Assembly: GCA_015999875.1 (NCBI GenBank)
Contig: JAECRG010000001.1
Coordinates: forward strand, 359,330-423,329
Source of the DNA: Candidatus Saccharimonadota bacterium
GTDB lineage: Bacteria; Patescibacteriota; Saccharimonadia; Saccharimonadales; Saccharimonadaceae
Reading direction: 5' to 3'
Length of the DNA: 64,000 bases
In this document: one piece after another, positions 1 through 64,000 of the stretch
Layout of the letters: every line of letters begins with the position of its first letter
Numbering within the stretch: the first letter of the stretch is position 1
Notes under the pieces: model-generated
Seen by the model: the letters and a program-made list of their open reading frames with translations, nothing else
Database searches by the model: none
Told to the model about the DNA's origin: nothing
Made by a program: the position numbers and the translations under genes

Positions 1-347
1 ACGAAAAACACGGGGGCAAAGCAATCATCATCGCGCGTTTCATGCCAGTGATCCGCACATTTGCTCCTATCGTAGCGGGGATAGGTCATATGAACTACAA
101 ACGTTTCCTGATGTTCAATCTCATAGGTGCGCTTCTCTGGGCAGTCGGAATCACCTATCTAGGGTACTTCGCAGGTACATGGATTGAACGCTATGGGATC
201 AATATCGAGTATGTCATCATCGGCATCATCCTCATCTCCGTCATTCCTCCATTTGCACATGTGCTCAAAGAGAAAAAGCAACGTGACGCCATCTATAATG
301 GCATCAAACAACAAATTCAAGCCTTCTTCACAACCGATAAAAAATAA
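1..347 (+). CDS. DedA family membrane protein, C-terminal part
   Basis: The reading frame is open from position 3 and the gene starts before the window. The visible part contains the DedA signature stretch ARFMPVIRTFAPIVAG (about residues 11-26 of the visible peptide), with the conserved Arg/Pro residues of the re-entrant region, followed by two hydrophobic segments and a short charged tail. DedA proteins are polytopic inner-membrane proteins linked to undecaprenyl phosphate or phospholipid flipping and envelope homeostasis (family knowledge). It converges with uvrA, whose stop lies 31 nt away. The N-terminal half is outside the window. Confidence 0.88.
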   Translation, partial: EKHGGKAIIIARFMPVIRTFAPIVAGIGHMNYKRFLMFNLIGALLWAVGITYLGYFAGTWIERYGINIEYVIIGIILISVIPPFAHVLKEKKQRDAIYNGIKQQIQAFFTTDKK

Positions 348-378
348 TTCTTATCGCAATACTGCATTTGTCGTGAGA

Positions 379-3192
379 TTAAAGCAATGACTTGAGATAC
401 TTGCCAGTAAAAGATGCGCTGACTTTTGTCAGATCTTCCGGCGTACCCGTAGCCACTACAGTACCGCCACCTGCTCCACCTTCAGGGCCCATGTCAATTA
501 AATAGTCGGCCGTCTTAATCACGTCGAGATTATGCTCGATGATAACCATGCTATTACCGCCTTCTACGAGCTTCTGAAGTATACCGAGTAGACGTTTTAC
601 ATCTGCACTATGAAGTCCGGTCGTCGGTTCGTCAAGAATATACAGTGTCTTGCCTGTACTGCGGCGGCTCAGTTCGGTTGCAAGCTTGATACGTTGCGCT
701 TCGCCACCACTAAAAGTCGTAGCTGGCTGGCCGAGACGAATATATCCAAGTCCAACATCCACCAATGTTTCTAATTTTCGTTGCACGGCGGGTACGTTTG
801 CAAAAAACTCTGCTGCCGTCTCTACAGTCATATCGAGCACATCGCTAATGGTTTTATCTTTGAACTTTATCTCGAGTGCTTCTTGGTTGTAGCGCTTGCC
901 CTTGCAGACGTCACAAGTTACATACACATCTGGCAAAAAATGCATCTCGATCTTAATCATGCCATCACCCTGACAGTTTTCACAACGACCACCTTTGACG
1001 TTGAAGCTAAAGCGACCTGCTTTGTAACCACGCACATTTGCTTCAGGGGTACTCGCAAACAGTTCACGAATCGGTGTGAAGATACCTGTGTATGTAGCGG
1101 GGTTTGAGCGCGGTGTACGACCGATAGCTGATTGGTCGATGATAATAACTTTGTCGAGCTGCCCGATACCCTCGATATCATCATGTGCACCCGGCACTGT
1201 CTGTGCTCGATGTAGCCGTGCCGATAACTCTTTCGCGAGGATATCATTTACAAGTGTTGACTTGCCACTACCACTGACTCCGCTCACCACCGTCATGATT
1301 CCCAACGGGAATTCAACGTCAACACCCTTTAGGTTGTTTTCCCTAGCGCCACGGATGACAAGTTTGCGATCTTTTTCTATTTTACGACGCTTCTTGGGTA
1401 CATCAATCTTCTCTGCACCGCTCAAATACCTACCAGTGATACTATCTGGATTTTTGGCTACTTCTGCAGGTGTACCTGCAGCCACTACGTTGCCACCCTT
1501 TACGCCTGCACCCGGCCCGATATCAAGCAGATAGTCAGCCTCACGAATCGTATCTTCATCATGCTCTACCACCAGTACCGTGTTCCCTAAATCTCGCAGA
1601 CGCTTAAGTGTCGCGATTAATCGATCGTTATCGCGCTGATGCAGACCAATCGACGGCTCATCGAGTACATAGAGCACTCCTTGCAAGCCCGAACCAATCT
1701 GTGTTGCCAACCGGATGCGCTGCGCTTCACCACCGCTCAGTGTATTTGCGGCACGACCAAGCTCAAGGTAATTCAATCCGACGTTGCTCATAAATGTCAG
1801 ACGAGAAGTGATTTCCTTCATAATCTGTCGGGCGATAAACTGCTCCGTCTCTGTCAGTTCGAAATGATTTTGCAGCAGATCGAGCGCTTCATCAATACCG
1901 AGACCACAGATGTCCATGATATTGTAGCCATGCACTGTTACCGCAAGCACGACAGGCTTGAGGCGTGCGCCTTTACACGCATGGCACTTACGTTCACGCA
2001 TGAAACGCTCAATGTCTTTGCGCATAAATTCACTGTCAGTTTCTTTATGTCGACGCTCAAGATTTGGTATGACACCTTCATACGTCGAGTCGTAGTGACG
2101 ACCAGTGCCTAGTTTGACACGATATTTATCGTTGCCTGTACCATAGAGTACTTTTTGCAAAGCTTCGTCAGACAACTCTTTGACCGGCACTTGCAGACTA
2201 AAACCATGGGTATCGCCCACCTCTTTTAACTTTTTGAGCCACCAGGAGTCAGTATTTACACGGTTGTAAGGTCGTATTGCTCCTTCGGCGATCGTAAGAC
2301 TTGAGTTAAACACTAGCTCTGGATCTACTTCAAGTCGAGTACCAAGCCCAGTACACACCGGACATGCGCCCTGCGGAGTATTGTAACTAAAAAGCCGCGG
2401 CTCAAGCTCAGGAATCTCAATATCCGGATTATCCATCGAGGCATACCGTTGACTCAGCATATGCACCTCATCAGTGTCCGCATGATACACCCCGATAATA
2501 CCACCGCCTACCTCAAGCGCTTGTTCTACGCTCTGCGCTACACGCGTACGCATGTCTGGCGCCAAAACCAGACGGTCAACCACGATTTCAATCGTGTGTC
2601 GCTCATTTTTCTTAAGATCCGGAAACTCGTCGAGCGCATAGACTACACCGTCTACTCGAGCACGTGCAAATCCAGCTTTTTTGTACTGCTCTGGCACATG
2701 TGCAAACTCACCTTTTTTGTCTTTAGCAATAGGTGCGAGAAGCATCAGGCGCGTACCCTCTGTAATACCCATTACTTCATCGATAATGTCATCTTTCGTG
2801 CGCCGAGTAACTTCACGACCAGTGATAGGATCGTGCGGCACACCGATACGTGCGAAAAGGAGTCGAAGATAATCATAAATCTCGGTTACCGTTGCGACGG
2901 TCGAACGCGGATTACGACTTGTCGACTTCTGGTCGATAGAGATAGCCGGACTTAGCCCATCGATACTTTCGACATCTGGCTTATCCATAATGCCCAAGAA
3001 CTGCCGTGCATAGCTACTCAAGCTTTCGACGTAACGGCGCTGACCTTCGGCGTAAATTGTGTCGAATGCGAGACTTGATTTTCCAGATCCAGAGAGACCC
3101 GTAATCACCACGAGTTTATCACGCGGTATTTCTACCGACACATTTTTTAGATTGTGCTCTTTCGCACCCGTAACACGTATCACCTCTGGCAT
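379..3192 (-). CDS. uvrA: Excinuclease ABC subunit A
   Basis: DNA damage recognition ATPase of nucleotide excision repair; works as a dimer with UvrB. About 937 residues, the usual UvrA length. Visible: first Walker [11 protein letters not shown] near residue 32, second [10 protein letters not shown] near 640, two ABC signatures LSGGEAQRI and FSGGEAQRI, and Cys pairs of the zinc modules (CPVC near 277, CHAC near 402, CENC and CDVC near 739-765). The frame extends upstream to 3240, but the ATG at 3192 begins the conserved [17 protein letters not shown] start and lies 9 nt after an extended -10 box, so I chose it; the mRNA would be leaderless. Monocistronic; UvrB and UvrC are not in the window. 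Confidence 0.97.
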
Positions 3193-3201
3193 ATCTATAC
3201 C

Positions 3202-3210
3202 ATTATAGCA
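3202..3210 (-). promoter_or_regulatory. uvrA extended -10 promoter, leaderless
   Basis: TGCTATAAT on the minus strand, hexamer at 3207-3202, ends 9 nt before the uvrA ATG. Transcription would begin within 0-3 nt of the start codon. Confidence 0.65.
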
Positions 3211-3326
3211 CCAAAAAAGATCATGTGCGCCACCGTCCAAAAGATCATAAAATCCAAAGTGCTTATCTTTGCATATCTTTGACCAAAATGCTACATTATG
3301 AATAAGTAACTAAATAAGGTGGCGTG

Positions 3327-3626
3327 ATGATTAAACAGCGAGTAATAGCCGTGGGTGCAGTATTTGTCATACTTTTTATATTGAGCAAATCTGGCATACT
3401 CAATGCGCTTCTCCTATTCCTACTCGTAGGCGCAATCCCGGGCACCTCATGGTCCCTATCTGCAGGCTTCATGCTCACTATCGGTATCATCACCGTACTC
3501 CTGATTTCATTTCGCTATACAGCCATCGCACTTATCGATGAGCTCGACCTCAGGCGCCGAACACAGAAATATATCGCCCGCAAAGAGCGCATGCCAAAAA
3601 AACGCTTCCGCTCGCTAACTCGCTAA
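3327..3626 (+). CDS. Small hypothetical membrane protein
   Basis: About 99 residues with hydrophobic segments near residues 7-33 and 38-68 and a very basic C-terminal tail (RRRTQKYIARKERMPKKRF), so the tail is probably cytoplasmic. A GTG at 3324 is possible, but ATG at 3327 is better spaced from the AAGGTGG at 3316-3322. Its last 12 nt overlap the 3' end of sbcB, which converges. I do not recognise a family. Divergent from uvrA, sharing a 130-nt intergenic region with a plausible TTGACC / TGCTACATT promoter near 3280-3297. Confidence 0.7.
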   Translation: MIKQRVIAVGAVFVILFILSKSGILNALLLFLLVGAIPGTSWSLSAGFMLTIGIITVLLISFRYTAIALIDELDLRRRTQKYIARKERMPKKRFRSLTR

Positions 3627-5039
3627 CTCTTCAGACTCAGGCATTACCGATTCAAACCATAGTTTGAGCTCTTCAAGCACATATTGCTGATGGTCTGTTA
3701 AATCAGATTGCTTTGCAACCTTTTGCAAATCCTGCATAAACTGCGGGGCTTTTGCGGTGATATGTGCACTTCGCCACGTCTCATAGCTAGTGATTTCATC
3801 GGTGCTAGCGATACGCGGAAAATTGCGCGCTTTGTAGCGTGGGAATAGTTCTACAAGACGCTTGTCGTCAAACTCGGGCCTATATAGCTTGAGATCTTTT
3901 TCATCGGCATTTCGCAGCACTTCACTGCGAAGTTTGTCGCGATCAGAGATAAATCCGTCGTATAGCTGACCTTCAGCATCTACAGTTGCTGGATAATCCG
4001 GTTTTTTAAGAAGCACTTTTGCGACCCTCTGCGCGAAATCAGGATGAGAAAGTAGTAATTTGCGGTGAGTATCTACAACTTCGAGGGTTAACTGCAACTT
4101 ACTCCAGCCACCGTCTTGCTCCAGTACACCCAGTGGCGCCACAGCCGGCGCCCGGTTATACTGTAGCTTTTTAACCGGAAGTCGCTTGTAGTCATCTCCA
4201 CGTTCTGCATATGGCGTGAATAGGATGGCTGCTAATTCTTGCTCGGACTTGCCAATCCATTCGCTCGGGTCGTGGCGAAGATCATACACAAATACGTTAC
4301 CGTAATCCGCCTCCACTAGAGGCATTGCCACGGTAGCTTTGTTAAATGTAGCATCGTAGCGACCTGATGCATACACAAACGGCGCCCTATCATCGAGATT
4401 GACAAGCTTCTTAATCTCATTTTTATCACGCAGCTTCAGGAGGTAGCCAAAAAGCTGCGGTTGCCTCTCGGCTATCAGCTTCGTTACACCGATAAGTGCA
4501 ACAACATCGCTCAAGGCGTCATGCGCCTTCTCGTGCTCGAGACCGTTCTCGGCACTCAAAAGTTCTAGTTTATTTACAGCCTTACCGTCGACTGTCGGCC
4601 ACTTAATGCCCTCCGGCCTGAGTGCCCGTGTCATGCGCACAACATCGAGTATGTCCCAGCGCGAGCGACCATCTTTCCAAGTCCATTCATACGGATCATA
4701 ATAATTCCTCCAAAGGAGTGCTCGCATAAACTCATCATCAAAGCGGATACTATTGTAGCCCAGTATAATAGTATCCGGTGTAGCAATCTCTTCGGTGAAT
4801 AGTTTTGCAAATTGCGCTTCAGTATACCCATCCGCAAGTGTCTGCTGTGGGGTCACCCCTGTCACCATAAGCGCATATGGACTGGGGAGAGTATCGTCGT
4901 TGAGTGCCACTAGCAAGTTATATGGCTCACCAATAGGATTGAAGTTCATGTCAGTACGCATACCTGCAAACTGCATGATGCGATCATCTCTAGGGTTAAG
5001 CCCTGTCGTCTCTAAGTCATAGAAGAAAAAGGTAGTCAT
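3615..5039 (-). CDS. sbcB: Exodeoxyribonuclease I-like 3'-5' exonuclease
   Basis: 474 residues, typical for ExoI, which degrades single-stranded DNA 3' to 5' in mismatch repair and recombination. The DEDDh active site is visible: FFYDLETTG at residues 5-13 (Asp and Glu), a middle Asp in the IILGYNSIRFDDEFMR region near 92-107, and HDALSDVVA near 172-180 (catalytic His and Asp). The C-terminal half matches the ExoI SH3-like and helical parts in spacing (KLYRPEF, FPRYKARNFP). The ATG is 8 nt after an extended -10 box, implying a leaderless mRNA. Convergent, 12-nt overlap with the small membrane gene. Confidence 0.92.
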   Translation of the reverse strand: MTTFFFYDLETTGLNPRDDRIMQFAGMRTDMNFNPIGEPYNLLVALNDDTLPSPYALMVTGVTPQQTLADGYTEAQFAKLFTEEIATPDTIILGYNSIRFDDEFMRALLWRNYYDPYEWTWKDGRSRWDILDVVRMTRALRPEGIKWPTVDGKAVNKLELLSAENGLEHEKAHDALSDVVALIGVTKLIAERQPQLFGYLLKLRDKNEIKKLVNLDDRAPFVYASGRYDATFNKATVAMPLVEADYGNVFVYDLRHDPSEWIGKSEQELAAILFTPYAERGDDYKRLPVKKLQYNRAPAVAPLGVLEQDGGWSKLQLTLEVVDTHRKLLLSHPDFAQRVAKVLLKKPDYPATVDAEGQLYDGFISDRDKLRSEVLRNADEKDLKLYRPEFDDKRLVELFPRYKARNFPRIASTDEITSYETWRSAHITAKAPQFMQDLQKVAKQSDLTDHQQYVLEELKLWFESVMPESEELAS

Positions 5040-5047
5040 CTATACCT

Positions 5048-5056
5048 ACTATATCA
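5048..5056 (-). promoter_or_regulatory. sbcB extended -10 promoter, leaderless
   Basis: TGATATAGT on the minus strand; hexamer 5053-5048; 8 nt to ATG at 5039. Confidence 0.55.
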
Positions 5057-5108
5057 TGTCCAAATAAGCCTACGGACTTGTCGAGGTCCATAGCACTCTC
5101 TTACGGCA

Positions 5109-6419
<1,311 letters not shown>

Positions 6420-6421
6420 TT

Positions 6422-6430
6422 AGTATAACA
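6422..6430 (-). promoter_or_regulatory. obgE extended -10 promoter, leaderless
   Basis: TGTTATACT on the minus strand; hexamer 6427-6422; 8 nt to the ATG at 6413. Confidence 0.6.
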
Positions 6431-6460
6431 AAATTACCCTTATATTGATAGGGGTAATTT
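6431..6460 (-). terminator. Hairpin terminator after LysM-CHAP gene
   Basis: Inverted repeat AAATTACCC (6431-6439) and GGGTAATTT (6452-6460), followed on the minus strand by a short T run; lies 23 nt past the stop of the LysM-CHAP gene. Confidence 0.6.
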
Positions 6461-6482
6461 GCGTATCTGTCAAAACTAGATT

Positions 6483-7577
6483 CTAGTGAATAAAATTATA
6501 GTTGCCCGCTTGGCTCATTGGGATGGTTCGACTAGAGACAACATTGAAGCCTGCATAGTTCATCTCACTCACAGTAAACGAGTCGCCGTTGATAGTCTCT
6601 ACTATCGCAACGTGGCCATAGCCAGCGTAACCGCCACCGTTTTGCATAATTGCGCCAGGCGCAGGCGTGCTATTGACCGTGAAGCCTGCTGCCCGCCCAT
6701 TCATAGCCCAAGTAGACGCATTACCCCAGAAGCTACCGATAGGACGGCCTAGCTGTGCACGGCGCTCATAGGCGTACCATGTACAGTTACCGAATGCGTA
6801 GCGATTGCCCACTGAAGCGCTGGCATTTGCCAAGTTAGCAGTACTATTGAATGAGCCTGTGCTCTGCCCATTTGACATTGTCGGGGCTGGAGCTGGAGCT
6901 GGAGCTGGGTCAGCTGGCTTTTCGCCGCCAGGAATAATGATCTGCATATCTTTCTGCACCCCATCAACCTCAAGGTCGTTGAAGCTCACTATGCGTTCAG
7001 GCTGAGCTTTGTAAATATCTGCAATGGATTGCACTGTGTCGCCTTCTTTAGCGGTATAGATTATACCGTCGACAGGAGGAACGATTACGTCTCGACCGTT
7101 TTCAACAGCGTCTGACTGTAAACCGTTTGCCCACTTGATAGTCTGCGGCGAAAGCTTGTGCTCGGCGGCGATAGACTGCACAGTATCGCCAGTCTTAGCC
7201 TTATAAGTAGTAACCGTACGACTACCGGCCGTCGGCTGTACAATTTGTGGCTTAGCGATAACCGTGTCATCCGACTGGGCAATCTCTTGCTTGGCCTCTA
7301 GTGAGGTTGAGAGGTTAGCGACATTCGCTGCTACAGGCATCTGAGTTTGAATAGCAAAATTGGCTGCGATATCTGTGGCAGTCTTTTCATCGAGACGTGC
7401 TGACATACTAGCCTGATCCGCCACACCCGTAGATGATACACTAGCTGCAGACTCAGCCCCACCAACACCAGGTCGATAGTAGCCAATAGAAATAATTGAT
7501 ACTAATAATACAAATATGCCGCTATAGAGGAATATTTGTCGAATAATTGCTTGTTTACTTGTAGTAGCTACTGCCAC
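6483..7577 (-). CDS. Secreted LysM-CHAP peptidoglycan hydrolase
   Basis: Membrane-anchored or secreted wall hydrolase. Seen: basic N-terminus and one hydrophobic segment (residues 11-33), two LysM repeats (about 118-165 and 171-215, each with GDTVQSIA), a Pro/Ala linker and a C-terminal CHAP domain with catalytic Cys in FGNCTWYAY and His in GYGHVAIVE. CHAP enzymes cleave peptide bridges or amide bonds in peptidoglycan. The first standard start is GTG at 7577, which has no well-placed ribosome site. The frame continues upstream to an ATC at 7643 with AGGAG seven nt ahead, adding 22 codons (TTHESNERSVKSVSQRSSGL...); that is probably the real start. It has its own consensus promoter and a leader of over 200 nt. 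Confidence 0.9.
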   Translation of the reverse strand: MAVATTSKQAIIRQIFLYSGIFVLLVSIISIGYYRPGVGGAESAASVSSTGVADQASMSARLDEKTATDIAANFAIQTQMPVAANVANLSTSLEAKQEIAQSDDTVIAKPQIVQPTAGSRTVTTYKAKTGDTVQSIAAEHKLSPQTIKWANGLQSDAVENGRDVIVPPVDGIIYTAKEGDTVQSIADIYKAQPERIVSFNDLEVDGVQKDMQIIIPGGEKPADPAPAPAPAPTMSNGQSTGSFNSTANLANASASVGNRYAFGNCTWYAYERRAQLGRPIGSFWGNASTWAMNGRAAGFTVNSTPAPGAIMQNGGGYAGYGHVAIVETINGDSFTVSEMNYAGFNVVSSRTIPMSQAGNYNFIH

Positions 7578-7650
7578 CTTGAGGCCTGATGACCTCTGAG
7601 ATACACTCTTGACTGAACGTTCGTTCGATTCGTGAGTAGTGATGGTTGTT

Positions 7651-7655
7651 CTCCT
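7651..7655 (-). promoter_or_regulatory. Shine-Dalgarno site pointing at an ATC codon
   Basis: AGGAG on the minus strand (7655-7651), 7-nt spacer, then ATC at 7643-7641 in frame with the LysM-CHAP protein. No ATG, GTG or TTG lies at this spacing; an in-frame TAA lies 9 codons upstream of the ATC. Confidence 0.6.
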
Positions 7656-7804
7656 GTGATCATATTACTATGAGCACTTCTACCGTACTTTGTCTTTCTT
7701 CTCGCAACAGAACAGGGCACTTGTCGACCAATTATTAATTGATATTAGTGTAAAAAGTGCGTAAGAGCTAAGCTCCTGTACCCGTACGACATTTCAGGCA
7801 GGCT

Positions 7805-7864
7805 CATTTGTGGTGTTGAGACTTTTTGTTTTTGCTATACCCACCAAAGTTCATCTCACAAATG
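7805..7864 (-). other. Structured leader element of LysM-CHAP mRNA
   Basis: An 8-bp perfect stem, CACAAATG (7857-7864) with CATTTGTG (7805-7812), encloses about 44 nt that can pair further. It begins about 5 nt after the predicted transcription start. Further down the leader are an internal GAGC/GCTC hairpin and A/T-rich stretches. The whole 7578-7929 intergenic region holds only this leader and its promoter. I cannot assign a riboswitch class. Confidence 0.4.
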
Positions 7865-7875
7865 TGCTACCACTC

Positions 7876-7904
7876 ATAGTAGCAAACTTGGGCTAAAATG
7901 TCAA
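7876..7904 (-). promoter_or_regulatory. Consensus sigma70-type promoter of LysM-CHAP gene
   Basis: TTGACA (7904-7899), 17-nt spacer, TACTAT (7881-7876) on the minus strand. Predicted start near 7869, about 225 nt before the likely ATC start. Confidence 0.75.
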
Positions 7905-7929
7905 TGTCTTACCGTAAGCAACAACACGT

Positions 7930-9099
7930 CTACTGAGATGGCAATATACAGTTTTGCATGCAGTGATCTCTGGTAGCCTGCTCATGTTCTTCGTTTGTTT
8001 TCGAGAAATACGTCTTACCATCGTCACCAGCCACAAAGTACATATAGTCAGTACTTGCAGGTTTTGCACCCGCCTGTAGTGCGTCTATACCTGGGTTTGA
8101 GACCGGAGTTGGCGGCAGACCTTTACGCACGCGGGTGTTGTACGGGGAGTCTAGATTCACAGCTGGCGCTACACCAAGCTTTCGCGCTCCGTAGATAAAG
8201 GTTACATCAGAGCCAAGCACCGTATCTTCCGCCAAACGCTTATGAAACACCTGCGACACAAGCGGCATATCAGCCTTGCTTGAAACTTCGCTCTGGACGA
8301 TAGACGCAAAGGTAATGCCCTCATATAGAGACATACCCTGCGCCGCATATGCCTGTTCTAGGCCTTTTGCTTTGATGTCTTCATACATGTGATCAAACAG
8401 TTTTTTAAGTACATCGTCCAGCGATGAACCGGTATAGAAGTTGTAGGTATCACCATAAATATAACCTTCAAGGTCTGCACCGGCCGGCCTACCGATTAGT
8501 AGTGGATGGCTGTATGTCTTCTGCATAGCTGCCTCTATGTCGGCCATCGGATACCCTGCAGTAGCTAAAACTCTTTTGGCATCCGTAAGCGTACCACCAG
8601 GGAGAAACGTCAATGCAAATTCATCTGGCTTGCCCGATTCAAGGTGTGCGACAATCTCACCTACGGACATATTCCTTTCAAGTACGTAGACCCCCGCCTT
8701 GAGACCCGTCTGCTGATGAAGACGATAGTATATCTCAAAAACAAATTCATTTTTGATCATGTTGTTTTTTGCAAGTTGCGTTGCTACATCTGTCGCAGTG
8801 TTACCACTTGCGACCGTCACCCGCACTGTTTCTGTCGAGCCAGGATTCGGTGAACTTAGTTGACTACTGTACCACGCATATACTCCTCCCGCAGCAAGTA
8901 CTGCAAGTGTCAAAAAGACAGCCACTATCACGCCAATCCAGCGAAATGCATGACGATTCTTTTTGACCTGCAATGAACCTGGTGATGCAAGTGGTTGCGG
9001 AGCGATAGGAGTAGGTGAAGTGGTAGCCGGAGGCAACGTCTGAGGAGCAGGTACAGTTTTCTGTATGGAGGCTTGTGGTCGTGGCGTTTCTGGATTCAT
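7930..9099 (-). CDS. mltG: Endolytic murein transglycosylase MltG
   Basis: Cleaves nascent glycan strands and limits their length at the membrane. 389 residues: Pro-rich cytoplasmic N-terminus, one membrane span (about 53-77), LysM-like subdomain, then the YceG catalytic domain with the Glu motif ASIVQSEV near residue 270 and the conserved GLPPTPVSNPGIDA stretch near 338. Its ATG overlaps the ruvX stop by 4 nt (ATGA), so the two are translationally coupled. It is the last gene of the operon with the FtsA/PilM-like ATPase, one-TM protein and ruvX. Confidence 0.94.
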   Translation of the reverse strand: MNPETPRPQASIQKTVPAPQTLPPATTSPTPIAPQPLASPGSLQVKKNRHAFRWIGVIVAVFLTLAVLAAGGVYAWYSSQLSSPNPGSTETVRVTVASGNTATDVATQLAKNNMIKNEFVFEIYYRLHQQTGLKAGVYVLERNMSVGEIVAHLESGKPDEFALTFLPGGTLTDAKRVLATAGYPMADIEAAMQKTYSHPLLIGRPAGADLEGYIYGDTYNFYTGSSLDDVLKKLFDHMYEDIKAKGLEQAYAAQGMSLYEGITFASIVQSEVSSKADMPLVSQVFHKRLAEDTVLGSDVTFIYGARKLGVAPAVNLDSPYNTRVRKGLPPTPVSNPGIDALQAGAKPASTDYMYFVAGDDGKTYFSKTNEEHEQATRDHCMQNCILPSQ

Positions 9100-9500
9100 A
9101 ATCTCATCTCCATATAATCTTGCAGGATAATTGCGGCCGCCTCTTTATCGATGTCGCCCTTTTCATAAGACTTACCTCGAGCTTTTAAACGATTCTCAGC
9201 CACGACACTCGTGAGCGACTCATCTTGAAACACGACCGGCGCGATATCAGCGAGCTGCGCAGCAAAAGCCTCTACGTACGCAGATTGAGCCGTAGACTCA
9301 CCTTGTTGATTGCGCGGATACCCTACGATTAGCTTGCTCGCGTTTTCTTGAATCACGAGCTCTGCAATCGTCTGCACTTCTTTGCCGTCAACTACGATAG
9401 TGTCGTATGGTACTGCGATGCGTACGGCTGTGTCTGCTACCGCTACGCCTATTCGTCGTTCGCCCACATCAAGACAAATCAGGTTTTGGCTCCGACCCAT
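9096..9500 (-). CDS. ruvX: Holliday junction resolvase-like YqgF/RuvX
   Basis: 134 residues, RNase H-fold protein also implicated in pre-16S rRNA 5' processing. Motifs: CLDVGERRIGVAVAD (residues 9-23), VGYPRNQQGES near 65-75, FQDESLTS near 91-98, and DKEAAAIILQDYM at the C-terminus with the last acidic residue. It starts 4 nt after the upstream gene stops and overlaps mltG by 4 nt. ruvX beside mltG is a common pairing in Gram-positive and related bacteria. Confidence 0.92.
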   Translation of the reverse strand: MGRSQNLICLDVGERRIGVAVADTAVRIAVPYDTIVVDGKEVQTIAELVIQENASKLIVGYPRNQQGESTAQSAYVEAFAAQLADIAPVVFQDESLTSVVAENRLKARGKSYEKGDIDKEAAAIILQDYMEMRL

Positions 9501-9504
9501 CGAA

Positions 9505-11136
9505 CTAGTTTTCGTCCAGATTAAACTTGATCGAAATCTTTTGTGTGTCGCCCGGTACGGTATTTACCCAGAAAGGCCAGAACTTCACTTCTACGTTATT
9601 TACACCGTCTATGGATTTGAGGTCGGACTGTATATCACCGAATCGTTTACCAGCTACACGCTTTTTCACGTCGCTGTCGTTTATCTGTGGCCCCACTTGC
9701 GCGGTAGCTGCGAGACTTGCCGTACCGCCCGTGTCGGTTGCCGCAAAATCAGTAAGTTTTGCCGCACCGGCCCCCGTCTCATAGACGCGCTGATCAGTCT
9801 CTTTAGAAAGCTTTGATTTGACTGCCGCCTCGATGAAATCGTCAAGATCGTTAGTAGCAACACCATTCATCGCATACGTAATAGATGAGGTGAGCTTAGC
9901 AGTACCGTTTGGCGCTTCCTGGCCGACCTGTGGCGCAGGCGCAGTGTCCGCTTTGAGTGTGCGGAAGCTGGAGTCGATCGCTTTTACGCCACTACCGAAC
10001 TTGGCTTCTAGCTTCGTCTTGATCTCGTTATTGTTTTGCTGAGCAAGTTGCTCGGATGCTTTTTGCACATCTTCTTGAGTTACGATCTTGAGAGTCTTCT
10101 TGCTACCGCCAGTCATATCGCCGCCTTTGGCGCTAATACCACTTTCTGTAGATTGGTAGCTTCGCGAAGAAAGATTACATTGTTCGCCAATAGCTGTTGC
10201 TTTCACTTGTACGTCGACAGTGCCAGGAGTTGTAGAGAACCCTGAACCATTCCAACCACCAGGTGTCGCGCCCGGCACCGTAACTTCGCTACGAGTTACA
10301 AATGTACAATCGCCGTTACTGAAGCCAGTGCCGAGTTCTATCTTCTTCGATCCTGGGCTTGATTTAGTCAAAGTCATCTTGCCGCTCGCAGCCTCGCCTT
10401 GCTCCTGCGTGCCGGTTGCCTGGAAATCTACAGCAGCCTCCTGAGATTCTTCAACCTGAACAGCCTTGAGAGTGCCTTTTGTTGCGTCTGTAGTAAGGGT
10501 TTGACCGAGAGTGACAGATGTTGATATATTTTCTTTACTTGTCTTCGCGGTAATTTCTACTGTTGCCCGCGGTGCAAAGAAGATTGCCCATACCAGAAAT
10601 CCTATCAAAAGAATCACACCAGCGATGATAAAGATTAATTTCTTACGGAATGAATTGAAATTTGGCACTTTGCCAGCTGCCTTCGACTTGCGTGGAGACT
10701 CACCGTTCTTTGGTGGGGCTGCATAGGATTTTTTGTCTGAGTCTGCCGACGAAGTAACAGGAATACTTTTCGAAGCGGCAGCCGTGGCAGCATGCTCACC
10801 TACGGGAAGTTGCGAACCGTCGATAATATCATCGTCATCGTCTACCTTGAGTGCTGCAATTTCTGGAATTTCTGGCTTACTTTGGAGATTCTTTGCCACT
10901 GGTATACTTGCGCCAGCAGCAAGCGGAATAAGTGACTGATCATTCGTGATAAGTACAATGTGCTTGCCAGCATTTTTGGCAGTGCGCTGCAAGATTCGTA
11001 AGTTGACCGCGCTTTGTAACACGCCAGTGCGCTTCGGCGGTACAAGTGCAACAACTTTTTCTTTGCTGTCTTTAACCTTACCGATTATCGCGGTTACATC
11101 ATCTTCGACATCGATATAGATTACGTCTTTGTTCAT
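9505..11136 (-). CDS. Single-pass membrane protein of the FtsA/PilM-like operon
   Basis: 543 residues, no family I can name. Seen: an alpha/beta N-terminal domain (about 1-100, starting MNKDVIYIDVEDDVTAIIG), a low-complexity acidic/Ser linker, one membrane span near residues 165-188 preceded by basic residues (FRKKLIFIIAGVILLIGFL), then a long Thr/Ser/Gly-rich extracytoplasmic part with repeated beta-type segments. Its start codon is 1 nt past the stop of the actin-like ATPase gene, so both proteins are probably made together. A role linking a cytoplasmic actin-like ATPase to the envelope (PilN-like or divisome-like) is inference from position and topology only. Confidence 0.75.
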   Translation of the reverse strand: MNKDVIYIDVEDDVTAIIGKVKDSKEKVVALVPPKRTGVLQSAVNLRILQRTAKNAGKHIVLITNDQSLIPLAAGASIPVAKNLQSKPEIPEIAALKVDDDDDIIDGSQLPVGEHAATAAASKSIPVTSSADSDKKSYAAPPKNGESPRKSKAAGKVPNFNSFRKKLIFIIAGVILLIGFLVWAIFFAPRATVEITAKTSKENISTSVTLGQTLTTDATKGTLKAVQVEESQEAAVDFQATGTQEQGEAASGKMTLTKSSPGSKKIELGTGFSNGDCTFVTRSEVTVPGATPGGWNGSGFSTTPGTVDVQVKATAIGEQCNLSSRSYQSTESGISAKGGDMTGGSKKTLKIVTQEDVQKASEQLAQQNNNEIKTKLEAKFGSGVKAIDSSFRTLKADTAPAPQVGQEAPNGTAKLTSSITYAMNGVATNDLDDFIEAAVKSKLSKETDQRVYETGAGAAKLTDFAATDTGGTASLAATAQVGPQINDSDVKKRVAGKRFGDIQSDLKSIDGVNNVEVKFWPFWVNTVPGDTQKISIKFNLDEN

Positions 11137-11137
11137 G

Positions 11138-12403
11138 TTATATTCTAAGGATTCTATTGAGTTTTTCTTTTATATTGTCGCTTTCGCTACTACCTAATAT
11201 TGTATCATATCCGACACGTAGCAGTCCCATGGCTGTGATATAGGTATGGTCTTTGATTGTACCCGTTTTATCCGTAATGCCGAGCACCTCAGATGGCTGA
11301 ATATGATGGACTGTAGGTTTGCGTGTAAACGGCAGCTCTTTATACCAGTCGCGTCCGTTGAGCGCATCGACTAGCTCTTCGAGGCTTGCACCACCGCCGC
11401 ACAGCAAGATGCGATTCGGTAAGTGGTCTACAGAATCAAATTCACTGAGTGCCAACTCTACACCCGAAAGCCACACGTCAAGTGTCTTGTCTATGGCCGT
11501 TTCAAGATGCTTCTTTACTGTCGGTTTGATGTTTTCATTGCGGATATTGACCTTGAGCTTCTCAGCCTGGTCATAAGTAAGGTCAAGCTCACTTGCAATA
11601 GTACGAGTGAAGCTACGCCCACCGATGCCAAACATCTTAGTACCTTCGACACCACCGTCGTTGACAACTGCGATGTCGGTAGTACCACCACCTACGTCAG
11701 CTAGAATAGCAGTGAAATTACTACTTGCGTCCGTGCCTAGTACACTCCGGCTGACCGCGAAAGGCTCTGCCGCGACCGCAACAAGCTCTAGTGCAAGCTC
11801 ATCGGCTACGCGCTCGAGCGCACCGATATGTACCATCGGAGCAAATGCCGTGTATATCTGCACCGCAACATCTTTACCTTGGAAACCAAGTGGATTTGAT
11901 ACCTTATACCCGTCGATATGGATACCCACAAGGGCGCTGTTAACAAGCTTAATCTCGACATCTTCGTTACCCGTCTCGAGCGCGATCTGGCGCTGCGCTT
12001 TTGTTTGTGCGCGCTCTTGTACCTTGTCGATAATAAATTCCATCTCAGCTTCGTCCAGCGGGCGATCGGGCTGAGGGCGGCGATAGCGAATCGTATTCGT
12101 CGTACCCTTTACAAGCTCACCGGCAATACCTATGACTGCGCGCTTTGCCTGAAGACCTGCTTGGTCTTCAGCTTCAGCAAGCGCCTCTTCGCAGTTTCGC
12201 ACCACACCTGATATGTCGGCGATTGCACCCGAGTGCATATCACTCACGTCTTGGCGTGCGCGCCCCACACCCACAACTTCTAATACCTCGCCGTCTACCT
12301 TGGCGATCATTGCTTTGACAAACTCTGTACCGATGTCTACTGCAACAATATAATTTCTGTCGATGGAGTCATTTGCTCGTTTGCGTATTTTATCAAAAAC
12401 CAT
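11138..12403 (-). CDS. FtsA/PilM family actin-like ATPase
   Basis: 421 residues of the ASKHA fold with an SHS2-type insertion. Visible phosphate-binding motifs: YIVAVDIGTEFVKAMI (residues 19-34), DVGGGTTDIAVV near 232-243, and ILLCGGGASLEEL near 333-345. Length and the short basic amphipathic tail (NIKEKLNRILRI) resemble FtsA, which tethers FtsZ to the membrane; PilM, of type IV pili, has the same fold. The window also has pilin genes, but 34 kb away, so I leave the name open. First gene of a four-gene operon; ATG is 10 nt from a TATAAT box. Confidence 0.88.
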   Translation of the reverse strand: MVFDKIRKRANDSIDRNYIVAVDIGTEFVKAMIAKVDGEVLEVVGVGRARQDVSDMHSGAIADISGVVRNCEEALAEAEDQAGLQAKRAVIGIAGELVKGTTNTIRYRRPQPDRPLDEAEMEFIIDKVQERAQTKAQRQIALETGNEDVEIKLVNSALVGIHIDGYKVSNPLGFQGKDVAVQIYTAFAPMVHIGALERVADELALELVAVAAEPFAVSRSVLGTDASSNFTAILADVGGGTTDIAVVNDGGVEGTKMFGIGGRSFTRTIASELDLTYDQAEKLKVNIRNENIKPTVKKHLETAIDKTLDVWLSGVELALSEFDSVDHLPNRILLCGGGASLEELVDALNGRDWYKELPFTRKPTVHHIQPSEVLGITDKTGTIKDHTYITAMGLLRVGYDTILGSSESDNIKEKLNRILRI

Positions 12404-12413
12404 AGTTGTATTT

Positions 12414-12419
12414 ATTATA
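12414..12419 (-). promoter_or_regulatory. -10 box of the FtsA/PilM-like operon, leaderless
   Basis: TATAAT on the minus strand, 10 nt before the ATG at 12403; not an extended type. Divergent from the 12468-12476 promoter. Confidence 0.5.
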
Positions 12420-12467
12420 TACTAGTTGTGCTTATAGTGGCAAAGTATTGATTATTAATATATAATG

Positions 12468-12476
12468 TGCTATAAT
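12468..12476 (+). promoter_or_regulatory. Extended -10 promoter of the 12485 gene, leaderless
   Basis: TGCTATAAT, hexamer 12471-12476, 8 nt before the ATG at 12485. Confidence 0.65.
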
Positions 12477-12484
12477 ATATTAAT

Positions 12485-13393
12485 ATGAGTCCCGAGCTCG
12501 GCAAACAGTCAGGCATACCCGCAGAAAACCCACAAACTAGTGAGTATTTCAGTGATATTACCGGAATTTTAGACAAGTTCAACACACTCATGGAGCGTCT
12601 ACCAACTTTTCATCGACCGACACATCAGACTACGTCATTCAGCTTCTTTACGCGTTCACCAGAGGAACTGAGCTATCCGGACGCTGTTTTGGATTACATG
12701 ATGACGAATGAACTTGTTGAAATCGGCGTAGATATTACCCAAGATGAAAATAATGCCCCCTCGACATCATTTGAATTCGTTTTTGATAGTAATGGACAAA
12801 AAGTCAGTATATATGCATCCAGAGTCACTCCAGAAGAGGAAGAGTCTACAAGTAAATTTGAAGAACCGCACGCCCCTAGCTACGAGCCGATAACAGGGGA
12901 TTCTAATCACGATGCACTACTATACAAACAAGCCGCAAATCTCGACAAAGAAATACCAAAAATTCCCAACCATCAATTGAACTCATTTCTCTTCAGTCTC
13001 GCCGGCAACACTATAGATGCGATGCTTGCGCGAGATGACCCTTATGGCCACAACATCGTTGATGCGAGCACCATGACCACATCTCTCGCCAATAGTGCAA
13101 TCAGTCAAGAGTCAGATTATTCATTTGAGCTTGATCCAGCGGGCACTCGCACGATTAGTTATCATATCATTGAAAATGGATACAGAGATATGCTCAGCGA
13201 CTTAGTATTTCAATATGAAACAGGAAGTAGTCGTTCCATCAGTGTGACGATAGACCAAGAAAAAGGGTTTTCACTCAGCTATCAAACCACGGACCAAGGT
13301 GAGAATGGTGGACTGCACCCCCTGTATCCCGATGATGGTGACTACATACGCCTCAACGAGATACTCGATGAAGAACTTGCAAAGTTAGGCTAG
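12485..13393 (+). CDS. Hypothetical acidic cytoplasmic protein
   Basis: 302 residues, strongly acidic, no signal peptide, no membrane segment and no motif I recognise. Two stretches look like degenerate internal repeats: PDAVLDYMMTNELVEIGVD...SFEFVFDSNGQKVSIYAS (about 62-115) and GHNIVDASTMTTSLANSAI...SFELDPAGTRTISYHI (about 188-230), each ending in a predicted beta hairpin. The gene is an island on the plus strand between two minus-strand operons, with its own extended -10 promoter. It converges on alaS with a 4-nt gap. Confidence 0.72.
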   Translation: MSPELGKQSGIPAENPQTSEYFSDITGILDKFNTLMERLPTFHRPTHQTTSFSFFTRSPEELSYPDAVLDYMMTNELVEIGVDITQDENNAPSTSFEFVFDSNGQKVSIYASRVTPEEEESTSKFEEPHAPSYEPITGDSNHDALLYKQAANLDKEIPKIPNHQLNSFLFSLAGNTIDAMLARDDPYGHNIVDASTMTTSLANSAISQESDYSFELDPAGTRTISYHIIENGYRDMLSDLVFQYETGSSRSISVTIDQEKGFSLSYQTTDQGENGGLHPLYPDDGDYIRLNEILDEELAKLG

Positions 13394-13397
13394 GGAT

Positions 13398-15278
13398 TTA
13401 AGCAAGTATTGCTTTGACGCGCCGGATTCCCGCCGAGCTTGATTCTTCCTTAGTGATCTTAAATATCTTGCCGTCTTCGGCGAGCTGACCAGTGTGGTCT
13501 ACATGTGGACCTCCACAGATTTCGAAACTCACACGCTTTGGCTCGTCACCCATTTTGTACACCTTGACCGTGTCGCCGTACTTGTCGCCAAATGCACCGA
13601 TTGCACCCATCTCAAACGCCTGGTCTGTCGGGTATTCCTGAAACGACACTGGTAAATCCCAGCCAATCCATTCGTTTACGAGCTTCTCCACTTCATCGAG
13701 TTGCTCACGAGTAACCTTCTCGTCGTTATTAAAATCAAAGCGCAGGCGTTCTTCGGTGATGTTACTACCATGCTGCGTCACGTGATCACCCACGACTTGC
13801 TTGAGAGCAGCATACATCAAATGGGTAGCTGTGTGGTATTTTTTGTGCTGCAAGGTTTGCCCACCCAGTCCGCCTTTGAATGTACCTTTAGCCGCAGTCT
13901 GACTGCGAGCACGCTGCTCGGCCATCTTATCGTCAAATTCTTGACGCCAGTTCTCTGAGAGCGGAATTGCTTGGTTCCTTGCTTCTTCGGTAGAAAGCTC
14001 CACAGGAAAACCAAACGTATCATAGAGCTTAAATAACTCTTCACCAGTCAGTCCATTGTCTTTAAATTTTCCCAACTCCTTAAGGCCGTTGCGGAGCGTC
14101 TGGCGGAAGACTTTTTCCTCCTTGATCAAGATTGCGATCACCTCGTCACGCTTAGCTGCAACTTCAGGGTAATCGTCATGATAGAGATCGGTGATAGTTG
14201 GCACGATTTGTTCGAAAAAGTTTTGTTCTAGACCAAGATCAAACGCAAAGCGGATCGCACGACGTAGCAAACGACGCATCACATAGCCCTGCTCTTTATT
14301 GCTTGGTACACACCCATCAACCGCAAGGAACGTTGCTGCACGCAGGTGATCTGCGATAACACGCATGCTTTCGGTGTGAGTATCATAGCTTTTGCCGCTG
14401 AGTGCTTCTAGTTTTTCTATAATTGGCCACAGTACGCTAATCTTAAACACATCTGGATTGCCAAGTTGTGCTGCGGCGATACGCTCAAGACCACCGCCAA
14501 AGTCGACATTTTTGCGTTCAAGCTGCTCGAAGCTACCGTCGTCGAGACGCCGATACTGCATAAACACTTGGTTGCCGATCTCCATGAACTGGCCGCCGTC
14601 GCTCGCGGGGTGCGCCAAGCCATAATTCACATCTTGATACTCTGGACCAAAATCATAGAACACTTCACTATCGGGACCGCAAGGGTCGCCAATCGGTGTC
14701 TTATCGAGGCCGCCGCCACGGCTCCACCAGTTTTCGCCATCGTCATAGTAGAAAATACGTTCACCTGGCTTAATGCCGCGTTTATCGCCGTCTGCTTGAC
14801 TACCTATTTCTGCGATCTCTGCGCTCAAGCCTTTTTCTTGGAACACCTTTTGCCATATCTCTGCAGCTTCAGTGTCACGCGGAATACCGTGCGCCTCGTC
14901 ACCGATAAAGCAGGTAACGTAAAGGTTGTCTGGATCTACGCCGGCTTTTTCTGTAAGAAACTCAAAAAACCAACGAATTTGCTGTTCTTTGAAGTAATCA
15001 CCCATACTCCAGTTGCCGAGCATTTCAAAAAATGTCGTGTGACGGTTATCACCAACATCCTCGATGTCCTGAGCGCGGAGGCAGGTCTGACTATCAGTAA
15101 GTCGCACACCCGATGGATGAGCCTCGCCAAGAAGATATGGCAATAACGGCTGCATGCCGCTGCCCGTGAACAAAGTCGTCGGGTCGTCGGTAAGTACTAG
15201 CGGTGCACGAGGAATGATTTTGTGGCCACGAGCCTCAAAAAACTTTAAATATTCATTGCGTATTTCTTGGGTATTCAT
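13398..15278 (-). CDS. alaS: Alanyl-tRNA synthetase, short form
   Basis: Charges tRNA-Ala. 626 residues: class II catalytic core (motif 2 region HTTFFEMLGNWSMGDYF near 84-100), tRNA-recognition helices, and an editing domain with zinc-binding HTATH (near 482) and CGGPHVDHTG (near 595). The protein ends at KEESSSAGIRRVKAILA, right after the editing domain, so the coiled coil and C-Ala (DHHA1) domain of the usual ~875-residue enzyme are absent. There is a clean stop and no remnant downstream, so this looks like a natural short form. ATG is 9 nt from an extended -10 box. Confidence 0.95.
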   Translation of the reverse strand: MNTQEIRNEYLKFFEARGHKIIPRAPLVLTDDPTTLFTGSGMQPLLPYLLGEAHPSGVRLTDSQTCLRAQDIEDVGDNRHTTFFEMLGNWSMGDYFKEQQIRWFFEFLTEKAGVDPDNLYVTCFIGDEAHGIPRDTEAAEIWQKVFQEKGLSAEIAEIGSQADGDKRGIKPGERIFYYDDGENWWSRGGGLDKTPIGDPCGPDSEVFYDFGPEYQDVNYGLAHPASDGGQFMEIGNQVFMQYRRLDDGSFEQLERKNVDFGGGLERIAAAQLGNPDVFKISVLWPIIEKLEALSGKSYDTHTESMRVIADHLRAATFLAVDGCVPSNKEQGYVMRRLLRRAIRFAFDLGLEQNFFEQIVPTITDLYHDDYPEVAAKRDEVIAILIKEEKVFRQTLRNGLKELGKFKDNGLTGEELFKLYDTFGFPVELSTEEARNQAIPLSENWRQEFDDKMAEQRARSQTAAKGTFKGGLGGQTLQHKKYHTATHLMYAALKQVVGDHVTQHGSNITEERLRFDFNNDEKVTREQLDEVEKLVNEWIGWDLPVSFQEYPTDQAFEMGAIGAFGDKYGDTVKVYKMGDEPKRVSFEICGGPHVDHTGQLAEDGKIFKITKEESSSAGIRRVKAILA

Positions 15279-15287
15279 ATCTGTTAT

Positions 15288-15296
15288 ATTATATCA
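15288..15296 (-). promoter_or_regulatory. alaS extended -10 promoter, leaderless
   Basis: TGATATAAT on the minus strand; hexamer 15293-15288; 9 nt to the ATG at 15278. Confidence 0.65.
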
Positions 15297-15299
15297 TAG

Positions 15300-15315
15300 C
15301 CGACAGTTCTGTCGG
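15300..15315 (-). terminator. Small hairpin after mnmA
   Basis: CCGACA / TGTCGG with a 4-nt loop, 145 nt past the mnmA stop on the minus strand. No good T run, so weak. The 15316-15459 gap holds nothing else I recognise. Confidence 0.35.
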
Positions 15316-15459
15316 TTTGAGCAGTGCGCACATTCGCTACCCCTCGCTACACTACGGACTGATAGCTACACCAGACGAATGCGTGTTGAACCACTACTGC
15401 CGATCAATGTCTCTGGGTACGCCTGGAGGAAGATAGATACGCGGAGCAATTCTCGACGA

Positions 15460-16485
15460 CTAGATAACGATGCCACCGCCAACACAGAGATTCGCTTCAT
15501 ACAGTACGATAGACTGCCCCGATGCGACTGCGCGCTGAGGCTCATCGAGCTCCAGTACCGTATCTTTTAGTGTAGCGGGTACAAGTGGTGCACGATGGCG
15601 CACCCGAATGTGATACTTACCGTTACCTGGATTTTTGCCAATCCAGTGCACCGCAGCAAGCTCTATCTCGTGGCGCCACAGAGATCCGTCCTGCAGGTTA
15701 GTCGATACATAGACTTCATTTTTGTCCATGTTTTTGCCGACGACGTAGTAAGGCAAGCCTCCACCGATATCGAGACCATGGCGTTGGCCGATAGTATAAA
15801 AGATTGCACCGTCATGCTGGCCGAGGACTTTACCCGAGTCTTTATCGATAATACTACCCGGTGCCGTATCGACGTACTGACCGAGAAATTCACGAATTCC
15901 TACACGGCCGACAAAACAAATCCCCATCGACTCTTTTTTGGTAGCAGTATATAAACCACGCTCAACGGCCATCTCGCGAACTTGTGGTTTAGTGTAACCC
16001 CCGAGTGGAAAAAGAGTTTTCTCGAGTGCTGCACTCGTAACACGATAGAGAAAGTATGTCTGATCTTTATTATCATCAACTGCCCTCAGTAGCCTACCGT
16101 CTTTTGTCTGTGCGTAATGTCCTGTTGCTATCATGTCCGCGCCGTCAGCCAGTGATGCGTCGAGGAAGAGCTTAAATTTAACCTCTTGATTACACATAAT
16201 ATCAGGGTTTGGCGTGCGACCTTCTTTGTAGGTGTCGATCATATAGCCCACGACCTTGCCTCGATAATCTGCTTCAAAATCAAACACCTTTAAATCAATT
16301 CCGAGCTGCACTGCTACACGCTTAGCATCAGCCAAATCTTCCGCCCACGGACATTTCATGCCCGGCAAATCCTGGCTCCAGTTTTTCATATAGACACCCG
16401 TCACCTCGTAACCCTGCTCAACAAGCAACGCCGCTGTAAGCGATGAGTCTACTCCACCACTCATACCAACATATACTCTTGTCAT
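15460..16485 (-). CDS. mnmA: tRNA-specific 2-thiouridylase MnmA
   Basis: Puts sulfur on U34 of tRNA-Lys, -Glu and -Gln. 341 residues: PP-loop GMSGGVDSS (residues 7-15), first catalytic Cys in PDIMCNQEVKFK near residue 98, second in SMGICFVGRVG near 190, and the tRNA-binding C-terminal barrel. Its ATG overlaps the stop of the DUF218 gene by 4 nt. The operon begins with a cysteine desulfurase, which supplies the sulfur. Two likely substrates, tRNA-Glu(TTC) and a lysine tRNA, are also in the window (though this tRNA-Lys has C34). Confidence 0.96.
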   Translation of the reverse strand: MTRVYVGMSGGVDSSLTAALLVEQGYEVTGVYMKNWSQDLPGMKCPWAEDLADAKRVAVQLGIDLKVFDFEADYRGKVVGYMIDTYKEGRTPNPDIMCNQEVKFKLFLDASLADGADMIATGHYAQTKDGRLLRAVDDNKDQTYFLYRVTSAALEKTLFPLGGYTKPQVREMAVERGLYTATKKESMGICFVGRVGIREFLGQYVDTAPGSIIDKDSGKVLGQHDGAIFYTIGQRHGLDIGGGLPYYVVGKNMDKNEVYVSTNLQDGSLWRHEIELAAVHWIGKNPGNGKYHIRVRHRAPLVPATLKDTVLELDEPQRAVASGQSIVLYEANLCVGGGIVI

Positions 16486-17084
16486 CGAGGTACTCCAGCG
16501 TATACAAGTGAGATTTTAATCAATTCGCTAATCGCAAGCCACCACCCTGTTGGAGTAAGCCACCACCACTCTGACCATTGATTATCCCGAGAAACAGGGT
16601 GGTTGACTACCTGTGTTTCTACGCCAACATAATTGCGAAACTCCATGCCTGCTCGTCGCTGATGATACGATGAAGTGACGACTATAACCTTTCGATAATC
16701 ATTGTTTGCAAGAACACTGCTTGAAAGCTGTGCATTTTCGTGTGTAGTCTCCGAGAACTCTTCGGTTATAATTGCCGACTCCGGTACACCTTCTTGCAAT
16801 GCCTGCTTGCGCATTGCACTCGCATTACTTGGGCCGGATTTATCAGCCGCAGCTCCGGAGAAGATTAATTTTGGAGCCCACCCATTTTTATACAGCGACA
16901 CCGCTTCGTTGGTGCGCGCCTGTGTATCGCCACCGCTGAGAGCGACTATAACATCAGCCGACTGACAGCCTTGCCCACTTGATGGTTTCACGTCGCACTT
17001 TGCCAAATCGTCAGGAGCCAAATACGCGCCGATAAGCAACACCACTATCATCAAGCCAAGACAGCCTAGAATAAATTTAATCAC
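16482..17084 (-). CDS. YdcF/SanA/ElyC-like DUF218 membrane protein
   Basis: 200 residues: one N-terminal membrane span (3-24), then a DUF218 domain with IVALSGG near 47-53, RTNEAV near 57, EFSETTHENA near 104-113 and VVTSSYHQRRA near 133-143, the usual conserved acidic and Ser/His positions. DUF218 proteins are tied to envelope and undecaprenyl-carrier homeostasis. It is sandwiched by 4-nt overlaps between cysteine desulfurase and mnmA, which is odd for an envelope protein; whether it has a link to tRNA thiolation cannot be said. Confidence 0.85.
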   Translation of the reverse strand: MIKFILGCLGLMIVVLLIGAYLAPDDLAKCDVKPSSGQGCQSADVIVALSGGDTQARTNEAVSLYKNGWAPKLIFSGAAADKSGPSNASAMRKQALQEGVPESAIITEEFSETTHENAQLSSSVLANNDYRKVIVVTSSYHQRRAGMEFRNYVGVETQVVNHPVSRDNQWSEWWWLTPTGWWLAISELIKISLVYAGVPR

Positions 17085-18244
17085 AGTGTCGTTTCCGTTC
17101 GACGAAGCTCAGTCTCGACAGCTTCAATAATCTTTGTAGCGCCATAACGCACTGCCTCCTCGGACGAATCGCGACCAAGCGTAAGGCGAATACTCCCATC
17201 GGCAGTCATATCGTCAAGTCCGATACTCATGAGGACTTCTGAGCGCGTGCCACTATTTGCAGCACATGCGCTACCAGTCGCAACCAATACTTGTTGCATT
17301 TCAAGTAGAAACACTATGCGCTCCGCATCAACTCCCGGAAACGAGATGTGGCAAAAGTTTGCCAGACGTTGCTTGGGGTGACCAGATAGTACTGCGGCAG
17401 GAAATCGCGCTGCAAGTGTTGTTTCGAGTATGTCTCGCAGCGTCGCAAGTCGTTTGGCTTCATACGCACGCTTATCAGTAGCTATACGCACCGCTTCAGC
17501 AAAGCCCACTACACCAGCAACATTTTCCGTACCGCTACGAAGCCCTGCTTCTTGCCCGCCACCTACGATACGAGGGGCGAGAAGCACTCCAGGCTTAGCC
17601 CATAGCAAGCCCACCTGCTTAGGGCCATAGATCTTTGCAGCGTTAAGCGTTAACAAATCAACGCCAAGTCGGCCAACATGAATATCAATAATACCAAAAC
17701 CCTGTGATGCATCACAATGAAACACCAGTGGAGTCGTGTCTCCCGCCTGAAGTCGTTTAGTCCGTATTTGAGCGATGTTTTGTGTGATCTCACGAATGGG
17801 CTGCAGGCTACCGATTTCGTGATTTGCAAGCGCGATACTCACCACCTGCGTGTCGGCTTGGATTGCGGCCGCCACTGCAGCTGGCGCGACTCTTCCGTGC
17901 CTATCAACTGGCAGCACTGTAACGTTTCCGCCAGCAGCTGCGGCGGACTTCACACTAGCATGCTCAGTTGCTACAGTTACCTTGTGGCCGCCAAAGCCAC
18001 TGATAGCAAGATTGATTGACTCGGTAGCGCCAGCTGTCATAATCAGCTCATCCGCCGTTGCGCCGATCGCTCGAGCTATTTGCTGCTTGGCAGCTTGATA
18101 TTCACGACGCACCTCAACGGCCTGCGTGTACGGGCTCGAAGGATTGTAAAACCGTTCAGAAAAATATGGCGTCATAGCAGCAAGCACCCGTGAATCCATG
18201 GGCGTGGCTGCTGCATAATCAAAATAAAAGACGGGTTGTGCCAT
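17081..18244 (-). CDS. Cysteine desulfurase (NifS/IscS type)
   Basis: PLP enzyme that moves sulfur from cysteine to a protein persulfide. 387 residues: N-terminal YFDYAAATPMD, PLP-binding Lys in NAAKIYGPKQVG near residue 206, and catalytic Cys in ATGSACAANSGTRSEVL near 328. No Fe-S scaffold gene follows; with mnmA in the same overlapping operon the main job here is probably tRNA 2-thiolation, so I do not assign iscS. ATG is 7 nt from a TATAAT box (18257-18252). Confidence 0.93.
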   Translation of the reverse strand: MAQPVFYFDYAAATPMDSRVLAAMTPYFSERFYNPSSPYTQAVEVRREYQAAKQQIARAIGATADELIMTAGATESINLAISGFGGHKVTVATEHASVKSAAAAGGNVTVLPVDRHGRVAPAAVAAAIQADTQVVSIALANHEIGSLQPIREITQNIAQIRTKRLQAGDTTPLVFHCDASQGFGIIDIHVGRLGVDLLTLNAAKIYGPKQVGLLWAKPGVLLAPRIVGGGQEAGLRSGTENVAGVVGFAEAVRIATDKRAYEAKRLATLRDILETTLAARFPAAVLSGHPKQRLANFCHISFPGVDAERIVFLLEMQQVLVATGSACAANSGTRSEVLMSIGLDDMTADGSIRLTLGRDSSEEAVRYGATKIIEAVETELRRTETTL

Positions 18245-18251
18245 GGTATCT

Positions 18252-18257
18252 ATTATA
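18252..18257 (-). promoter_or_regulatory. -10 box of the desulfurase-mnmA operon, leaderless
   Basis: TATAAT on the minus strand, 7 nt before the ATG at 18244; it overlaps the stop codon of the upstream gene. Confidence 0.5.
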
Positions 18258-18732
18258 CCGTATGCGCTTGGAGAGGGTGACTATGATGTGGCTCAGTATT
18301 GTACAGCTCCCGAGCAACCCTTTCGTAATATAAGTGTATTGCAGCCATGAAATTCTCAAGCTCTCGACCCTCGATGAAATTATATCGAGCGCCTTCTTGA
18401 ACTTTGAGAATACCGTTTTCATGCACTTCGTAACGAATCGTCATGTTCATACGTTGTCCTGTCGTTGCGTCAATCCATTCGTCATACCAAATCCAGGTTG
18501 ACAGATCAAGATTAAAAAACTCACGACGATGACCCTTTGGCACGCTTCCAAATAGCTGCGCACCGATATCACTCTCAAGTTGTATGAGCTCACGTTCAGT
18601 CATTTTTTTAAATGGCCGTTTGAGTGGCTTCTGGGTTTTTGCAGCTGTCTTTGGCAAGTGCGTAGACATGTCTGTAACAATCGGCTCAGTGCCGATCAAT
18701 AAATTCATGACCTTTTTCAGCAAATTAGGCAT
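18253..18732 (-). CDS. Hypothetical protein
   Basis: 159 residues, no family recognised. A basic region with several Lys/Pro (KTQKPLKRPFKKMTERELIQ, about 32-51) is followed by a compact region rich in aromatic residues (STWIWYDEWID, about 79-89) and the helix ENFMAAIHLYYERVARELY near 131-149. No signal or membrane segment. Its start lies inside the end of the small upstream gene (8-nt overlap), so they are co-translated. Confidence 0.72.
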   Translation of the reverse strand: MPNLLKKVMNLLIGTEPIVTDMSTHLPKTAAKTQKPLKRPFKKMTERELIQLESDIGAQLFGSVPKGHRREFFNLDLSTWIWYDEWIDATTGQRMNMTIRYEVHENGILKVQEGARYNFIEGRELENFMAAIHLYYERVARELYNTEPHHSHPLQAHTV

Positions 18733-18934
18733 ACGGCTGCAATCCTCTGGCTGTCGAGTCGTCTAGCTTTTGCTCGCGTAGCCGTTTGAGCATGTTTGCA
18801 AGCAACAGCGCATCTTGCACTTCTGCGTGCGCTGGCGAGGACTCTAGAGTGTGCGAATCTAGAGGCTGCTCGGAGGTGTAGGCAGTCTCTTCGTATCCAA
18901 TCTGAACTGTATCGATATTTGACGCTTGGTCCAT
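18725..18934 (-). CDS. Small hypothetical protein
   Basis: 69 residues, acidic, with one predicted helix (QDALLLANMLKRLREQKL, about 40-57). A GGAG sits 7 nt before the ATG and the frame overlaps the next gene by 8 nt, which supports a real gene. No family recognised. It follows tatD by 42 nt in the same direction and may be in its operon. Confidence 0.6.
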   Translation of the reverse strand: MDQASNIDTVQIGYEETAYTSEQPLDSHTLESSPAHAEVQDALLLANMLKRLREQKLDDSTARGLQPYA

Positions 18935-18976
18935 ATCTTTACTCCACTCGTGATTTTAAGTAGTGACTTATCCGCG

Positions 18977-19741
18977 TCATGCAAGATCAAATAGAGTCTT
19001 GGCATTTGCGGTGGTCTGGCGAGCGAGCTCATCGTAAGCTATACCACGCATACGTGCGTAGTGCAAAGCAACCTCCTTCACCAAACCTGGCTCATTCACT
19101 TTACCACGAAAAGGCACAGGTGTCAAGAAGGGTGCGTCAGTCTCTAACAGTAGTCGATCTAGCGGTATTGCCATAAACATGGCTTTTTGTCCCTCGTCTT
19201 TCGTAAAAGTGCTGATTCCATTAACACCCACATATAAACCACGAGAAAGACCTTTCTCAAGTTCAGCTATAGTATCAGTGAAACTGTGCAACACACCTCG
19301 GATGCCAGGAAAATTATCTATTACCGGCCAGAAGTCTCCAAACGCCTCACGTACGTGAAACGAAACCGGCAAGCTGTTGTCGCTAGCCAGCTGAAGCTGC
19401 ACTTCAAGTGCACGAATTTGCAGCTCACGAGAACTATGTGTATAGAAATAATCTAATCCAATTTCGCCTATACCGACAGTTCTCGGGTGCTGAACAAGTT
19501 CGGCGATAGTATCGTAGCCATCTTTCGCATCATGCGGATGCACACCCACAATTGCAAACACATCAACGTGTTTCGCAGCAAACTCCACTGCCTCAAACGA
19601 ACTCGTCTCATTTGTACCAATACACAACATCTGCTGCACTCCATTTGTTCGTGCGCGCTGCAACACTTCGTCAACAGGAAGTAAATATTCTGCTTCGTGG
19701 ATATGACAGTGTGTATCAACGAGGGTTGGTATGTTTGGCAC
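18977..19741 (-). CDS. tatD: TatD family metal-dependent DNase
   Basis: 254 residues from the GTG at 19741, the usual TatD length. Metal-binding residues visible: DTHCHIHEAEY (two His), GEIGLDYFY with the bridging Glu, FHVREAF, LHSFTD, and TDAPFLTPVP with the last Asp. The frame runs up to 19783, but GTG at 19741 has AGAGGA 5-6 nt ahead and starts directly before the first metal motif. It overlaps the 3' end of metG by 26 nt. Confidence 0.93.
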   Translation of the reverse strand: MPNIPTLVDTHCHIHEAEYLLPVDEVLQRARTNGVQQMLCIGTNETSSFEAVEFAAKHVDVFAIVGVHPHDAKDGYDTIAELVQHPRTVGIGEIGLDYFYTHSSRELQIRALEVQLQLASDNSLPVSFHVREAFGDFWPVIDNFPGIRGVLHSFTDTIAELEKGLSRGLYVGVNGISTFTKDEGQKAMFMAIPLDRLLLETDAPFLTPVPFRGKVNEPGLVKEVALHYARMRGIAYDELARQTTANAKTLFDLA

Positions 19742-21206
19742 GAGGATCCTCTGTATGCAGGTAGATCTTAGGGAAGAGTGCACCCTGATCGTGTATCACC
19801 CCACCTTCGAAGGTGGCCTGTATTTTTGATGCAGTTTCCGGCAAAAATGGAACAAGCAGCTGTGCGACTTGCAGTAATGAGCCTGCGCAGGTCTCTAGGA
19901 TTTCTGCCAAATGCTCGGCTGCGTCTGGATCCTCGTCTTTTTTCTTAGCGACCTCCCATGGCTTGACACTATCCAGATACTGGTTGACTGCACGAATCTG
20001 TGTCCATACTTGGTCGAGCGCCTCGTTGAATTTCAATACCTCCATTGCTTCACGATATCGCTGTATGTCATGTTCACCTTTTTTGATTTCCCCGACGACA
20101 CCGGCCTGATATCTCGTGACCATACTTGCGACGCGCTGAACTAAATTACCAAGGTCGTTGCCAAGTTCATTATTGTACGCTTTTTCGAGTTTCTCCCACG
20201 TAAAGTCACCATCGTCTTGTGTAGGAATATGACGCGCCATATAGTAGCGAAACGCGTCGAGACCGTAGCCATCTATCACTTCATTTGGATCAATGACGTT
20301 ACCGACAGTTTTGCTCATCTTTTTGCCATCGCTATCTATAAACCCGTGAACAAGAAGCTTCTTAGGTAACGGTAAATCAAGCGCCATCAGCATCGCTGGC
20401 CAGATGATGGCATGAAAACGCAAAATATCTTTGCCGATCACCTGCACGTCTGCTGGCCAAAAATCTTTCCAGGTCGAATTATCCGGATAGCCTATTACGG
20501 TTAGATAGTTACTAAGTGCGTCGACCCATACATACATGACTTGATTTGGGTCACCCGGTACACCTATTCCCCAGCTGAGGTTTTTGCGCGGGCGCGAGAC
20601 ACTAAGGTCTTCAAGTCCCTCGCCGATAAGATTAAGGATTTCGTTTTTGCGGTGCTCCGGCACAATCTTAAGTCTATCGGTCTCGATTGCCTCTCGGATC
20701 TTATCACCAAATTCACTGAGCTTAAAATAGTAGTTATCCTCACTTAGGCGCTCGTATGGCACTCCGTGGTCTGGAGAAATGCCATTGTTGGCCGCGGCGA
20801 CTTTGTCACTCACGAATGATTCTTCACCAACACTATACCAACCCTCGTAGCTACCTTTGTAGATATATGGCTGCATTTTTTGCCAGATATATTGAGCTGC
20901 GCCGACATGATGCTCATCACTTGTACGAATAAAGTCTGTATACTCAGCACCAACTTTACTCATCAAATCCTTAAATGCTACATGCGTCTCATCAACATAT
21001 GCTTTTGGCTCCTTGCCAGCTTCCTTCGCTTTGGCTGCAATCTTGTTGCCATGCTCATCTGTGCCCACTTGCATACGCACATCGTGACCAAGCTGGACCT
21101 GATAACGGCGCCAAATATCAGCAATCAAATAATCAAGCGCATTACCAATATGTGGCTTGGCATTCGCATACGGGATTGCAGTCGTGATGTATAGTTTTTT
21201 GCTCAT
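19716..21206 (-). CDS. metG: Methionyl-tRNA synthetase
   Basis: 496 residues, class I: HIGH-like motif KPHIGNAL (16-23) and KMSKS-like DGKKMSKTVGN near 292. It is a short form without the C-terminal tRNA-binding (OB-fold) domain. The zinc knuckle region (SEESFV...) has no Cys pairs, the Cys-free type. ATG is 8 nt from an extended -10 box. First gene of a probable metG-tatD-18934-18732 run. Confidence 0.95.
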   Translation of the reverse strand: MSKKLYITTAIPYANAKPHIGNALDYLIADIWRRYQVQLGHDVRMQVGTDEHGNKIAAKAKEAGKEPKAYVDETHVAFKDLMSKVGAEYTDFIRTSDEHHVGAAQYIWQKMQPYIYKGSYEGWYSVGEESFVSDKVAAANNGISPDHGVPYERLSEDNYYFKLSEFGDKIREAIETDRLKIVPEHRKNEILNLIGEGLEDLSVSRPRKNLSWGIGVPGDPNQVMYVWVDALSNYLTVIGYPDNSTWKDFWPADVQVIGKDILRFHAIIWPAMLMALDLPLPKKLLVHGFIDSDGKKMSKTVGNVIDPNEVIDGYGLDAFRYYMARHIPTQDDGDFTWEKLEKAYNNELGNDLGNLVQRVASMVTRYQAGVVGEIKKGEHDIQRYREAMEVLKFNEALDQVWTQIRAVNQYLDSVKPWEVAKKKDEDPDAAEHLAEILETCAGSLLQVAQLLVPFLPETASKIQATFEGGVIHDQGALFPKIYLHTEDPRAKHTNPR

Positions 21207-21214
21207 TGCAACTT

Positions 21215-21223
21215 ATTATAACA
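21215..21223 (-). promoter_or_regulatory. metG extended -10 promoter, leaderless
   Basis: TGTTATAAT on the minus strand; hexamer 21220-21215; 8 nt to the ATG at 21206. Confidence 0.65.
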
Positions 21224-21233
21224 GATACAGAAC

Positions 21234-21914
21234 CTACTTGATATAGCATACGACAGCATGTCGCCCAACCGGTTTTTCGCCTCGCAAAGCCGCACTATGT
21301 GAGAAAAAGTCTGGATCAGTAACCGTATCGCGCGCATCAATGATGATATTACGTGTCGCTACACCTGCAGATACCAATTGCTCAACTGCTACCTCATGGA
21401 GCGACTTATTTCCAAAAGCAAAAAGCGGATACTGCGTCTTACCCGCAGCCGGGCTCAAGTACACCTGTAGTTCGGATGGATCGAACCCGCTTACCTGCTG
21501 CATGTAGCGCACCGACTCATAGCCGCCTTGTTGTTCGAGATTATGGCGACCGAGGTGTGATAGCATCAGTGTTCGCGAGGGCGGATGATACAGCACTGCT
21601 CCGATACAGTCAGCAATTGGAAGAAAAAGCGCGACACCGTCAGCCCTTGTGAGGAGCGCGTCGGCAATCGTGGGCTGCGCATGAGTAAATCCCCGCCCCG
21701 CCATTTCACGCGTAACAAGCTCGTAGCGACAAAAATCGGCAGTATCATACGAGAGCCTAAGTAATACCGTGTCTTGTTCGTCTATACCATGACGATGCAA
21801 AAAAGTCTGCGTATTTTGATCATCTATCTGTGATTCGGGCGTCAAGCTCGAGCGGAGCGAACCATCATCTGTTGTCGATACATGAATCGCTAGACTAGGA
21901 TCGAGTTGTCCCAT
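21234..21914 (-). CDS. YfiH/DUF152 (laccase-domain) family protein
   Basis: About 226 residues from ATG 21914 (the frame is open to 22037, but the earlier part overlaps rsmA and has no family likeness). The core ADALLTRADGVALFL...IADCIGAVLYHP...LSHLGRH matches the conserved Asp-Cys and His positions of DUF152 proteins, which have been reported as purine nucleoside phosphorylases or polyphenol oxidases. The family's usual HAGWRG is LGRHN here, so it is divergent and the activity is uncertain. It overlaps the rsmA end by 20 nt. Confidence 0.78.
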   Translation of the reverse strand: MGQLDPSLAIHVSTTDDGSLRSSLTPESQIDDQNTQTFLHRHGIDEQDTVLLRLSYDTADFCRYELVTREMAGRGFTHAQPTIADALLTRADGVALFLPIADCIGAVLYHPPSRTLMLSHLGRHNLEQQGGYESVRYMQQVSGFDPSELQVYLSPAAGKTQYPLFAFGNKSLHEVAVEQLVSAGVATRNIIIDARDTVTDPDFFSHSAALRGEKPVGRHAVVCYIK

Positions 21915-22683
21915 AGTACACCTGTGCAAATTTGATCCATTGCTGCACTGATAGCTCTTCGGCCCGATCATCCCCGGAGATCTGAGCTTCCTTAAGCATA
22001 CTCGCAATTTCTTCTTTTGGTGTCGCAAGACCACCACTCAGACTAGAGCGTAGTTTTTTGCGTTTTGCGCTAAACCCAGCTTTAACAACACGAAAAAGTT
22101 GTTTTTCGTCGATACCATCGGGAAGTTCCAGGGGTTTAATGCGGAGTGTCACAACCTGGGAGTCTACCTTCGGCGGTGGCGTGAAGAGTTCTGCTGGCAC
22201 TACATCACCTAACGACACGTCTGCGTAAAGTTGCGCACTTACAGCCAATATACTCATGTCGCCCGGACCTGCTGCGACACGTTCGGCCACTTCTTTTTGA
22301 ATCAGAAGGGACACCACACTTGGCTTATTGCTGTCGGTCATAAACTTCTTGATAATTTTACTTGTAATATAATATGGAACATTTGCAACAACTTTATAGC
22401 CTTCGGGCAGATGACTCGTGTCGTATTCTAAAATATCTTGATGTATCACTTCGAGATTTTTACCAGGGAACTGGCCCGGTAATTTGCGAGCAAGGTCTTC
22501 ATCGAACTCTACCGATATAACCTTTTGAGCACGAGCTAACAAGATTGATGTCAATGTACCTAGCCCGGGACCTACCTCAAGCACCGTATCACCAGCCTGC
22601 ACATCAGCACAATCCGCTATGTGATCAAGTACGAATCTATCGTGCAGCCAATGCTGTCCAAGATGTTTCTTTGGGCCAGCCAT
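21895..22683 (-). CDS. rsmA: 16S rRNA dimethyladenosine transferase RsmA/KsgA
   Basis: Dimethylates A1518/A1519 of 16S rRNA. 262 residues from ATG 22683. SAM motif VLEVGPGLGTLTS (about 36-48), catalytic NVPYYITSKII near 104-114. The start KKHLGQHWLHDR matches the family N-terminus. The ATG is 1 nt past the stop of the upstream G5/3D gene, so translation is coupled; an ATG at 22695 inside the upstream gene is a less likely start. Confidence 0.95.
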   Translation of the reverse strand: MAGPKKHLGQHWLHDRFVLDHIADCADVQAGDTVLEVGPGLGTLTSILLARAQKVISVEFDEDLARKLPGQFPGKNLEVIHQDILEYDTSHLPEGYKVVANVPYYITSKIIKKFMTDSNKPSVVSLLIQKEVAERVAAGPGDMSILAVSAQLYADVSLGDVVPAELFTPPPKVDSQVVTLRIKPLELPDGIDEKQLFRVVKAGFSAKRKKLRSSLSGGLATPKEEIASMLKEAQISGDDRAEELSVQQWIKFAQVYYGTTRS

Positions 22684-22684
22684 C

Positions 22685-23902
22685 TTATCGCCCATCTCCG
22701 TTTGTCCAGTCGGTAGCCAGATCAAATCCGTGAGGATGCTTTACAGCAAAACCACCAGTATCATAGACTCTACCGAGTCCCATACTTGTTTCGACGATCG
22801 AACAGCGTGGATAATTTCCTAGATTAGCAGCAATAAGGATATAGCCATCTTTGTCGATTTTCGCACCATCTGCACGAATAGTATAATCGCCACCACCACA
22901 CGCACTCATCACGACGTTCATAGGTAGATCGTAATACGTCTCGCGATGCGCGACCCCTCGGCTATCCGTAAATTGCTGTGCACCTTTTGATTTCGTAAGA
23001 CTGTTGGTTGTTTTGTTGCCTACGAGCTCCACCTGTTCTTGCGGCTGCGTCACTAGAACATCCTGTAACACCTTTCGACTCACCTCTTGTCCGTTTTGTC
23101 GAGTTACTTCGTAGACGACTTGCTTCTTGCCCGGTACGCCTGGCGTTTGCACTTCTCGAAATCCAACTGGGCGATCAGCATCGAGCACCGTGCGCACGGG
23201 AAATGCAATCGATTCCTCAATAGTGACAGCTTGAACTCCATCGCGCCAAATTTCGATTGTCATGTTATCACGTATAGCGGTAGTTGAAGCGACCGAAACT
23301 GTATCTTGAGACTCAAGAGTGATGTTTTTCTCTGAGAGTAATTCTGCAACCGTCCTTGCCTGTGTATACACTTGGGTAGGAGCACCGTAGAGTACGAGAG
23401 TAACGGGCATTGCGCGCGTAATAGTCAGTCGCGCACCCGCTCCATCCGCAAGAATATTGGTCGAGTGCTCAAGTGTGAGCATGTCCTCGTCCCGCACTTT
23501 CATATTCGCATCTTTGACAATATCTCGCGCAGAGCCATAGGGAGTCAATACTTGTTCGCGCTTGAGACCGTCAACGATCACTACAGGATAAGCTCTATAA
23601 ATATTTATCGTGTATTCGCTTGCCACAAATTGAGTCGCAAGCGCTGGCTCTACTCGATCATGCGTTTCAAGCTTTACATCCGCTTGTTCAAGTGTCTGCT
23701 TGACGTCGGACGCCTTCGTAAGCACCACACGTTTCTCACCCTGATCATAAATTGTAATTATATGTTGGCCATGAGATGATGTCTGTTCGTCGGTCTCGGC
23801 AAGTGCCACACCAGCAAACGTCAAGGTACTCACAAAAATAGTCAGAAAAAAGCCAATTCGTGACATAGTTTTTGTTTGCATCTGAACAGAAAGAATATTC
23901 AT
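22685..23902 (-). CDS. Secreted DUF348-G5-3D domain wall protein
   Basis: About 405 residues. Signal peptide MSRIGFFLTIFVSTLTFAGVALA (starts at the internal Met, codon at 23866; cleavage after ALA). Then three DUF348 ubiquitin-like repeats, a G5 domain (TRQNGQEVSRKVLQDVLV), and a C-terminal 3D domain with the Asp motifs VYDTGG and HGFDLATDW. The 3D fold is the catalytic barrel of MltA/YabE-like murein-acting enzymes. The next upstream gene is a paralogue with the same front part but an Rpf-like end. Start uncertain: GTG 23920, ATG 23902 or ATG 23866. Confidence 0.88.
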   Translation of the reverse strand: MNILSVQMQTKTMSRIGFFLTIFVSTLTFAGVALAETDEQTSSHGQHIITIYDQGEKRVVLTKASDVKQTLEQADVKLETHDRVEPALATQFVASEYTINIYRAYPVVIVDGLKREQVLTPYGSARDIVKDANMKVRDEDMLTLEHSTNILADGAGARLTITRAMPVTLVLYGAPTQVYTQARTVAELLSEKNITLESQDTVSVASTTAIRDNMTIEIWRDGVQAVTIEESIAFPVRTVLDADRPVGFREVQTPGVPGKKQVVYEVTRQNGQEVSRKVLQDVLVTQPQEQVELVGNKTTNSLTKSKGAQQFTDSRGVAHRETYYDLPMNVVMSACGGGDYTIRADGAKIDKDGYILIAANLGNYPRCSIVETSMGLGRVYDTGGFAVKHPHGFDLATDWTNGDGR

Positions 23903-24005
23903 GAAAATAAGATTGTCCACCTACGTGTCTGCTCGCAGTCACTTACTCGCATCATAACAAGTTTTGACCGCTGTTACAAGTTGCGGCAGTAGCATCCCAA
24001 AAAAA

Positions 24006-25160
24006 TTATCGGTACGTATCAGGTAATGTCGAGCCGCAATGTGGCCACGGCTGCCAGCCACGGCGTACATATGTGTCGCGCGCAGCTTGGTCTTGTACGG
24101 CTGGTGGCGCGTCGGCAGGATCCTGGTAGCCACCATAGTTTGCCCAGGTACTATAGCTATATTGATACGCTCCACGATACATCGGATTTTTCTTGTTGGA
24201 ATAGTTTCCACCTGCTTCACAGGCACGTAATTTTGCAAGTGCCGCAGCAAAGTCACCACTAAAACTTGGCTTTGCTCCAACGACGACAACTTCCTTCTTT
24301 GGCTCCCTGGTAGTTACTGACTGGATTTCTTTTCGAGCAACTTCTTGGCCGTTTTTCATCGTAACTTCAAATGTTACAGTTTTTTCACCTTTTACGCCTG
24401 GCGTTTGCACGTTACGATACCCCACCGGCTGATCTGCATCCTGGATAGACTCTGTTTCATATTCCAAAGGCTGCTGCTCCGTCACTGTCTGTATGCCATT
24501 TCGCCAGATTTCGACCGTCATGCCTGCTTGGATAGACGAGGTCATGTCGACAGAGATGGTATCATCTACACCAAGTGAGATTTTCTTTTCATCAAGCAGT
24601 TGCTTCACAGTAGAGTGCTGTGTATATACCGTTGTGCGCTCGCCGTACAGCACAAGAGTAATTGGCGCAGCTCTATCGATAGTAAGCTTACTGCCTGCGC
24701 CGTCGACAAGCATGTTTTCAGATTGCGAAAGAGAGAGGATGTCTTCATCCTGAATTTCTATGCCTGCATTTTTAGCAATATCTCGCGGTGAGCTATATGG
24801 AGTCAGTACATGCTCGCGCGTACTGCCATCGATAATTACAACTGGTTTTGCGCGATAGATATTGACCGTATACTGCTGCGCTACATACCTGGTATCAAGT
24901 GCAGGTTCGACCTTATCATACTCTGACAACACCACTTGTGCTTGTTTAAGCGTGTCTGCAACAGTGTGCGCACGCGTGAGGACCACTCGCTTCTCGCCCT
25001 GATCATAAATTGTAATGACATGCTGGCCCTGCTCTAACGGCTGATTTGAAGCTGCCGCAACCGTTCGAGTCAAACCCACTACACCAGCAAATAAAACTAC
25101 AAATAAGCACAATGCTCGTAGTGAAATCATACGATGAGAATACACGGCTCGAATTTTCAT
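24006..25160 (-). CDS. Resuscitation-promoting-factor-like muralytic protein (DUF348-G5-Rpf)
   Basis: 384 residues: signal peptide (about 11-36, ending VAAA), three DUF348 repeats, a G5 domain (MKNGQEVARKEIQSVTTREP) and a C-terminal Rpf/transglycosylase-like domain: LAKLRACEAGGNYSNKKN, with the catalytic Glu in CEAGGNY, GAYQYSYSTWANYGG and WQPWPHC; the two Cys could form the Rpf disulfide. Rpf proteins cut glycan strands and wake dormant Actinobacteria. Here they may act on own wall or on the host surface (inference). The DUF348-G5 part is clearly paralogous to the downstream 3D gene, e.g. HVITIYDQGEKRVVLTRA versus HIITIYDQGEKRVVLTKA. Confidence 0.92.
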   Translation of the reverse strand: MKIRAVYSHRMISLRALCLFVVLFAGVVGLTRTVAAASNQPLEQGQHVITIYDQGEKRVVLTRAHTVADTLKQAQVVLSEYDKVEPALDTRYVAQQYTVNIYRAKPVVIIDGSTREHVLTPYSSPRDIAKNAGIEIQDEDILSLSQSENMLVDGAGSKLTIDRAAPITLVLYGERTTVYTQHSTVKQLLDEKKISLGVDDTISVDMTSSIQAGMTVEIWRNGIQTVTEQQPLEYETESIQDADQPVGYRNVQTPGVKGEKTVTFEVTMKNGQEVARKEIQSVTTREPKKEVVVVGAKPSFSGDFAAALAKLRACEAGGNYSNKKNPMYRGAYQYSYSTWANYGGYQDPADAPPAVQDQAARDTYVRRGWQPWPHCGSTLPDTYR

Positions 25161-25187
25161 AAATTTCTTATAGTGGTCACCTTGTCG

Positions 25188-25691
25188 CTACGACAAAGTT
25201 ACTCCTCCCATTTTACCAATACCTTCATGTCGAGACAAGAGCTCTAATGCGCTCCGCACTACCGACTGAGCTCCTGATGGAATATGGTGTACATCGTACC
25301 ACTGCGTAGCATAGATTTCAAACTTATCAGGTAGTATCTGCGCAACCTGCGACCGACTCAACTGTGCGACAAAAAGTGGTGCCTGATAACCCCGCACCCT
25401 CACCTCCCCGAGTTGCATAAGCGCATGCGCCGGAAGATTGATCTTTAGCTCTTCATGTAGTTCGCGTATCGCCGCGTCTACCAAATCTTCATGACGTCCG
25501 ACTCCTCCGCCCGGCAACGTCCAATGTCTATCTCCAAGCGCATTAATCACAAGTAGCACCCGACCGTCCGGGTGTAGCAATACAACACGTACCCGTTTAT
25601 TGCGAAGCAGTGGATTCACAATACAACGCAGCACAAAGAGCGCCAAAGGACTAAATAATACAAGTATCCGGTAGTACCAGCGCCATCTCAT
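25188..25691 (-). CDS. NUDIX hydrolase with N-terminal hydrophobic segment
   Basis: 167 residues. Nudix box GGGVGRHEDLVDAAIREL followed by HEEL, near residues 61-82. The first 25 residues are hydrophobic (YYRILVLFSPLALFVLRCIV) and may anchor the protein to the membrane. Substrate unknown. ATG overlaps the pcrA stop by 4 nt. Confidence 0.88.
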   Translation of the reverse strand: MRWRWYYRILVLFSPLALFVLRCIVNPLLRNKRVRVVLLHPDGRVLLVINALGDRHWTLPGGGVGRHEDLVDAAIRELHEELKINLPAHALMQLGEVRVRGYQAPLFVAQLSRSQVAQILPDKFEIYATQWYDVHHIPSGAQSVVRSALELLSRHEGIGKMGGVTLS

Positions 25692-27796
25692 AATCGTTCG
25701 AGGCGTGCATACTCCACATTAAGCTTTTTCCGTGTACCGTTATCAAATTCAATCGTAACAGCCATACCATCAACGTCGGAAACAGTCCCCGCGCCGAACT
25801 GAGCAGATTTAACCCTATCACCGTCACTAAGCATTTCATCAGAATAGAAGTCCTCGTAATGCGACGTAGAGCTGCTTGCCGGCTGTGTCGAAATGCTCGC
25901 GACACCCTCAATCTCTTTGAGAAATCGTGAAGGTTCGTTGTAACTTGTCTGCTGAAACAGTCGCCGGCTTGCTGCGTAACTAAGCCACAGTTCTTCACGA
26001 GCACGCGTCATACCAACATAGCACAAGCGACGTTCTTCTTCGATGTCGTCTGGAGTGCCGTCAAACACACGTGAGTGAGGCAATACCCCCTCTTCCATGC
26101 CAACCATATGCACCACCGGAAATTCTAGTCCCTTAGCGGCGTGAAGTGTCATCAGCGTAACCTGACCCTTGTCAGCCGACTTGTCGGTACTTGACATCAA
26201 TGCAACTTCTTCCAGAAATGTCTGCGTATCTACATACGTAGCCGCCTCTGCTACAAGTGAACCAATGTTTTCGATGCGCTCATCGGCTTTTGGCGTGCCG
26301 TCATCTATGTGTGAGCGGTACTTCGACACATCATAGATATATTCAATAATTTCACTCGGAGGAAGCTGCTCTAGCTTCACCTGCACAATCCTGAACATAT
26401 CACCCAGGCTCATAAGCGCCTGCTTAGCGCGTCCAGTGATAGTACTCGTCTGCTCAGCATTTGTCATAGCGGCGACAATATCCATTCCGCTCGTACGTTG
26501 CCATGTAAGAAACTTCTCCACGCTTACTGCGCCAATACCTCGCGCAGGCGTGTTCACTATCCTCAGGAAACTTGCCGTATCATTTGGCTGATATGCAAGA
26601 CGCAGGTATGCAAGTATGTCTTTTACTTCAGCACGATCAAGAAAGCGCATACCACCGATAATCTGAACAGGAATAAATCGCTGACGAAACGCCCGCTCAA
26701 GTGCAAAGCTTTGCGCGTTAGTACGATACAACACAGCAAAATCATCGTAGCCACGACCGCCCATATTAACTTGTACGCTCACATGATCCGCCACCGCCGC
26801 AGCCTCCTCGTCCTCACTATAATACCCCTGCAGCTGGAGCGGTGCACCCTGCCCACTCTCTGTCCAGAGTAATTTATCTGTGCGCTGTTTGTTGTGTGCA
26901 ATCACCTGCTGCGCTGCGTCGAGAATAGCTTGTGTACTGCGGTAGTTTTGCTCGAGCTTAATCACCACTGCGCCAGGAAAATCCTTCTCAAAATTCAATA
27001 TATTCGTGAAGTCCGCACCACGCCAGCTATATATAGACTGCCAATCGTCACCCACTACGCAAATATTGCGATCGCTATTGATCAGCAGTTTTACGATCGC
27101 ATACTGCGCAGCATTAGTATCTTGATACTCATCGATAAGAATATGCCGAAATCGCTCCTGCCATTTGCTACGAACTTCCGGCTGATCACGCAGTAATCGC
27201 ACAACTTCGATCAAAAGGTCATCGAAATCAAGCGCTTGCGCCTGGCGACGCATTTTTTCATATTCAGCATACACCTCTGCGATCATCTGCTGATACGGAA
27301 ATCGTGCATTCGCAAGCATAGTTTCGGGATCATTCAGTTTGTTTTTTTCTGTGGAAATGATGGAACTTGCCGCACTCGCTTTGAGCTGCTTGTCGGTCAC
27401 ATCAAGGCTTTTCATTGCTTGCTTAATGACACTACGACGATCATCTTCATCGTATATTACAAAATTCGGCCGAATGCCGATAGCGTGGCCATCCATACGC
27501 AACAATCGCACACACACGCTATGGAATGTACCCATCCATGGCATAAAATCCCGCTTATCAGCATTTTCATTAAGCAATCCTGCCAGACGAAAGCGCATTT
27601 CACGCGCTGCCTTGTTGGTAAATGTAACTGCTAAGATTTGGTTTGGCCATATACCCTGCTCTGCAATAAGATATGCGATACGATGCGTCAATGCTTTTGT
27701 CTTGCCACTGCCCGCACCAGCCAAAATCAGTACTGGTCCATCAGTTGTGCGCACCGCATCTTGCTGTGGTACATTAAGCCCTTTGAGTATATCCAT
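25688..27796 (-). CDS. pcrA: ATP-dependent DNA helicase UvrD/PcrA
   Basis: SF1A 3'-5' helicase for repair and plasmid/rolling-circle replication. About 702 residues from ATG 27796 (the longer frame to 27880 starts inside the upstream gene). Motifs: AGAGSGKT (near 26), DEYQDTN (near 218), QNYRST, TLHAAKGLEFPVV and YVGMTRARE. The C-terminus carries a Tudor-like segment (SAQFGAGTVSDVDGMAVTIEF), as in PcrA that binds RNA polymerase. A weak SD (AGAGG) is 2-3 nt from the ATG. Part of a tpiA - 29042 gene - pcrA - NUDIX run. Confidence 0.95.
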   Translation of the reverse strand: MDILKGLNVPQQDAVRTTDGPVLILAGAGSGKTKALTHRIAYLIAEQGIWPNQILAVTFTNKAAREMRFRLAGLLNENADKRDFMPWMGTFHSVCVRLLRMDGHAIGIRPNFVIYDEDDRRSVIKQAMKSLDVTDKQLKASAASSIISTEKNKLNDPETMLANARFPYQQMIAEVYAEYEKMRRQAQALDFDDLLIEVVRLLRDQPEVRSKWQERFRHILIDEYQDTNAAQYAIVKLLINSDRNICVVGDDWQSIYSWRGADFTNILNFEKDFPGAVVIKLEQNYRSTQAILDAAQQVIAHNKQRTDKLLWTESGQGAPLQLQGYYSEDEEAAAVADHVSVQVNMGGRGYDDFAVLYRTNAQSFALERAFRQRFIPVQIIGGMRFLDRAEVKDILAYLRLAYQPNDTASFLRIVNTPARGIGAVSVEKFLTWQRTSGMDIVAAMTNAEQTSTITGRAKQALMSLGDMFRIVQVKLEQLPPSEIIEYIYDVSKYRSHIDDGTPKADERIENIGSLVAEAATYVDTQTFLEEVALMSSTDKSADKGQVTLMTLHAAKGLEFPVVHMVGMEEGVLPHSRVFDGTPDDIEEERRLCYVGMTRAREELWLSYAASRRLFQQTSYNEPSRFLKEIEGVASISTQPASSSTSHYEDFYSDEMLSDGDRVKSAQFGAGTVSDVDGMAVTIEFDNGTRKKLNVEYARLERL

Positions 27797-27821
27797 TACC
27801 TCTAGTGTACCATTTTGTGGG

Positions 27822-29042
27822 CTAGAGTTGCACCGGCAAAATACCACCGAACCATGCAGCCACGGCAGCAGCAACAGCAAGTAATATGATTACGAAGATA
27901 GCAATTACCCAGCCCCAGCCGGATGATTTCTTTGCAGGATGTTCAATAGGCTGCTGATATGTCTGCGGGTCAAAGATTGCACCAGACTCGTCATCTTCCG
28001 ACGCAGTGCGCGGCTGCTCTTTATATTGCCGTGCGATTGAAGTAGGTCCCGTAGAAGCAGAAGCTGGCTTCGTAGCCGGTTCTGCAGCCTGATCAATAGG
28101 GTCAGGAGTTGTTACTGGCGTTTCACCGGACTCTATGGCCATCAAATCGCTCTGTAGTTCTTCCGGCATTGGTGTGTTTTCAGTCTCTGGTGTAGCGACA
28201 GTTGGCTCCGGGGCTAGTTCCGCCTCAACTTCGGCCACAGCATACTCACCCGCCACTCCAAGTGGGCGCTTCTCAACTTTTGCATCCGCCAAAAACGGCG
28301 AAGTTGCAGGCGCTGCCTCGGGAGTAGGCACTTCCATGTTACCCAAATCTGCAGCGATAGACTCTAGTGACTCTTCGTCGGGAGCTGCAAGTGCTGCAAT
28401 ATCTGGATTTGGCGTCAAATCCATCTCCACTGGCGATTCTGCCAGCTGCGATGCGTCGGCTACAACGGTCGATGTATGACCTTCACTAGCGAGCAGTTCA
28501 TTGATAGCCGCTTCAAGATGTGTATTTGTAGCACTACCACTAGCTAGGGGCTCAGGAAGAGCTGTGTCCTCAGTAGTAACCTGCGCTTCTTCTTGCAACA
28601 CAACCGCCCGCTCATTCGACCGCGGCACCTGCGAAGACGATGGACGCATCACATCCATAAATCGTCCTTCGCGGTGCGGAATTGTACGCCTTGGTGCCTG
28701 CCCGATCTGGGAGGGTGCTGCATCCGTGGTGGGCTCTGACTCAGTAGTTACCTCTGCAGAATCTGGCGTTGTCACAGAGCTCGCACTAGCCGGCTTTCGG
28801 ACTAGCGTCGTACGTGCAAAGCCTGCTGCACTAGGCATAAGACGAGAATGCACTGCATGCGAAGAGATACTTGATAGCGCAGCATCGTCGCTCCTAGTGG
28901 CTGACGAGGGTGTTTGAACCGCATCGACAGAGCCAGCCGGTTCCGGCTGTAACTCCGTCGCACTATCAGTCGCACCGGGTGACGACGTACTGAGAGCTGA
29001 GGCAACTGCCCTGTCCAACTCATCAAAATCAAGATCTTTCAT
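27822..29042 (-). CDS. Low-complexity acidic protein with C-terminal membrane anchor
   Basis: 406 residues. Residues 1-370 are rich in Ala, Pro, Ser, Thr and Glu with no fold I recognise; a single C-terminal membrane span (GWGWVIAIFVIILLAVAAAV, about 376-395) is preceded by Lys, so the long part is likely cytoplasmic. Good SD (GAGGTGGG). Lies 16 nt after tpiA and 25 nt before pcrA in one operon. Such tail-anchored disordered proteins occur in this phylum, but no function is known to me. Confidence 0.75.
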   Translation of the reverse strand: MKDLDFDELDRAVASALSTSSPGATDSATELQPEPAGSVDAVQTPSSATRSDDAALSSISSHAVHSRLMPSAAGFARTTLVRKPASASSVTTPDSAEVTTESEPTTDAAPSQIGQAPRRTIPHREGRFMDVMRPSSSQVPRSNERAVVLQEEAQVTTEDTALPEPLASGSATNTHLEAAINELLASEGHTSTVVADASQLAESPVEMDLTPNPDIAALAAPDEESLESIAADLGNMEVPTPEAAPATSPFLADAKVEKRPLGVAGEYAVAEVEAELAPEPTVATPETENTPMPEELQSDLMAIESGETPVTTPDPIDQAAEPATKPASASTGPTSIARQYKEQPRTASEDDESGAIFDPQTYQQPIEHPAKKSSGWGWVIAIFVIILLAVAAAVAAWFGGILPVQL

Positions 29043-29058
29043 CTGCCCACCTCGCCAT

Positions 29059-29829
29059 TTACTGTGTTATGTTATGTGCCTTTTTGATAATACTTCCAAA
29101 CTCATGGAGTTTGAGACTTGCGCCGCCTATTAGCAGACCATCCACGCCGTTGACATGTAGATAATCGCTTGCACTGTCAGCAGTGACACTGCCCCCATAG
29201 AGTACTCTCACAGAGGCCGCTTTCTCTTTGCCATAAAGGTGCCGAATCTGACTACGAATCGCAAGTACCGCATCTGCCACATCATGAGGAGATGCGTTGT
29301 TACCAGTACCGATTGCCCAGACAGGTTCGTACGCGATCACGATATTATCAATCTCTTCGCTTGTTACATTTGCGAGACCGCCAACCAATTGGTCGTGTAA
29401 AATATCTTTTGTCTCGCCGCTTGTACGCTCACTTTGCGTTTCACCGATACATAGCACTGGAGTAAACTGATTACGAAGAGCTGCATGAACTTTTTCGCGT
29501 GTATCTTTGACTGTCTCGCCAAACACATGCCGGCGTTCAGAGTGCCCGACCAAGGCATACTTCACGAGACCACGTAATTGCGTGGCGGCGACTTCTCCCG
29601 TGAATGCCCCAAAATCACGCCAATAGAAGTTTTGTGCAGCAAGTTTCATCTTATGACGATTTATTTGTAAACTGAGAGGCTGGAGTGCCAGCGCAGTTGG
29701 TGCAACCACGACCTCTACATCACGGTGTCCCTGAATCTCTACGTCAAGCTTATGCAAATACACACTCGCATCGTGTACGTTGAGATTCATCTTCCAATTT
29801 CCAATAATGAGCTTCTTTTGTGCGGCCAT
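29059..29829 (-). CDS. tpiA: Triosephosphate isomerase
   Basis: 256 residues. GNWKMN at 10-15, catalytic His in GHSERR near 98, catalytic Glu in AYEPVWAIGTG near 168-178, phosphate loop YGGSV near 214. Interconverts dihydroxyacetone phosphate and glyceraldehyde 3-phosphate. It follows pgk by 44 nt; the leader of about 45 nt has TACACT but no strong SD. Confidence 0.97.
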   Translation of the reverse strand: MAAQKKLIIGNWKMNLNVHDASVYLHKLDVEIQGHRDVEVVVAPTALALQPLSLQINRHKMKLAAQNFYWRDFGAFTGEVAATQLRGLVKYALVGHSERRHVFGETVKDTREKVHAALRNQFTPVLCIGETQSERTSGETKDILHDQLVGGLANVTSEEIDNIVIAYEPVWAIGTGNNASPHDVADAVLAIRSQIRHLYGKEKAASVRVLYGGSVTADSASDYLHVNGVDGLLIGGASLKLHEFGSIIKKAHNITQ

Positions 29830-29873
29830 CGTGCTTCTAACTACTTATGCTTATTTGTTGTTTTTAGTGTACC

Positions 29874-31100
29874 TTATTTAGGCCCCTCGAGCAACGCTTC
29901 GACACCAGGTAATTTCTTACCCGCCATCAAATCCAAACTCGCACCGCCACCTGTCGAAACATGCGTGAAGCTGTCTCCCTCATTGCCATCCCACTTAAGT
30001 GCGAAATCAGCGGTATCACCACCGCCAACAATCGACGTCATACCCGGAGTAGTAGCAAGAGTAAGCGCGACACGTGCTGAGCCATGAGCAAACTCCGGAA
30101 ACTCAGCGAGTCCCATTGTGCCATTCCATACTACAGTCTTGGCTTTTGCAAGCTCAGTCGTAAACCGTTCGATACTGAGATCACCTATGTCGGCTGCGAT
30201 ATCAGTCTCGCCAATACTGTCGACTTTTTGATTGCGACGTGGTTGTTTGCCGTCAATAGTAGCCGCTACCGCCACATCTACAGGCAAGACCAAAAACTCA
30301 TCGACATGTTCATCACCAACTTTTTTTCGCGCTGCCGCGTAGATTGCATCGAGAGTGACCTGTTGATCGGTCTCGGCTTTACTCCTACCAATATCATTAC
30401 CTTTGTACGCGAGAAATGTGTTGGCCATAGCGCCACCTATCAAGATTTTGTCAGCTTTTTCGACAAATGCCTCGATAACTTTGATCTTATCGCTCACTTT
30501 TGCGCCCCCCATAACTGCATACAGCGGACGCTCTGGTGCCTCCATGGCATCAATAATGATAGTGACCTCACGTTCAAGCAATAGTCCAGAAACGCTAGGT
30601 AAAAAGTGAGTAATAGCCTCGGTACTTGCATGTGCACGGTGAACAACCCCGAAACCGTCTTGTACAAAATAACGTGCTTGTGAGCTCTTGGCTATCTTGC
30701 CCGCAAAAGTACTGTCGTTGGCCTCTTCTTCGGTATGGAATCGCACGTTTTCAAGCAACACCACGTCACCCGGACGAGCAACCTTGACCGCTTGCGTCAC
30801 CTTATCTCCATAGCACGTATCCACAAATTTAACCGGCTGCCCTAGTAGCTCTGCGAGATGCTCCGCCACGGGAGCTAAGCTATATTCCGGGTTTGCCTGG
30901 CCGTCTGGACGACCGAGATGGCTCATAACCACCACTACGCAGCCGCGCTCACGCAGGTATTGCAGTGTCGGTATGCTTGCACGCACCCTTAGATCGTCAC
31001 TAATCTTACCATCGCTTAAGGGCACATTGTAATCTGCTCGTACCAGTACAACCTTGTCGTGTACCGGCACGTCACGAATCGTTAATTTAGAAAAACTCAT
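29874..31100 (-). CDS. pgk: Phosphoglycerate kinase
   Basis: 408 residues. RADYNVPL near 20-27, SHLGRPDG near 60-67, GGAKVSDKIKV near 202-212, and the C-terminal GGGDTA loop near 360. Makes ATP from 1,3-bisphosphoglycerate. Leader of about 22 nt with SD AGGGGTGGG after an extended -10 TGCTACAAT (31136-31128). Clustered with tpiA downstream and pyk upstream. Confidence 0.97.
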   Translation of the reverse strand: MSFSKLTIRDVPVHDKVVLVRADYNVPLSDGKISDDLRVRASIPTLQYLRERGCVVVVMSHLGRPDGQANPEYSLAPVAEHLAELLGQPVKFVDTCYGDKVTQAVKVARPGDVVLLENVRFHTEEEANDSTFAGKIAKSSQARYFVQDGFGVVHRAHASTEAITHFLPSVSGLLLEREVTIIIDAMEAPERPLYAVMGGAKVSDKIKVIEAFVEKADKILIGGAMANTFLAYKGNDIGRSKAETDQQVTLDAIYAAARKKVGDEHVDEFLVLPVDVAVAATIDGKQPRRNQKVDSIGETDIAADIGDLSIERFTTELAKAKTVVWNGTMGLAEFPEFAHGSARVALTLATTPGMTSIVGGGDTADFALKWDGNEGDSFTHVSTGGGASLDLMAGKKLPGVEALLEGPK

Positions 31101-31127
31101 AGCCCACCCCTAATTATCATTAGCGTT

Positions 31128-31136
31128 ATTGTAGCA
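31128..31136 (-). promoter_or_regulatory. pgk extended -10 promoter
   Basis: TGCTACAAT on the minus strand, 27 nt before the ATG; this one has a normal SD leader. Confidence 0.6.
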
Positions 31137-31168
31137 CTTTCTACAAACCGGCGAAAGTCTAATTCAAC

Positions 31169-31201
31169 ATAAAATGCCACTCGCTACGAGTGGCATTTTA
31201 T
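31169..31201 (-). terminator. Terminator between pyk and pgk
   Basis: Perfect 15-bp inverted repeat (31169-31183 with 31187-31201), 3-nt loop, rich in A then T at the ends. Lies 17 nt after the pyk stop, so pyk and pgk are separate transcripts. Confidence 0.75.
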
Positions 31202-31218
31202 ACCCTTTTGGATATGAT

Positions 31219-32628
31219 CTATAGTGCGCGAACGCGAATAGTGTCAGTCTCTCCGATCACACCAGGCTGTTTGCCACTGACAATCACGACAGAGACAGGT
31301 GCCTCTTCACCGAAGTATCCCTGACTATGGAGCTCCTTGGCGACTTCTAGCCCGGCGTTTTCACCGTCCGGATGAACGAAGCTCTTATTTGCATAGCTAA
31401 GTGCCAGCTGCTGAGCGGTGCGTCGCTCGCTAGTGACACTTATGATAGGAAGATTTGGTCGGAACGCAGCGATAGATACAGCCGTTGCCCCAGATCGCGT
31501 CTCCGCTACGATAGCGTTAGCACCCAGCTGTTCAGCCACCTTGACCGCCGCCGCACTGATAGAATTTCGACGCGAAATTGAATCAATTAGCACATTGTCA
31601 AACGTCGCCACAGGAGTATGTTCTTGTGTATAGAGAATCGTCTTCTTCATAGCCTTGACCGTCTCGATAGGATACGAACCATTGGCAGTTTCGTCGCTTA
31701 ACATCACCGTGTCACTACCGAGAATTACAGCAGTTGCCACGTCGCTCACTTCAGCACGAGTTGGCTCTGGCGCATCAACCATACTTGCCATCATCTGCGT
31801 AGCGACGATACTAAGCTTGCCATAGCGACGGCACAAGTCGATAATCTGACGCTGCACCACGGGCACCACTTCAGCACCAGCTTCAACAGCGAGGTCACCT
31901 CGGGCTACCATTACACCGTCGCTAGCCTTGACGATTTCGCGAAGTGCCTCTGGTTTAATGGCAGCTTTTGTCTCAATCTTTGAGATAATCTGCGCACTAC
32001 TACCAAGGCCTACCAAGATTTGGCGTAGATTATTGATATCTTCAGCCGACTGTACGAAACTAAGCGCCACATAGTCGATATCTTTATCAGCACCGTACTC
32101 GATGTCCGCCATATCTTTTGGTGTCAGGATATCACCGCCGAAATCAGTGTCCGGAAGGTTAATTCCCTTGCGACTCATCAATATACCGTCATTTTCTACG
32201 CGAAGCTTGATAGCTGTCTCGGAAGTAATCTCAAGTACAGTCGTACGAACTTTACCGTCAAAGATATAGATAGGCTCGCCCGGTTTGACCTTTTCAGCCA
32301 AATTGTATTGCACGGGTAATACGTTGTCATGGTGCTCAGCTGCATGGTCTAGGATGATCTCGTCGCCAGTCTTTACGACTACGTTTTCGTTGAGTCCACC
32401 GAGGCGGATTTTTGGACCCTGCAGATCTTGTAGAATCGCAACTGGCTTACCAGCTTTTTCGCTTGCAGCACGAATCCATGGAATTTGCTCGTCACGCTCT
32501 TCGTGAGTACCGTGGCTAAAGTTTAGGCGAAAGCCGTTGACACCGGCTTTCATCAATTCTTCTATTTTTTCTGGTGTGCTTGTTACTGGGCCAAGCGTAG
32601 CCAAGATTTTGGTTCGTTTAAATATCAT
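31219..32628 (-). CDS. pyk: Pyruvate kinase
   Basis: 469 residues. RLNFSHGTHEER near 33-44, metal site with KIETKAA near 219, VARGDLAVE near 239-247, ATQMMASM near 275. The C-terminal allosteric domain is present in standard length. Last ATP-forming step of glycolysis. The ATG is 6 nt from an extended -10 box that overlaps the end of the GH5 gene. Confidence 0.97.
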   Translation of the reverse strand: MIFKRTKILATLGPVTSTPEKIEELMKAGVNGFRLNFSHGTHEERDEQIPWIRAASEKAGKPVAILQDLQGPKIRLGGLNENVVVKTGDEIILDHAAEHHDNVLPVQYNLAEKVKPGEPIYIFDGKVRTTVLEITSETAIKLRVENDGILMSRKGINLPDTDFGGDILTPKDMADIEYGADKDIDYVALSFVQSAEDINNLRQILVGLGSSAQIISKIETKAAIKPEALREIVKASDGVMVARGDLAVEAGAEVVPVVQRQIIDLCRRYGKLSIVATQMMASMVDAPEPTRAEVSDVATAVILGSDTVMLSDETANGSYPIETVKAMKKTILYTQEHTPVATFDNVLIDSISRRNSISAAAVKVAEQLGANAIVAETRSGATAVSIAAFRPNLPIISVTSERRTAQQLALSYANKSFVHPDGENAGLEVAKELHSQGYFGEEAPVSVVIVSGKQPGVIGETDTIRVRAL

Positions 32629-32634
32629 TGCCCC

Positions 32635-32643
32635 ATTGTATCA
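32635..32643 (-). promoter_or_regulatory. pyk extended -10 promoter, leaderless
   Basis: TGATACAAT on the minus strand; hexamer 32640-32635; 6 nt to the ATG at 32628; overlaps the GH5 stop codon at 32641-32643. Confidence 0.6.
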
Positions 32644-33675
32644 TTTTTTGACCCCTGATAGAAGTCCTTTTTCGACTATGTCTCGATAATTCCATCCGCC
32701 CGGTGCCTCCGTCTTGTACGACCAATATATATGCGCAAGTGCATCCTCGTACATATCCAACTGCACCTGTAGATGATCTTTTTCGGCTACATGTAGTGCC
32801 TGATCTCCCAATTTCTCATACGATTCCTTCGCAAGAGTCATACTCCACTCACCTATAATCACCGGATGGATTTTTTGGAGCCACTCGAGCGTTCGAGCTC
32901 TCCTCTGAACTTTTTTATAATACTCGTTAAGGGTAGATAGCTTTTGCCAATTGACACCGAACGAATACCAGTGAATATCCATAGCAACCCGCTGGCTATG
33001 ATTGTCCCACAAAGCGCCGGTAAGCAGCCAGGGCCTAAAAGCATCCGAAAAGACAACATATACGTCATCAGGTAAGATCTTCAGTACTTTGCGATAAGCT
33101 TTGAAATAATATTTACGCAAAGACCATTGGGTGCTCCAAGAAAAGTTTGGCTCATTAATCACTTCAAATCCCCAAAGCGCCGGTGAGTCTTTGTAGCGCT
33201 CAGCCGCATTCACACATATAGCGACAGACGCTCGCCGAAACTCCGCATCATCAAACCACTTCATTTCACCTTTTCGACCACTATGGTCACTGCCATTTTG
33301 CGAGCCAGGTAGCGCATGCAAATCCAGCAATACTTTTATTTGATATTTCTCAGCCATCCGCATAGCCCAATCGAGCTCATCGAGTCCACCGACATACTCA
33401 CTCGTGTCGCGAAATAGCCAATAGCCAAATGGGATTCGTACCAACTCGACGTCGTGGGCTGCGAGCCATACAAAGTCTGATTCTTGTATAAATGTGCGAC
33501 GATGCTTGCGAATTCGCTTCCTGCCCTTTTCGGTCTGAGACAACGTATATTCATCGCGAGCACCATCAATACCTTTAAAAAGGCTGGGCGTCATCCACTG
33601 TTCGACGATAAGCCAACCACCTAAATTCACACCTCGTAGTGCGCGATGTTTCATATACTTTTTAGTATACGTCAC
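32641..33675 (-). CDS. GH5-family glycoside hydrolase, exo-beta-1,3-glucanase-like
   Basis: 344 residues (GTG 33675) or 337 (ATG 33654). The front RGVNLGGWLIVEQWMTPSLF is the hallmark start of the fungal-type GH5 exo-1,3-beta-glucanases; DLHALPGSQNGSDHSG, the acid/base Glu in VINEPN near 176 and the nucleophile Glu in IIGEWS near 280 are all present. No signal peptide is visible, so it would be cytoplasmic or exported in another way. In an organism with a small metabolism it may release glucose from beta-glucan or oligosaccharides to feed the adjacent glycolytic genes (inference). ATG 33654 lies 10 nt after TATACT. Confidence 0.86.
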   Translation of the reverse strand: MTYTKKYMKHRALRGVNLGGWLIVEQWMTPSLFKGIDGARDEYTLSQTEKGRKRIRKHRRTFIQESDFVWLAAHDVELVRIPFGYWLFRDTSEYVGGLDELDWAMRMAEKYQIKVLLDLHALPGSQNGSDHSGRKGEMKWFDDAEFRRASVAICVNAAERYKDSPALWGFEVINEPNFSWSTQWSLRKYYFKAYRKVLKILPDDVYVVFSDAFRPWLLTGALWDNHSQRVAMDIHWYSFGVNWQKLSTLNEYYKKVQRRARTLEWLQKIHPVIIGEWSMTLAKESYEKLGDQALHVAEKDHLQVQLDMYEDALAHIYWSYKTEAPGGWNYRDIVEKGLLSGVKK

Positions 33676-33698
33676 CTCTTTACGGATTGGGAGAAAAC

Positions 33699-33707
33699 TG
33701 CTACAAT
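33699..33707 (+). promoter_or_regulatory. Extended -10 promoter upstream of tRNA-Glu
   Basis: TGCTACAAT; predicted start about 126 nt before the tRNA. The leader holds a hairpin around 33750-33770 (TATGG, TCC / GGA, CCATA). Nothing else seen in 33676-33839. Confidence 0.5.
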
Positions 33708-33839
33708 ACTTCGGAGTTGATTCACGTCATGTGGGCCGACATGAAGCCTTATATGGATCCTTCGGACCATATGAGCCTCAAATTTCTCAGGATAGTTCAA
33801 AAATATATACACATTTTTGCAACTTTCCACTCAAAATTT

Positions 33840-33914
33840 GGTCTCATCGTCTAACGGTTAGGACACCAGGTTTTCATCCTGGCAATCGGAGTTCGATTCT
33901 CCGTGAGATCACCA
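33840..33914 (+). tRNA. tRNA-Glu (TTC)
   Basis: Cloverleaf: acceptor GGTCTCA / TGAGATC, anticodon stem CCAGG / CCTGG with loop TTTTCAT, anticodon TTC at 33873-33875, T loop TTCGATT, CCA encoded at 33912-33914. A terminator hairpin begins at the CCA itself. Confidence 0.96.
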
Positions 33915-33954
33915 AAGTAAAATACCTATCCTCGCGATAGGTATTTTACTTTGG
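33912..33954 (+). terminator. Terminator hairpin starting at the tRNA-Glu CCA
   Basis: Perfect 19-bp inverted repeat (33912-33930 with 33936-33954), loop CTCGC. The 5' arm begins with the CCA of the tRNA, so the mature 3' end is inside the stem until processed. Confidence 0.8.
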
Positions 33955-34030
33955 TTAGTTTTCACAAAAAACCAAACTTCGTGGATGCGTAATCAGACAG
34001 TAAACCGAGCGAAGACAACTCACTCCCTCA

Positions 34031-34059
34031 TTGACACCTGCTCCGCTTTCCCGGACAAT
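34031..34059 (+). promoter_or_regulatory. Likely promoter of the MMPL gene
   Basis: TTGACA (34031-34036), 17-nt spacer, GACAAT (34054-34059). Leader about 32 nt with a weak AACGAGGA ribosome site. Confidence 0.5.
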
Positions 34060-34097
34060 AAATATAAGTACTACAACAGAATATAACGAGGACACTA

Positions 34098-36497
34098 ATG
34101 GGGAATTTTCTACTGAAACTGGGCGGACGTGCGTTTGAACTAAAATGGGCAGTCATCGCTATCTGGCTTGTCATCCTAGCTGGACTTGGTGGCACAGCAC
34201 TATATTACATGAAGCCAATGTCGAGCAGTATTTCGATACCAGGCACAGAAGCGCAGAAGACGTTTGATCGCTACGGGGAACTTTTTCCAGATGAAGGCAA
34301 AGGTTCCGGCCGTATAGTATTTTCTGTAGAAAAAGGTGCGTCACTTGACAACTACAAACAACCAATCAACGAGCTACTAGCTAAGATCAAGGGTGTTGAT
34401 AATGTCACTGGTATCGTGAATCCGTTTGACAACCCCTATGGAGTGACCGATGATCGCCGCATTGGCTATGCTGTTATACAGATGGAAGGTGAAACAGGCT
34501 CGATCAGCCAGACGACGACAGACAAAATCGAAACACTCACCAAAGACGCAGCTACTAGCGGGCTCGAGATCAATCGCGGAGGTGACCTCAACCGCAAAGT
34601 TCCAGATGAGATTCTCGGCATAGGCGAAATTGCCGGTGTGCTGATTGCACTCATGGTGCTTGTTATCACCCTTGGCTCACTTGTGGCAGCTGGCATGCCC
34701 CTCATCACGGCACTCGTAGCCGTGGGGGCAAGTGCAGCAGGCCTTTTCTCGCTCAGCCAGGTTATCGACATAAACTCCACTACACCCGCACTTGCCGTCA
34801 TGCTTGGACTTGCCGTAGGTATCGACTATTCACTCTTTATTATCAATCGCTACCGAAGTCTGCTCCTCGAAGGCTATGACTATAAGACAGCGGCGTCTAG
34901 GGCGATTGCCACTGCTGGTAGCGCAGTGCTATTTGCAGCAGCTACAGTGGTGATCGCGCTATCTTCGCTTGTTGTTATCCAAATTCCTTTCATGACAACC
35001 ATGGGCCTCACCGCTGCCGCAACCGTGGCCGCGGCAGCCATAATTGCCGTCACACTCATACCTGCCATGCTCGGTATCGCTGGTAGTCGGATTTTCCGTG
35101 GCAAAACTCGCCAACGTATTATCAAGGCCCAAAAAATAGGTGTCAAACACAACGAACATGCACCGCATACTTCTCGCTGGTGGAAATGGGGGAATTTCCT
35201 TACAAAGTACCCATACGCTATCATCGCAGTCTGCGTACTTGCTATCGCTATCGTCGCCTACCCAGCAAAAGACATGAAATTAGGCCTACCTACCGATGAA
35301 TATGCTGCAGTAGGCACGACCGAGCGCCGTGCATACGACTTACTCGCAGAAGGATTCGGCTCAGGTTTCAATGGCCCGCTCCTGGTACTCGTAGAAAACA
35401 TGCCCGCGACTAGTGACGCTGATCGAGAAGCCGTGCGCAAACCAATCATGGACGAATTCAACAAGCGTGTAGCCACTGAAGAAGCGGCGGCGACCGCACA
35501 GCTACAGACGCAAGCAGCACAAATCACCTCTCCAGAAGAGTATATGGCCTTTGAACAGCAAGTCGCAGCAGCCCAAGCAGAAGGCGAGCAAAAGAAACAG
35601 GCAGCGCTGTCCGAAGTTGAGAAACAAATCGACAGCTACGCACCACTATATAAATACAACCAGATCGCCAATCGCATAGCGAAGCTCGACAACGTCAAAC
35701 AAGCGCTACCCGCTGCTACTGCGGAAGATGGCAAAGTTGGCGTTATTCAGGTCATACCAAAGACAGGTCCCTCAGACCAAGCTACCACTGATCTAGTGGC
35801 AAGCCTACGCGACGTAAACTCACAGCAAGATTTCATTCAGCATAAGGGGGCTACTATTGGCGTCACAGGCGCCACAGCGATGCAGATTGATATCAACAAA
35901 AAGCTTGCCGACGCACTACCGATCTACCTAGCAGTGGTGGTAGGCCTCTCACTCGTACTCCTCGTCGTAGCGTTTCGCTCCATCCTCGTGCCACTCAAAG
36001 CTACACTTGGATTCCTACTCTCTGTCGCTGCTATGTTCGGTGCGCTCGTAGCGGTATTTCAGTGGGGCTGGTTTGGCATCGCCGAAGCGCCCGGACCTAT
36101 CGTCAGTATGATTCCTATCATTGCTATCGGAATTCTATTTGGTCTAGCTATGGACTACGAGTTCTTCCTGGTATCTGGCATGCATGAAGCACACAACCAT
36201 ACACGCGATGCCCACAAAGCAGTACTTCGAGGATTCCACCAAGGTGCTGCAGTAGTAGTTGCAGCTGGCGCAATCATGGTATCAGTGTTTGCGGGCTTCA
36301 TCACAAACCACGACACAACCATACAAGCACTTGGATTTGCTCTTACGATCGGTATCTTGGTAGACGCCTTTATCGTCCGCATGACTATCGTGCCAGCTGT
36401 CATGCAACTGCTGGGTAGCAGTGCATGGTGGCTGCCAAAATGGCTTGATCGCCTACTTCCTCATATTGCTATCGAAGGTGAAGCAAAGCATAAGTAG
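34098..36497 (+). CDS. MMPL/RND family transporter
   Basis: 799 residues in the usual MMPL layout: membrane span (15-37), first extracytoplasmic domain (38-170), spans 2-6 (about 175-335) containing GLAVGIDYSLFIINRY, a basic cytoplasmic linker, span 7 (about 375-392), a second extracytoplasmic domain with an Ala/Gln/Glu-rich coiled coil (about 455-520), and spans 8-12 with IGILFGLAMDYEFFLVSGMHEA. The paired Asp-Tyr motifs (GIDYSLF, AMDYEFF) are the proton-relay sites. These proteins export lipids, siderophores or drugs; the substrate cannot be told. Single gene. Confidence 0.93.
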   Translation: MGNFLLKLGGRAFELKWAVIAIWLVILAGLGGTALYYMKPMSSSISIPGTEAQKTFDRYGELFPDEGKGSGRIVFSVEKGASLDNYKQPINELLAKIKGVDNVTGIVNPFDNPYGVTDDRRIGYAVIQMEGETGSISQTTTDKIETLTKDAATSGLEINRGGDLNRKVPDEILGIGEIAGVLIALMVLVITLGSLVAAGMPLITALVAVGASAAGLFSLSQVIDINSTTPALAVMLGLAVGIDYSLFIINRYRSLLLEGYDYKTAASRAIATAGSAVLFAAATVVIALSSLVVIQIPFMTTMGLTAAATVAAAAIIAVTLIPAMLGIAGSRIFRGKTRQRIIKAQKIGVKHNEHAPHTSRWWKWGNFLTKYPYAIIAVCVLAIAIVAYPAKDMKLGLPTDEYAAVGTTERRAYDLLAEGFGSGFNGPLLVLVENMPATSDADREAVRKPIMDEFNKRVATEEAAATAQLQTQAAQITSPEEYMAFEQQVAAAQAEGEQKKQAALSEVEKQIDSYAPLYKYNQIANRIAKLDNVKQALPAATAEDGKVGVIQVIPKTGPSDQATTDLVASLRDVNSQQDFIQHKGATIGVTGATAMQIDINKKLADALPIYLAVVVGLSLVLLVVAFRSILVPLKATLGFLLSVAAMFGALVAVFQWGWFGIAEAPGPIVSMIPIIAIGILFGLAMDYEFFLVSGMHEAHNHTRDAHKAVLRGFHQGAAVVVAAGAIMVSVFAGFITNHDTTIQALGFALTIGILVDAFIVRMTIVPAVMQLLGSSAWWLPKWLDRLLPHIAIEGEAKHK

Positions 36498-36529
36498 TTT
36501 GCGATATATAAAGCTTTAGTATATAGCCA

Positions 36530-36558
36530 TTGACTTTTTCGTCATTTTGTGATAGTAT
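36530..36558 (+). promoter_or_regulatory. Strong promoter with no downstream gene
   Basis: TTGACT (36530-36535), 17-nt spacer ending TGA, TAGTAT (36553-36558): both -35 and extended -10. It drives the candidate small RNA at 36565-36693. Confidence 0.7.
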
Positions 36559-36564
36559 GTCATT

Positions 36565-36693
36565 AGCAGTGGAGAGTGTGTGGAACATCACGTCTTCACC
36601 TTGGGAACGTTAAAAATCAGGCTATGTCTTGTATATAGTCTGCAAACGTAGCAATGAATCCACCGAGACCCACAGGCAACTCGTGGGTTTTTT
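36565..36693 (+). ncRNA. Candidate small non-coding RNA
   Basis: About 129 nt between a strong promoter and a hairpin with a six-T tail. No open frame of any use. Possible pairings: GTGGA (36569) with TCCAC (36659), ACGTT with AACGT, and GGCTAT with ATAGTC around an inner loop, giving a long bulged rod. The overall shape is compatible with a 6S-type RNA, but I see no conserved 6S sequence, and SRP, tmRNA and RNase P signatures are absent. Confidence 0.5.
36668..36693 (+). terminator. Terminator of the candidate small RNA
   Basis: ACCCAC (36668-36673) / GTGGGT (36683-36688), 9-nt loop, T tract 36688-36693. A second hairpin GCTGC-GTTT-GCAGC follows at once. Confidence 0.75.
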
Positions 36694-36791
36694 GCTGCGT
36701 TTGCAGCTGTACGAATGAATTCTTTTTCAGAAATGTGAGAGATATTCGCGTACAAGACGTGAACTAGAAGAAATTAATCTCTCCTATGCGA

Positions 36792-36841
36792 GGAGCAGCT
36801 TATCGCACGATAATTCATATTGTCGTCCGGTAAGCTGCTCC
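36792..36841 (+). other. Long hairpin in the leader of the GC-rich two-gene island
   Basis: GGAGCAGCTTA (36792-36802) pairs perfectly with TAAGCTGCTCC (36831-36841). A second GC-rich part follows to 36900 (GGCAGT / ACTGCC and CCCGCGGG). It ends at the AAGGAGAG ribosome site of the 36914 gene, so it could control translation. Rest of 36694-36791: nothing recognised. Confidence 0.45.
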
Positions 36842-36913
36842 CCAACCCGGGGCAGTACCGCATGGGCAACTAAACACTGCCTGCACCCGCGGGCCCCGAG
36901 TAAGGAGAGAAGC

Positions 36914-37351
36914 ATGAAAGAACCGAAAGATTGGCTCGACCGAGCCGGCTGGCTGCGGCTGTTGTTCACCTTTGCTGCGACGATTGTCTTTGACGTAGTG
37001 CTCGCAGTAGCGTTGCTCGGCTACAGCCGAACAACAGGTGACATCGACCGAAGCCTGGGATTCTCCAAGCTCGCCGATGTCGTAGGAGATATCGGCGACT
37101 TGTTGATCGCGGTAGCCGTGATCGTGGCGATTGTCGCACTGGCAGTCATCACTATCGAGGCGCTGCTAAGCAAGGTAATTCGCTACGTGATCTATGGAGC
37201 GAGTGTCGTATTAACCCTCGTATTCCATGAGCGTATCATTGATGCCCTCACGGGTATCTCTGGAGTAGCGATCGTCGCTATATGTGTGTTTGTGTTTGTT
37301 CAGACCATCGTGATCTTCCTGATCGCCAACCACCGAAAGGAGGTGGCATGA
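36914..37351 (+). CDS. Hypothetical four-helix membrane protein
   Basis: 145 residues, four hydrophobic segments (about 15-36, 60-82, 88-108, 116-138), charged N-terminus (MKEPKDWLDRAG) and basic C-terminus. Near-ideal SD AAGGAGAG. GC-rich codon use unlike the flanking genes. The stop overlaps the ATG of the lipoprotein gene (GGCATGATG), so the pair is one operon. No family recognised. Confidence 0.75.
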   Translation: MKEPKDWLDRAGWLRLLFTFAATIVFDVVLAVALLGYSRTTGDIDRSLGFSKLADVVGDIGDLLIAVAVIVAIVALAVITIEALLSKVIRYVIYGASVVLTLVFHERIIDALTGISGVAIVAICVFVFVQTIVIFLIANHRKEVA

Positions 37352-38682
37352 TGAACACTCTTACGAGACTCATCTTCGCCATCGCGGCAATCCTGGGGGT
37401 CACCCTGGGACTGACCGCATGCGGGTCAAACCCGTCCGTCGACTGGAGTAGCTACAACCTCTCCAACGACGGCGCGGTCGAAAACCTCGACTGTGCACTG
37501 TTCGACACCAGCAAGGGATACGACGAGCAACCAGCTCGTGGCCCCATCTGGCAAACGCTCACTGCTATCGCCGACAAGGACACAGATGCACTCAAGAGCC
37601 TGTACGGCTCAGATGCACCGTCCGACGAGGCTAAGCAGAAGGTGCACGATCGGCTCGACGCTCGACTCAAGGGCTGCAAAGCCGGGAGCGAGAAAACGAC
37701 TGATGTGACAGGTGCAACCGGAGTGCTACAGCAACTTCCGGTCGTCCAGGGTGGTGACATCGTTCGAGGAAACTCGACCGCATCACCCGAAACACCCTCC
37801 GTCGTTCCGACGGATGCCATCAAGAAATGTGGCACACTGGCTACCTGGCAGTCTCTCGTAGACTGCATGGGCAAGCAGCAGTGGTACATCGATGGTGTCA
37901 ATTCCATGCAACCCTACACGGGGTTCAATTGGGAAGACGTAAAGAAGTGGGCTGCAGACAGCAAGAGTTTCGACTCTCGGGTAATCCAGGTGTATAACCT
38001 GGAGATCTCGGATGCAGATGCTCGAAGCGCAGTTCGCCAGCTCATCGGCGAAGAAGCAGCCAATAGGCTGCCGATCGTTCGGCACGGTGATTTCGTAAAC
38101 ACTCGCGGTCTGGAAGAAGGCAAGCTGTCTCCTTTCCTCGATCGCAAGCGTCAGGTGCGCGTAACCTTGGCTCCGTTGGTCTATACCGACGGAAAGCCGA
38201 GTAGTCTGCGTGGTGATGCAGGTATATTCGTAGATTGCCTGAACGTATGGGCAATCCCGAAGTCTGTTGGCACGGTTCCCCCGAACCCTGCCCGCGACGT
38301 ACCGCCACCTCCGAGCAACCCGCCCGGAACAGTACCGCCGACGAACCCGCCGACGGTGCCACCTACAAATCCGCCGACGAACCCGCCGACGAACCCGCCG
38401 ACAGGCAACCCGAAGGTGCCAACAGTGGACCCCTACCCTCAGGGCAACGCGCCCCAGGGTGGTGGCGTAAATGCCACACCAGGTCCTGGCGTACAGCAAC
38501 CGTACACGCCGCCACCAGCTGCGCCGTACACACCACCGCCGGCACCGGCTTACACACCGCCACCGGCACCGCCAGTGATCACCCAGCAACCTGCGGTCCC
38601 CCAGACCCCGGTTGTCGTACCTTCGGCACAACCGCCGAATCACGGATCTGTTGTCCCCCAACCGGGAGGTGATTTCGGATAG
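37348..38682 (+). CDS. Pro-rich secreted lipoprotein
   Basis: 444 residues from ATG 37348, preceded by a perfect AAAGGAGGTGG. Signal peptide with lipobox LGLTACGSN (Cys near 24), so lipid-anchored outside. A globular part (about 30-310) has three to four further Cys and no recognised fold. The C-terminal 130 residues are very Pro-rich with NPPT repeats (around 340-366) and YTPPPAP repeats (around 395-415), a wall-spanning type of stalk. GC-rich with C/G-ending codons, unlike the neighbours: likely of foreign origin, perhaps actinobacterial. Confidence 0.82.
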   Translation: MMNTLTRLIFAIAAILGVTLGLTACGSNPSVDWSSYNLSNDGAVENLDCALFDTSKGYDEQPARGPIWQTLTAIADKDTDALKSLYGSDAPSDEAKQKVHDRLDARLKGCKAGSEKTTDVTGATGVLQQLPVVQGGDIVRGNSTASPETPSVVPTDAIKKCGTLATWQSLVDCMGKQQWYIDGVNSMQPYTGFNWEDVKKWAADSKSFDSRVIQVYNLEISDADARSAVRQLIGEEAANRLPIVRHGDFVNTRGLEEGKLSPFLDRKRQVRVTLAPLVYTDGKPSSLRGDAGIFVDCLNVWAIPKSVGTVPPNPARDVPPPPSNPPGTVPPTNPPTVPPTNPPTNPPTNPPTGNPKVPTVDPYPQGNAPQGGGVNATPGPGVQQPYTPPPAAPYTPPPAPAYTPPPAPPVITQQPAVPQTPVVVPSAQPPNHGSVVPQPGGDFG

Positions 38683-38699
38683 TTCACGTCTATGCTGGT

Positions 38700-38739
38700 A
38701 GCCAGCTCTACCGCCCCACCAGGGCGACTAGAGCTGGCT
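38700..38739 (+). terminator. Hairpin after the Pro-rich lipoprotein gene
   Basis: AGCCAGCTCTA / TAGAGCTGGCT, 11 bp, with inner GCCC / GGGC. No T run follows, so it may be a factor-dependent terminator or mRNA end stabiliser. Confidence 0.5.
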
Positions 38740-38841
38740 CCGGCTAGACACCTATAAGCTCGACATAGCTTGATTTTTACACCTGCTGCACATTAATAAT
38801 TTGGTCAGTCCACAGTAAGCATAAGCAATAATATAATGTTA

Positions 38842-38870
38842 TTGACATAATGCAAATAAGAATATATAGT
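38842..38870 (+). promoter_or_regulatory. Consensus promoter of the LPQTG protein
   Basis: TTGACA (38842-38847), 17-nt spacer, TATAGT (38865-38870). The leader contains an 8-bp hairpin ATCGATCT / AGATCGAT (38890-38917) just before the GAGGAG ribosome site. Confidence 0.75.
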
Positions 38871-38931
38871 AATACACGAAATAATAATATCGATCTCATC
38901 TGCGAGGTAGATCGATCAAGAGGAGACAACT

Positions 38932-40755
38932 ATGAGTAAACTACTCGATAAGTTGCGTAAAGGGAACACACGTATTGGTGCGCTCGTCGCTATCGTAGCG
39001 GCAGCTATCATCATACCTGCGACCCTCTATGCATGGGGTCCAGATCGCCCTACATACACAATAGAGCGACCTGCAGATCATGTTACATTTAACTCTATCA
39101 CCAACAACCCAAATATTGGTGACGAGCGTAATTTCGTGGGTATCCGCGAAGCTACCGCTCCTAACGTATGGCACGATGACATGCAAGTTGAACGTGGCAA
39201 AGAATACGTCGTACGCATGTATGTACATAACAATGCTGCGTCTAATCTCAACAAGGTTGCAGAGAACACAACTGCACGCATCACACTCCCGACAGCTACT
39301 GGTACATCTGTGCAAGTAGACGGCTCAGTGTCAGCAAACAACGCGTCACCCCAGATGGTCTATGACCACGCGACCTTTAAGAGCTCTGAGAACTTCAATA
39401 TTGCCTACATCCCTGGCACACTGAAGTATGAGAACAATGTATTTGGTGCGAACGGCACAGCCTTGCCAGAATCAATCTTCACAAGTGCTGGTGCACTACT
39501 CGGCTACGATAAGCTTGATGGTAAAATTCCTGGCTGTTTCGAATATGCCGGCTACGTATCGTTCAAAGTTAAACCACAATTTGCGCAAACACCACCTTCA
39601 GACTTTACGGTTCAGAAGCAAGTTCGCAAAGAAGGCGCAACTGACGGATTCAAAGAAACTACTGCTGTCAATCCTGGCGACACAGTTGATTACCGTATCG
39701 AAGTGAAGAACACTGGCGGTGCACCACTTAAAAACGTTGCACTCAAAGATCAGCTTCCAACAGGCATGAGCTTCGTACCTGGTACAGTAAAAATCTTGAA
39801 CGCCAACAACCCTAGCGGTGCCCTCGTACAAGACGGCGACAAGCTCGTTTCTAGCGGCATCAATATCGGAGAATACACTCCCGGCTCGAACGCATTCGTA
39901 GTGTTCAAAGCCAAGGTAGCGGCAAACGCTCAACTACCAGTATGTGGTCCAAATACACTCACAAACAAAGCATCTGCTCAGCCCGAAGGACAAAATCCTA
40001 AAGATGACACAGCAGATGTGACAGTACCAAAAGAATGTCAGCCAGAAGCTGCATACAAATGTACAGCACTTGCGGTAAACAAACTGAGCGATACAAAGTT
40101 CAAGTTTGAAGCAGGCTACACTGTGACCGGTGGCACATTCAAGAGTGTAAGCTACGTTGTTCGCAATGAAGCTGGCGCTACTGTTGCTACCGTAAACGGT
40201 GCACCAAACGCAGCTGAATACACACAGGCAACTCCTGGTAAGTACACAGTACAAGCTACGGTTACATTCACGGTCAACGGCCAAGATGTAACCGCAACAA
40301 GCGAAGCATGTAAAAAAGCTTTCGAAGTACCTGCTCCAGAAGACAAGAAAATCATCGTCTGTGAAATTGCTACTAAGAAGATCGTGACCATCAAGGAAAG
40401 CGAATTCGATGCAAGCAAGTACTCAAAAGACCTCAACGACTGTAAAGAAGTTCCTAGCGATATCATCGTATGTGACCTCACTACTAAAGAAGTAGTTACA
40501 ATCAAAGAGAGTGAATTTGATAGCAGCAAATACAGCAAGGATCTTAAAGATTGTGCAGAAGCTCCAAAAGAGAACTGCCCAATCCCTGGCAAGGAACACA
40601 TGCCAAAAGACAGCCCTGACTGTAAAGTAACTCCAGTAACTCCAACTGAGCTTCCACAAACTGGTAGCAACGATGGCGTACTGACAATCGCTGGTCTTGC
40701 GACCCTCGCACTCGTGCTTGGTTATGCAGTGACAGCTCGCCGTACAATCGGCTAA
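38932..40755 (+). CDS. LPXTG-anchored surface protein with DUF11-type domain
   Basis: 607 residues. N-terminal signal/anchor segment (about 16-36), an N-terminal domain of unknown type, a DUF11-like domain (about 225-365; NPGDTVDYRIEVKNTGG), an Ig/PKD-like domain (375-450), two tandem 37-residue repeats (VTIKESEFDASKYSKDLNDC and VTIKESEFDSSKYSKDLKDC, about 462-540), then the sorting signal LPQTG at 574-578, hydrophobic stretch and TARRTIG tail. A housekeeping sortase would attach it to peptidoglycan; none is in the window. Likely an abundant surface layer or adhesin protein, given the consensus promoter. Single gene. Confidence 0.92.
   Translation: MSKLLDKLRKGNTRIGALVAIVAAAIIIPATLYAWGPDRPTYTIERPADHVTFNSITNNPNIGDERNFVGIREATAPNVWHDDMQVERGKEYVVRMYVHNNAASNLNKVAENTTARITLPTATGTSVQVDGSVSANNASPQMVYDHATFKSSENFNIAYIPGTLKYENNVFGANGTALPESIFTSAGALLGYDKLDGKIPGCFEYAGYVSFKVKPQFAQTPPSDFTVQKQVRKEGATDGFKETTAVNPGDTVDYRIEVKNTGGAPLKNVALKDQLPTGMSFVPGTVKILNANNPSGALVQDGDKLVSSGINIGEYTPGSNAFVVFKAKVAANAQLPVCGPNTLTNKASAQPEGQNPKDDTADVTVPKECQPEAAYKCTALAVNKLSDTKFKFEAGYTVTGGTFKSVSYVVRNEAGATVATVNGAPNAAEYTQATPGKYTVQATVTFTVNGQDVTATSEACKKAFEVPAPEDKKIIVCEIATKKIVTIKESEFDASKYSKDLNDCKEVPSDIIVCDLTTKEVVTIKESEFDSSKYSKDLKDCAEAPKENCPIPGKEHMPKDSPDCKVTPVTPTELPQTGSNDGVLTIAGLATLALVLGYAVTARRTIG
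40651..40665 (+). other. LPQTG sorting signal codons
   Basis: Codons for LPQTG, followed by 22 mostly hydrophobic residues and ARRTIG, the standard sortase substrate tail. Confidence 0.85.
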
Positions 40756-40814
40756 CCTAGAGACTGACCGCTCAAAATCTATAACTGATCCGTCAGTTCA
40801 CTAGAACCCAATTA

Positions 40815-40838
40815 CCACCCCTGGATTATCAGGGGTGG
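40815..40838 (+). terminator. Terminator after the LPQTG gene
   Basis: CCACCCCTG / CAGGGGTGG, 9 bp, 6-nt loop, then TTTT. Confidence 0.8.
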
Positions 40839-40841
40839 TTT

Positions 40842-40850
40842 TGGTATAGT
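40842..40850 (+). promoter_or_regulatory. Extended -10 promoter of the 40859 gene, leaderless
   Basis: TGGTATAGT, hexamer 40845-40850, 8 nt before the ATG. Confidence 0.55.
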
Positions 40851-40858
40851 GAGATATA

Positions 40859-41083
40859 ATGAGTAAACAAAAGAAGAAGCGCAACAAGCAATACACTGGA
40901 GCCGGCTCAAATGCCGTACGCCCTCAGACGATTCGTGTAGAAGCAGTGCAGCGCAACAAAGCACAGCTATGGTGGCACGAACGCAAGCGAGTACTCAAAC
41001 CTGCACTCATAGCTGCAGCCGTCATCACGATAGTCATATGGCTATTGTTTGAACTACTGAGCCTTGTCTTCGGCGGGCGTTAG
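40859..41083 (+). CDS. Small basic membrane protein
   Basis: 74 residues: very basic first half (MSKQKKKRNKQY...), then one membrane span (about 50-71, ALIAAAVITIVIWLLFELL). N-terminus probably inside. The 3' end overlaps the sensor kinase gene by 30 nt on the other strand. Supported by an 8-nt spaced -10 box. No family recognised. Confidence 0.65.
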   Translation: MSKQKKKRNKQYTGAGSNAVRPQTIRVEAVQRNKAQLWWHERKRVLKPALIAAAVITIVIWLLFELLSLVFGGR

Positions 41084-43258
41084 CGCAGCAATTGGCAGGC
41101 TAAATCCAAACGTACTGCCCTTACCCTCCACAGAAGAAAAGATAATGTCGCCGCCATGCTCGGTGACAACTTTTTTAGCCAGATAAAGACCTACACCAGT
41201 ACCGTCTGGTCGACGATTCCGCGCGTTGCTCGCGCGATAGAATTTTCCAAATAATTGCGACTTCGCTTCGGCGGGCACACCGATACCCGTATCTTTAACT
41301 TCAAATACCAACTTATCGTTTCGCCTACTCAATCCGATCTTTATGATTGAGTTTGCGTCGGAATAATACATCGCGTTGTCAATGAAATTCATCACAACCT
41401 GCCGCAGCTTGCCTTCATCTACCATAAGCTGCTGCGGCAATTCACCTGTCCTACTATATTCCAATGTGAGCTCGCGTGACACCGCCGTAGACTGCAATGA
41501 GTTTACCTCATCGGTAATCATCGCCGGAATATCGCTCGGATGCTTATCTATTACAAATCTACCTGTCTGTAATCTAGACATATTTAAGAAATCTTCAATG
41601 AGGCTCACCATGCGTTGGCTACTCTTAAATGCCTCGTCGAGTAACTGTCGTTGCTGAGCATTTACTGGGCCAGCATCGCCATCGAGCACCAAGCTGATAT
41701 AGCCCTTTACGCTCGTGAGTGGCGTACGCAATTGATGCGACGCGATGCTCAGGAATTCATCTTTTACTTCGTCTATCTTATGAAGCTGTGCGTTACTATG
41801 CCTCAATTCACGTGTCGCCGAGCTCACTTCTTTTCGCAGGCGCTTGTTAAACGATTTAATCTCATCAAAGCGCAGGCCGTTCTGAATTGCCAGTGCCAGT
41901 TCGTCCGCAGTAGTAGACAGCAGCTGCGTATCTTGCTCACTATACGGCAGGCCGTTTTGCCGTTCACCGAAGAAAAGTACACCCACATGCTCGCCTTTTA
42001 CCATCAACTGCACAATTACCTGTGCACCGGAATCTTCTGCTATTTGCCTAGTTTCAAACGCAGTAATATCGCTCACCCGTGTGGTACGTGGTAGCTCGGC
42101 TAAAATATCTTTGACTATGTCGAGCTGCTGCTTGTAATGCCTAGGTGTATGACGCCCCTTGAGGTTGCGAACATAATGATGCGTGCGACCGTGAGCCGAC
42201 ATAATATAGAGCGATACATATGACGGAGCCAATGCTTCCACCAGTACGGCAAGCGACTTATTAATAACTCGATTGAGCTCAATCTCATTTGCCGTAACAG
42301 TACTAAACTGCTGCAGTACTTCGTTGAAATTATAATCACGATGATAAAAGAAACGATACGTCAGCTTGTCGAGCAGCACGCGCAGTGGCCCGACGCCAAG
42401 TAGCAACGCAAGCGCCGAACCAAGATAGAACAATTGCTGCGTCACACTTGGCTGGAAATCGCCAAAGATCATACCGCCAAACCCAAAAATCACCGCCGCA
42501 TATACCACTAGCGCCACTACTACAACAGCCACATACCCTACAGAACGCGCCAATGCCGCACGGACATCGAATATACCTTGAGTTGCTAGCACATAGAGTA
42601 GATAGCCAGTGAACGCAAAGGTAAAGGGCGGACCCATCCATATGCTGCCATAATTACCAATCATCGGTAAAAAGATATCAAAATATGCACCAGCTACCAC
42701 TACGACACCAAGCGTGTAGGTCATCATAAGCACTTGGTGCGCAAACTTTTTATTGTGCGTGCGTCGTACTCCCCGATAGCTCAAAAACAAACGGAGAAAA
42801 GCAACGCACACGAGTACTGCAAATATCGCAGTATAGACAAGATACCAGACAGCATCAAGCTCAACAGCGTTTAGCATATGATCTACCATCGCGTGCACCA
42901 CGACGCCCTGAGGCATTAGGACGATGAATGCAGCGAGAGCGACTAGCGACCACGATACAACCCGCTCGACATCCGTAACCTTGTGTGGAATTGGGTAATG
43001 TGTCGAGAATTTATAGAGGCCAAACGCCATCACGATAGCCGTAAGATAATATGCCTTGGCATATATTGCAGCTAGCACCACATCTGTTTGCAATATAAAA
43101 AGCAGCATAAGCAAGCTCCATGCGCCAGCTCCAAAAAGCATCACACCAGCCCATATGTTGATGGCTGTACGTCGTTTTGCGGACATGAGCATCACACCTA
43201 CGGATAGTGCAATCACCGCACAACAGAGTAATACTATCACTACAAGATATACGCTCAC
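41054..43258 (-). CDS. Membrane sensor histidine kinase (7TM-GAF-HisKA-HATPase)
   Basis: 734 residues: seven or eight hydrophobic segments (1-245) of the 7TM sensor type, a GAF domain (about 310-445), HisKA with phosphoaccepting His in SIASHQLRTPLTSVKGY near 506, and an ATPase domain with NFIDNAMYY, DTGIGVPAEAK and GTGVGLYLAKKV. Its start overlaps the end of the methyltransferase gene by 4 nt. A single-domain response regulator is divergently transcribed from the other end of the pair and is the likely partner. Confidence 0.93.
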   Translation of the reverse strand: MSVYLVVIVLLCCAVIALSVGVMLMSAKRRTAINIWAGVMLFGAGAWSLLMLLFILQTDVVLAAIYAKAYYLTAIVMAFGLYKFSTHYPIPHKVTDVERVVSWSLVALAAFIVLMPQGVVVHAMVDHMLNAVELDAVWYLVYTAIFAVLVCVAFLRLFLSYRGVRRTHNKKFAHQVLMMTYTLGVVVVAGAYFDIFLPMIGNYGSIWMGPPFTFAFTGYLLYVLATQGIFDVRAALARSVGYVAVVVVALVVYAAVIFGFGGMIFGDFQPSVTQQLFYLGSALALLLGVGPLRVLLDKLTYRFFYHRDYNFNEVLQQFSTVTANEIELNRVINKSLAVLVEALAPSYVSLYIMSAHGRTHHYVRNLKGRHTPRHYKQQLDIVKDILAELPRTTRVSDITAFETRQIAEDSGAQVIVQLMVKGEHVGVLFFGERQNGLPYSEQDTQLLSTTADELALAIQNGLRFDEIKSFNKRLRKEVSSATRELRHSNAQLHKIDEVKDEFLSIASHQLRTPLTSVKGYISLVLDGDAGPVNAQQRQLLDEAFKSSQRMVSLIEDFLNMSRLQTGRFVIDKHPSDIPAMITDEVNSLQSTAVSRELTLEYSRTGELPQQLMVDEGKLRQVVMNFIDNAMYYSDANSIIKIGLSRRNDKLVFEVKDTGIGVPAEAKSQLFGKFYRASNARNRRPDGTGVGLYLAKKVVTEHGGDIIFSSVEGKGSTFGFSLPIAALTPAEDKAQ

Positions 43259-44238
43259 TTAAGTACCTCGTACACAGCGTACACGCCATCGCTAGGTCGT
43301 AGCACAGCCGTATTGCCGACTGGCAAACCGGCCTGTTCGCATATCTCTATCACTTCGCGCTCTTCGCGCACGATCACACCCGGCCAGCCCATGCCACGGC
43401 GATGCACTGCCAGATGCGGATGTGACGGCAGCATATTGGTAAAAAATATACTACCGCCCACTGGCAGGTGCTCGTAAATACTTCTCAGTAGCATGGATGC
43501 GTCCTTGGACTCTAGATACTCAAATAGACCCATCGCATCGACGATATTCGGCTTGAACTGCCGAATACGGCTCACGAGCCTCTTGTTATCAGTGATGACA
43601 TTAAGCTGTTCGGTCTGCATGCGATCTGCTTCGATATTATAGCTTTCACTCAGTTCACGTGCCGATACAAGTGCATCGCCATCCATATCGATCAAAAAAT
43701 GAGATACATCACCTGGTAGCAAGCGTGCTGCATCAAATGTCGCCTGCCCCACTCCACAGGCAATACTCATCCAGCGCACATCCGTGGCATCTCGGTATCT
43801 AGTAGTTACCCGCCAAGCCATCGCATACGCCCGTGAGCGTACACCCAGTCCATCATAAGAATGTCGAAAAAACGAACGTGCAAGCATATCGAGTCTCTTG
43901 CCGTTTTTCATGTATTTTTTGTCCGGGTCATACGCATGATATGTCACAAACCCACCCGGCATGTATTCGTATAGTGCACGCATAGAAGGCGACATGTATA
44001 CAAAATTGCGCGCAATGTTTATGCGACTATCGAACTTTTTATCTGGCCGAGCGCCAAGATAGCGTGCAAGTATAGCGCCAGACGCACTGATTGTCACACG
44101 CTCTATACCATGACGCCGCCGCGAAAATCGGTCTTTGAATTCCGCATTGATGCGAGTATAGCCCTCAGGCTGAGCATGCCAGGCAGTACGCACTAACGTG
44201 AAATATTCAAAATCTTGTCGTGATTGCTGCCGTGTCAT
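43255..44238 (-). CDS. Class I SAM-dependent methyltransferase-like protein
   Basis: 327 residues. A Rossmann core begins near residue 155: MSIACGVGQATFDAARLL fits motif I, LIDMDGDAL motif II with its acidic residue, NIVDAMGLFEYL a motif IV-like site. The N-terminal 150 residues are helical and basic. Substrate unknown. Overlaps the sensor kinase start by 4 nt, so the two are made together. SD GATGGG upstream; divergent from the response regulator. Confidence 0.78.
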   Translation of the reverse strand: MTRQQSRQDFEYFTLVRTAWHAQPEGYTRINAEFKDRFSRRRHGIERVTISASGAILARYLGARPDKKFDSRINIARNFVYMSPSMRALYEYMPGGFVTYHAYDPDKKYMKNGKRLDMLARSFFRHSYDGLGVRSRAYAMAWRVTTRYRDATDVRWMSIACGVGQATFDAARLLPGDVSHFLIDMDGDALVSARELSESYNIEADRMQTEQLNVITDNKRLVSRIRQFKPNIVDAMGLFEYLESKDASMLLRSIYEHLPVGGSIFFTNMLPSHPHLAVHRRGMGWPGVIVREEREVIEICEQAGLPVGNTAVLRPSDGVYAVYEVLK

Positions 44239-44262
44239 GTGCTACCCATCTCGCTTATTCTT

Positions 44263-44271
44263 TGCTATAGT
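44263..44271 (+). promoter_or_regulatory. Extended -10 promoter of the response regulator
   Basis: TGCTATAGT, hexamer 44266-44271, 11 nt before the ATG; nearly leaderless. Confidence 0.5.
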
Positions 44272-44282
44272 ATACCTCAGAT

Positions 44283-44654
44283 ATGACTAAAATTGCGATA
44301 ATCGAAGACGACTCAGCCATCCATCAAATGTACCGTATGAAATTCGAAAGCGAAGGCTTTGATGTGCAGCTTGCGGGCGATGGTCGCAGCGGTGTTGAGC
44401 TAGTTAAAAAATTTCGCCCAGACCTTATACTTCTCGATATGCAGATGCCCGAAGTAGACGGCCTCTCTGCGCTTCGTATTATCCGCAAAGAAGACTGGGG
44501 CAAGACAATTCCTGTCATTATTCTCACAAATCTCGGTGAAGAAGAATCTCCAAAGGAACTTCGCTCCCTCGGCATCAGTGGCTACATCGTGAAAGCCGAC
44601 CTGACACCTCGCCAAGTCGTAGCCAGAGTCAAAGAAACACTCGCTAAGAGCTAG
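44283..44654 (+). CDS. Single-domain response regulator
   Basis: 123 residues, only a receiver domain: acidic pair IIEDD (6-10), phosphoaccepting Asp in LILLDMQMP near 52, Thr in ILTNLG near 82 and Lys in YIVKAD near 101. No output domain, so it signals through protein contact or phosphorelay. Likely partner of the kinase at 41054-43258. Its last 11 nt overlap folD, which converges. Confidence 0.93.
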   Translation: MTKIAIIEDDSAIHQMYRMKFESEGFDVQLAGDGRSGVELVKKFRPDLILLDMQMPEVDGLSALRIIRKEDWGKTIPVIILTNLGEEESPKELRSLGISGYIVKADLTPRQVVARVKETLAKS

Positions 44655-45462
44655 CGGCAGTAGCGCGACGCCTCGCCGAGAGAATCACGTTGTCAAATAG
44701 TGCTGCGACAGTGAGTGGCCCCACTCCACCTTTTTCCGGCGTGATAGTAAGATCGTCGCGCTCACGCACGTCCGCTGCCACATCACCGCGAATCACGCCA
44801 CCTTCACTTGCTGTACCCGCGTCTACGACTACAGCATTCTGCGCGACCATGTCAGAAGTAATGAGACCAGGTTGCCCTGTTGCTGTGACGATAATTTTTG
44901 CTTCAAGAAGCCGTGCTTGCAACTCATGAGCAGATTCTATGTCATAGCTTTTCACAGAAACTCCAGAGTTTAGTAACATCTTCTCCAGAGGCGCGCCAAC
45001 TAAGCGACCGCGACCTACAATCGCAACATTTTCTGGCGTGACATTGTACCCGGCAAGTAGCCACAATATCGCAGTAGGAGTGGCAGGATCAAACGAGCTA
45101 TGCGTCGACAAGCCGTCTACGTCCTTTGCTGCGTCGACAGCCTCTACTAATGCGTCACCAAGCTCTGTGGGGAACACAGGAAATTGCACGATAATACCAT
45201 GTACGTCCTCGCGCTCATTAAGCGCTTGTATTGAACTCATTACTGTCTTGGGCGTCTCGTCGTGCACCTCAAGAGTCACTCCGATATCATCACCGTAAGC
45301 ACGCTTAAGTCGCATATAGGTATCGATAACCTTGTTTCCTTCATCACAGCGCACTATAGCAAGATTTGGTGCGATATGGTGCGCCTGCTTGAGATTGCGG
45401 ACTTGTTTGGCTTGGCGCTCTTTTATAAAGTCAACGAGCTCTGACCCGGAAAGTAGTTTCAT
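44644..45462 (-). CDS. folD: Methylenetetrahydrofolate dehydrogenase/cyclohydrolase
   Basis: 272 residues. Catalytic Lys in TYMRLKRAYG near 50, IIVQFPVF near 89, KDVDGLS near 114, NADP loop VAIVGRGRLVGAP near 151, GGVGPLTVAAL near 250. The usual PCTPxG is PATPTA here. Together with glyA it serves one-carbon metabolism. ATG is 8 nt from an extended -10 box. Confidence 0.94.
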   Translation of the reverse strand: MKLLSGSELVDFIKERQAKQVRNLKQAHHIAPNLAIVRCDEGNKVIDTYMRLKRAYGDDIGVTLEVHDETPKTVMSSIQALNEREDVHGIIVQFPVFPTELGDALVEAVDAAKDVDGLSTHSSFDPATPTAILWLLAGYNVTPENVAIVGRGRLVGAPLEKMLLNSGVSVKSYDIESAHELQARLLEAKIIVTATGQPGLITSDMVAQNAVVVDAGTASEGGVIRGDVAADVRERDDLTITPEKGGVGPLTVAALFDNVILSARRRATAASS

Positions 45463-45470
45463 ATATATTC

Positions 45471-45479
45471 ATTGTAGCA
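45471..45479 (-). promoter_or_regulatory. folD extended -10 promoter, leaderless
   Basis: TGCTACAAT on the minus strand; hexamer 45476-45471; 8 nt to the ATG at 45462. Confidence 0.6.
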
Positions 45480-45535
45480 AATTCTCCCCTAGTGTTATAG
45501 TAAAAGTACACTTAAAACCATGGGAGGGTGTGAGT

Positions 45536-46072
45536 ATGGAGTACAACACAACATATGAGACAACGACGACCTCGATGTCGAGCGGCGAAGCAGCAGCATT
45601 GGGAGGAATCTTCTTAGTATTTGGCTTAATTGCGATAGTAGCTCTCGTCGTAGCGATAGTCGCGATGTGGAAGCTATTTACAAAAGCTGGCGAGCCGGGC
45701 TGGAAAGCACTTGTGCCTGTATACAATTCGTGGGTATTTCTACGACTTGGCGACCAAGCAGGCTGGTGGGCGCTAGTCGCACTCATTCCGTTCCTCAATA
45801 TCGTTGCGATAGTATTTATGGCGATTGCTGCATATAACATAAGCCTCAAGCTTGGCAAAGAAGGCTGGTATGTAGTGCTATATGTGCTAGTGCCGATCAT
45901 CTGGATACTGATTTTGGCGTTTGATAAATCAACCTGGAAAAATCAAGTTGCCGGCACCGTGCCCTCTCCGCTAGGGGCAGCTCCGGTAGAGACACCTGCT
46001 TATACACCACCGACAACTACGGACACGGATTCTGCGCCCGAAACAGAGACAAAGCCGCCGACAATCCTGTAG
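45536..46072 (+). CDS. DUF5684-type small membrane protein
   Basis: 178 residues from ATG 45536 (SD GGAGGG 7 nt ahead). The upstream open frame belongs to folD antisense and was left out. Four hydrophobic segments (about 19-43, 67-90, 95-110, 118-135) with the family-like motif AGEPGWKALVPVYNSW and LGKEGWYVVLY. The C-terminal tail is Pro/Thr-rich. Such proteins occur beside signal peptidases; role unknown. Extended -10 TGTTATAGT lies 33 nt upstream of the ATG. Confidence 0.78.
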   Translation: MEYNTTYETTTTSMSSGEAAALGGIFLVFGLIAIVALVVAIVAMWKLFTKAGEPGWKALVPVYNSWVFLRLGDQAGWWALVALIPFLNIVAIVFMAIAAYNISLKLGKEGWYVVLYVLVPIIWILILAFDKSTWKNQVAGTVPSPLGAAPVETPAYTPPTTTDTDSAPETETKPPTIL

Positions 46073-46081
46073 CACTAAACC

Positions 46082-46110
46082 TTGCATTTTACGGCGATAT
46101 CGTGTAGGAT
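46082..46110 (+). promoter_or_regulatory. Promoter upstream of the candidate structured RNA and tRNA-Lys
   Basis: TTGCAT (46082-46087), 17-nt spacer, TAGGAT (46105-46110). Confidence 0.5.
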
Positions 46111-46116
46111 ATGTTA

Positions 46117-46220
46117 AGTATCCGGGCCCGTCGCTCGGCTAGTGCCGGGCGGCGAAAGCCCCTTGTGCAAAAATATGAGAGTTTCACACTCCAACCAGCC
46201 GAAATGCTGGCGCACCTTAC
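46117..46220 (+). ncRNA. Candidate structured RNA or leader before tRNA-Lys
   Basis: An 11-bp GC-rich hairpin CGTCGCTCGGC / GCCGGGCGGCG with loop TAGT is nested in GGGC...GCCC (46122-46163). It is followed by a three-way element: outer GTGC / GCAC (about 46165 and 46211), an AGT/ACT hairpin and a 5-bp hairpin CCAGC / GCTGG (46196-46210). The RNA would read into tRNA-Lys. No known class recognised; it may instead be a processed leader. Confidence 0.4.
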
Positions 46221-46236
46221 ATCAAATACTATCTAT

Positions 46237-46313
46237 GGGCCAGTAGCTCAGCTGGTTAGAGCACCTGCCTCTTAAGCAGGGTGTCCGGGGTTCAAGTCCC
46301 CGCTGGCCCTCCA
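46237..46313 (+). tRNA. tRNA-Lys (CTT)
   Basis: Acceptor GGGCCAG / CTGGCCC, anticodon stem CCTGC / GCAGG, loop CTCTTAA, anticodon CTT at 46271-46273, T loop TTCAAGT, CCA encoded at 46311-46313. Confidence 0.96.
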
Positions 46314-46355
46314 AGCAAAGAACGTCGACATTTTCGCTACCGGTCGGCGTTTTTT
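46311..46355 (+). terminator. Terminator hairpin starting at the tRNA-Lys CCA
   Basis: Core CGTCGAC (46323-46329) / GTCGGCG (46343-46349) and T6. With G-U pairs the stem extends outward to CCAA (46311) / TTGG (46358), so the 5' arm begins at the CCA. Confidence 0.75.
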
Positions 46356-46406
46356 GTTTGGTCACGAGAAACTACATATGTTTATATTTCTTGTTGGACA
46401 GGTGTC

Positions 46407-46415
46407 TGCTATAAT
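46407..46415 (+). promoter_or_regulatory. Extended -10 promoter of the pseudopilin operon
   Basis: TGCTATAAT, hexamer 46410-46415, 10 nt before the ATG at 46426. Confidence 0.6.
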
Positions 46416-46425
46416 AACCATAACT

Positions 46426-46926
46426 ATGGGGACGGGTGCAAGAGACGACAGGGATGATTCTGGATTTACAATTGTTGAGATGATTGTAACTCTTGTCCTT
46501 GCGAGCTTATTTGTCATTTTTCTCGTCCAGTTTTTCCTCGCTGCGGGTGGTCAGCAAATCTCCGTCGAACGCCAGGCGGCGGCCAATAATCTAGCCCGCA
46601 CCAATCTCAGTAAATTTCCTCGTGCTTCGAGCTTGACTGGCTACACTTGCGACCCCAACACAACGCCCGCCGCCAACACAAACAACCTCACTATCAACCC
46701 ATCAGCCAGCGGCACCCTAATACTCAGCAATACCGTCAACAATGGTAGTACAACCCGTGAGCCAGCGCCACCAATACTGCCAAACGTCACACAGGAGGTG
46801 CGAGCCTACTCGCCCATGGGCTGTATGCCTTCGGGTAGTGGTATCGTCAAGATTGTCTCACGCGTTACGTATGGCTACATAGGGCAGACAGGAGAGGTAG
46901 TCTATGCAACATATGTCCAAGAATAA
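46426..46926 (+). CDS. Type IV pseudopilin-like protein
   Basis: 166 residues from ATG 46426 (chosen for the -10 box 10 nt upstream; the longer frame overlaps the promoter). Prepilin peptidase site DSG|FTIVEMIV with Glu at +5, then the hydrophobic N-terminal helix. Short leader MGTGARDDRDDSG. The globular part has Cys in GYTCDP and PMGCMP. First of three overlapping prepilin genes; likely a minor pilin. Confidence 0.85.
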   Translation: MGTGARDDRDDSGFTIVEMIVTLVLASLFVIFLVQFFLAAGGQQISVERQAAANNLARTNLSKFPRASSLTGYTCDPNTTPAANTNNLTINPSASGTLILSNTVNNGSTTREPAPPILPNVTQEVRAYSPMGCMPSGSGIVKIVSRVTYGYIGQTGEVVYATYVQE

Positions 46927-47668
46927 CAATCGCGGTTTTACCATCCCCGAGCTCCTCGTAACTATCACTGTCGCTACGATTATACTTGCTGGTGTCTTCG
47001 CACTGCTCGTCAATCTAATTCGTATAGGCAACTCAATTATCGAAACAACCAGACAAGTCCAGAACAACCAGCTTGCTATTCAGTCAATCGAAGATGACCT
47101 ACAGCTTACTCGTGGGTTTCTCAAACTACCCGACATCGTAGACACGCCGATCTCCGGCTCTGGCACATGGAGCCATGTCGGGTCAGGAGTCAATAATCGC
47201 GTACTAATCCTACAGACCGGCGCTACCACTGCACACAAAAGCAATGCCACACGCGAGCTCGTCCATAAACTAGCCGGTGGCTGTCCTGTCGGCACTCAGC
47301 CCGCCACAAACAACATCATTTACTATGTAACCAATCGCACACTCTATCGCCGGATAGTAGTAGAGAATCTTCCAGCCAGCACCTACTGCCCTGGCCAGTC
47401 TATCAGCCAAGTGCGCACCTGTGTCGCGCCCGCTACCCCTGCCAACTGCAGAGAGAAAGACGTTATCGTAGCCACAGATATCACTGGCTTCAGCATCGAC
47501 TACTTCACAAATCCCGGCGACACCACCCCCGTCGCAGATGCCTACACATCAGGCAGCCTTCAATCCCGCTTAGCAGTACAAATAACCATAACATCGACAA
47601 AAAACATAGATGGAGAGCAGCATGCACAAACTACCGCGATTCGACTTTCACGCGTTTCAACCAACTAG
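46904..47668 (+). CDS. Type IV pseudopilin-like protein (PilW/PilJ type)
   Basis: 254 residues. Leader MQHMSKNNNRG|FTIPELLVTITVAT with Glu at +5, typical prepilin N-terminus. SD AGGAGAGG 6 nt ahead of the ATG at 46904. Cys-containing C-terminal half (GGCPVG, YCPGQ, RTCVAP, NCREKD) suggests disulfides. Overlaps both neighbours, so it is co-translated with them. Confidence 0.85.
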   Translation: MQHMSKNNNRGFTIPELLVTITVATIILAGVFALLVNLIRIGNSIIETTRQVQNNQLAIQSIEDDLQLTRGFLKLPDIVDTPISGSGTWSHVGSGVNNRVLILQTGATTAHKSNATRELVHKLAGGCPVGTQPATNNIIYYVTNRTLYRRIVVENLPASTYCPGQSISQVRTCVAPATPANCREKDVIVATDITGFSIDYFTNPGDTTPVADAYTSGSLQSRLAVQITITSTKNIDGEQHAQTTAIRLSRVSTN

Positions 47669-50591
47669 TACACAATCAAAAGGCTTTATATTACCTTCTT
47701 TAATTGTCATTTCACTCGTACTCCTCTCAATCGGCATGATTGCAATGCAATATATATCCTCCTCGACTGCCACCATCCAAGAGTCACACTACACGGCAGT
47801 CGCCAAAAGCGCAGCTGATGCCGGCATCAGTCAAGCGCTGAGCTGTATTAAGTCTGGTGCGATGGACTGGACAAATGCCACTAAACTTGCACCAAACACC
47901 AACTGCACCGGATCTCTTACGCCAGCCACCGGACGCAACGAATTTCTCTCGGAAGGTGCAAACGGCATCTGGAAATCAACCTTCAGAGTAGATCAGCTGG
48001 TTCAAAACGAGACAGGTACCGTCGTCACCTCCACAGGTTACGTAAACTTCTACTATGCAGGCAGCGCTACACCCTCGAAAACCTACACGCAGTCACGCAA
48101 AGCTACCATCCCCACCACTAATATAAATGACACTCGCCCGATCGCCAGCGGCACTGCCGTCACAAAAGTTACCGCAGGCAGCGGCTTTACCTGTGCTATC
48201 GCCAATCAGCTCCTATATTGCTCCGGCTCGCGTAATCAGAACCAGCTCAACACAGGCGTAAGTGCGAGTAACGTCCTGACGCCAACCCTCATAAGCACCG
48301 GCGGTTTGTCGGGTAAACGTATCACAGATGTACGAGCTGGCTACTTCAACAGCTGCGCCGTCACCGAAGGCAAGCAGTACTGCTGGGGGCGAGGAGACAT
48401 GGGACAGCTTGGCAACAACAACACCACTACTTACCAAAACTCAATCGAGCCCGTCTTCGTACCGGGCATGTCAGGCTATATTCAGAAAGCATCACCAGGC
48501 ACCTCCGGCACGTTCGCCACGCAGTTTGGCTGCACGCTGAATCAAATCAAAATCTTCTGCACAGGTGGCAACGACTATGGACAACTTGGCCGCCCAGTCG
48601 TTGTGTGTAACTTATGGATTTTTGGCAACTGCGTCGGAGGCTGGAGAATTGAAGACAAGGCATTCTTTACAACTGGCTGGCCAGCCAATGTCAATGCTGG
48701 CTCCACTGAGAACCGACGCGTCTTCGGCTATGACACCAGCAACGAAAGTAGCGAGGTGCAAATGTTTGTCAATCAAAGCCAGCTCTTCAATACCCGCCCA
48801 ACAGATGTCGATAACGGTGCATATTATGCCTGTACTCTCGTCAATGCACGCGTCTTCTGCTGGGGTGATAGGTATATTATCGCTACTATTCTTGGCAACG
48901 AGCAAAATGGCAACACCACTTCGACACGTGGGTGGCGCAACGATGGCTCGAGCATCAAAGCCACCAACTTCAGCGCTGGCGAATCCACCTCCTGTTTCGT
49001 AGCCAACGGCGAGCTCTACTGCTGGGGTGCGCGTCCTGGCAACGGTGGGGACTACGGGGTTGCAAGCACCATGAACGTTTACAAGACATCAAACGGCCCC
49101 GGCTCCGCGCTATACGGGGTCAATGTAGAAGGCACCGACACTATTGCAGACCACATTTACTGCGCCTATGGAGATGGTGACGCCTACTGCTGGGGTGATG
49201 GCACGTACAACACCGTATCCCCTATCCAGCTCACCTTCGGCACCGCTAGCACCGACGCCATTACAGACGTCGCAGCCGGCTTCTTCCACGGCTGCGTGGT
49301 TGCCAATGGCTCACAATTCTGCGAGGGCACGAACACGTCTGGTGCACTGGGCAATGGCACTACTACCTCAAGCCCTACAAAATCCTCAAATATTGGCCTC
49401 AGCTCCGGCGAAGCTGCCACTAGCATCGCAAGTGGTAAGTCACACTCCTGCGCTATCGCCAACGGCTACATCTACTGCTGGGGACTCAATGACCGAGGCC
49501 AGCTCGGCGTGGGCGACATCGTACGTCGTCCGCAGCCTTACGGCATTGTTAATGTCACAAAACCGAAGGCAGCTAGCCAGGTAGCCACTGGCGATCAGCA
49601 CTCCTGTGGTGTTATTGGTGGTGCTGCCTACTGCTGGGGTGATAACTACTATGGTCAGCTAGGTAATGGCCAGCAAGGAAACTACTCCAACACTCCCGTT
49701 GCCGTTCAAGGCCTGGGAAATCGCAAAGTCACCTCGATCGATGCCGGTGCATACCATACCTGCGCCATCGCTGATGCTCAAGCATTCTGTTGGGGACGCA
49801 ACAACGTCGGGCAACTTGGCACCGGCGCATCAACCGCCAACCAAGTCACTGCCCAAGCCGTCAGCGGCCTTGGAGGAGACATACCCACTAAGATCACTAC
49901 CGGCGACCAATTCACCTGCGCCATTGCCAATGCCTACGCCTACTGCTGGGGTGCGAACGACCGCGGACAACTTGGAGCAGGCAATGTAACATCGCGAACC
50001 ACTGCCCAGCGAATACCATTTGAACTCCAAAACGGCTGGACAGACATCGACGCGGGTGGAGAGTTTGCCTGTGGCGCAGTCAACAACGTCACTAAATGCT
50101 GGGGACGCAATGACGTCGGGCAATTAGGCCGTAACTATACAACCCCAATTGCAACGCCGAATACGGCCAACTACACACCCGCCAATGTCATCAGCACGCT
50201 CAGTGGTCAGACCGTCAGCTGGAAAGCCACGACCACGATCACTGCCGGTACAAACCACGCTTGCGCCATCGCAAACGGAGATACTCACTGCTGGGGTGCG
50301 AATGCGTCAGGGCAGCTTGGCATTGGTACCACTTCAGCATCAGTTGCCGACTCTCGTTTAATTACCAAGGTTGCAGGCTACCTCGACACCAACCACGCCT
50401 ATAAGATTTCTGCCGGCGATGCCAGCACCTGCGCCATCGCCAATGGTAAAATCGCATGCTGGGGCAAGGGTGACCAGGGGCAATTCGGCGATACCACTAT
50501 ATCCGCCAGCAGAAACACGGCGAACGCCTGGGCACGCGAGTACATTCGCCAACAACGCACCCTCGACCTCACAAACATCACAGTACTGTAG
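47622..50591 (+). CDS. Giant prepilin-like protein with RCC1 beta-propeller repeats
   Basis: About 989 residues from ATG 47622 (SD GGAGAG 4 nt ahead). The N-terminus has a PilX-like prepilin region, KG|FILPSLIVISLVLLS, but with Ser where the conserved Glu at +5 is expected. The rest, from about residue 165, is a run of ten or more RCC1/ALC-type repeats with the pattern CAIANG..YCWG.N..GQLG.G, enough for one or two seven-bladed propellers; Cys pairs (TCAI...YCWG) recur in each blade and may form disulfides. Inferred role: a large tip or adhesive component carried on a pilus made with the two upstream pseudopilins. Overlaps the previous gene by 47 nt. Confidence 0.86.
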   Translation: MHKLPRFDFHAFQPTSTQSKGFILPSLIVISLVLLSIGMIAMQYISSSTATIQESHYTAVAKSAADAGISQALSCIKSGAMDWTNATKLAPNTNCTGSLTPATGRNEFLSEGANGIWKSTFRVDQLVQNETGTVVTSTGYVNFYYAGSATPSKTYTQSRKATIPTTNINDTRPIASGTAVTKVTAGSGFTCAIANQLLYCSGSRNQNQLNTGVSASNVLTPTLISTGGLSGKRITDVRAGYFNSCAVTEGKQYCWGRGDMGQLGNNNTTTYQNSIEPVFVPGMSGYIQKASPGTSGTFATQFGCTLNQIKIFCTGGNDYGQLGRPVVVCNLWIFGNCVGGWRIEDKAFFTTGWPANVNAGSTENRRVFGYDTSNESSEVQMFVNQSQLFNTRPTDVDNGAYYACTLVNARVFCWGDRYIIATILGNEQNGNTTSTRGWRNDGSSIKATNFSAGESTSCFVANGELYCWGARPGNGGDYGVASTMNVYKTSNGPGSALYGVNVEGTDTIADHIYCAYGDGDAYCWGDGTYNTVSPIQLTFGTASTDAITDVAAGFFHGCVVANGSQFCEGTNTSGALGNGTTTSSPTKSSNIGLSSGEAATSIASGKSHSCAIANGYIYCWGLNDRGQLGVGDIVRRPQPYGIVNVTKPKAASQVATGDQHSCGVIGGAAYCWGDNYYGQLGNGQQGNYSNTPVAVQGLGNRKVTSIDAGAYHTCAIADAQAFCWGRNNVGQLGTGASTANQVTAQAVSGLGGDIPTKITTGDQFTCAIANAYAYCWGANDRGQLGAGNVTSRTTAQRIPFELQNGWTDIDAGGEFACGAVNNVTKCWGRNDVGQLGRNYTTPIATPNTANYTPANVISTLSGQTVSWKATTTITAGTNHACAIANGDTHCWGANASGQLGIGTTSASVADSRLITKVAGYLDTNHAYKISAGDASTCAIANGKIACWGKGDQGQFGDTTISASRNTANAWAREYIRQQRTLDLTNITVL

Positions 50592-50611
50592 CTCGCTACA
50601 CAAGGTACAAT

Positions 50612-50648
50612 AGAAAAAAGACCAGTCACATTCGCTGGTCTTTTTTCT
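50612..50648. terminator. Bidirectional terminator shared by RCC1 gene and tRNA-Arg(TCG)
   Basis: Perfect 14-bp stem (50612-50625 with 50635-50648), A-rich and T-rich at the ends, so it works on both strands. On the minus strand it begins next to the CCA of tRNA-Arg. Confidence 0.85.
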
Positions 50649-50649
50649 A

Positions 50650-50726
50650 TGGTACACCCGGTACGATTCGAACGTACGACACCTGGTTCCGAAGACCAGT
50701 GCTCTAATCCACTGAGCTACGGGTGC
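50650..50726 (-). tRNA. tRNA-Arg (TCG)
   Basis: Minus strand. Acceptor GCACCCG / CGGGTGT (G1-U72 wobble), anticodon stem CTGGT / ACCAG, loop CTTCGGA, anticodon TCG at 50692-50690, T loop TTCGAAT, CCA at 50652-50650. Promoter TGGTACAAT on the minus strand at 50760-50752. Confidence 0.95.
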
Positions 50727-50751
50727 GCATAAGTCTTTTTGACTAGTACAT

Positions 50752-50760
50752 ATTGTACCA
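50752..50760 (-). promoter_or_regulatory. tRNA-Arg(TCG) extended -10 promoter
   Basis: TGGTACAAT on the minus strand, 25 nt before the tRNA 5' end. Confidence 0.55.
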
Positions 50761-50777
50761 CATCCTAGCATGTGCGC

Positions 50778-50783
50778 TATAAT
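50778..50783 (+). promoter_or_regulatory. murB -10 box, leaderless
   Basis: TATAAT, 9 nt before the ATG at 50793. Confidence 0.55.
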
Positions 50784-50792
50784 AGTCTGCAT

Positions 50793-51815
50793 ATGAACGT
50801 GCACACAAACATTCCCCTCAAAAACTATCTATCTATGAAAATGGGCGGTACTACTCGCTTCATGGCAGACGTCACTACTGTCGATGAACTTTCTCAGGTC
50901 ATCACAAACGCTAAGACGAAAGGTATACCATTCTTCATCTTAGGTAGCGGAAGTAACGTCATCGCCCGCGACGACGAGTACACCGGACTTATCATCCGTG
51001 TTCGCATACCAGGGTTCGAGATCATCTCAGAAGATTACACTACTGTGACTATCAAGCTGGGAGCCGGCGAAATCTGGGACGAAGTAGTAGCTCAGACCGT
51101 AGACAAAGGGCTCATCGGCATCGAAGCCATGTCCGACATACCAAGTTACTGTGGTGCCGCACCCGTACAAAACATCGGCGCCTATGGCCAAGAGATAGCC
51201 GACACTCTGGTATCCCTTGAGGCATACGACACTACGGCAAACCAAGTAGTAACCCTCACAAACGAAGAATGTAAGTTCACTTACCGCGACAGCATCTTCC
51301 GCACAGAAGCACAGGGTCGCTACATCATCACTTCTATCACCCTGCAGCTCTACAAAGCAGCACCCGAGCCGCCATTCTACAAAGGTGTCCAAGATTATTT
51401 CGACGAGCACAACATCACCATCTACACCGCAAAAGCCATTCGCGAAGCAGTCATAGCGATACGTCACGAGAAGCTGCCAAATCCAGTCGAGAAGCCAAAC
51501 TCTGGATCATTTTTCAAAAACGCCATCATAGAGCAGTGGCAGCTCGATGAACTACTACAGGACTATCCAGATGCTCCCCACTATGAGATGGGCGACGGCC
51601 GCCACAAAGTCCCCTCTGGCTGGCTTATTGAACAATGCGGCTTCAAGGGCCAGCTACTTCATGGCATGCGTGTCAATCCTGCAAATGCGCTCGTTCTCAT
51701 CAACGAATCAGCCACAGGCTACCTCGATCTATCCCTTGCGCGTACAGAGATAACTCAAGCCGTGCAAGATCGTTTTCGTATCAATATAGAGCAAGAACCA
51801 CTAGAGATAGCATAG
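50793..51815 (+). CDS. murB: UDP-N-acetylenolpyruvoylglucosamine reductase
   Basis: 340 residues from ATG 50793 (a GTG at 50772 is upstream of the -10 box). FAD-binding part with FILGSGSNVIARD near 48-60 and GIEAMSDIPSYCGAAPVQNIGAYGQEI (in pieces) near 111-137; TYRDSIF near 170 fits the Tyr loop of type I (E. coli-like) MurB; catalytic Ser in NSGSFFKN near 241. Second step of UDP-MurNAc synthesis; the HTH-MurA fusion and mraY are 4-5 kb away. Confidence 0.95.
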   Translation: MNVHTNIPLKNYLSMKMGGTTRFMADVTTVDELSQVITNAKTKGIPFFILGSGSNVIARDDEYTGLIIRVRIPGFEIISEDYTTVTIKLGAGEIWDEVVAQTVDKGLIGIEAMSDIPSYCGAAPVQNIGAYGQEIADTLVSLEAYDTTANQVVTLTNEECKFTYRDSIFRTEAQGRYIITSITLQLYKAAPEPPFYKGVQDYFDEHNITIYTAKAIREAVIAIRHEKLPNPVEKPNSGSFFKNAIIEQWQLDELLQDYPDAPHYEMGDGRHKVPSGWLIEQCGFKGQLLHGMRVNPANALVLINESATGYLDLSLARTEITQAVQDRFRINIEQEPLEIA

Positions 51816-51845
51816 CCAGCAAAATGCTTGCGCTTTTAGAAAGCT

Positions 51846-51851
51846 TATAAT
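51846..51851 (+). promoter_or_regulatory. -10 box of the pilin gene
   Basis: TATAAT about 46 nt before the ATG; leader has an AGGGGG ribosome site unusually far (about 13 nt) from the start. Confidence 0.45.
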
Positions 51852-51897
51852 ATACTACCTACATAAAAGAAACTAAATTAGGGGGCAACTAACAAAA

Positions 51898-52365
51898 ATG
51901 AGTCTTCAAACATTAAAAGATCAAAAGGGTTTCACTATCGTTGAGCTCTTGATCGTAATCGTAGTCATCGGTATCCTAGCCGCTATCACAATAGTAGCGT
52001 TCAACGGTGTACAAAATCGCGGCAAGACTTCCTCTTCCGAGTCTGCTGCAAATACAATTGTCAAAAAAGCTGAAGCAGCCAATTCCCTAGCATCAAGCTA
52101 CCCGCAGGATGCATCTGGCTTTTCGGCGAACAAAGAGTCGAGCCTCACAGGTTCAGGTATTACGATCGTAGCAACTGCGATTACAGCAGCACCTCCCGCG
52201 CCTGGAACTGTCTATATCATGCCTTGTAGTGGAACCGCTGGAACAGGTGGCCGCGTAACATACTGGAACTTCAGTACTAATGCAGCCGTCACAAAGTCCT
52301 ATGGTGAGCCAACTGCAGCAGGCACATGCGCAGCAGGCACAGCCATTGCGGCAGGGACGTTCTAG
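51898..52365 (+). CDS. Type IV major pilin
   Basis: 155 residues. Leader MSLQTLKDQKG|FTIVELLIVIVVIGILAAI with Glu at +5, the classical type IVa N-terminus. Two Cys (MPCSG and GTCAAG) bracket the C-terminal part in the place of the pilin D-loop. Alone with its own promoter and a strong terminator, as expected for an abundant subunit. Assembly genes (pilB, pilC, pilD) are outside the window. Confidence 0.93.
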   Translation: MSLQTLKDQKGFTIVELLIVIVVIGILAAITIVAFNGVQNRGKTSSSESAANTIVKKAEAANSLASSYPQDASGFSANKESSLTGSGITIVATAITAAPPAPGTVYIMPCSGTAGTGGRVTYWNFSTNAAVTKSYGEPTAAGTCAAGTAIAAGTF

Positions 52366-52380
52366 TCACCGCTACACAAT

Positions 52381-52422
52381 AATAAAAAACCAGTCACATT
52401 TAAATGTGACTGGTTTTTTATT
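52381..52422. terminator. Perfect 42-bp palindromic terminator
   Basis: Complete palindrome (21 bp per arm, centre ATTT/AAAT), A-rich start and T-rich end: strong bidirectional terminator for the pilin gene and for glyA from the other side. Shares the ACCAGTCACATT core with the 50612 terminator. Confidence 0.9.
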
Positions 52423-52467
52423 TAGCCCTTACTCCTGAGGGATATCGGTAAATAATCATATTTACCC

Positions 52468-53733
52468 TTAATACTTAAAGCGTTTCATAAAATCCATCGT
52501 TTCTTGCTTGAATTTAGCAAGCAGAGTATCGCTACTGTGCGCATCCACTGCCAGTCTCATCCACTCCGCTATCCGTCCCATATGCTCCTCCTTAAGCCCA
52601 CGAGCAGTCAGCGCAGGCGTACCCAGTCGTATACCACTTGGCTTAAACGGTGGTAATGGGTCATCCGGCACCGAGTTCGCGTTGAGAGTCAATCCTATCT
52701 TGTCGAGCGCGATTTCTGCTTCTTTGCCGTTGATGCCGAAGCTTTTGTATACATCCGCGAGAATCAGGTGGTTGCTAGTGCCGCCTGTCACGAGTATAAA
52801 GCCGCGTTTTTGCAGTTCATCTGCTAGTACACTAGCATTTTTGAGTATTTGTGCAGCATATTCTTTGAATTCGGGTTGCAATGCCTCACCGAAAGCTACA
52901 GCCTTGGCAGCTATCACATGCATATGAGGGCCACCCTGCGTGCCTGGGAAGATTGCACGATCGATGAGTGTCGGAATGTTTTCGAGTGTCTTCTCGGGCT
53001 TCTTGAGTGGATTACCTACTACACCTTTGCTCAGTATTAGACCGCCCCGTGGGCCACGAAGTGTCTTGTGGGTAGTGGTAGTGATGACATGGAAGCCATA
53101 ATCAAAAGGATTTTTGGCGACACCGCCAGCGATCAGGCCGGCGATATGCGCCATATCTGCCATCAGTAGCGCACCTACCTCGTTGCCGATAGCCGCGAAC
53201 TTCTCGTAGTCAAGCTCTCGAGGGTAGCCAGAAAATCCAGCGAGCACGATCTTTGGCTTATGCTCAAGCGCAAGCGCGCGTAGCTGATCATAATCGATTT
53301 CACCCGTCTCGATGTTTTTCATCTTATAGCGTACGAAATTATAGAGCTGTGCACTGCGCGTCACTGGCGCACCATGCGTGAGATGTCCGCCATGACTCAG
53401 ATCCATAGCAAGCACTGTGTCACCCGGCTCAAGCCATGCATGATACACAGCCTCGTTTGCTGGCGCACCGCTGTGTGGCTGGACATTTGCGTGGTCGGCA
53501 CCAAAAAGCTGCTTGGCTCGGTCTATCGCAAGCTGTTCTATCTTGTCCGTCCACTCCTGTCCGCCATAGTAGCGCTTGCCCGGATAGCCTTCAGAATACT
53601 TGTTTGTCAGCACACTACCAAGTGCGCGTAGTACATCCTGCGACACGTAGTTTTCACTAGGGATCAACTCCAGCCCTTCGCGTTGGCGCTTCTCTTCTGC
53701 TTCAATATAAGTAAATACGATATCATCACTCAT
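52468..53733 (-). CDS. glyA: Serine hydroxymethyltransferase
   Basis: 421 residues. PLP Lys in TTTTHKTLRGPRGG near 228, SGAPAN near 88, SHGGHLTHG near 118. Converts serine to glycine and feeds one-carbon units to FolD. Leader of about 20 nt with SD AGGAGT 7 nt before the ATG, after an extended -10 TGATATAAT at 53769-53761. Confidence 0.97.
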   Translation of the reverse strand: MSDDIVFTYIEAEEKRQREGLELIPSENYVSQDVLRALGSVLTNKYSEGYPGKRYYGGQEWTDKIEQLAIDRAKQLFGADHANVQPHSGAPANEAVYHAWLEPGDTVLAMDLSHGGHLTHGAPVTRSAQLYNFVRYKMKNIETGEIDYDQLRALALEHKPKIVLAGFSGYPRELDYEKFAAIGNEVGALLMADMAHIAGLIAGGVAKNPFDYGFHVITTTTHKTLRGPRGGLILSKGVVGNPLKKPEKTLENIPTLIDRAIFPGTQGGPHMHVIAAKAVAFGEALQPEFKEYAAQILKNASVLADELQKRGFILVTGGTSNHLILADVYKSFGINGKEAEIALDKIGLTLNANSVPDDPLPPFKPSGIRLGTPALTARGLKEEHMGRIAEWMRLAVDAHSSDTLLAKFKQETMDFMKRFKY

Positions 53734-53760
53734 GAGTAATACTCCTTCTGTCTGCAGACT

Positions 53761-53769
53761 ATTATATCA
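53761..53769 (-). promoter_or_regulatory. glyA extended -10 promoter
   Basis: TGATATAAT on the minus strand, 27 nt before the ATG, with an SD between. Confidence 0.6.
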
Positions 53770-53781
53770 TCTGTTAGGATG

Positions 53782-54360
53782 CTAGCTATTCAGCTGGTCT
53801 ATACGAGCCACGATTTGCACGACAGAAGCCGTCACGTCACCTTCGCCATCCACTAGGCATGTATCGTAGCCAGCATCTGCAAAGCTGCGATATTCACGCA
53901 GAAATCGCTCCAGTACTTCATTCGTCGGGCCATGTCCTCCGTCTTGCTTGCGCTTCTTGACGCGTGCACGAGCAGTATTCTCAGGCACCTGTACCTCCAC
54001 CACTAGTACAGGCAACTCTCGCCCCTGCTCTGCGGCGTAATCTTTGAGCCGATTGACAGTGATTTCGAAACCCTTGAGATCAATAAATGGCTGATTCCAC
54101 AGCAAGACCTTACCCCGCTCGATCGCTTCGTAGGCCTGCGCACGCAGATAGCGGTATAGGTGAAACTTCTCGTCTACACCTTCACTGGCCAATTGACTTG
54201 CGAGTTGGCGATACTTCACGTCCCCATCTAGATCTACCGTGTCGGGATCAAGCATACATACCATATCCCGCCCGAGTTCGGCGGCAAGCGTCGTCGCAAT
54301 GTATGACTTACCGCTCCCTGGCACCCCTCTCACGATCACTAGTTTTGGCTGAGTATTCAT
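53782..54360 (-). CDS. P-loop kinase-like ATPase (AAA_33/zeta-like)
   Basis: About 192 residues from ATG 54360 (SD GAGGG ahead; the frame runs on to 54390). Walker A VRGVPGSGKSYIA near 11-23; a LID-like Arg-rich stretch TARARVKKRKQDGG near 145-158. Resembles small nucleotide or polynucleotide kinases and zeta-type kinases; the target cannot be read from sequence. No antitoxin-like partner next to it. Confidence 0.8.
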   Translation of the reverse strand: MNTQPKLVIVRGVPGSGKSYIATTLAAELGRDMVCMLDPDTVDLDGDVKYRQLASQLASEGVDEKFHLYRYLRAQAYEAIERGKVLLWNQPFIDLKGFEITVNRLKDYAAEQGRELPVLVVEVQVPENTARARVKKRKQDGGHGPTNEVLERFLREYRSFADAGYDTCLVDGEGDVTASVVQIVARIDQLNS

Positions 54361-54416
54361 AATACCCTCATCATAAAACATATCTTCCAAAAACCAAAAC
54401 TCACGACATCGAGGTA

Positions 54417-54425
54417 TGGTATAGT
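54417..54425 (+). promoter_or_regulatory. mraY extended -10 promoter
   Basis: TGGTATAGT, hexamer 54420-54425. The ~54-nt leader has a 6-bp hairpin TCGCTA / TAGCGA (about 54439-54456) and no clear SD. Confidence 0.5.
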
Positions 54426-54485
54426 AAGTATTGAAGTTTCGCTAAAGTAGTAGCGAGTATCATTTAACCACCACGATATACATAT

Positions 54486-55511
54486 ATGGATATACCCCAG
54501 CAGCTCATCCAAGAAATCACATGGACATTCCTACTAAGCTTTTTGGCGTTTTGTATCGCTATGGCACTCACTCCTGTGTACACTTTTTTTGCGTACCGCT
54601 ACAAATTCTGGAAGCGTTCGCGCTCCACCTCTACCACCGGTGAAGTACTTGAAATTATCGCCAAGCTGCGCAAACGAAAACGCAATTTTCCAACCATGGC
54701 GGGTATCATCATTATTCTCGCCGTCACGATCGTCACAGTAGTGTTTAATCTCGATCGAGAGCAGACATGGCTGCCCCTCGCAGCGTTACTTGGCGGTGGA
54801 CTCGTCGGGCTGATAGACGACGTCTTAAACGTACGCGGCAAAGGAGAAGGGGTTGCAGGTTTACGCGCCCCAATCAAATTCGCCATGATCGCCACCGTTG
54901 CGGCTATCGGTGCATGGTTTTTCTATTACAAGCTTGGCTACACCTCAGTACAGGTGCCTTTTGTCGGAGATATCACTTTAGGCCTATGGCTTATCCCTCT
55001 ATTTATCCTTGTAGTCGTAAGTACCGGTAACGCCGTCAATATTAGTGATGGCATGGACGGTCTCTCAGGTGGTCTACTCACTAGTGCATTTGGCGCGTTT
55101 GCCGTGATTGCGCTCTTGCAGGGCAACTTCGGTATTGCCGCACTATGTCTCACGATCATCGGTGCGCTACTCGCCTACCTCTGGTTCAACATACCTCCCG
55201 CCAGATTCCAGATGGGGGATGTGGGGTCTTTCTCTCTTGGTACGGCGCTTGGTGTCATCGCAATGCTCACAAATTCCCTGTTCCTCTTGCCTATCATCGG
55301 ACTGGTATTTGTCGCAGAAGCAGGCTCCAGCTTAATCCAAATCGTATCGAAACGCTTCTTCCATCGCAAAGTATTCATAGCCGCGCCTATTCATCATCAC
55401 TTCAACGCACAGGATTGGCCAAAGGAGAAAATCACGATGCGTTTCTGGGTAATCGGACAGGTGTGTGCTGCCGTGGGTGTCATATTGGCACTAGCCGGTG
55501 GACACGTTTAA
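54486..55511 (+). CDS. mraY: Phospho-MurNAc-pentapeptide transferase
   Basis: 341 residues, about ten membrane spans. Makes lipid I from UDP-MurNAc-pentapeptide and undecaprenyl phosphate. Signature Asp pair GLIDDVLNVRGKG near 101, NAVNISDGMDGLSGG near 180, FQMGDVGS near 237, and HHH in APIHHHFN near 302. Followed by HTH-murA after 44 nt. Confidence 0.95.
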   Translation: MDIPQQLIQEITWTFLLSFLAFCIAMALTPVYTFFAYRYKFWKRSRSTSTTGEVLEIIAKLRKRKRNFPTMAGIIIILAVTIVTVVFNLDREQTWLPLAALLGGGLVGLIDDVLNVRGKGEGVAGLRAPIKFAMIATVAAIGAWFFYYKLGYTSVQVPFVGDITLGLWLIPLFILVVVSTGNAVNISDGMDGLSGGLLTSAFGAFAVIALLQGNFGIAALCLTIIGALLAYLWFNIPPARFQMGDVGSFSLGTALGVIAMLTNSLFLLPIIGLVFVAEAGSSLIQIVSKRFFHRKVFIAAPIHHHFNAQDWPKEKITMRFWVIGQVCAAVGVILALAGGHV

Positions 55512-55537
55512 TAAAATAATTGACAGTATATCATAGA

Positions 55538-55546
55538 TGATATAAA
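55538..55546 (+). promoter_or_regulatory. HTH-murA extended -10 promoter, leaderless
   Basis: TGATATAAA, hexamer 55541-55546, 9 nt before the ATG; TTGACA at 55520-55525 has a short 15-nt spacer. Confidence 0.55.
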
Positions 55547-55555
55547 TTGGTATTT

Positions 55556-57085
55556 ATGAGCACAGAGTATTATAAGCAAAAAATCGGCAACCTAATCCAA
55601 GAGAGTCGTATTCGTCGCGGCTATACACAAACGCAGCTTGCAACAGCACTAGGCACAAGCCAGAGTGCGATCAATCGTATCGAAAAAGGCGGCCAAAACA
55701 TCAGCCTAGAGATGATAGCGCGAATTAGTGATGTACTCTCCCACGACATCATGACCCTCAATAGCACCGGAAAAATAAATTTCCGCGTACACGGTGGCGG
55801 TAAACTCAGTGGATCCATACGAGTAAAAAGCAGTAAAAACGCCTCTGTCGCGCTACTCTGTGCAGCACTACTCAACAAAGGCAAGACGACTCTTCGCCAT
55901 GTCGCCCGCATCGAGGAAGTAAACCGCATCATCGAAGTACTGCAGAGTATCGGCGTAAAAGTACGCTGGATAAACGACGACAATGACCTCGAAATCCAAC
56001 CCCCCGCCAAGCTACAGCTCGAAAACATGGACATCAATGCTGCGAAGCGCACCCGCACCATCATCATGTTCCTCGGCCCGTTGCTTCATCAGTACTCTGA
56101 TTTCAAGCTGCCGTTTGCTGGTGGCTGCAACCTAGGTACTCGCACAGTAGAGCCGCACATGACGGGTCTTCGCGCGTTTGGTCTGGACGTAGAAGCTACG
56201 ACCGATTACTACCATGCCATCTCCAAGCCACATATCGTAAACAATACAATCCTGCTCACCGAGCGCGGCGATACCGTCACAGAAAACGTCATCATGGCTG
56301 CCGCACTACACGAAGGTGAAGTGACAATTCGCAACGCCAGCCCCAACTACATGGTGCAGGATGTATGCTTCTTCCTACAGTTACTCGGTGTGGAAATTGA
56401 AGGCATTGGCACAACCACACTCAAAATCCGCGGAGTGAAACACATCGAGCAAGATGTCGAATACCACCCAAGCGAAGATCCTATAGAAGCCATGAGCTTC
56501 ATCGCTGCAGGTATCGTCACCGATAGCGAAATCACCATTCAGCGAGCACCTATTGAATTCCTCGAGATTGAGCTTGCTACTCTCTCAGAGATGGGTCTCA
56601 AATATGAGCTTAGCGAAGAATACTCGGCACAAAACGGCTATACGCGTCTTGTCGACATTAGCTTAAAGCACTCGAAGCTCAAGGCACCAATAGACAAGAT
56701 CCACCCTTTGCCATTCCCAGGTATCAACATGGACAATCTACCGTTCCTTGGCCTGATCGCGACAACCGCAAAAGGTCGTACTCTTATACATGACTGGCCA
56801 TACGAGCGACGTGCAATCTATTTCAACGAGCTCTCGAAGCTCAATGCTGACGTAGAATTGCTCGACCCGCACCGCATCTACATCAACGGTCCTACCAAGT
56901 GGAAGCCAGCCGACGTAGTGGCCCCGCCAGCATTACGCCCGTCTGTAGTCATCCTACTTGCCATGCTTGCAGCCCCTGGCGTGTCGACGCTCCGAGATGT
57001 GTATTCTATCAATCGAGGCTACGAAGAGCTAGCCTCTCGCCTCAATAGCCTAGGCGCTCAGATCGATACCGTAAGAGAGATCTAG
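55556..57085 (+). CDS. murA: XRE-type HTH fused to UDP-GlcNAc enolpyruvyltransferase
   Basis: 509 residues from ATG 55556. Residues 1-70 are a complete Cro/C1-type helix-turn-helix (IGNLIQESRIRRGYTQTQLA, then TSQSAINRIEKG). Residues about 75-509 are a full MurA: KN pair in SSKNASVALLCAALL near 95, the phosphoenolpyruvate Cys in FAGGCNLGTRTVEPH near 194 (so fosfomycin-sensitive type), the catalytic Asp in INMDNLPF near 390. First committed step of peptidoglycan synthesis. The fusion suggests an enzyme that also binds DNA, or an HTH reused for protein contact. One reading frame with no stop between the parts. Confidence 0.93.
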   Translation: MSTEYYKQKIGNLIQESRIRRGYTQTQLATALGTSQSAINRIEKGGQNISLEMIARISDVLSHDIMTLNSTGKINFRVHGGGKLSGSIRVKSSKNASVALLCAALLNKGKTTLRHVARIEEVNRIIEVLQSIGVKVRWINDDNDLEIQPPAKLQLENMDINAAKRTRTIIMFLGPLLHQYSDFKLPFAGGCNLGTRTVEPHMTGLRAFGLDVEATTDYYHAISKPHIVNNTILLTERGDTVTENVIMAAALHEGEVTIRNASPNYMVQDVCFFLQLLGVEIEGIGTTTLKIRGVKHIEQDVEYHPSEDPIEAMSFIAAGIVTDSEITIQRAPIEFLEIELATLSEMGLKYELSEEYSAQNGYTRLVDISLKHSKLKAPIDKIHPLPFPGINMDNLPFLGLIATTAKGRTLIHDWPYERRAIYFNELSKLNADVELLDPHRIYINGPTKWKPADVVAPPALRPSVVILLAMLAAPGVSTLRDVYSINRGYEELASRLNSLGAQIDTVREI

Positions 57086-57089
57086 CTCC

Positions 57090-57308
57090 TTACGGCTCCA
57101 TACGACCAAACGGAAGAGAGCCGTAATCAACACCCCAGTATGCTGCGCTCGCAAGAATCGCACGCTGCTGGGCGGTACCACTAGCAATCTTTTGCTCCGG
57201 TAGCGCTTGATCAGACTCTTGCGAGTGCTTTGCTGTCGTCTCGTCAGCAATATCGAAATCACCGTTATCTACGGCATGGCTCCATGTTAATTCGTGTGGG
57301 TTTGTCAT
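57090..57308 (-). CDS. Small hypothetical protein
   Basis: 72 residues, acidic in the first half, ending in SAAYWGVDYGSLPFGRMEP. No family recognised. I accept it because an extended -10 TGCTATGAT lies 6 nt before the ATG, exactly the spacing of the other genes here. It converges on HTH-murA with 4 nt between the stops. Confidence 0.6.
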   Translation of the reverse strand: MTNPHELTWSHAVDNGDFDIADETTAKHSQESDQALPEQKIASGTAQQRAILASAAYWGVDYGSLPFGRMEP

Positions 57309-57314
57309 AGTCGT

Positions 57315-57323
57315 ATCATAGCA
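57315..57323 (-). promoter_or_regulatory. Extended -10 promoter of the 57308 gene, leaderless
   Basis: TGCTATGAT on the minus strand; hexamer 57320-57315; 6 nt to the ATG. Confidence 0.5.
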
Positions 57324-57398
57324 AAAAAGTGAGCTGAGAGTAATTGTAGGGCAATAGAGAAAGTATGATCGATTCGCCTCCTGTCTTCAGTCACTCGT

Positions 57399-57440
57399 CA
57401 AAGAAAAAAGTCGTATCCTAGGATACGACTTTTTTCTTTG
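57399..57440 (-). terminator. Terminator hairpin inside the tRNA-Gly CCA end
   Basis: Perfect 20-bp stem (57399-57418 with 57421-57440), 2-nt centre, A and T rich ends. On the minus strand the 5' arm begins within the CCA of tRNA-Gly. Confidence 0.85.
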
Positions 57441-57513
57441 GTGCGGGCGGAGAGAATCGAACTCTCATCGCTTGCTTGGAAGGCAGGCATATTAGCCATT
57501 ATACGACGCCCGC
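57439..57513 (-). tRNA. tRNA-Gly (TCC)
   Basis: Minus strand. Acceptor GCGGGCG / CGCCCGC, anticodon loop CTTCCAA, anticodon TCC at 57480-57478, T loop TTCGATT, CCA at 57441-57439. The anticodon stem CCTGC / GCAAG has one C-A mismatch. Promoter TATAAT on the minus strand at 57538-57533. Confidence 0.94.
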
Positions 57514-57532
57514 ACATCAAATGTTCTAGTTG

Positions 57533-57556
57533 ATTATACCGCACAAATGCTACAAT
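57533..57556. promoter_or_regulatory. Divergent promoters of tRNA-Gly and the cupin gene
   Basis: TATAAT on the minus strand at 57538-57533 for tRNA-Gly; TGCTACAAT on the plus strand at 57548-57556 for the cupin, followed by a ~30-nt leader with SD AAGGAG (57581-57586). Confidence 0.55.
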
Positions 57557-57593
57557 ATAAAGAGTAAGCAGTTACTTAGAAAGGAGCGACTAT

Positions 57594-58004
57594 ATGACAG
57601 ACCACGGAGACGACCCATATGTCGTTGATATTCAAGAAGCAACCGTAGAAAACAGCACGTTTCGTACAGCACTCTGGACAGGTGCAAACCTTCAGCTCAC
57701 CGTCATGGCTATTGAGCCCGGTGATGACATAGGACTAGAAGTGCACGATGATCATGATCAGTTTCTCCGAGTCGAGGAAGGGACTGGCTTTGTACAGATG
57801 GGACCAAACGAAAACGAGCTCGACTTTGAGGCAAATGCAGAGGACGACTTTGCAATTTTCGTTCCTGCTGGCACATGGCACAACATCACCAACACTGGTG
57901 ATATTCCGCTCAAACTCTATTCTATTTACGCTCCAGGTGAACATCCTAGGGGCACGGTACACGAAACTAAAGCCGAGGCCGAGGCCGCAGAACATACTCA
58001 CTAG
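57594..58004 (+). CDS. Single cupin-2 domain protein
   Basis: 136 residues. Cupin motif 1 EVHDDHDQFLRVEEGTG (about 47-63) with two His and Glu, motif 2 FVPAGTWHNITNTG (about 88-101) with the third His: a likely metal-binding barrel as in mannose-6-phosphate isomerase-like cupins. C-terminus rich in Ala, Glu, His. Ligand unknown. Followed after 12 nt by the 58017 gene. Confidence 0.88.
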   Translation: MTDHGDDPYVVDIQEATVENSTFRTALWTGANLQLTVMAIEPGDDIGLEVHDDHDQFLRVEEGTGFVQMGPNENELDFEANAEDDFAIFVPAGTWHNITNTGDIPLKLYSIYAPGEHPRGTVHETKAEAEAAEHTH

Positions 58005-58016
58005 AGCGTAGCAGCC

Positions 58017-58559
58017 ATGGCAGATAATATAGTACACCGCATGATGGACAATGAAGCCGATGCCAACAAGGACATCGCTGCTAAATCATTTCATCACACT
58101 ACGCAGCCGACAACACCAAGTAAGGTAGTTACATTTATCGACCAGTCAACACTCGGAAGCGGACTATCTGTTCACGAAGAGCTGCTTCGTCGCGCAGCAC
58201 AAAAAGCATCATTGGCATCTGCCGCAAAAGACAAGCCAAGCATTAGCCGATACAGAGATTCGCTTGTCGGTGCAGCAGGACAAGACAAAGAGTTACGCCG
58301 TGCAATTACTCTAAAAAACCATGAGGATCGCATCGCACGAAAAAGGCGCTTCGCACCACTAAGTACGGACACTCCTACAGGCAGTGACCGTTTCAGGCAT
58401 CGTCATGATCGACAGAAATTCAACATCACCGGTAGCGCGCCCGACGCAGCTACTGGCGCACACGATCGACAAACTAGAAATCCCGGATTGGGTGACGCAC
58501 CCCAACAAAAGATCGCCTTTCAAGAGCCATCCTCTCGTCAGTACAACCCGTTCAAATAG
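58017..58559 (+). CDS. Hypothetical basic, disordered-looking protein
   Basis: 180 residues, no family recognised. A helical middle part (HEELLRRAAQKASLASAAKD, about 53-72) and a polar C-terminal half rich in Arg, Asp, His, Thr. No signal or membrane segment. Probably in an operon with the cupin gene, 12 nt away, though no clear SD is visible. Confidence 0.65.
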   Translation: MADNIVHRMMDNEADANKDIAAKSFHHTTQPTTPSKVVTFIDQSTLGSGLSVHEELLRRAAQKASLASAAKDKPSISRYRDSLVGAAGQDKELRRAITLKNHEDRIARKRRFAPLSTDTPTGSDRFRHRHDRQKFNITGSAPDAATGAHDRQTRNPGLGDAPQQKIAFQEPSSRQYNPFK

Positions 58560-58590
58560 TTACTTACCTCTGGAAATACCAAACAAACTT

Positions 58591-58599
58591 TGCTATACT
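58591..58599 (+). promoter_or_regulatory. tRNA-His extended -10 promoter
   Basis: TGCTATACT, hexamer 58594-58599, 18 nt before the tRNA 5' end. Confidence 0.6.
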
Positions 58600-58617
58600 T
58601 GCTTCTAGGCCTTGTAT

Positions 58618-58695
58618 GGCGAATGTAGCTCATTTGGTTAGAGCGCCGGGTTGTGGTTCCGGAGGTAGTGGGTTCAATCCCCATCATTCGCCCCA
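58618..58695 (+). tRNA. tRNA-His (GTG)
   Basis: Extra G at -1 (58618) opposite C73, acceptor GCGAATG / CATTCGC, anticodon loop TTGTGGT, anticodon GTG at 58653-58655, T loop TTCAATC, CCA at 58693-58695. Confidence 0.96.
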
Positions 58696-58735
58696 TAGAA
58701 ATACGTCGACACTTAGCGGTCGACGTATTTCTATG
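58694..58735 (+). terminator. Terminator hairpin starting inside the tRNA-His CCA
   Basis: Perfect 17-bp stem (58694-58710 with 58719-58735), 8-nt loop; the 5' arm begins with the CA of CCA. Confidence 0.8.
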
Positions 58736-58748
58736 TCTATATCGCTTA

Positions 58749-58757
58749 TGGTATACT
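58749..58757 (+). promoter_or_regulatory. Extended -10 promoter of the DUF4260 gene, leaderless
   Basis: TGGTATACT, hexamer 58752-58757, 9 nt before the ATG. Confidence 0.55.
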
Positions 58758-58766
58758 TGACTATAT

Positions 58767-59189
58767 ATGAATATCTCATCGTTTAGTCGATACATTGTTA
58801 AATTAGAATATTTATTTGCAGCTGTACTTGTAGCGGTCTTTTTTGTAGCAATCGGACACTTCGACTGGTGGTGGCTTATCGTACTCTTCCCACTCTTCGA
58901 TGTCAGTATGATCGGTTACCTAGTTAACTCGCATGTCGGCTCGATCACCTACAATATCGTACATAGCTTTATCGGACCAGCACTACTTACAATAATCTAC
59001 ATACTTACGACAGGTCATACCGCCGCAGATAGCGCACGACCATACCCCGTAGATAGCATATTGCTTTTCGCAATATTAATATGGCTATTTCACATATGCG
59101 TAGACCGCGCACTAGGCTTTGGACTCAAGCACGGCGAAGGGTTTCAGCACACCCATCTTGGTAAGATTGGTAAAAAAGCCAAAAAGTAG
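58767..59189 (+). CDS. DUF4260 family membrane protein
   Basis: 140 residues, four hydrophobic segments (about 13-30, 33-52, 63-80, 95-112). The pattern DVSMIGYLVNSHVGSITYN and the C-terminal HICVDRALGFGLKHGEGFQHTHLG with its His cluster are those of DUF4260 proteins; function unknown. Stop is 16 nt before tRNA-Arg(TCT). Confidence 0.85.
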   Translation: MNISSFSRYIVKLEYLFAAVLVAVFFVAIGHFDWWWLIVLFPLFDVSMIGYLVNSHVGSITYNIVHSFIGPALLTIIYILTTGHTAADSARPYPVDSILLFAILIWLFHICVDRALGFGLKHGEGFQHTHLGKIGKKAKK

Positions 59190-59190
59190 A

Positions 59191-59196
59191 TATAAT
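59191..59196 (+). promoter_or_regulatory. tRNA-Arg(TCT) -10 box
   Basis: TATAAT 9 nt before the tRNA 5' end; the transcript would start almost at the mature end. Confidence 0.5.
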
Positions 59197-59205
59197 TCTA
59201 CTTGC

Positions 59206-59281
59206 GCCCCGGTAGCTCAGTGGATAGAGCAAGAGACTTCTAAGCTTTTGGCCGTTGGTTCGATTCCAACCCGGGGTACCA
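59206..59281 (+). tRNA. tRNA-Arg (TCT)
   Basis: Acceptor GCCCCGG / CCGGGGT (G1-U72), D stem GCTC / GAGC, anticodon loop CTTCTAA, anticodon TCT at 59239-59241, T arm GTTGG-TTCGATT-CCAAC, CCA at 59279-59281. The anticodon stem AGAGA / GCTTT has a G-U and an A31-G39 mismatch. It marks the left edge of the cassette-like array; unlike the other tRNAs here, no clear terminator hairpin follows. Confidence 0.92.
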
Positions 59282-59376
59282 TTTCTAAATAACAGATTGA
59301 AATCAGTTCGATCTTTTAGACCATTTTATGAGCCTATCTGTTAAAGAGTTCGAACACTACATAGGTAATGGAATCA

Positions 59377-59892
59377 TCACCTGCTTTCGTTAAAATCAAC
59401 TAACTGCATATCATTTACGAACATTTGAAGAATCTGATCTTGATCCATGCCAGCTAAGATCATTCTTTCATTCGTTGTACTAAGATAATCTTTCTCGATG
59501 TACCATTCTCGTAACTCTCTTTCGCCAAATTCATGCGCATTCGGTTTTGAAGAGTGTCTCTGCAGCGTTACTTCTATAGGAACATCAAAATAATACACAT
59601 ATGATTCGCCTGGAAAATCATTAATTAGTTTTCTTAGCATATTTCCATAACGCTCATTCACGAAGATTCCTTCAACGATTACATCATATCCAATATTGCT
59701 TCCATACATAGCAAGGTCGTATACTAGCTGAATGCTCGGATTATCGTCGATATCTTGTACTCGTAATATTTCTCGTCGAACAACATCCTGCGGGATTAGC
59801 ATTGTTCGATAGCCCATATGATGCTGCAATTGCTTGGCAACGGTAGATTTACCACTCCCTGAATTTCCACGAATAACAATGAGACGTTGCAT
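59377..59892 (-). CDS. P-loop kinase-like ATPase, array unit 1
   Basis: 171 residues. Walker A VIRGNSGSGKSTVAKQL near 5-21, then an AAA_33-type layout with VEGIFVNERYG near 74 and a LID-like HSSKPNAHEFGERELREWY near 112-130. Resembles small-molecule or antibiotic kinases (chloramphenicol phosphotransferase-like); substrate unknown. Minus strand, its start facing repeat copy 1. ATG is 6 nt from an extended -10 box. Confidence 0.85.
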   Translation of the reverse strand: MQRLIVIRGNSGSGKSTVAKQLQHHMGYRTMLIPQDVVRREILRVQDIDDNPSIQLVYDLAMYGSNIGYDVIVEGIFVNERYGNMLRKLINDFPGESYVYYFDVPIEVTLQRHSSKPNAHEFGERELREWYIEKDYLSTTNERMILAGMDQDQILQMFVNDMQLVDFNESR

Positions 59893-59898
59893 AGTTAA

Positions 59899-59907
59899 AT
59901 CATAGCA
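59899..59907 (-). promoter_or_regulatory. Extended -10 promoter of the unit-1 kinase, leaderless
   Basis: TGCTATGAT on the minus strand; hexamer 59904-59899; 6 nt to the ATG at 59892. Confidence 0.5.
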
Positions 59908-59919
59908 GATCGTAGTTCA

Positions 59920-59948
59920 TTTCTTATTTCACATATAACACTGTACCA
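59920..59948 (+). repeat. Array repeat, copy 1
   Basis: TTTCTTATTTCACATATAAC followed by ACTGTACCA. Belongs to the TTCTTATTTC subtype with copy 3. A terminator hairpin follows at 59968. Confidence 0.75.
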
Positions 59949-59967
59949 AAGCTTAAGCGCAATTGAG

Positions 59968-59989
59968 AGACCTCTTCGGAAGTCTTTTT
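59968..59989 (+). terminator. Terminator-like hairpin after repeat copy 1
   Basis: AGAC-C-TC / GA-A-GTCT around a TTCG tetraloop, then TTTTT. The next 180 nt to the 60170 gene contain an inverted repeat TTGACTTATGTCAA (60011-60024), a possible operator or -35 region, and a TATAGT near 60085. Confidence 0.55.
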
Positions 59990-60169
59990 ATTCCCCCGCT
60001 TCCATGTGAATTGACTTATGTCAAATAATGTGATTAAATACATACGTTCCTTAAAATCATGAAGCTGAGAGCTGTATGCCTATTCTATAGTGATGTAGTT
60101 ATGCAGCTCTCCGTTTCTGCTACGGTGAGTACCTACTTCTTCTATCTAGCAGAGAGCAAGGAGCTCGCA

Positions 60170-60685
60170 ATGTTCACGCACCTGTTTGTCACGCACGACA
60201 ATGCCGAGAAGCTCTTCACCAACTTCGCAAAAGAAACTTTCGAGGGCGATGGATGTGACCTTGTCGCGCCCGAAACATTCGACGAGTACTTTGAGGCGTA
60301 CGGCCAGACCTATCTGAATGCAATCGGCGCAATGCTCGAGATCGTTCACCAGAAAGACCTGTTCGTCCTGAGGTTCGATGGCTACCTCGCACATGTTCCT
60401 CAAAAACTCAACGAGATAGATGTTTCCATCGCTCAAGCCGAAATCAAGCGTTTCAGCAGTGCACCAACCAAGGCTCGAGCCGGCTACTACGAGAATGCAG
60501 CAACTGGCTTCGTCGCTACGGTCGAGCGCACATTTCCGACCCAACATCTCTACTACCGTAAACAGGTACCTCTCTACGCACAGAACATTACGGTCACAGG
60601 ACCATCACTCGCGGACGCTCAGGACTTCAACACCAAACTGAGTTGCGGGTTCTTTAAGCGCTTCCTAGTGAATGCGTTCGAGTGA
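60170..60685 (+). CDS. Hypothetical protein, GC-rich, array unit 2
   Basis: 171 residues from ATG 60170, with AAGGAG 7 nt ahead; the longer frame from 60059 lacks a ribosome site. Alpha/beta, acidic, no signal peptide in this form; conserved-looking stretches are FTHLFVTHDNAEKLFTNFAK at the start and the end KLSCGFFKRFLVNAFE. Not recognised. Codon use is GC-rich (C- and G-ending codons), close to the 36914-38682 island and clearly unlike both neighbours, so probably acquired separately. Confidence 0.75.
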   Translation: MFTHLFVTHDNAEKLFTNFAKETFEGDGCDLVAPETFDEYFEAYGQTYLNAIGAMLEIVHQKDLFVLRFDGYLAHVPQKLNEIDVSIAQAEIKRFSSAPTKARAGYYENAATGFVATVERTFPTQHLYYRKQVPLYAQNITVTGPSLADAQDFNTKLSCGFFKRFLVNAFE

Positions 60686-60791
60686 ACACCATCGAGTAGC
60701 AACAATGGGAGCACGGGCGTCATCGACATTAGTCGGTGGCGTCCGCTTTCATATTCTTGACTCGAATAAACACGCAGTAGCAGCTAGCTCC

Positions 60792-60841
60792 GTTCTAATT
60801 TCACATATAACGCCGTACCATTTCTATGGCACATCGAAATT
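60792..60841 (+). repeat. Array repeat, copy 2 (long form)
   Basis: 50 bp: GTTCTAATTTCACATATAAC, GCCGTACCATTTCTATGGCA, CATCGAAATT. Ends are inverted (AATTTC / GAAATT) and the centre can fold (GTACCAT-TTCT-ATGGCAC with one mismatch). 47 of 50 positions match copy 4. The gap 60686-60791 holds nothing recognised. Confidence 0.8.
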
Positions 60842-60850
60842 ATTTGGTAT

Positions 60851-62251
60851 TTACCTATTTTTTATACTTAACATCTTGAAGCGATACTCGTAAAAGCTAA
60901 CCAATAACACGAAGACCACTAAGAGAAGTTCTAAAAATAGCACTGCAATCGTTACGTCGGGAGCATTCATGAATGCGACCATTAAGGTAGCCTCGATTAG
61001 CTTTAATAATGTCACTGGCAACAATAAAGCAACGAAGCAGAATATTACTGCTAGAATAATGAGTGCTTTCCGCTTTTTACCTCTATAAGTCGGTTTCGCT
61101 GCATAGAAAACTAGTAACGCAATCGAAAGTAGCACGACGAATGCTCCTATGAGCCGAATCATACCGCCCGATTCCCCGATGCCACCAGATTTGCCGTTAT
61201 TAATAATATTTAATATTCCAAGCCCAATGTCTATAGAATATGTTGGCTCTAGATAGTGGTTCCTATTAATCATTACTACTACACCATTACCTTTATTCAA
61301 ATCAAGCTGCATAAACGAACTATAGTCAGCATTATCACCTGCATGTAGAATTATATTTCTTCCCTCTTGCTCTCGCAGAACCCATCCAAGGCCGTAATAT
61401 GTTTTGCTCGCCTGGTCAATCACAGTGCTGCTTTCTTGAGTTTCTCTGATCAATTTGTCAGATGTATTTAACTGAGCTATGAGAAAAGTTCCAAGATCGT
61501 GTGCAGTTGATGCGACATAGCCGTACGGAGCACCTCCAGGATTATACTTGATAGTTGAAGGTACATTGAAGCCAAACCAAGACTGATAACCTGATGTGAA
61601 ATTCGTTGATTGAGTCACAGACACGTCAGCCGACGTACTATACATTCCCAATGGCATAAATACGTTCTTGTGCATAAAATCGGCGTATGATTGATTACTC
61701 ACCTTCTCAATTAATGCACCTAAAATGGCGTAATTAGCGTTACTGTATTCAAATGTTGTTCCGGGCTGGTGCATGAGCTGAGCATTACTAAGTCTCATGG
61801 CATGCCTATAAACTGAATTATCGTTAGTACCAATAAGCCTTCTGCCTTCTGCGGTAGATAAGCCACTTGTGTGATTAAGTAGTTGCCTGACAGTAACATC
61901 GGATTTACTACCTTCATGTGTCAGGTTAAGCTCTGAAATATAACTTGACAACTTATCATCTAACTTAAGTTTATTGCCCTCGACTAGCTTCATAATTGCA
62001 TACGAAGTGAGTGGTTTACTTATGGAGCCTATCGGCATAATGTTATCAGCCTTCAAATTACCATATGACTTAGATGGCTTTAGTACACCATCTTGAATAA
62101 CAGTCATCTCTATGCCAGGAATCTTAGATTGTTCAACCGCTTCATTGACATAGATATTAATTTTATCCTTGGTCGATGCATGTGCAAACGTGCCCCCTCC
62201 TAAAACTGCCGACAGTGAGACGATCGCTATCAATAAATACTTAGTACGCAT
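60851..62251 (-). CDS. Beta-lactamase/PBP-like serine hydrolase, membrane-anchored, array unit 3
   Basis: 466 residues from ATG 62251 (the frame runs to 62311). Signal peptide (about 1-24, ending FAHAS). Class C-type serine hydrolase domain: SISK in PIGSISKPLT near 72-75, YSN in FEYSNANYAILG near 174, HAGD near 310. The C-terminal 130 residues have three membrane spans (about 365-385, 395-415, 425-455), as in serine hydrolases of the PBP4*/esterase EstB group from Gram-positives. Likely acts on D-Ala peptides or a secondary metabolite outside the cell. AT-rich, unlike the preceding unit. Candidate -10 TGGTATGCT 8 nt before the ATG. Confidence 0.88.
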   Translation of the reverse strand: MRTKYLLIAIVSLSAVLGGGTFAHASTKDKINIYVNEAVEQSKIPGIEMTVIQDGVLKPSKSYGNLKADNIMPIGSISKPLTSYAIMKLVEGNKLKLDDKLSSYISELNLTHEGSKSDVTVRQLLNHTSGLSTAEGRRLIGTNDNSVYRHAMRLSNAQLMHQPGTTFEYSNANYAILGALIEKVSNQSYADFMHKNVFMPLGMYSTSADVSVTQSTNFTSGYQSWFGFNVPSTIKYNPGGAPYGYVASTAHDLGTFLIAQLNTSDKLIRETQESSTVIDQASKTYYGLGWVLREQEGRNIILHAGDNADYSSFMQLDLNKGNGVVVMINRNHYLEPTYSIDIGLGILNIINNGKSGGIGESGGMIRLIGAFVVLLSIALLVFYAAKPTYRGKKRKALIILAVIFCFVALLLPVTLLKLIEATLMVAFMNAPDVTIAVLFLELLLVVFVLLVSFYEYRFKMLSIKNR

Positions 62252-62322
62252 TAAGCATAAGCATACCAGTTTACTTAAGGATGAGCCAACTCTAATACAG
62301 ACTCTTTGCATGGCAAATTGAT

Positions 62323-62351
62323 TTTCTTATTTCAGATATAACACCGTACCA
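62323..62351 (+). repeat. Array repeat, copy 3
   Basis: TTTCTTATTTCAGATATAAC followed by ACCGTACCA. Same subtype as copy 1; sits just upstream of the minus-strand serine hydrolase. Confidence 0.75.
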
Positions 62352-62365
62352 TAATACTTATGCTT

Positions 62366-62391
62366 AAATAGACTTTACTTGAAGTCTATTT
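62366..62391 (+). terminator. Hairpin after repeat copy 3
   Basis: AAATAGACTT / AAGTCTATTT, 10 bp, 6-nt loop, then a T-rich run. Confidence 0.6.
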
Positions 62392-62395
62392 ATTT

Positions 62396-62404
62396 TGATA
62401 TGAT
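62396..62404 (+). promoter_or_regulatory. Extended -10 promoter of the array NUDIX gene, leaderless
   Basis: TGATATGAT, hexamer 62399-62404, 7 nt before ATG 62412; this decides the start. Confidence 0.55.
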
Positions 62405-62411
62405 TGATAAT

Positions 62412-62897
62412 ATGACAAATACGACTACCTGTCTCGATATCGAAGGAAATAAATACGAAATTGCAACTTCAGAACTTCAATGGCGCCCAGCCACCTATGG
62501 TATTGTCATAAAAAACAATAAGGTATTGATGTCAAAACAATTTGACGATAAATATACCCTACCTGGCGGAGGCGTGAATCTAGGTGAAGACTTAAAGACT
62601 GCGGTTGTGCGTGAAGTAAAAGAAGAGACAGGCCTAGACGTCAACGACCCTAGGGTAGTAGGCGTTGAGAATAGCTTCTTTCATGCGGCTCATGGAAGCA
62701 AAGAATCATATCACAGTGTGTTGATATATTACTCATGTATACTCCAGGGCGGCGAACTATCAACGGATGGATTTGACGAAGAAGAAAGGAGGCATGCGGA
62801 AATTGCCGAGTGGATACCAATAAGCACAATCGACAACCTAAAGATAGCGAGCACTGTTGACTTTAGGCCCTACATTAGGCACGCAGCACAGTTCTAA
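62412..62897 (+). CDS. NUDIX hydrolase, array unit 4
   Basis: 161 residues from ATG 62412 (upstream in-frame ATGs at 62379 and 62400 lie before or in the promoter). Nudix box GGGVNLGEDLKTAVVREVKE followed by ETGL, near residues 52-75. Active site complete (REVKEETG). Substrate unknown; the likely fold is an ADP-ribose or nucleotide pyrophosphatase. Its stop codon is the TAA inside repeat copy 4, so the repeat begins within the gene's last codons. Confidence 0.9.
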   Translation: MTNTTTCLDIEGNKYEIATSELQWRPATYGIVIKNNKVLMSKQFDDKYTLPGGGVNLGEDLKTAVVREVKEETGLDVNDPRVVGVENSFFHAAHGSKESYHSVLIYYSCILQGGELSTDGFDEEERRHAEIAEWIPISTIDNLKIASTVDFRPYIRHAAQF

Positions 62898-62940
62898 TTT
62901 CATATATAATACCGTACCATTTCTATGGCACATCGAAATT
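62891..62940 (+). repeat. Array repeat, copy 4 (long form)
   Basis: 50 bp, identical to copy 2 except three transitions (C/T, C/T, G/A). It overlaps the NUDIX stop codon on the left and its right edge supplies part of the -10 region of the next gene. Confidence 0.8.
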
Positions 62941-62948
62941 GCTATACT
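62940..62948 (+). promoter_or_regulatory. Extended -10 promoter at the edge of repeat copy 4, leaderless
   Basis: TGCTATACT, hexamer 62943-62948, 8 nt before ATG 62957. Confidence 0.6.
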
Positions 62949-62956
62949 TATATTAT

Positions 62957-63328
62957 ATGAATGAAAAATACTACGTTGGCTCATATCGAGAGGACGGGCT
63001 AAACGAGCCTAATCGAGGCTGGATTGTTGGCAAATTCAAAGATACTCTTCCACGCAAAAACAATGACGTCGAAATCAAATACTGGGAGTATGACGTAGGT
63101 CTTACCGATCATCCCACAAAAGAATCAGATATTATCGAGTGTACGTTTATACTCACCGGAAAGACTCGTGCGACCATCGATGATGTAGATGTAATTCTCA
63201 GTGCTGGCGACTATGTAGTAATTCACCCAGGCACAAGAAACAATACAGTTGTTGAGATCCTTGAGCCAACAACCGGGCTGACGATCAAGGCACCTAGTGA
63301 CCCATCAGCAAAGAGAATTATCGCGTAA
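62957..63328 (+). CDS. Cupin-like small protein, array unit 5
   Basis: 123 residues from ATG 62957 (an upstream in-frame start at 62939 lies in the promoter). Predicted beta-barrel: IIECTFILTGKTRATIDDVD (about 68-87) and LSAGDYVVIHPGTRNNTVVE (about 90-109) give the GDYVVIHPG turn typical of cupins, but most metal His residues are missing. Possibly a sugar- or ligand-binding cupin. Function unknown. Confidence 0.78.
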   Translation: MNEKYYVGSYREDGLNEPNRGWIVGKFKDTLPRKNNDVEIKYWEYDVGLTDHPTKESDIIECTFILTGKTRATIDDVDVILSAGDYVVIHPGTRNNTVVEILEPTTGLTIKAPSDPSAKRIIA

Positions 63329-63332
63329 ACTA

Positions 63333-63361
63333 GTTCTAATTTCACATATAACGCCGCACCA
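63333..63361 (+). repeat. Array repeat, copy 5
   Basis: GTTCTAATTTCACATATAAC followed by GCCGCACCA; identical to copy 2 over 28 of 29 positions, then a different right half. Confidence 0.8.
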
Positions 63362-63382
63362 AGCCGATATGTTCTGAATCTT

Positions 63383-63404
63383 AGCCTCCAGCTGGAGGCT
63401 TTTT
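63383..63404 (+). terminator. Terminator after repeat copy 5
   Basis: Perfect palindrome AGCCTCCAGCTGGAGGCT (63383-63400) followed by TTTT. Confidence 0.8.
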
Positions 63405-63412
63405 GCTATCAT
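63404..63412 (+). promoter_or_regulatory. Extended -10 promoter of the last gene, leaderless
   Basis: TGCTATCAT, hexamer 63407-63412, 6 nt before ATG 63419; its first T is the last T of the terminator tail. Confidence 0.5.
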
Positions 63413-63418
63413 AGAGAT

Positions 63419-64000
63419 ATGCCAGAACGAATAGACACAACTACTACGCACAAAGCGAACAACTTTATAGCCAAAAGATATGCTGGTAGTCATATCGTTA
63501 TTCATTCTGTTCAAGGCGGGTATTCTCGTAATCGTCGGGCAATCATTGATATTGATGGGAAATCGGTTTTTGCAAAAGAGGTAGATACAGAAGTACTGCC
63601 CGATGAAGGCGCGATCGAGCTTGGCTGGATTAAGAAGGATTACCAATTAGTCAATGAATTTATAAAGCACGGCATCACCATTACTCCTGAATGGGCAGAA
63701 CTTCACTTAAACGGCCATCTACTCCTATTGCCAAGCTATAAAAAAGAAGACGGCTGGGAATGGACTTTGCCAGATGATAAGATCACGAGAACGAAGTACA
63801 TTCAGGCTGTTATTGATGCCACAAAACAGTTAGAAACAACGGAATTACCAGAAGAATTAACAGAAAAACTATCCCTACAGCCATTCTTTCGTGATGAAAT
63901 TGCAAAGTATGAAGGCATAGCACCGCTTCTTGTTGATCCCGAATTAAGAACTCAATTAATAGATAGATACACGAGGTTTCAAGAAAAGAATGATGATCAT
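63419..64000 (+). CDS. Unrecognised protein, array unit 6, runs off the window
   Basis: Open from ATG 63419 to the end of the window, 194 codons without a stop, so the C-terminus is outside. Starts MPERIDTTTTHKANNFIAKR. Contains IDIDGKSVFAKEV (about 43-55), GHLLLLPSYKKEDGWEWTLP (about 100-119) and a mostly helical remainder. The early Lys in VFAKEV after a beta strand hints at a kinase or phosphotransferase N-lobe, but this is weak. Not recognised. Confidence 0.7.
   Translation, partial: MPERIDTTTTHKANNFIAKRYAGSHIVIHSVQGGYSRNRRAIIDIDGKSVFAKEVDTEVLPDEGAIELGWIKKDYQLVNEFIKHGITITPEWAELHLNGHLLLLPSYKKEDGWEWTLPDDKITRTKYIQAVIDATKQLETTELPEELTEKLSLQPFFRDEIAKYEGIAPLLVDPELRTQLIDRYTRFQEKNDDH

Follow-up and report, generated by a model that had tools for sequence, protein, structure and literature searches.

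The closest described system is PilX2 of Nanosynbacter lyticus TM7x, a minor pilin of the type IV pilus T4P-2 that carries one hepta-bladed RCC1 propeller (PMC12206443, ISME J 2025). TM7x has two type IV pili, both seen as surface filaments in cryo-ET, and no PilD signal is predicted for its PilX2 (PMC12206443). When pilX2 is deleted, the share of host cells bound falls from 10.6% to 4.6%, a defect equal to that of the major-pilin and ATPase mutants; thin pili are still made, and thick pili are altered (PMC12206443). Since thin pili persist and thick pili change in this mutant, a role other than that of a tip adhesin is possible there.

Several other systems resemble the protein described below in part. 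PilB (vWA) and PilC (lectin) of Streptococcus sanguinis likewise carry an adhesive module on a small pilin module and are expected at the tip, according to an excerpt of a survey of modular pilins (PMC8179133). By the same excerpt PilB differs in retaining Glu at +5 and in its module, and RCC1 is not named there among modular-pilin head functions. The PilY1/PilC tip adhesins of Pseudomonas, Myxococcus and Neisseria also place a beta-propeller at the tip of a type IV pilus; however, PilY1 is not a pilin and belongs to another propeller family (IPR008707). The KilLMN tips of the Myxococcus Tad pilus are paralogous minor-pilin tip complexes with differing C-terminal heads, many predicted disulfides and contact with other bacteria, but the pilus and the head folds are different (PMC12075869). 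Finally, the RCC1 superfamily (RCC1, UVR8, HERC2 and bacterial extracellular 14-blade proteins) has the same repeat and propeller fold.

The pilin operon and its setting

In the window, the whole stretch of 64,000 nucleotides analysed here, we identified a pilin operon at 46426-50591 and a further pilin gene downstream, with the following features.

46426..46926, + strand: small minor prepilin, PilV2-like by position, 166 aa; GFTIVEM with Glu at +5; N_methyl E 7.8e-5
46904..47668, + strand: minor prepilin, PilW2-like by position, 254 aa; GFTIPEL with Glu at +5; N_methyl E 6.1e-6
47622..50591, + strand: PilX2-type modular minor pilin with a predicted double RCC1 propeller, 989 aa (47610-50591, 993 aa)
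47622..47684, + strand: leader peptide ending STQSKG; cut expected before Phe26 (993-aa numbering) from sequence and structural match
47685..47855, + strand: N-terminal pilin helix, residues 26-82, Ser at +5; AlphaFold helix 27-81 / 28-82
47856..48158, + strand: pilin globular domain, a four-stranded sheet (strands 112-115, 119-133, 136-149, 155-168), with C79 and C99
48159..49388, + strand: predicted RCC1 propeller 1, blades 1-7, residues about 184-593; blades 3 and 4 separated by a long insert
49389..50513, + strand: predicted RCC1 propeller 2, blades 8-14, residues about 594-968; regular 52-residue repeats
50772-51815: murB, between the propeller pilin gene and the PilA2-like pilin gene
51898..52365, + strand: PilA2-like pilin; GFTIVELL; N_methyl E 3.2e-8; closest to major (pseudo)pilin models

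A preliminary description had reported two pseudopilins overlapping with a giant prepilin-like protein of about 989 residues. The open reading frames of the window agree: three on the + strand overlap one another (46426-46926, 46904-47668 and 47610-50591), the PilW2-like gene overlapping both of its neighbours, and the ATG at 47622, with GGAG six bases upstream, gives exactly 989 residues, while the alternative ATG at 47610 gives 993. N_methyl here is the Pfam prepilin motif PF07963. Scans for promoters and terminators gave no excess over shuffled sequences. The operon is syntenic in all four genomes of the window's genus, with the PilV2-like gene kept throughout, and the V-W-X gene order is also found in an oral TM7 HOT-348 genome. 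The PilA2-like pilin keeps its position across the genus as well and is probably the major pilin of the same filament.

Elsewhere in the same genome, the T4P-2 machinery (pilB-C-M-N-O) occupies C3:466-484k together with recX-recA and a lone pilin, and a T4P-1 locus that includes pilD lies at C2:34-50k. The layout is that of TM7x, with the pilin cluster (the operon in the window) apart from the T4P-2 machinery/recAX locus and a second, separate T4P-1 locus. The putative orthology of the large protein to TM7x PilX2 rests on this arrangement, on the type of N-terminus and on the type of head: both are Saccharibacterial minor pilins with a non-canonical signal and a C-terminal RCC1 propeller.

Prepilin start and pilin domain of the large protein

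The predicted cleavage site lies between STQSKG and FILPSLIVISLVLLSIGMIAMQY, with Gly at -1, Phe at +1 and a hydrophobic helix after it. A hydrophilic leader ending in Gly before such a helix is the form of a class III signal; Ser stands at +5 (SKG-FILPS) where a canonical pilin has Glu. PilD would be the peptidase that cleaves it. Exceptions to Glu+5 are known among pilins in tip subunits such as GspK. The preliminary description had read the N-terminus as that of a type IV pilin without this glutamate, which both the site and the modelled fold bear out. It had also called the loss typical of tip subunits: the loss proved to be a strict trait of the subfamily, Glu+5 being found in 0/91 relatives (absent in 91/91).

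Structure prediction had been proposed as a check in the preliminary description; AlphaFold shows a pilin lollipop (a 55-residue helix and four strands) followed by RCC1 propeller blades, at middling confidence (mean pLDDT 65-67). The long N-terminal helix packs on an antiparallel sheet as in pilins, and the eight best VIA-align alignments of this domain are all to pilins or pseudopilins (Z 7.3-5.5, rmsd 2.5-4.0, 76-112 residues). Foldseek of the domain against the PDB gave no significant match; when the same candidates were aligned with VIA-align, pilins came out on top. In the top pseudopilin-model match, residue 1 of the chain falls on model residue 26, which is the expected mature residue 1.

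Neither the N_methyl model of Pfam nor the prepilin models of NCBIfam match the protein, and together with the missing Glu+5 this could indicate a surface protein held by its N-terminal helix outside any pilus, the prepilin-like start being a mere membrane anchor. We consider this quite improbable. The model of the N-domain is that of a pilin whose mature chain begins at the expected residue; G-1 (83 of the 91 relatives), F+1 (84) and Pro+4 (most) are kept; the gene forms an overlapping set with two canonical prepilin genes in a T4P-2 context; and the other RCC1 protein of the genome follows a different route, described below.

The best single structural match of the pilin domain is the XcpGHIJK pseudopilus model, and the missing Glu+5 recalls GspI/J/K, as does a minor-pilin order like I-J-K. 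On these grounds the protein might sit as tip subunit on a pseudopilus for protein export by type II secretion and not belong to a surface pilus. However, Pfam detects no T2SSK (GspK domain) in it at E values up to 1, and the machinery is arranged as for the two type IV pili of TM7x, both surface filaments by cryo-ET (PMC12206443); such a function is very improbable.

The RCC1 head and its relatives

The propeller pilin matches RCC1 (PF00415) at E 9e-67 with 9 scored repeats, far beyond chance, and WD40_RLD at E 5e-87; fold searches with the propellers return UVR8/RCC1 (UVR8 E 1e-31). No PilC/PilY1 domain is matched in Pfam, and the protein itself starts as a pilin. More than ten blades with repeated cysteine pairs had been described initially; the number is exactly 14, each with a Cys-x8-Cys pair (C195/204 to C941/950). 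Judged from this count (14 = 2 x 7), the blades would form two propellers of seven, unlike the single hepta-bladed propeller of TM7x PilX2, and tandem repeats in sets of seven are as expected in the RCC1 superfamily. Propeller 2 is modelled with high confidence and propeller 1 poorly. The genome encodes a VKOR, so a disulfide-forming pathway is likely, and each blade may hold a disulfide.

Neither the cysteine pairs nor the 14 blades are special to this pilin, an idea we rejected: secreted RCC1 proteins of many phyla have C-x8-C pairs and 7, 14 or 21 blades. They differ in their starts: most of the 80 loci surveyed show a Sec-type or lipoprotein-like one, and a pilin start is found only in the Saccharibacterial/Patescibacterial loci (L095, L096, L099 and L112). 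Searches of the available genomes by head and by pilin domain did not turn up the TM7x PilX2 gene; two RCC1 proteins of genus g2 were rejected as candidates, since each begins with a Sec-type signal and is no pilin. A second RCC1 protein of the window's genome begins with a Sec-type signal and ends in a PNTG-membrane-anchor.

Relatives of the propeller pilin were sought with a pattern from a five-sequence alignment, a 13-sequence alignment being too varied, and the named matches are those outside the window's own genus. Of the 249 good genomes in the family, 95 have the PilX2-type mount, always without Glu+5. Its heads comprise 7, 14 or 21 RCC1 blades (a three-propeller head occurs in TM7i), RCC1 into which a ricin-B lectin is inserted, glycine-rich regions, LamG and Kelch. 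The propeller pilin diverges fast within the genus, where it is 34-47% identical whereas the adjacent MurB is 81-87% identical. We rejected the idea that the propellers evolve faster than the pilin domain. Identities within the genus are similar for the two, so only propeller 1 stands out, with more indels and greater variability.

Contact with the host

The operon probably encodes the T4P-2 minor pilins V, W and X, with the large protein acting as a tip adhesin for host contact. In the thin type IV pilus (T4P-2), the E5-less pilin domain of such a PilX2-type modular minor pilin would dock at the tip, probably above the V/W pair as GspK does on GspI/J, and would display two tandem seven-bladed RCC1 propellers, each blade stabilised by a disulfide. 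The propellers would make the first contact with the host cell and hold it; both the tip position and a ligand on the host surface are presumed. The need of PilX2 for host binding is known from TM7x only. Heads of other members, including the ricin-B and LamG lectins, also favour host contact. The bearer is a small episymbiotic Saccharibacterium and the propeller pilin most likely the pilus-tip part that first grips its host.

In Myxococcus, the minor pilins and PilY1 both occupy the tip and have a priming role in assembly, according to an abstract (PMC7541494). The modular pilin could similarly lie in the shaft or base or prime assembly, its propellers serving initiation, capping or internal contacts and not host adhesion. 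We regard this as unlikely: the TM7x pilX2 mutant still makes thin pili, with a binding defect like that of the major-pilin mutant (PMC12206443), a head of ~800 residues hardly packs in a filament 1.8 nm wide, and the variety of heads (lectins, propellers, glycine-rich regions) is easier to reconcile with binding of ligands than with a contact conserved for assembly.

A tip adhesin for host contact, which the preliminary description had considered plausible, is likely. Its proposal of a new adhesin type does not stand, since an RCC1-propeller minor pilin, PilX2, was described in Saccharibacteria in 2025 (PMC12206443). The protein in the window is a double-propeller version rather than the first propeller pilin, and this double propeller and the family-wide variety of heads are what is new beyond that work.

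Tentatively, and with slightly less than even confidence, we suggest that the PilX2-type mount, with one and the same E5-less pilin domain, serves as a cassette in which heads for host recognition can be exchanged. The heads might then include one, two or three RCC1 propellers, ricin-B-inserted propellers, and Kelch-like, LamG, fibrinogen-like and glycine-rich forms, and duplications and independent head changes may have occurred within one Saccharibacterial family. If so, the kind of head would contribute to the choice of hosts open to attachment by an episymbiont, a matter of interest for host finding and gripping by obligate bacterial episymbionts. With a conserved mount and a changing head, host-specific attachment would become testable by comparing purified heads. 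One relative carries a tandem copy of the operon. A GFxLP start without Glu+5, with AAxAG in the helix, offers a simple signature for tip subunits missed by the prepilin models of Pfam and NCBIfam.

A propeller pilin operon between two tRNA genes

The propeller pilin operon is well defined, and a preliminary description outlined it correctly as two prepilin genes overlapping a giant prepilin-like gene. It consists of three plus-strand genes (V, W and X, in that order), each overlapping the next, located between two tRNA genes.

Features of the pilin operon and its flanks
46237-46313: tRNA-Lys, before the operon
46426-46926, + strand: canonical prepilin gene 1, Glu at +5 (N_methyl E 7.8e-5)
46904-47668, + strand: canonical prepilin gene 2, Glu at +5 (N_methyl E 6.1e-6)
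47610 or 47622 to 50591, + strand: propeller pilin gene (X), 993 or 989 residues
50650-50726, strand opposite to the operon: tRNA-Arg, after the operon

Because GGAG lies six bases upstream of 47622, this start is judged more likely than 47610; residue numbers here follow the 993-residue form. Genes for a GAF-histidine kinase (41054-43258, minus strand) and a response regulator (44283-44654, plus strand) lie just upstream of the operon, the regulator being kept at the same place in two other genomes of the genus (80-87% identical). The gene at 38932-40755 encodes a 607-residue protein that contains a DUF11 domain and ends its list of recognisable features with a weakly matched LPXTG-like anchor (Gram_pos_anchor E 0.0017).

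The propeller pilin consists of a leader, a pilin domain, blades 1-7, and blades 8-14 followed by a short tail. The hydrophilic leader ends in SKG and the pilin helix begins FILPSLIV, with Ser at +5. This N-terminus was unmatched by the Pfam and NCBIfam prepilin models. An AlphaFold model of residues 1-183 (mean pLDDT 67) comprises a 55-residue helix and a four-stranded sheet, and the small sheet domain following the helix holds C79 and C99. Foldseek alone returned no significant match for this domain. The best eight structural alignments are all to pilins or pseudopilins, led by the XcpGHIJK filament (Z 7.3, rmsd 3.0 over 112 residues), in which chain residue 1 aligns with residue 26 of the model, where the mature protein is expected to begin. 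A single Z below 8 would be weak alone, and it is the run of eight pilins that argues for the type IV pilin N-terminus previously described.

RCC1 matches are overwhelming (PF00415 E 9e-67; WD40_RLD E 5e-87). The more than ten blades with Cys pairs noted earlier number 14, each carrying Cys-x8-Cys and then a W/T/S/E-G step. In the full-length model the blades match UVR8, RCC1 and HERC2 (E to 1e-31). Model confidence is high for propeller 2 and poor for propeller 1, so the prediction of two closed propellers depends on counting blades and on comparison with relatives. In most RCC1-headed PilX relatives the last residue is aromatic (..FY, ..IY, ..YF), regardless of blade number. The same genome encodes a second RCC1 protein of 842 residues that is not a pilin (locus L009, 9130-11658; G000:C1:45129-47657). 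This protein appears to start with a Sec-type signal, contains RCC1 repeats and finishes at the C-terminus with a PNTG-membrane-anchor segment; parA/parB genes adjoin its gene.

Pilus loci and proposed role

The 1.04 Mb genome, in three contigs, carries two type IV pilus machineries. With gene names assigned from sequence and gene order, locus one (L094) contains pilM-N-O-B-T-C, pilA, pilD and three or four minor pilins, and locus two (L093) contains pilB-C-M-N-O, recX-recA and one pilin. Nanosynbacter lyticus TM7x has the same layout: locus one is T4P-1, locus two comprises the T4P-2 machinery, recAX and one pilin, and locus three is a separate pilin cluster, pilA2, X2, W2, V2 and Z2 (PMC12206443). 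The operon, taken together with a PilA-like gene at 51898, corresponds to TM7x locus three.

PilX2 of TM7x carries a hepta-bladed RCC1 propeller, with no PilD signal predicted (PMC12206443). Deleting pilX2 brought the bound fraction of the host cells down from 10.6% to 4.6%, similar to the major-pilin (4.8%) and ATPase (3.9%) deletions. Thin pili still formed, and PilX2 was proposed as the T4P-2 adhesin (PMC12206443). Thus the suggestion of a propeller on a pilus as an adhesin was right in kind, but not as a new adhesin type, its central claim having been published for a relative (PMC12206443); the novelty lies in the double propeller and in the range of heads carried by a single mount. The general concept of modular pilins bearing adhesive modules comes from PMC8179133.

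Most likely, the propeller pilin lacking Glu+5 would, with V and W, start or cap the thin T4P-2 filament. Because Glu+5 usually pairs with the N-terminus of an adjacent subunit, a subunit is expected to lack it only at the tip, as is established for GspK of type II secretion. The double propeller, probably stiffened by about 15 disulfides, would be displayed at the far end; VKOR, a disulfide-formation enzyme, is encoded in the genome. By analogy with TM7x, the propeller may bind a host surface component, for which the lectin modules of sister proteins point to glycans. Tail-fibre proteins of two Pseudomonas phages, likewise devices recognising bacterial surfaces, carry RCC1 heads too.

PilX2-type pilins and their heads

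In this order of the Saccharibacteria, RCC1 proteins are almost confined to the GTDB family of the window (4 of 85 matching genomes lie outside). Using the pilin-domain alignment (A3) as query against genomes at least 90% complete, we found the PilX2-type domain in 95 of 249 family genomes and 29 of 42 genera. Among 91 such proteins G-1 is present in 83, F+1 in 84, L+3 in 86 and P+4 in 79, and Glu+5 in none. Members include TM7i (G311, CP075337.1) and oral taxon 348 (L112), the latter with the same V-W-X order. A simple motif search found two canonical prepilin genes directly upstream in only 12 of the 84 relatives with enough upstream sequence; the remainder mostly stand alone. PilX2-type therefore includes genes in operons as well as genes standing alone. 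In HGW-Saccharibacteria-1 (L096, 2847-5269) two consecutive canonical prepilins of 396-399 residues, far exceeding normal pilin size, precede an RCC1 pilin.

RCC1 blades are present in 61 of the 91 proteins, 17 of which insert a ricin-B lectin between blades at residues ~430-590 (16 Pfam matches, one by similarity). Gly_rich_2 occurs in 16 (one assigned by similarity), with LamG in two of these and fibrinogen-C in two; four have Kelch-type heads (three by match), and ten have another or no recognised head. One cluster of three PilX2-type genes (L283, 3014-10857, genome G077) has Kelch repeats replacing RCC1 in at least one. The number of blades groups around 7, 14 and 21 (21 in TM7i and L095); nine proteins were counted as having eight, in most cases with one false first hit lying within the pilin domain, ~110 residues too early.

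On a tree of the pilin domain, which is short and divergent, with bootstrap not settled, head labels require 26 changes versus 59 in shuffles. One well-supported clade (98/82) mixes glycine-rich, triple-RCC1, double-RCC1 and DUF6273 heads. Heads thus track descent, yet have changed several times; for double heads, well-supported branches alone require five or more changes. A second fusion type of about 505-545 residues (L053, L059, L074, L081, L085 and L089, the last from TM7i) has a canonical GFTxVEL prepilin start with Glu+5, then seven C-x8-C blades, or six in the count for L085. Pilins in this family appear to have gained RCC1 heads on two or more occasions.

Variation within the genus

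The operon occupies the same place in all four genus genomes, followed by murB and the PilA-like gene. In best protein alignments within the genus, identity to the window is 81-87% for MurB, 43-56% for V and W, and 34-47% for X. In pairs with the window, indels are more extensive in propeller 1 than in propeller 2 (28-101 versus 18-22 gap columns). This divergence suits a surface-exposed, host-facing part, without being proof of selection. One genome (G001) carries V-W-X twice in tandem (L298, 7129-15630), with strongly different propeller pilins of 1071 and 968 residues.
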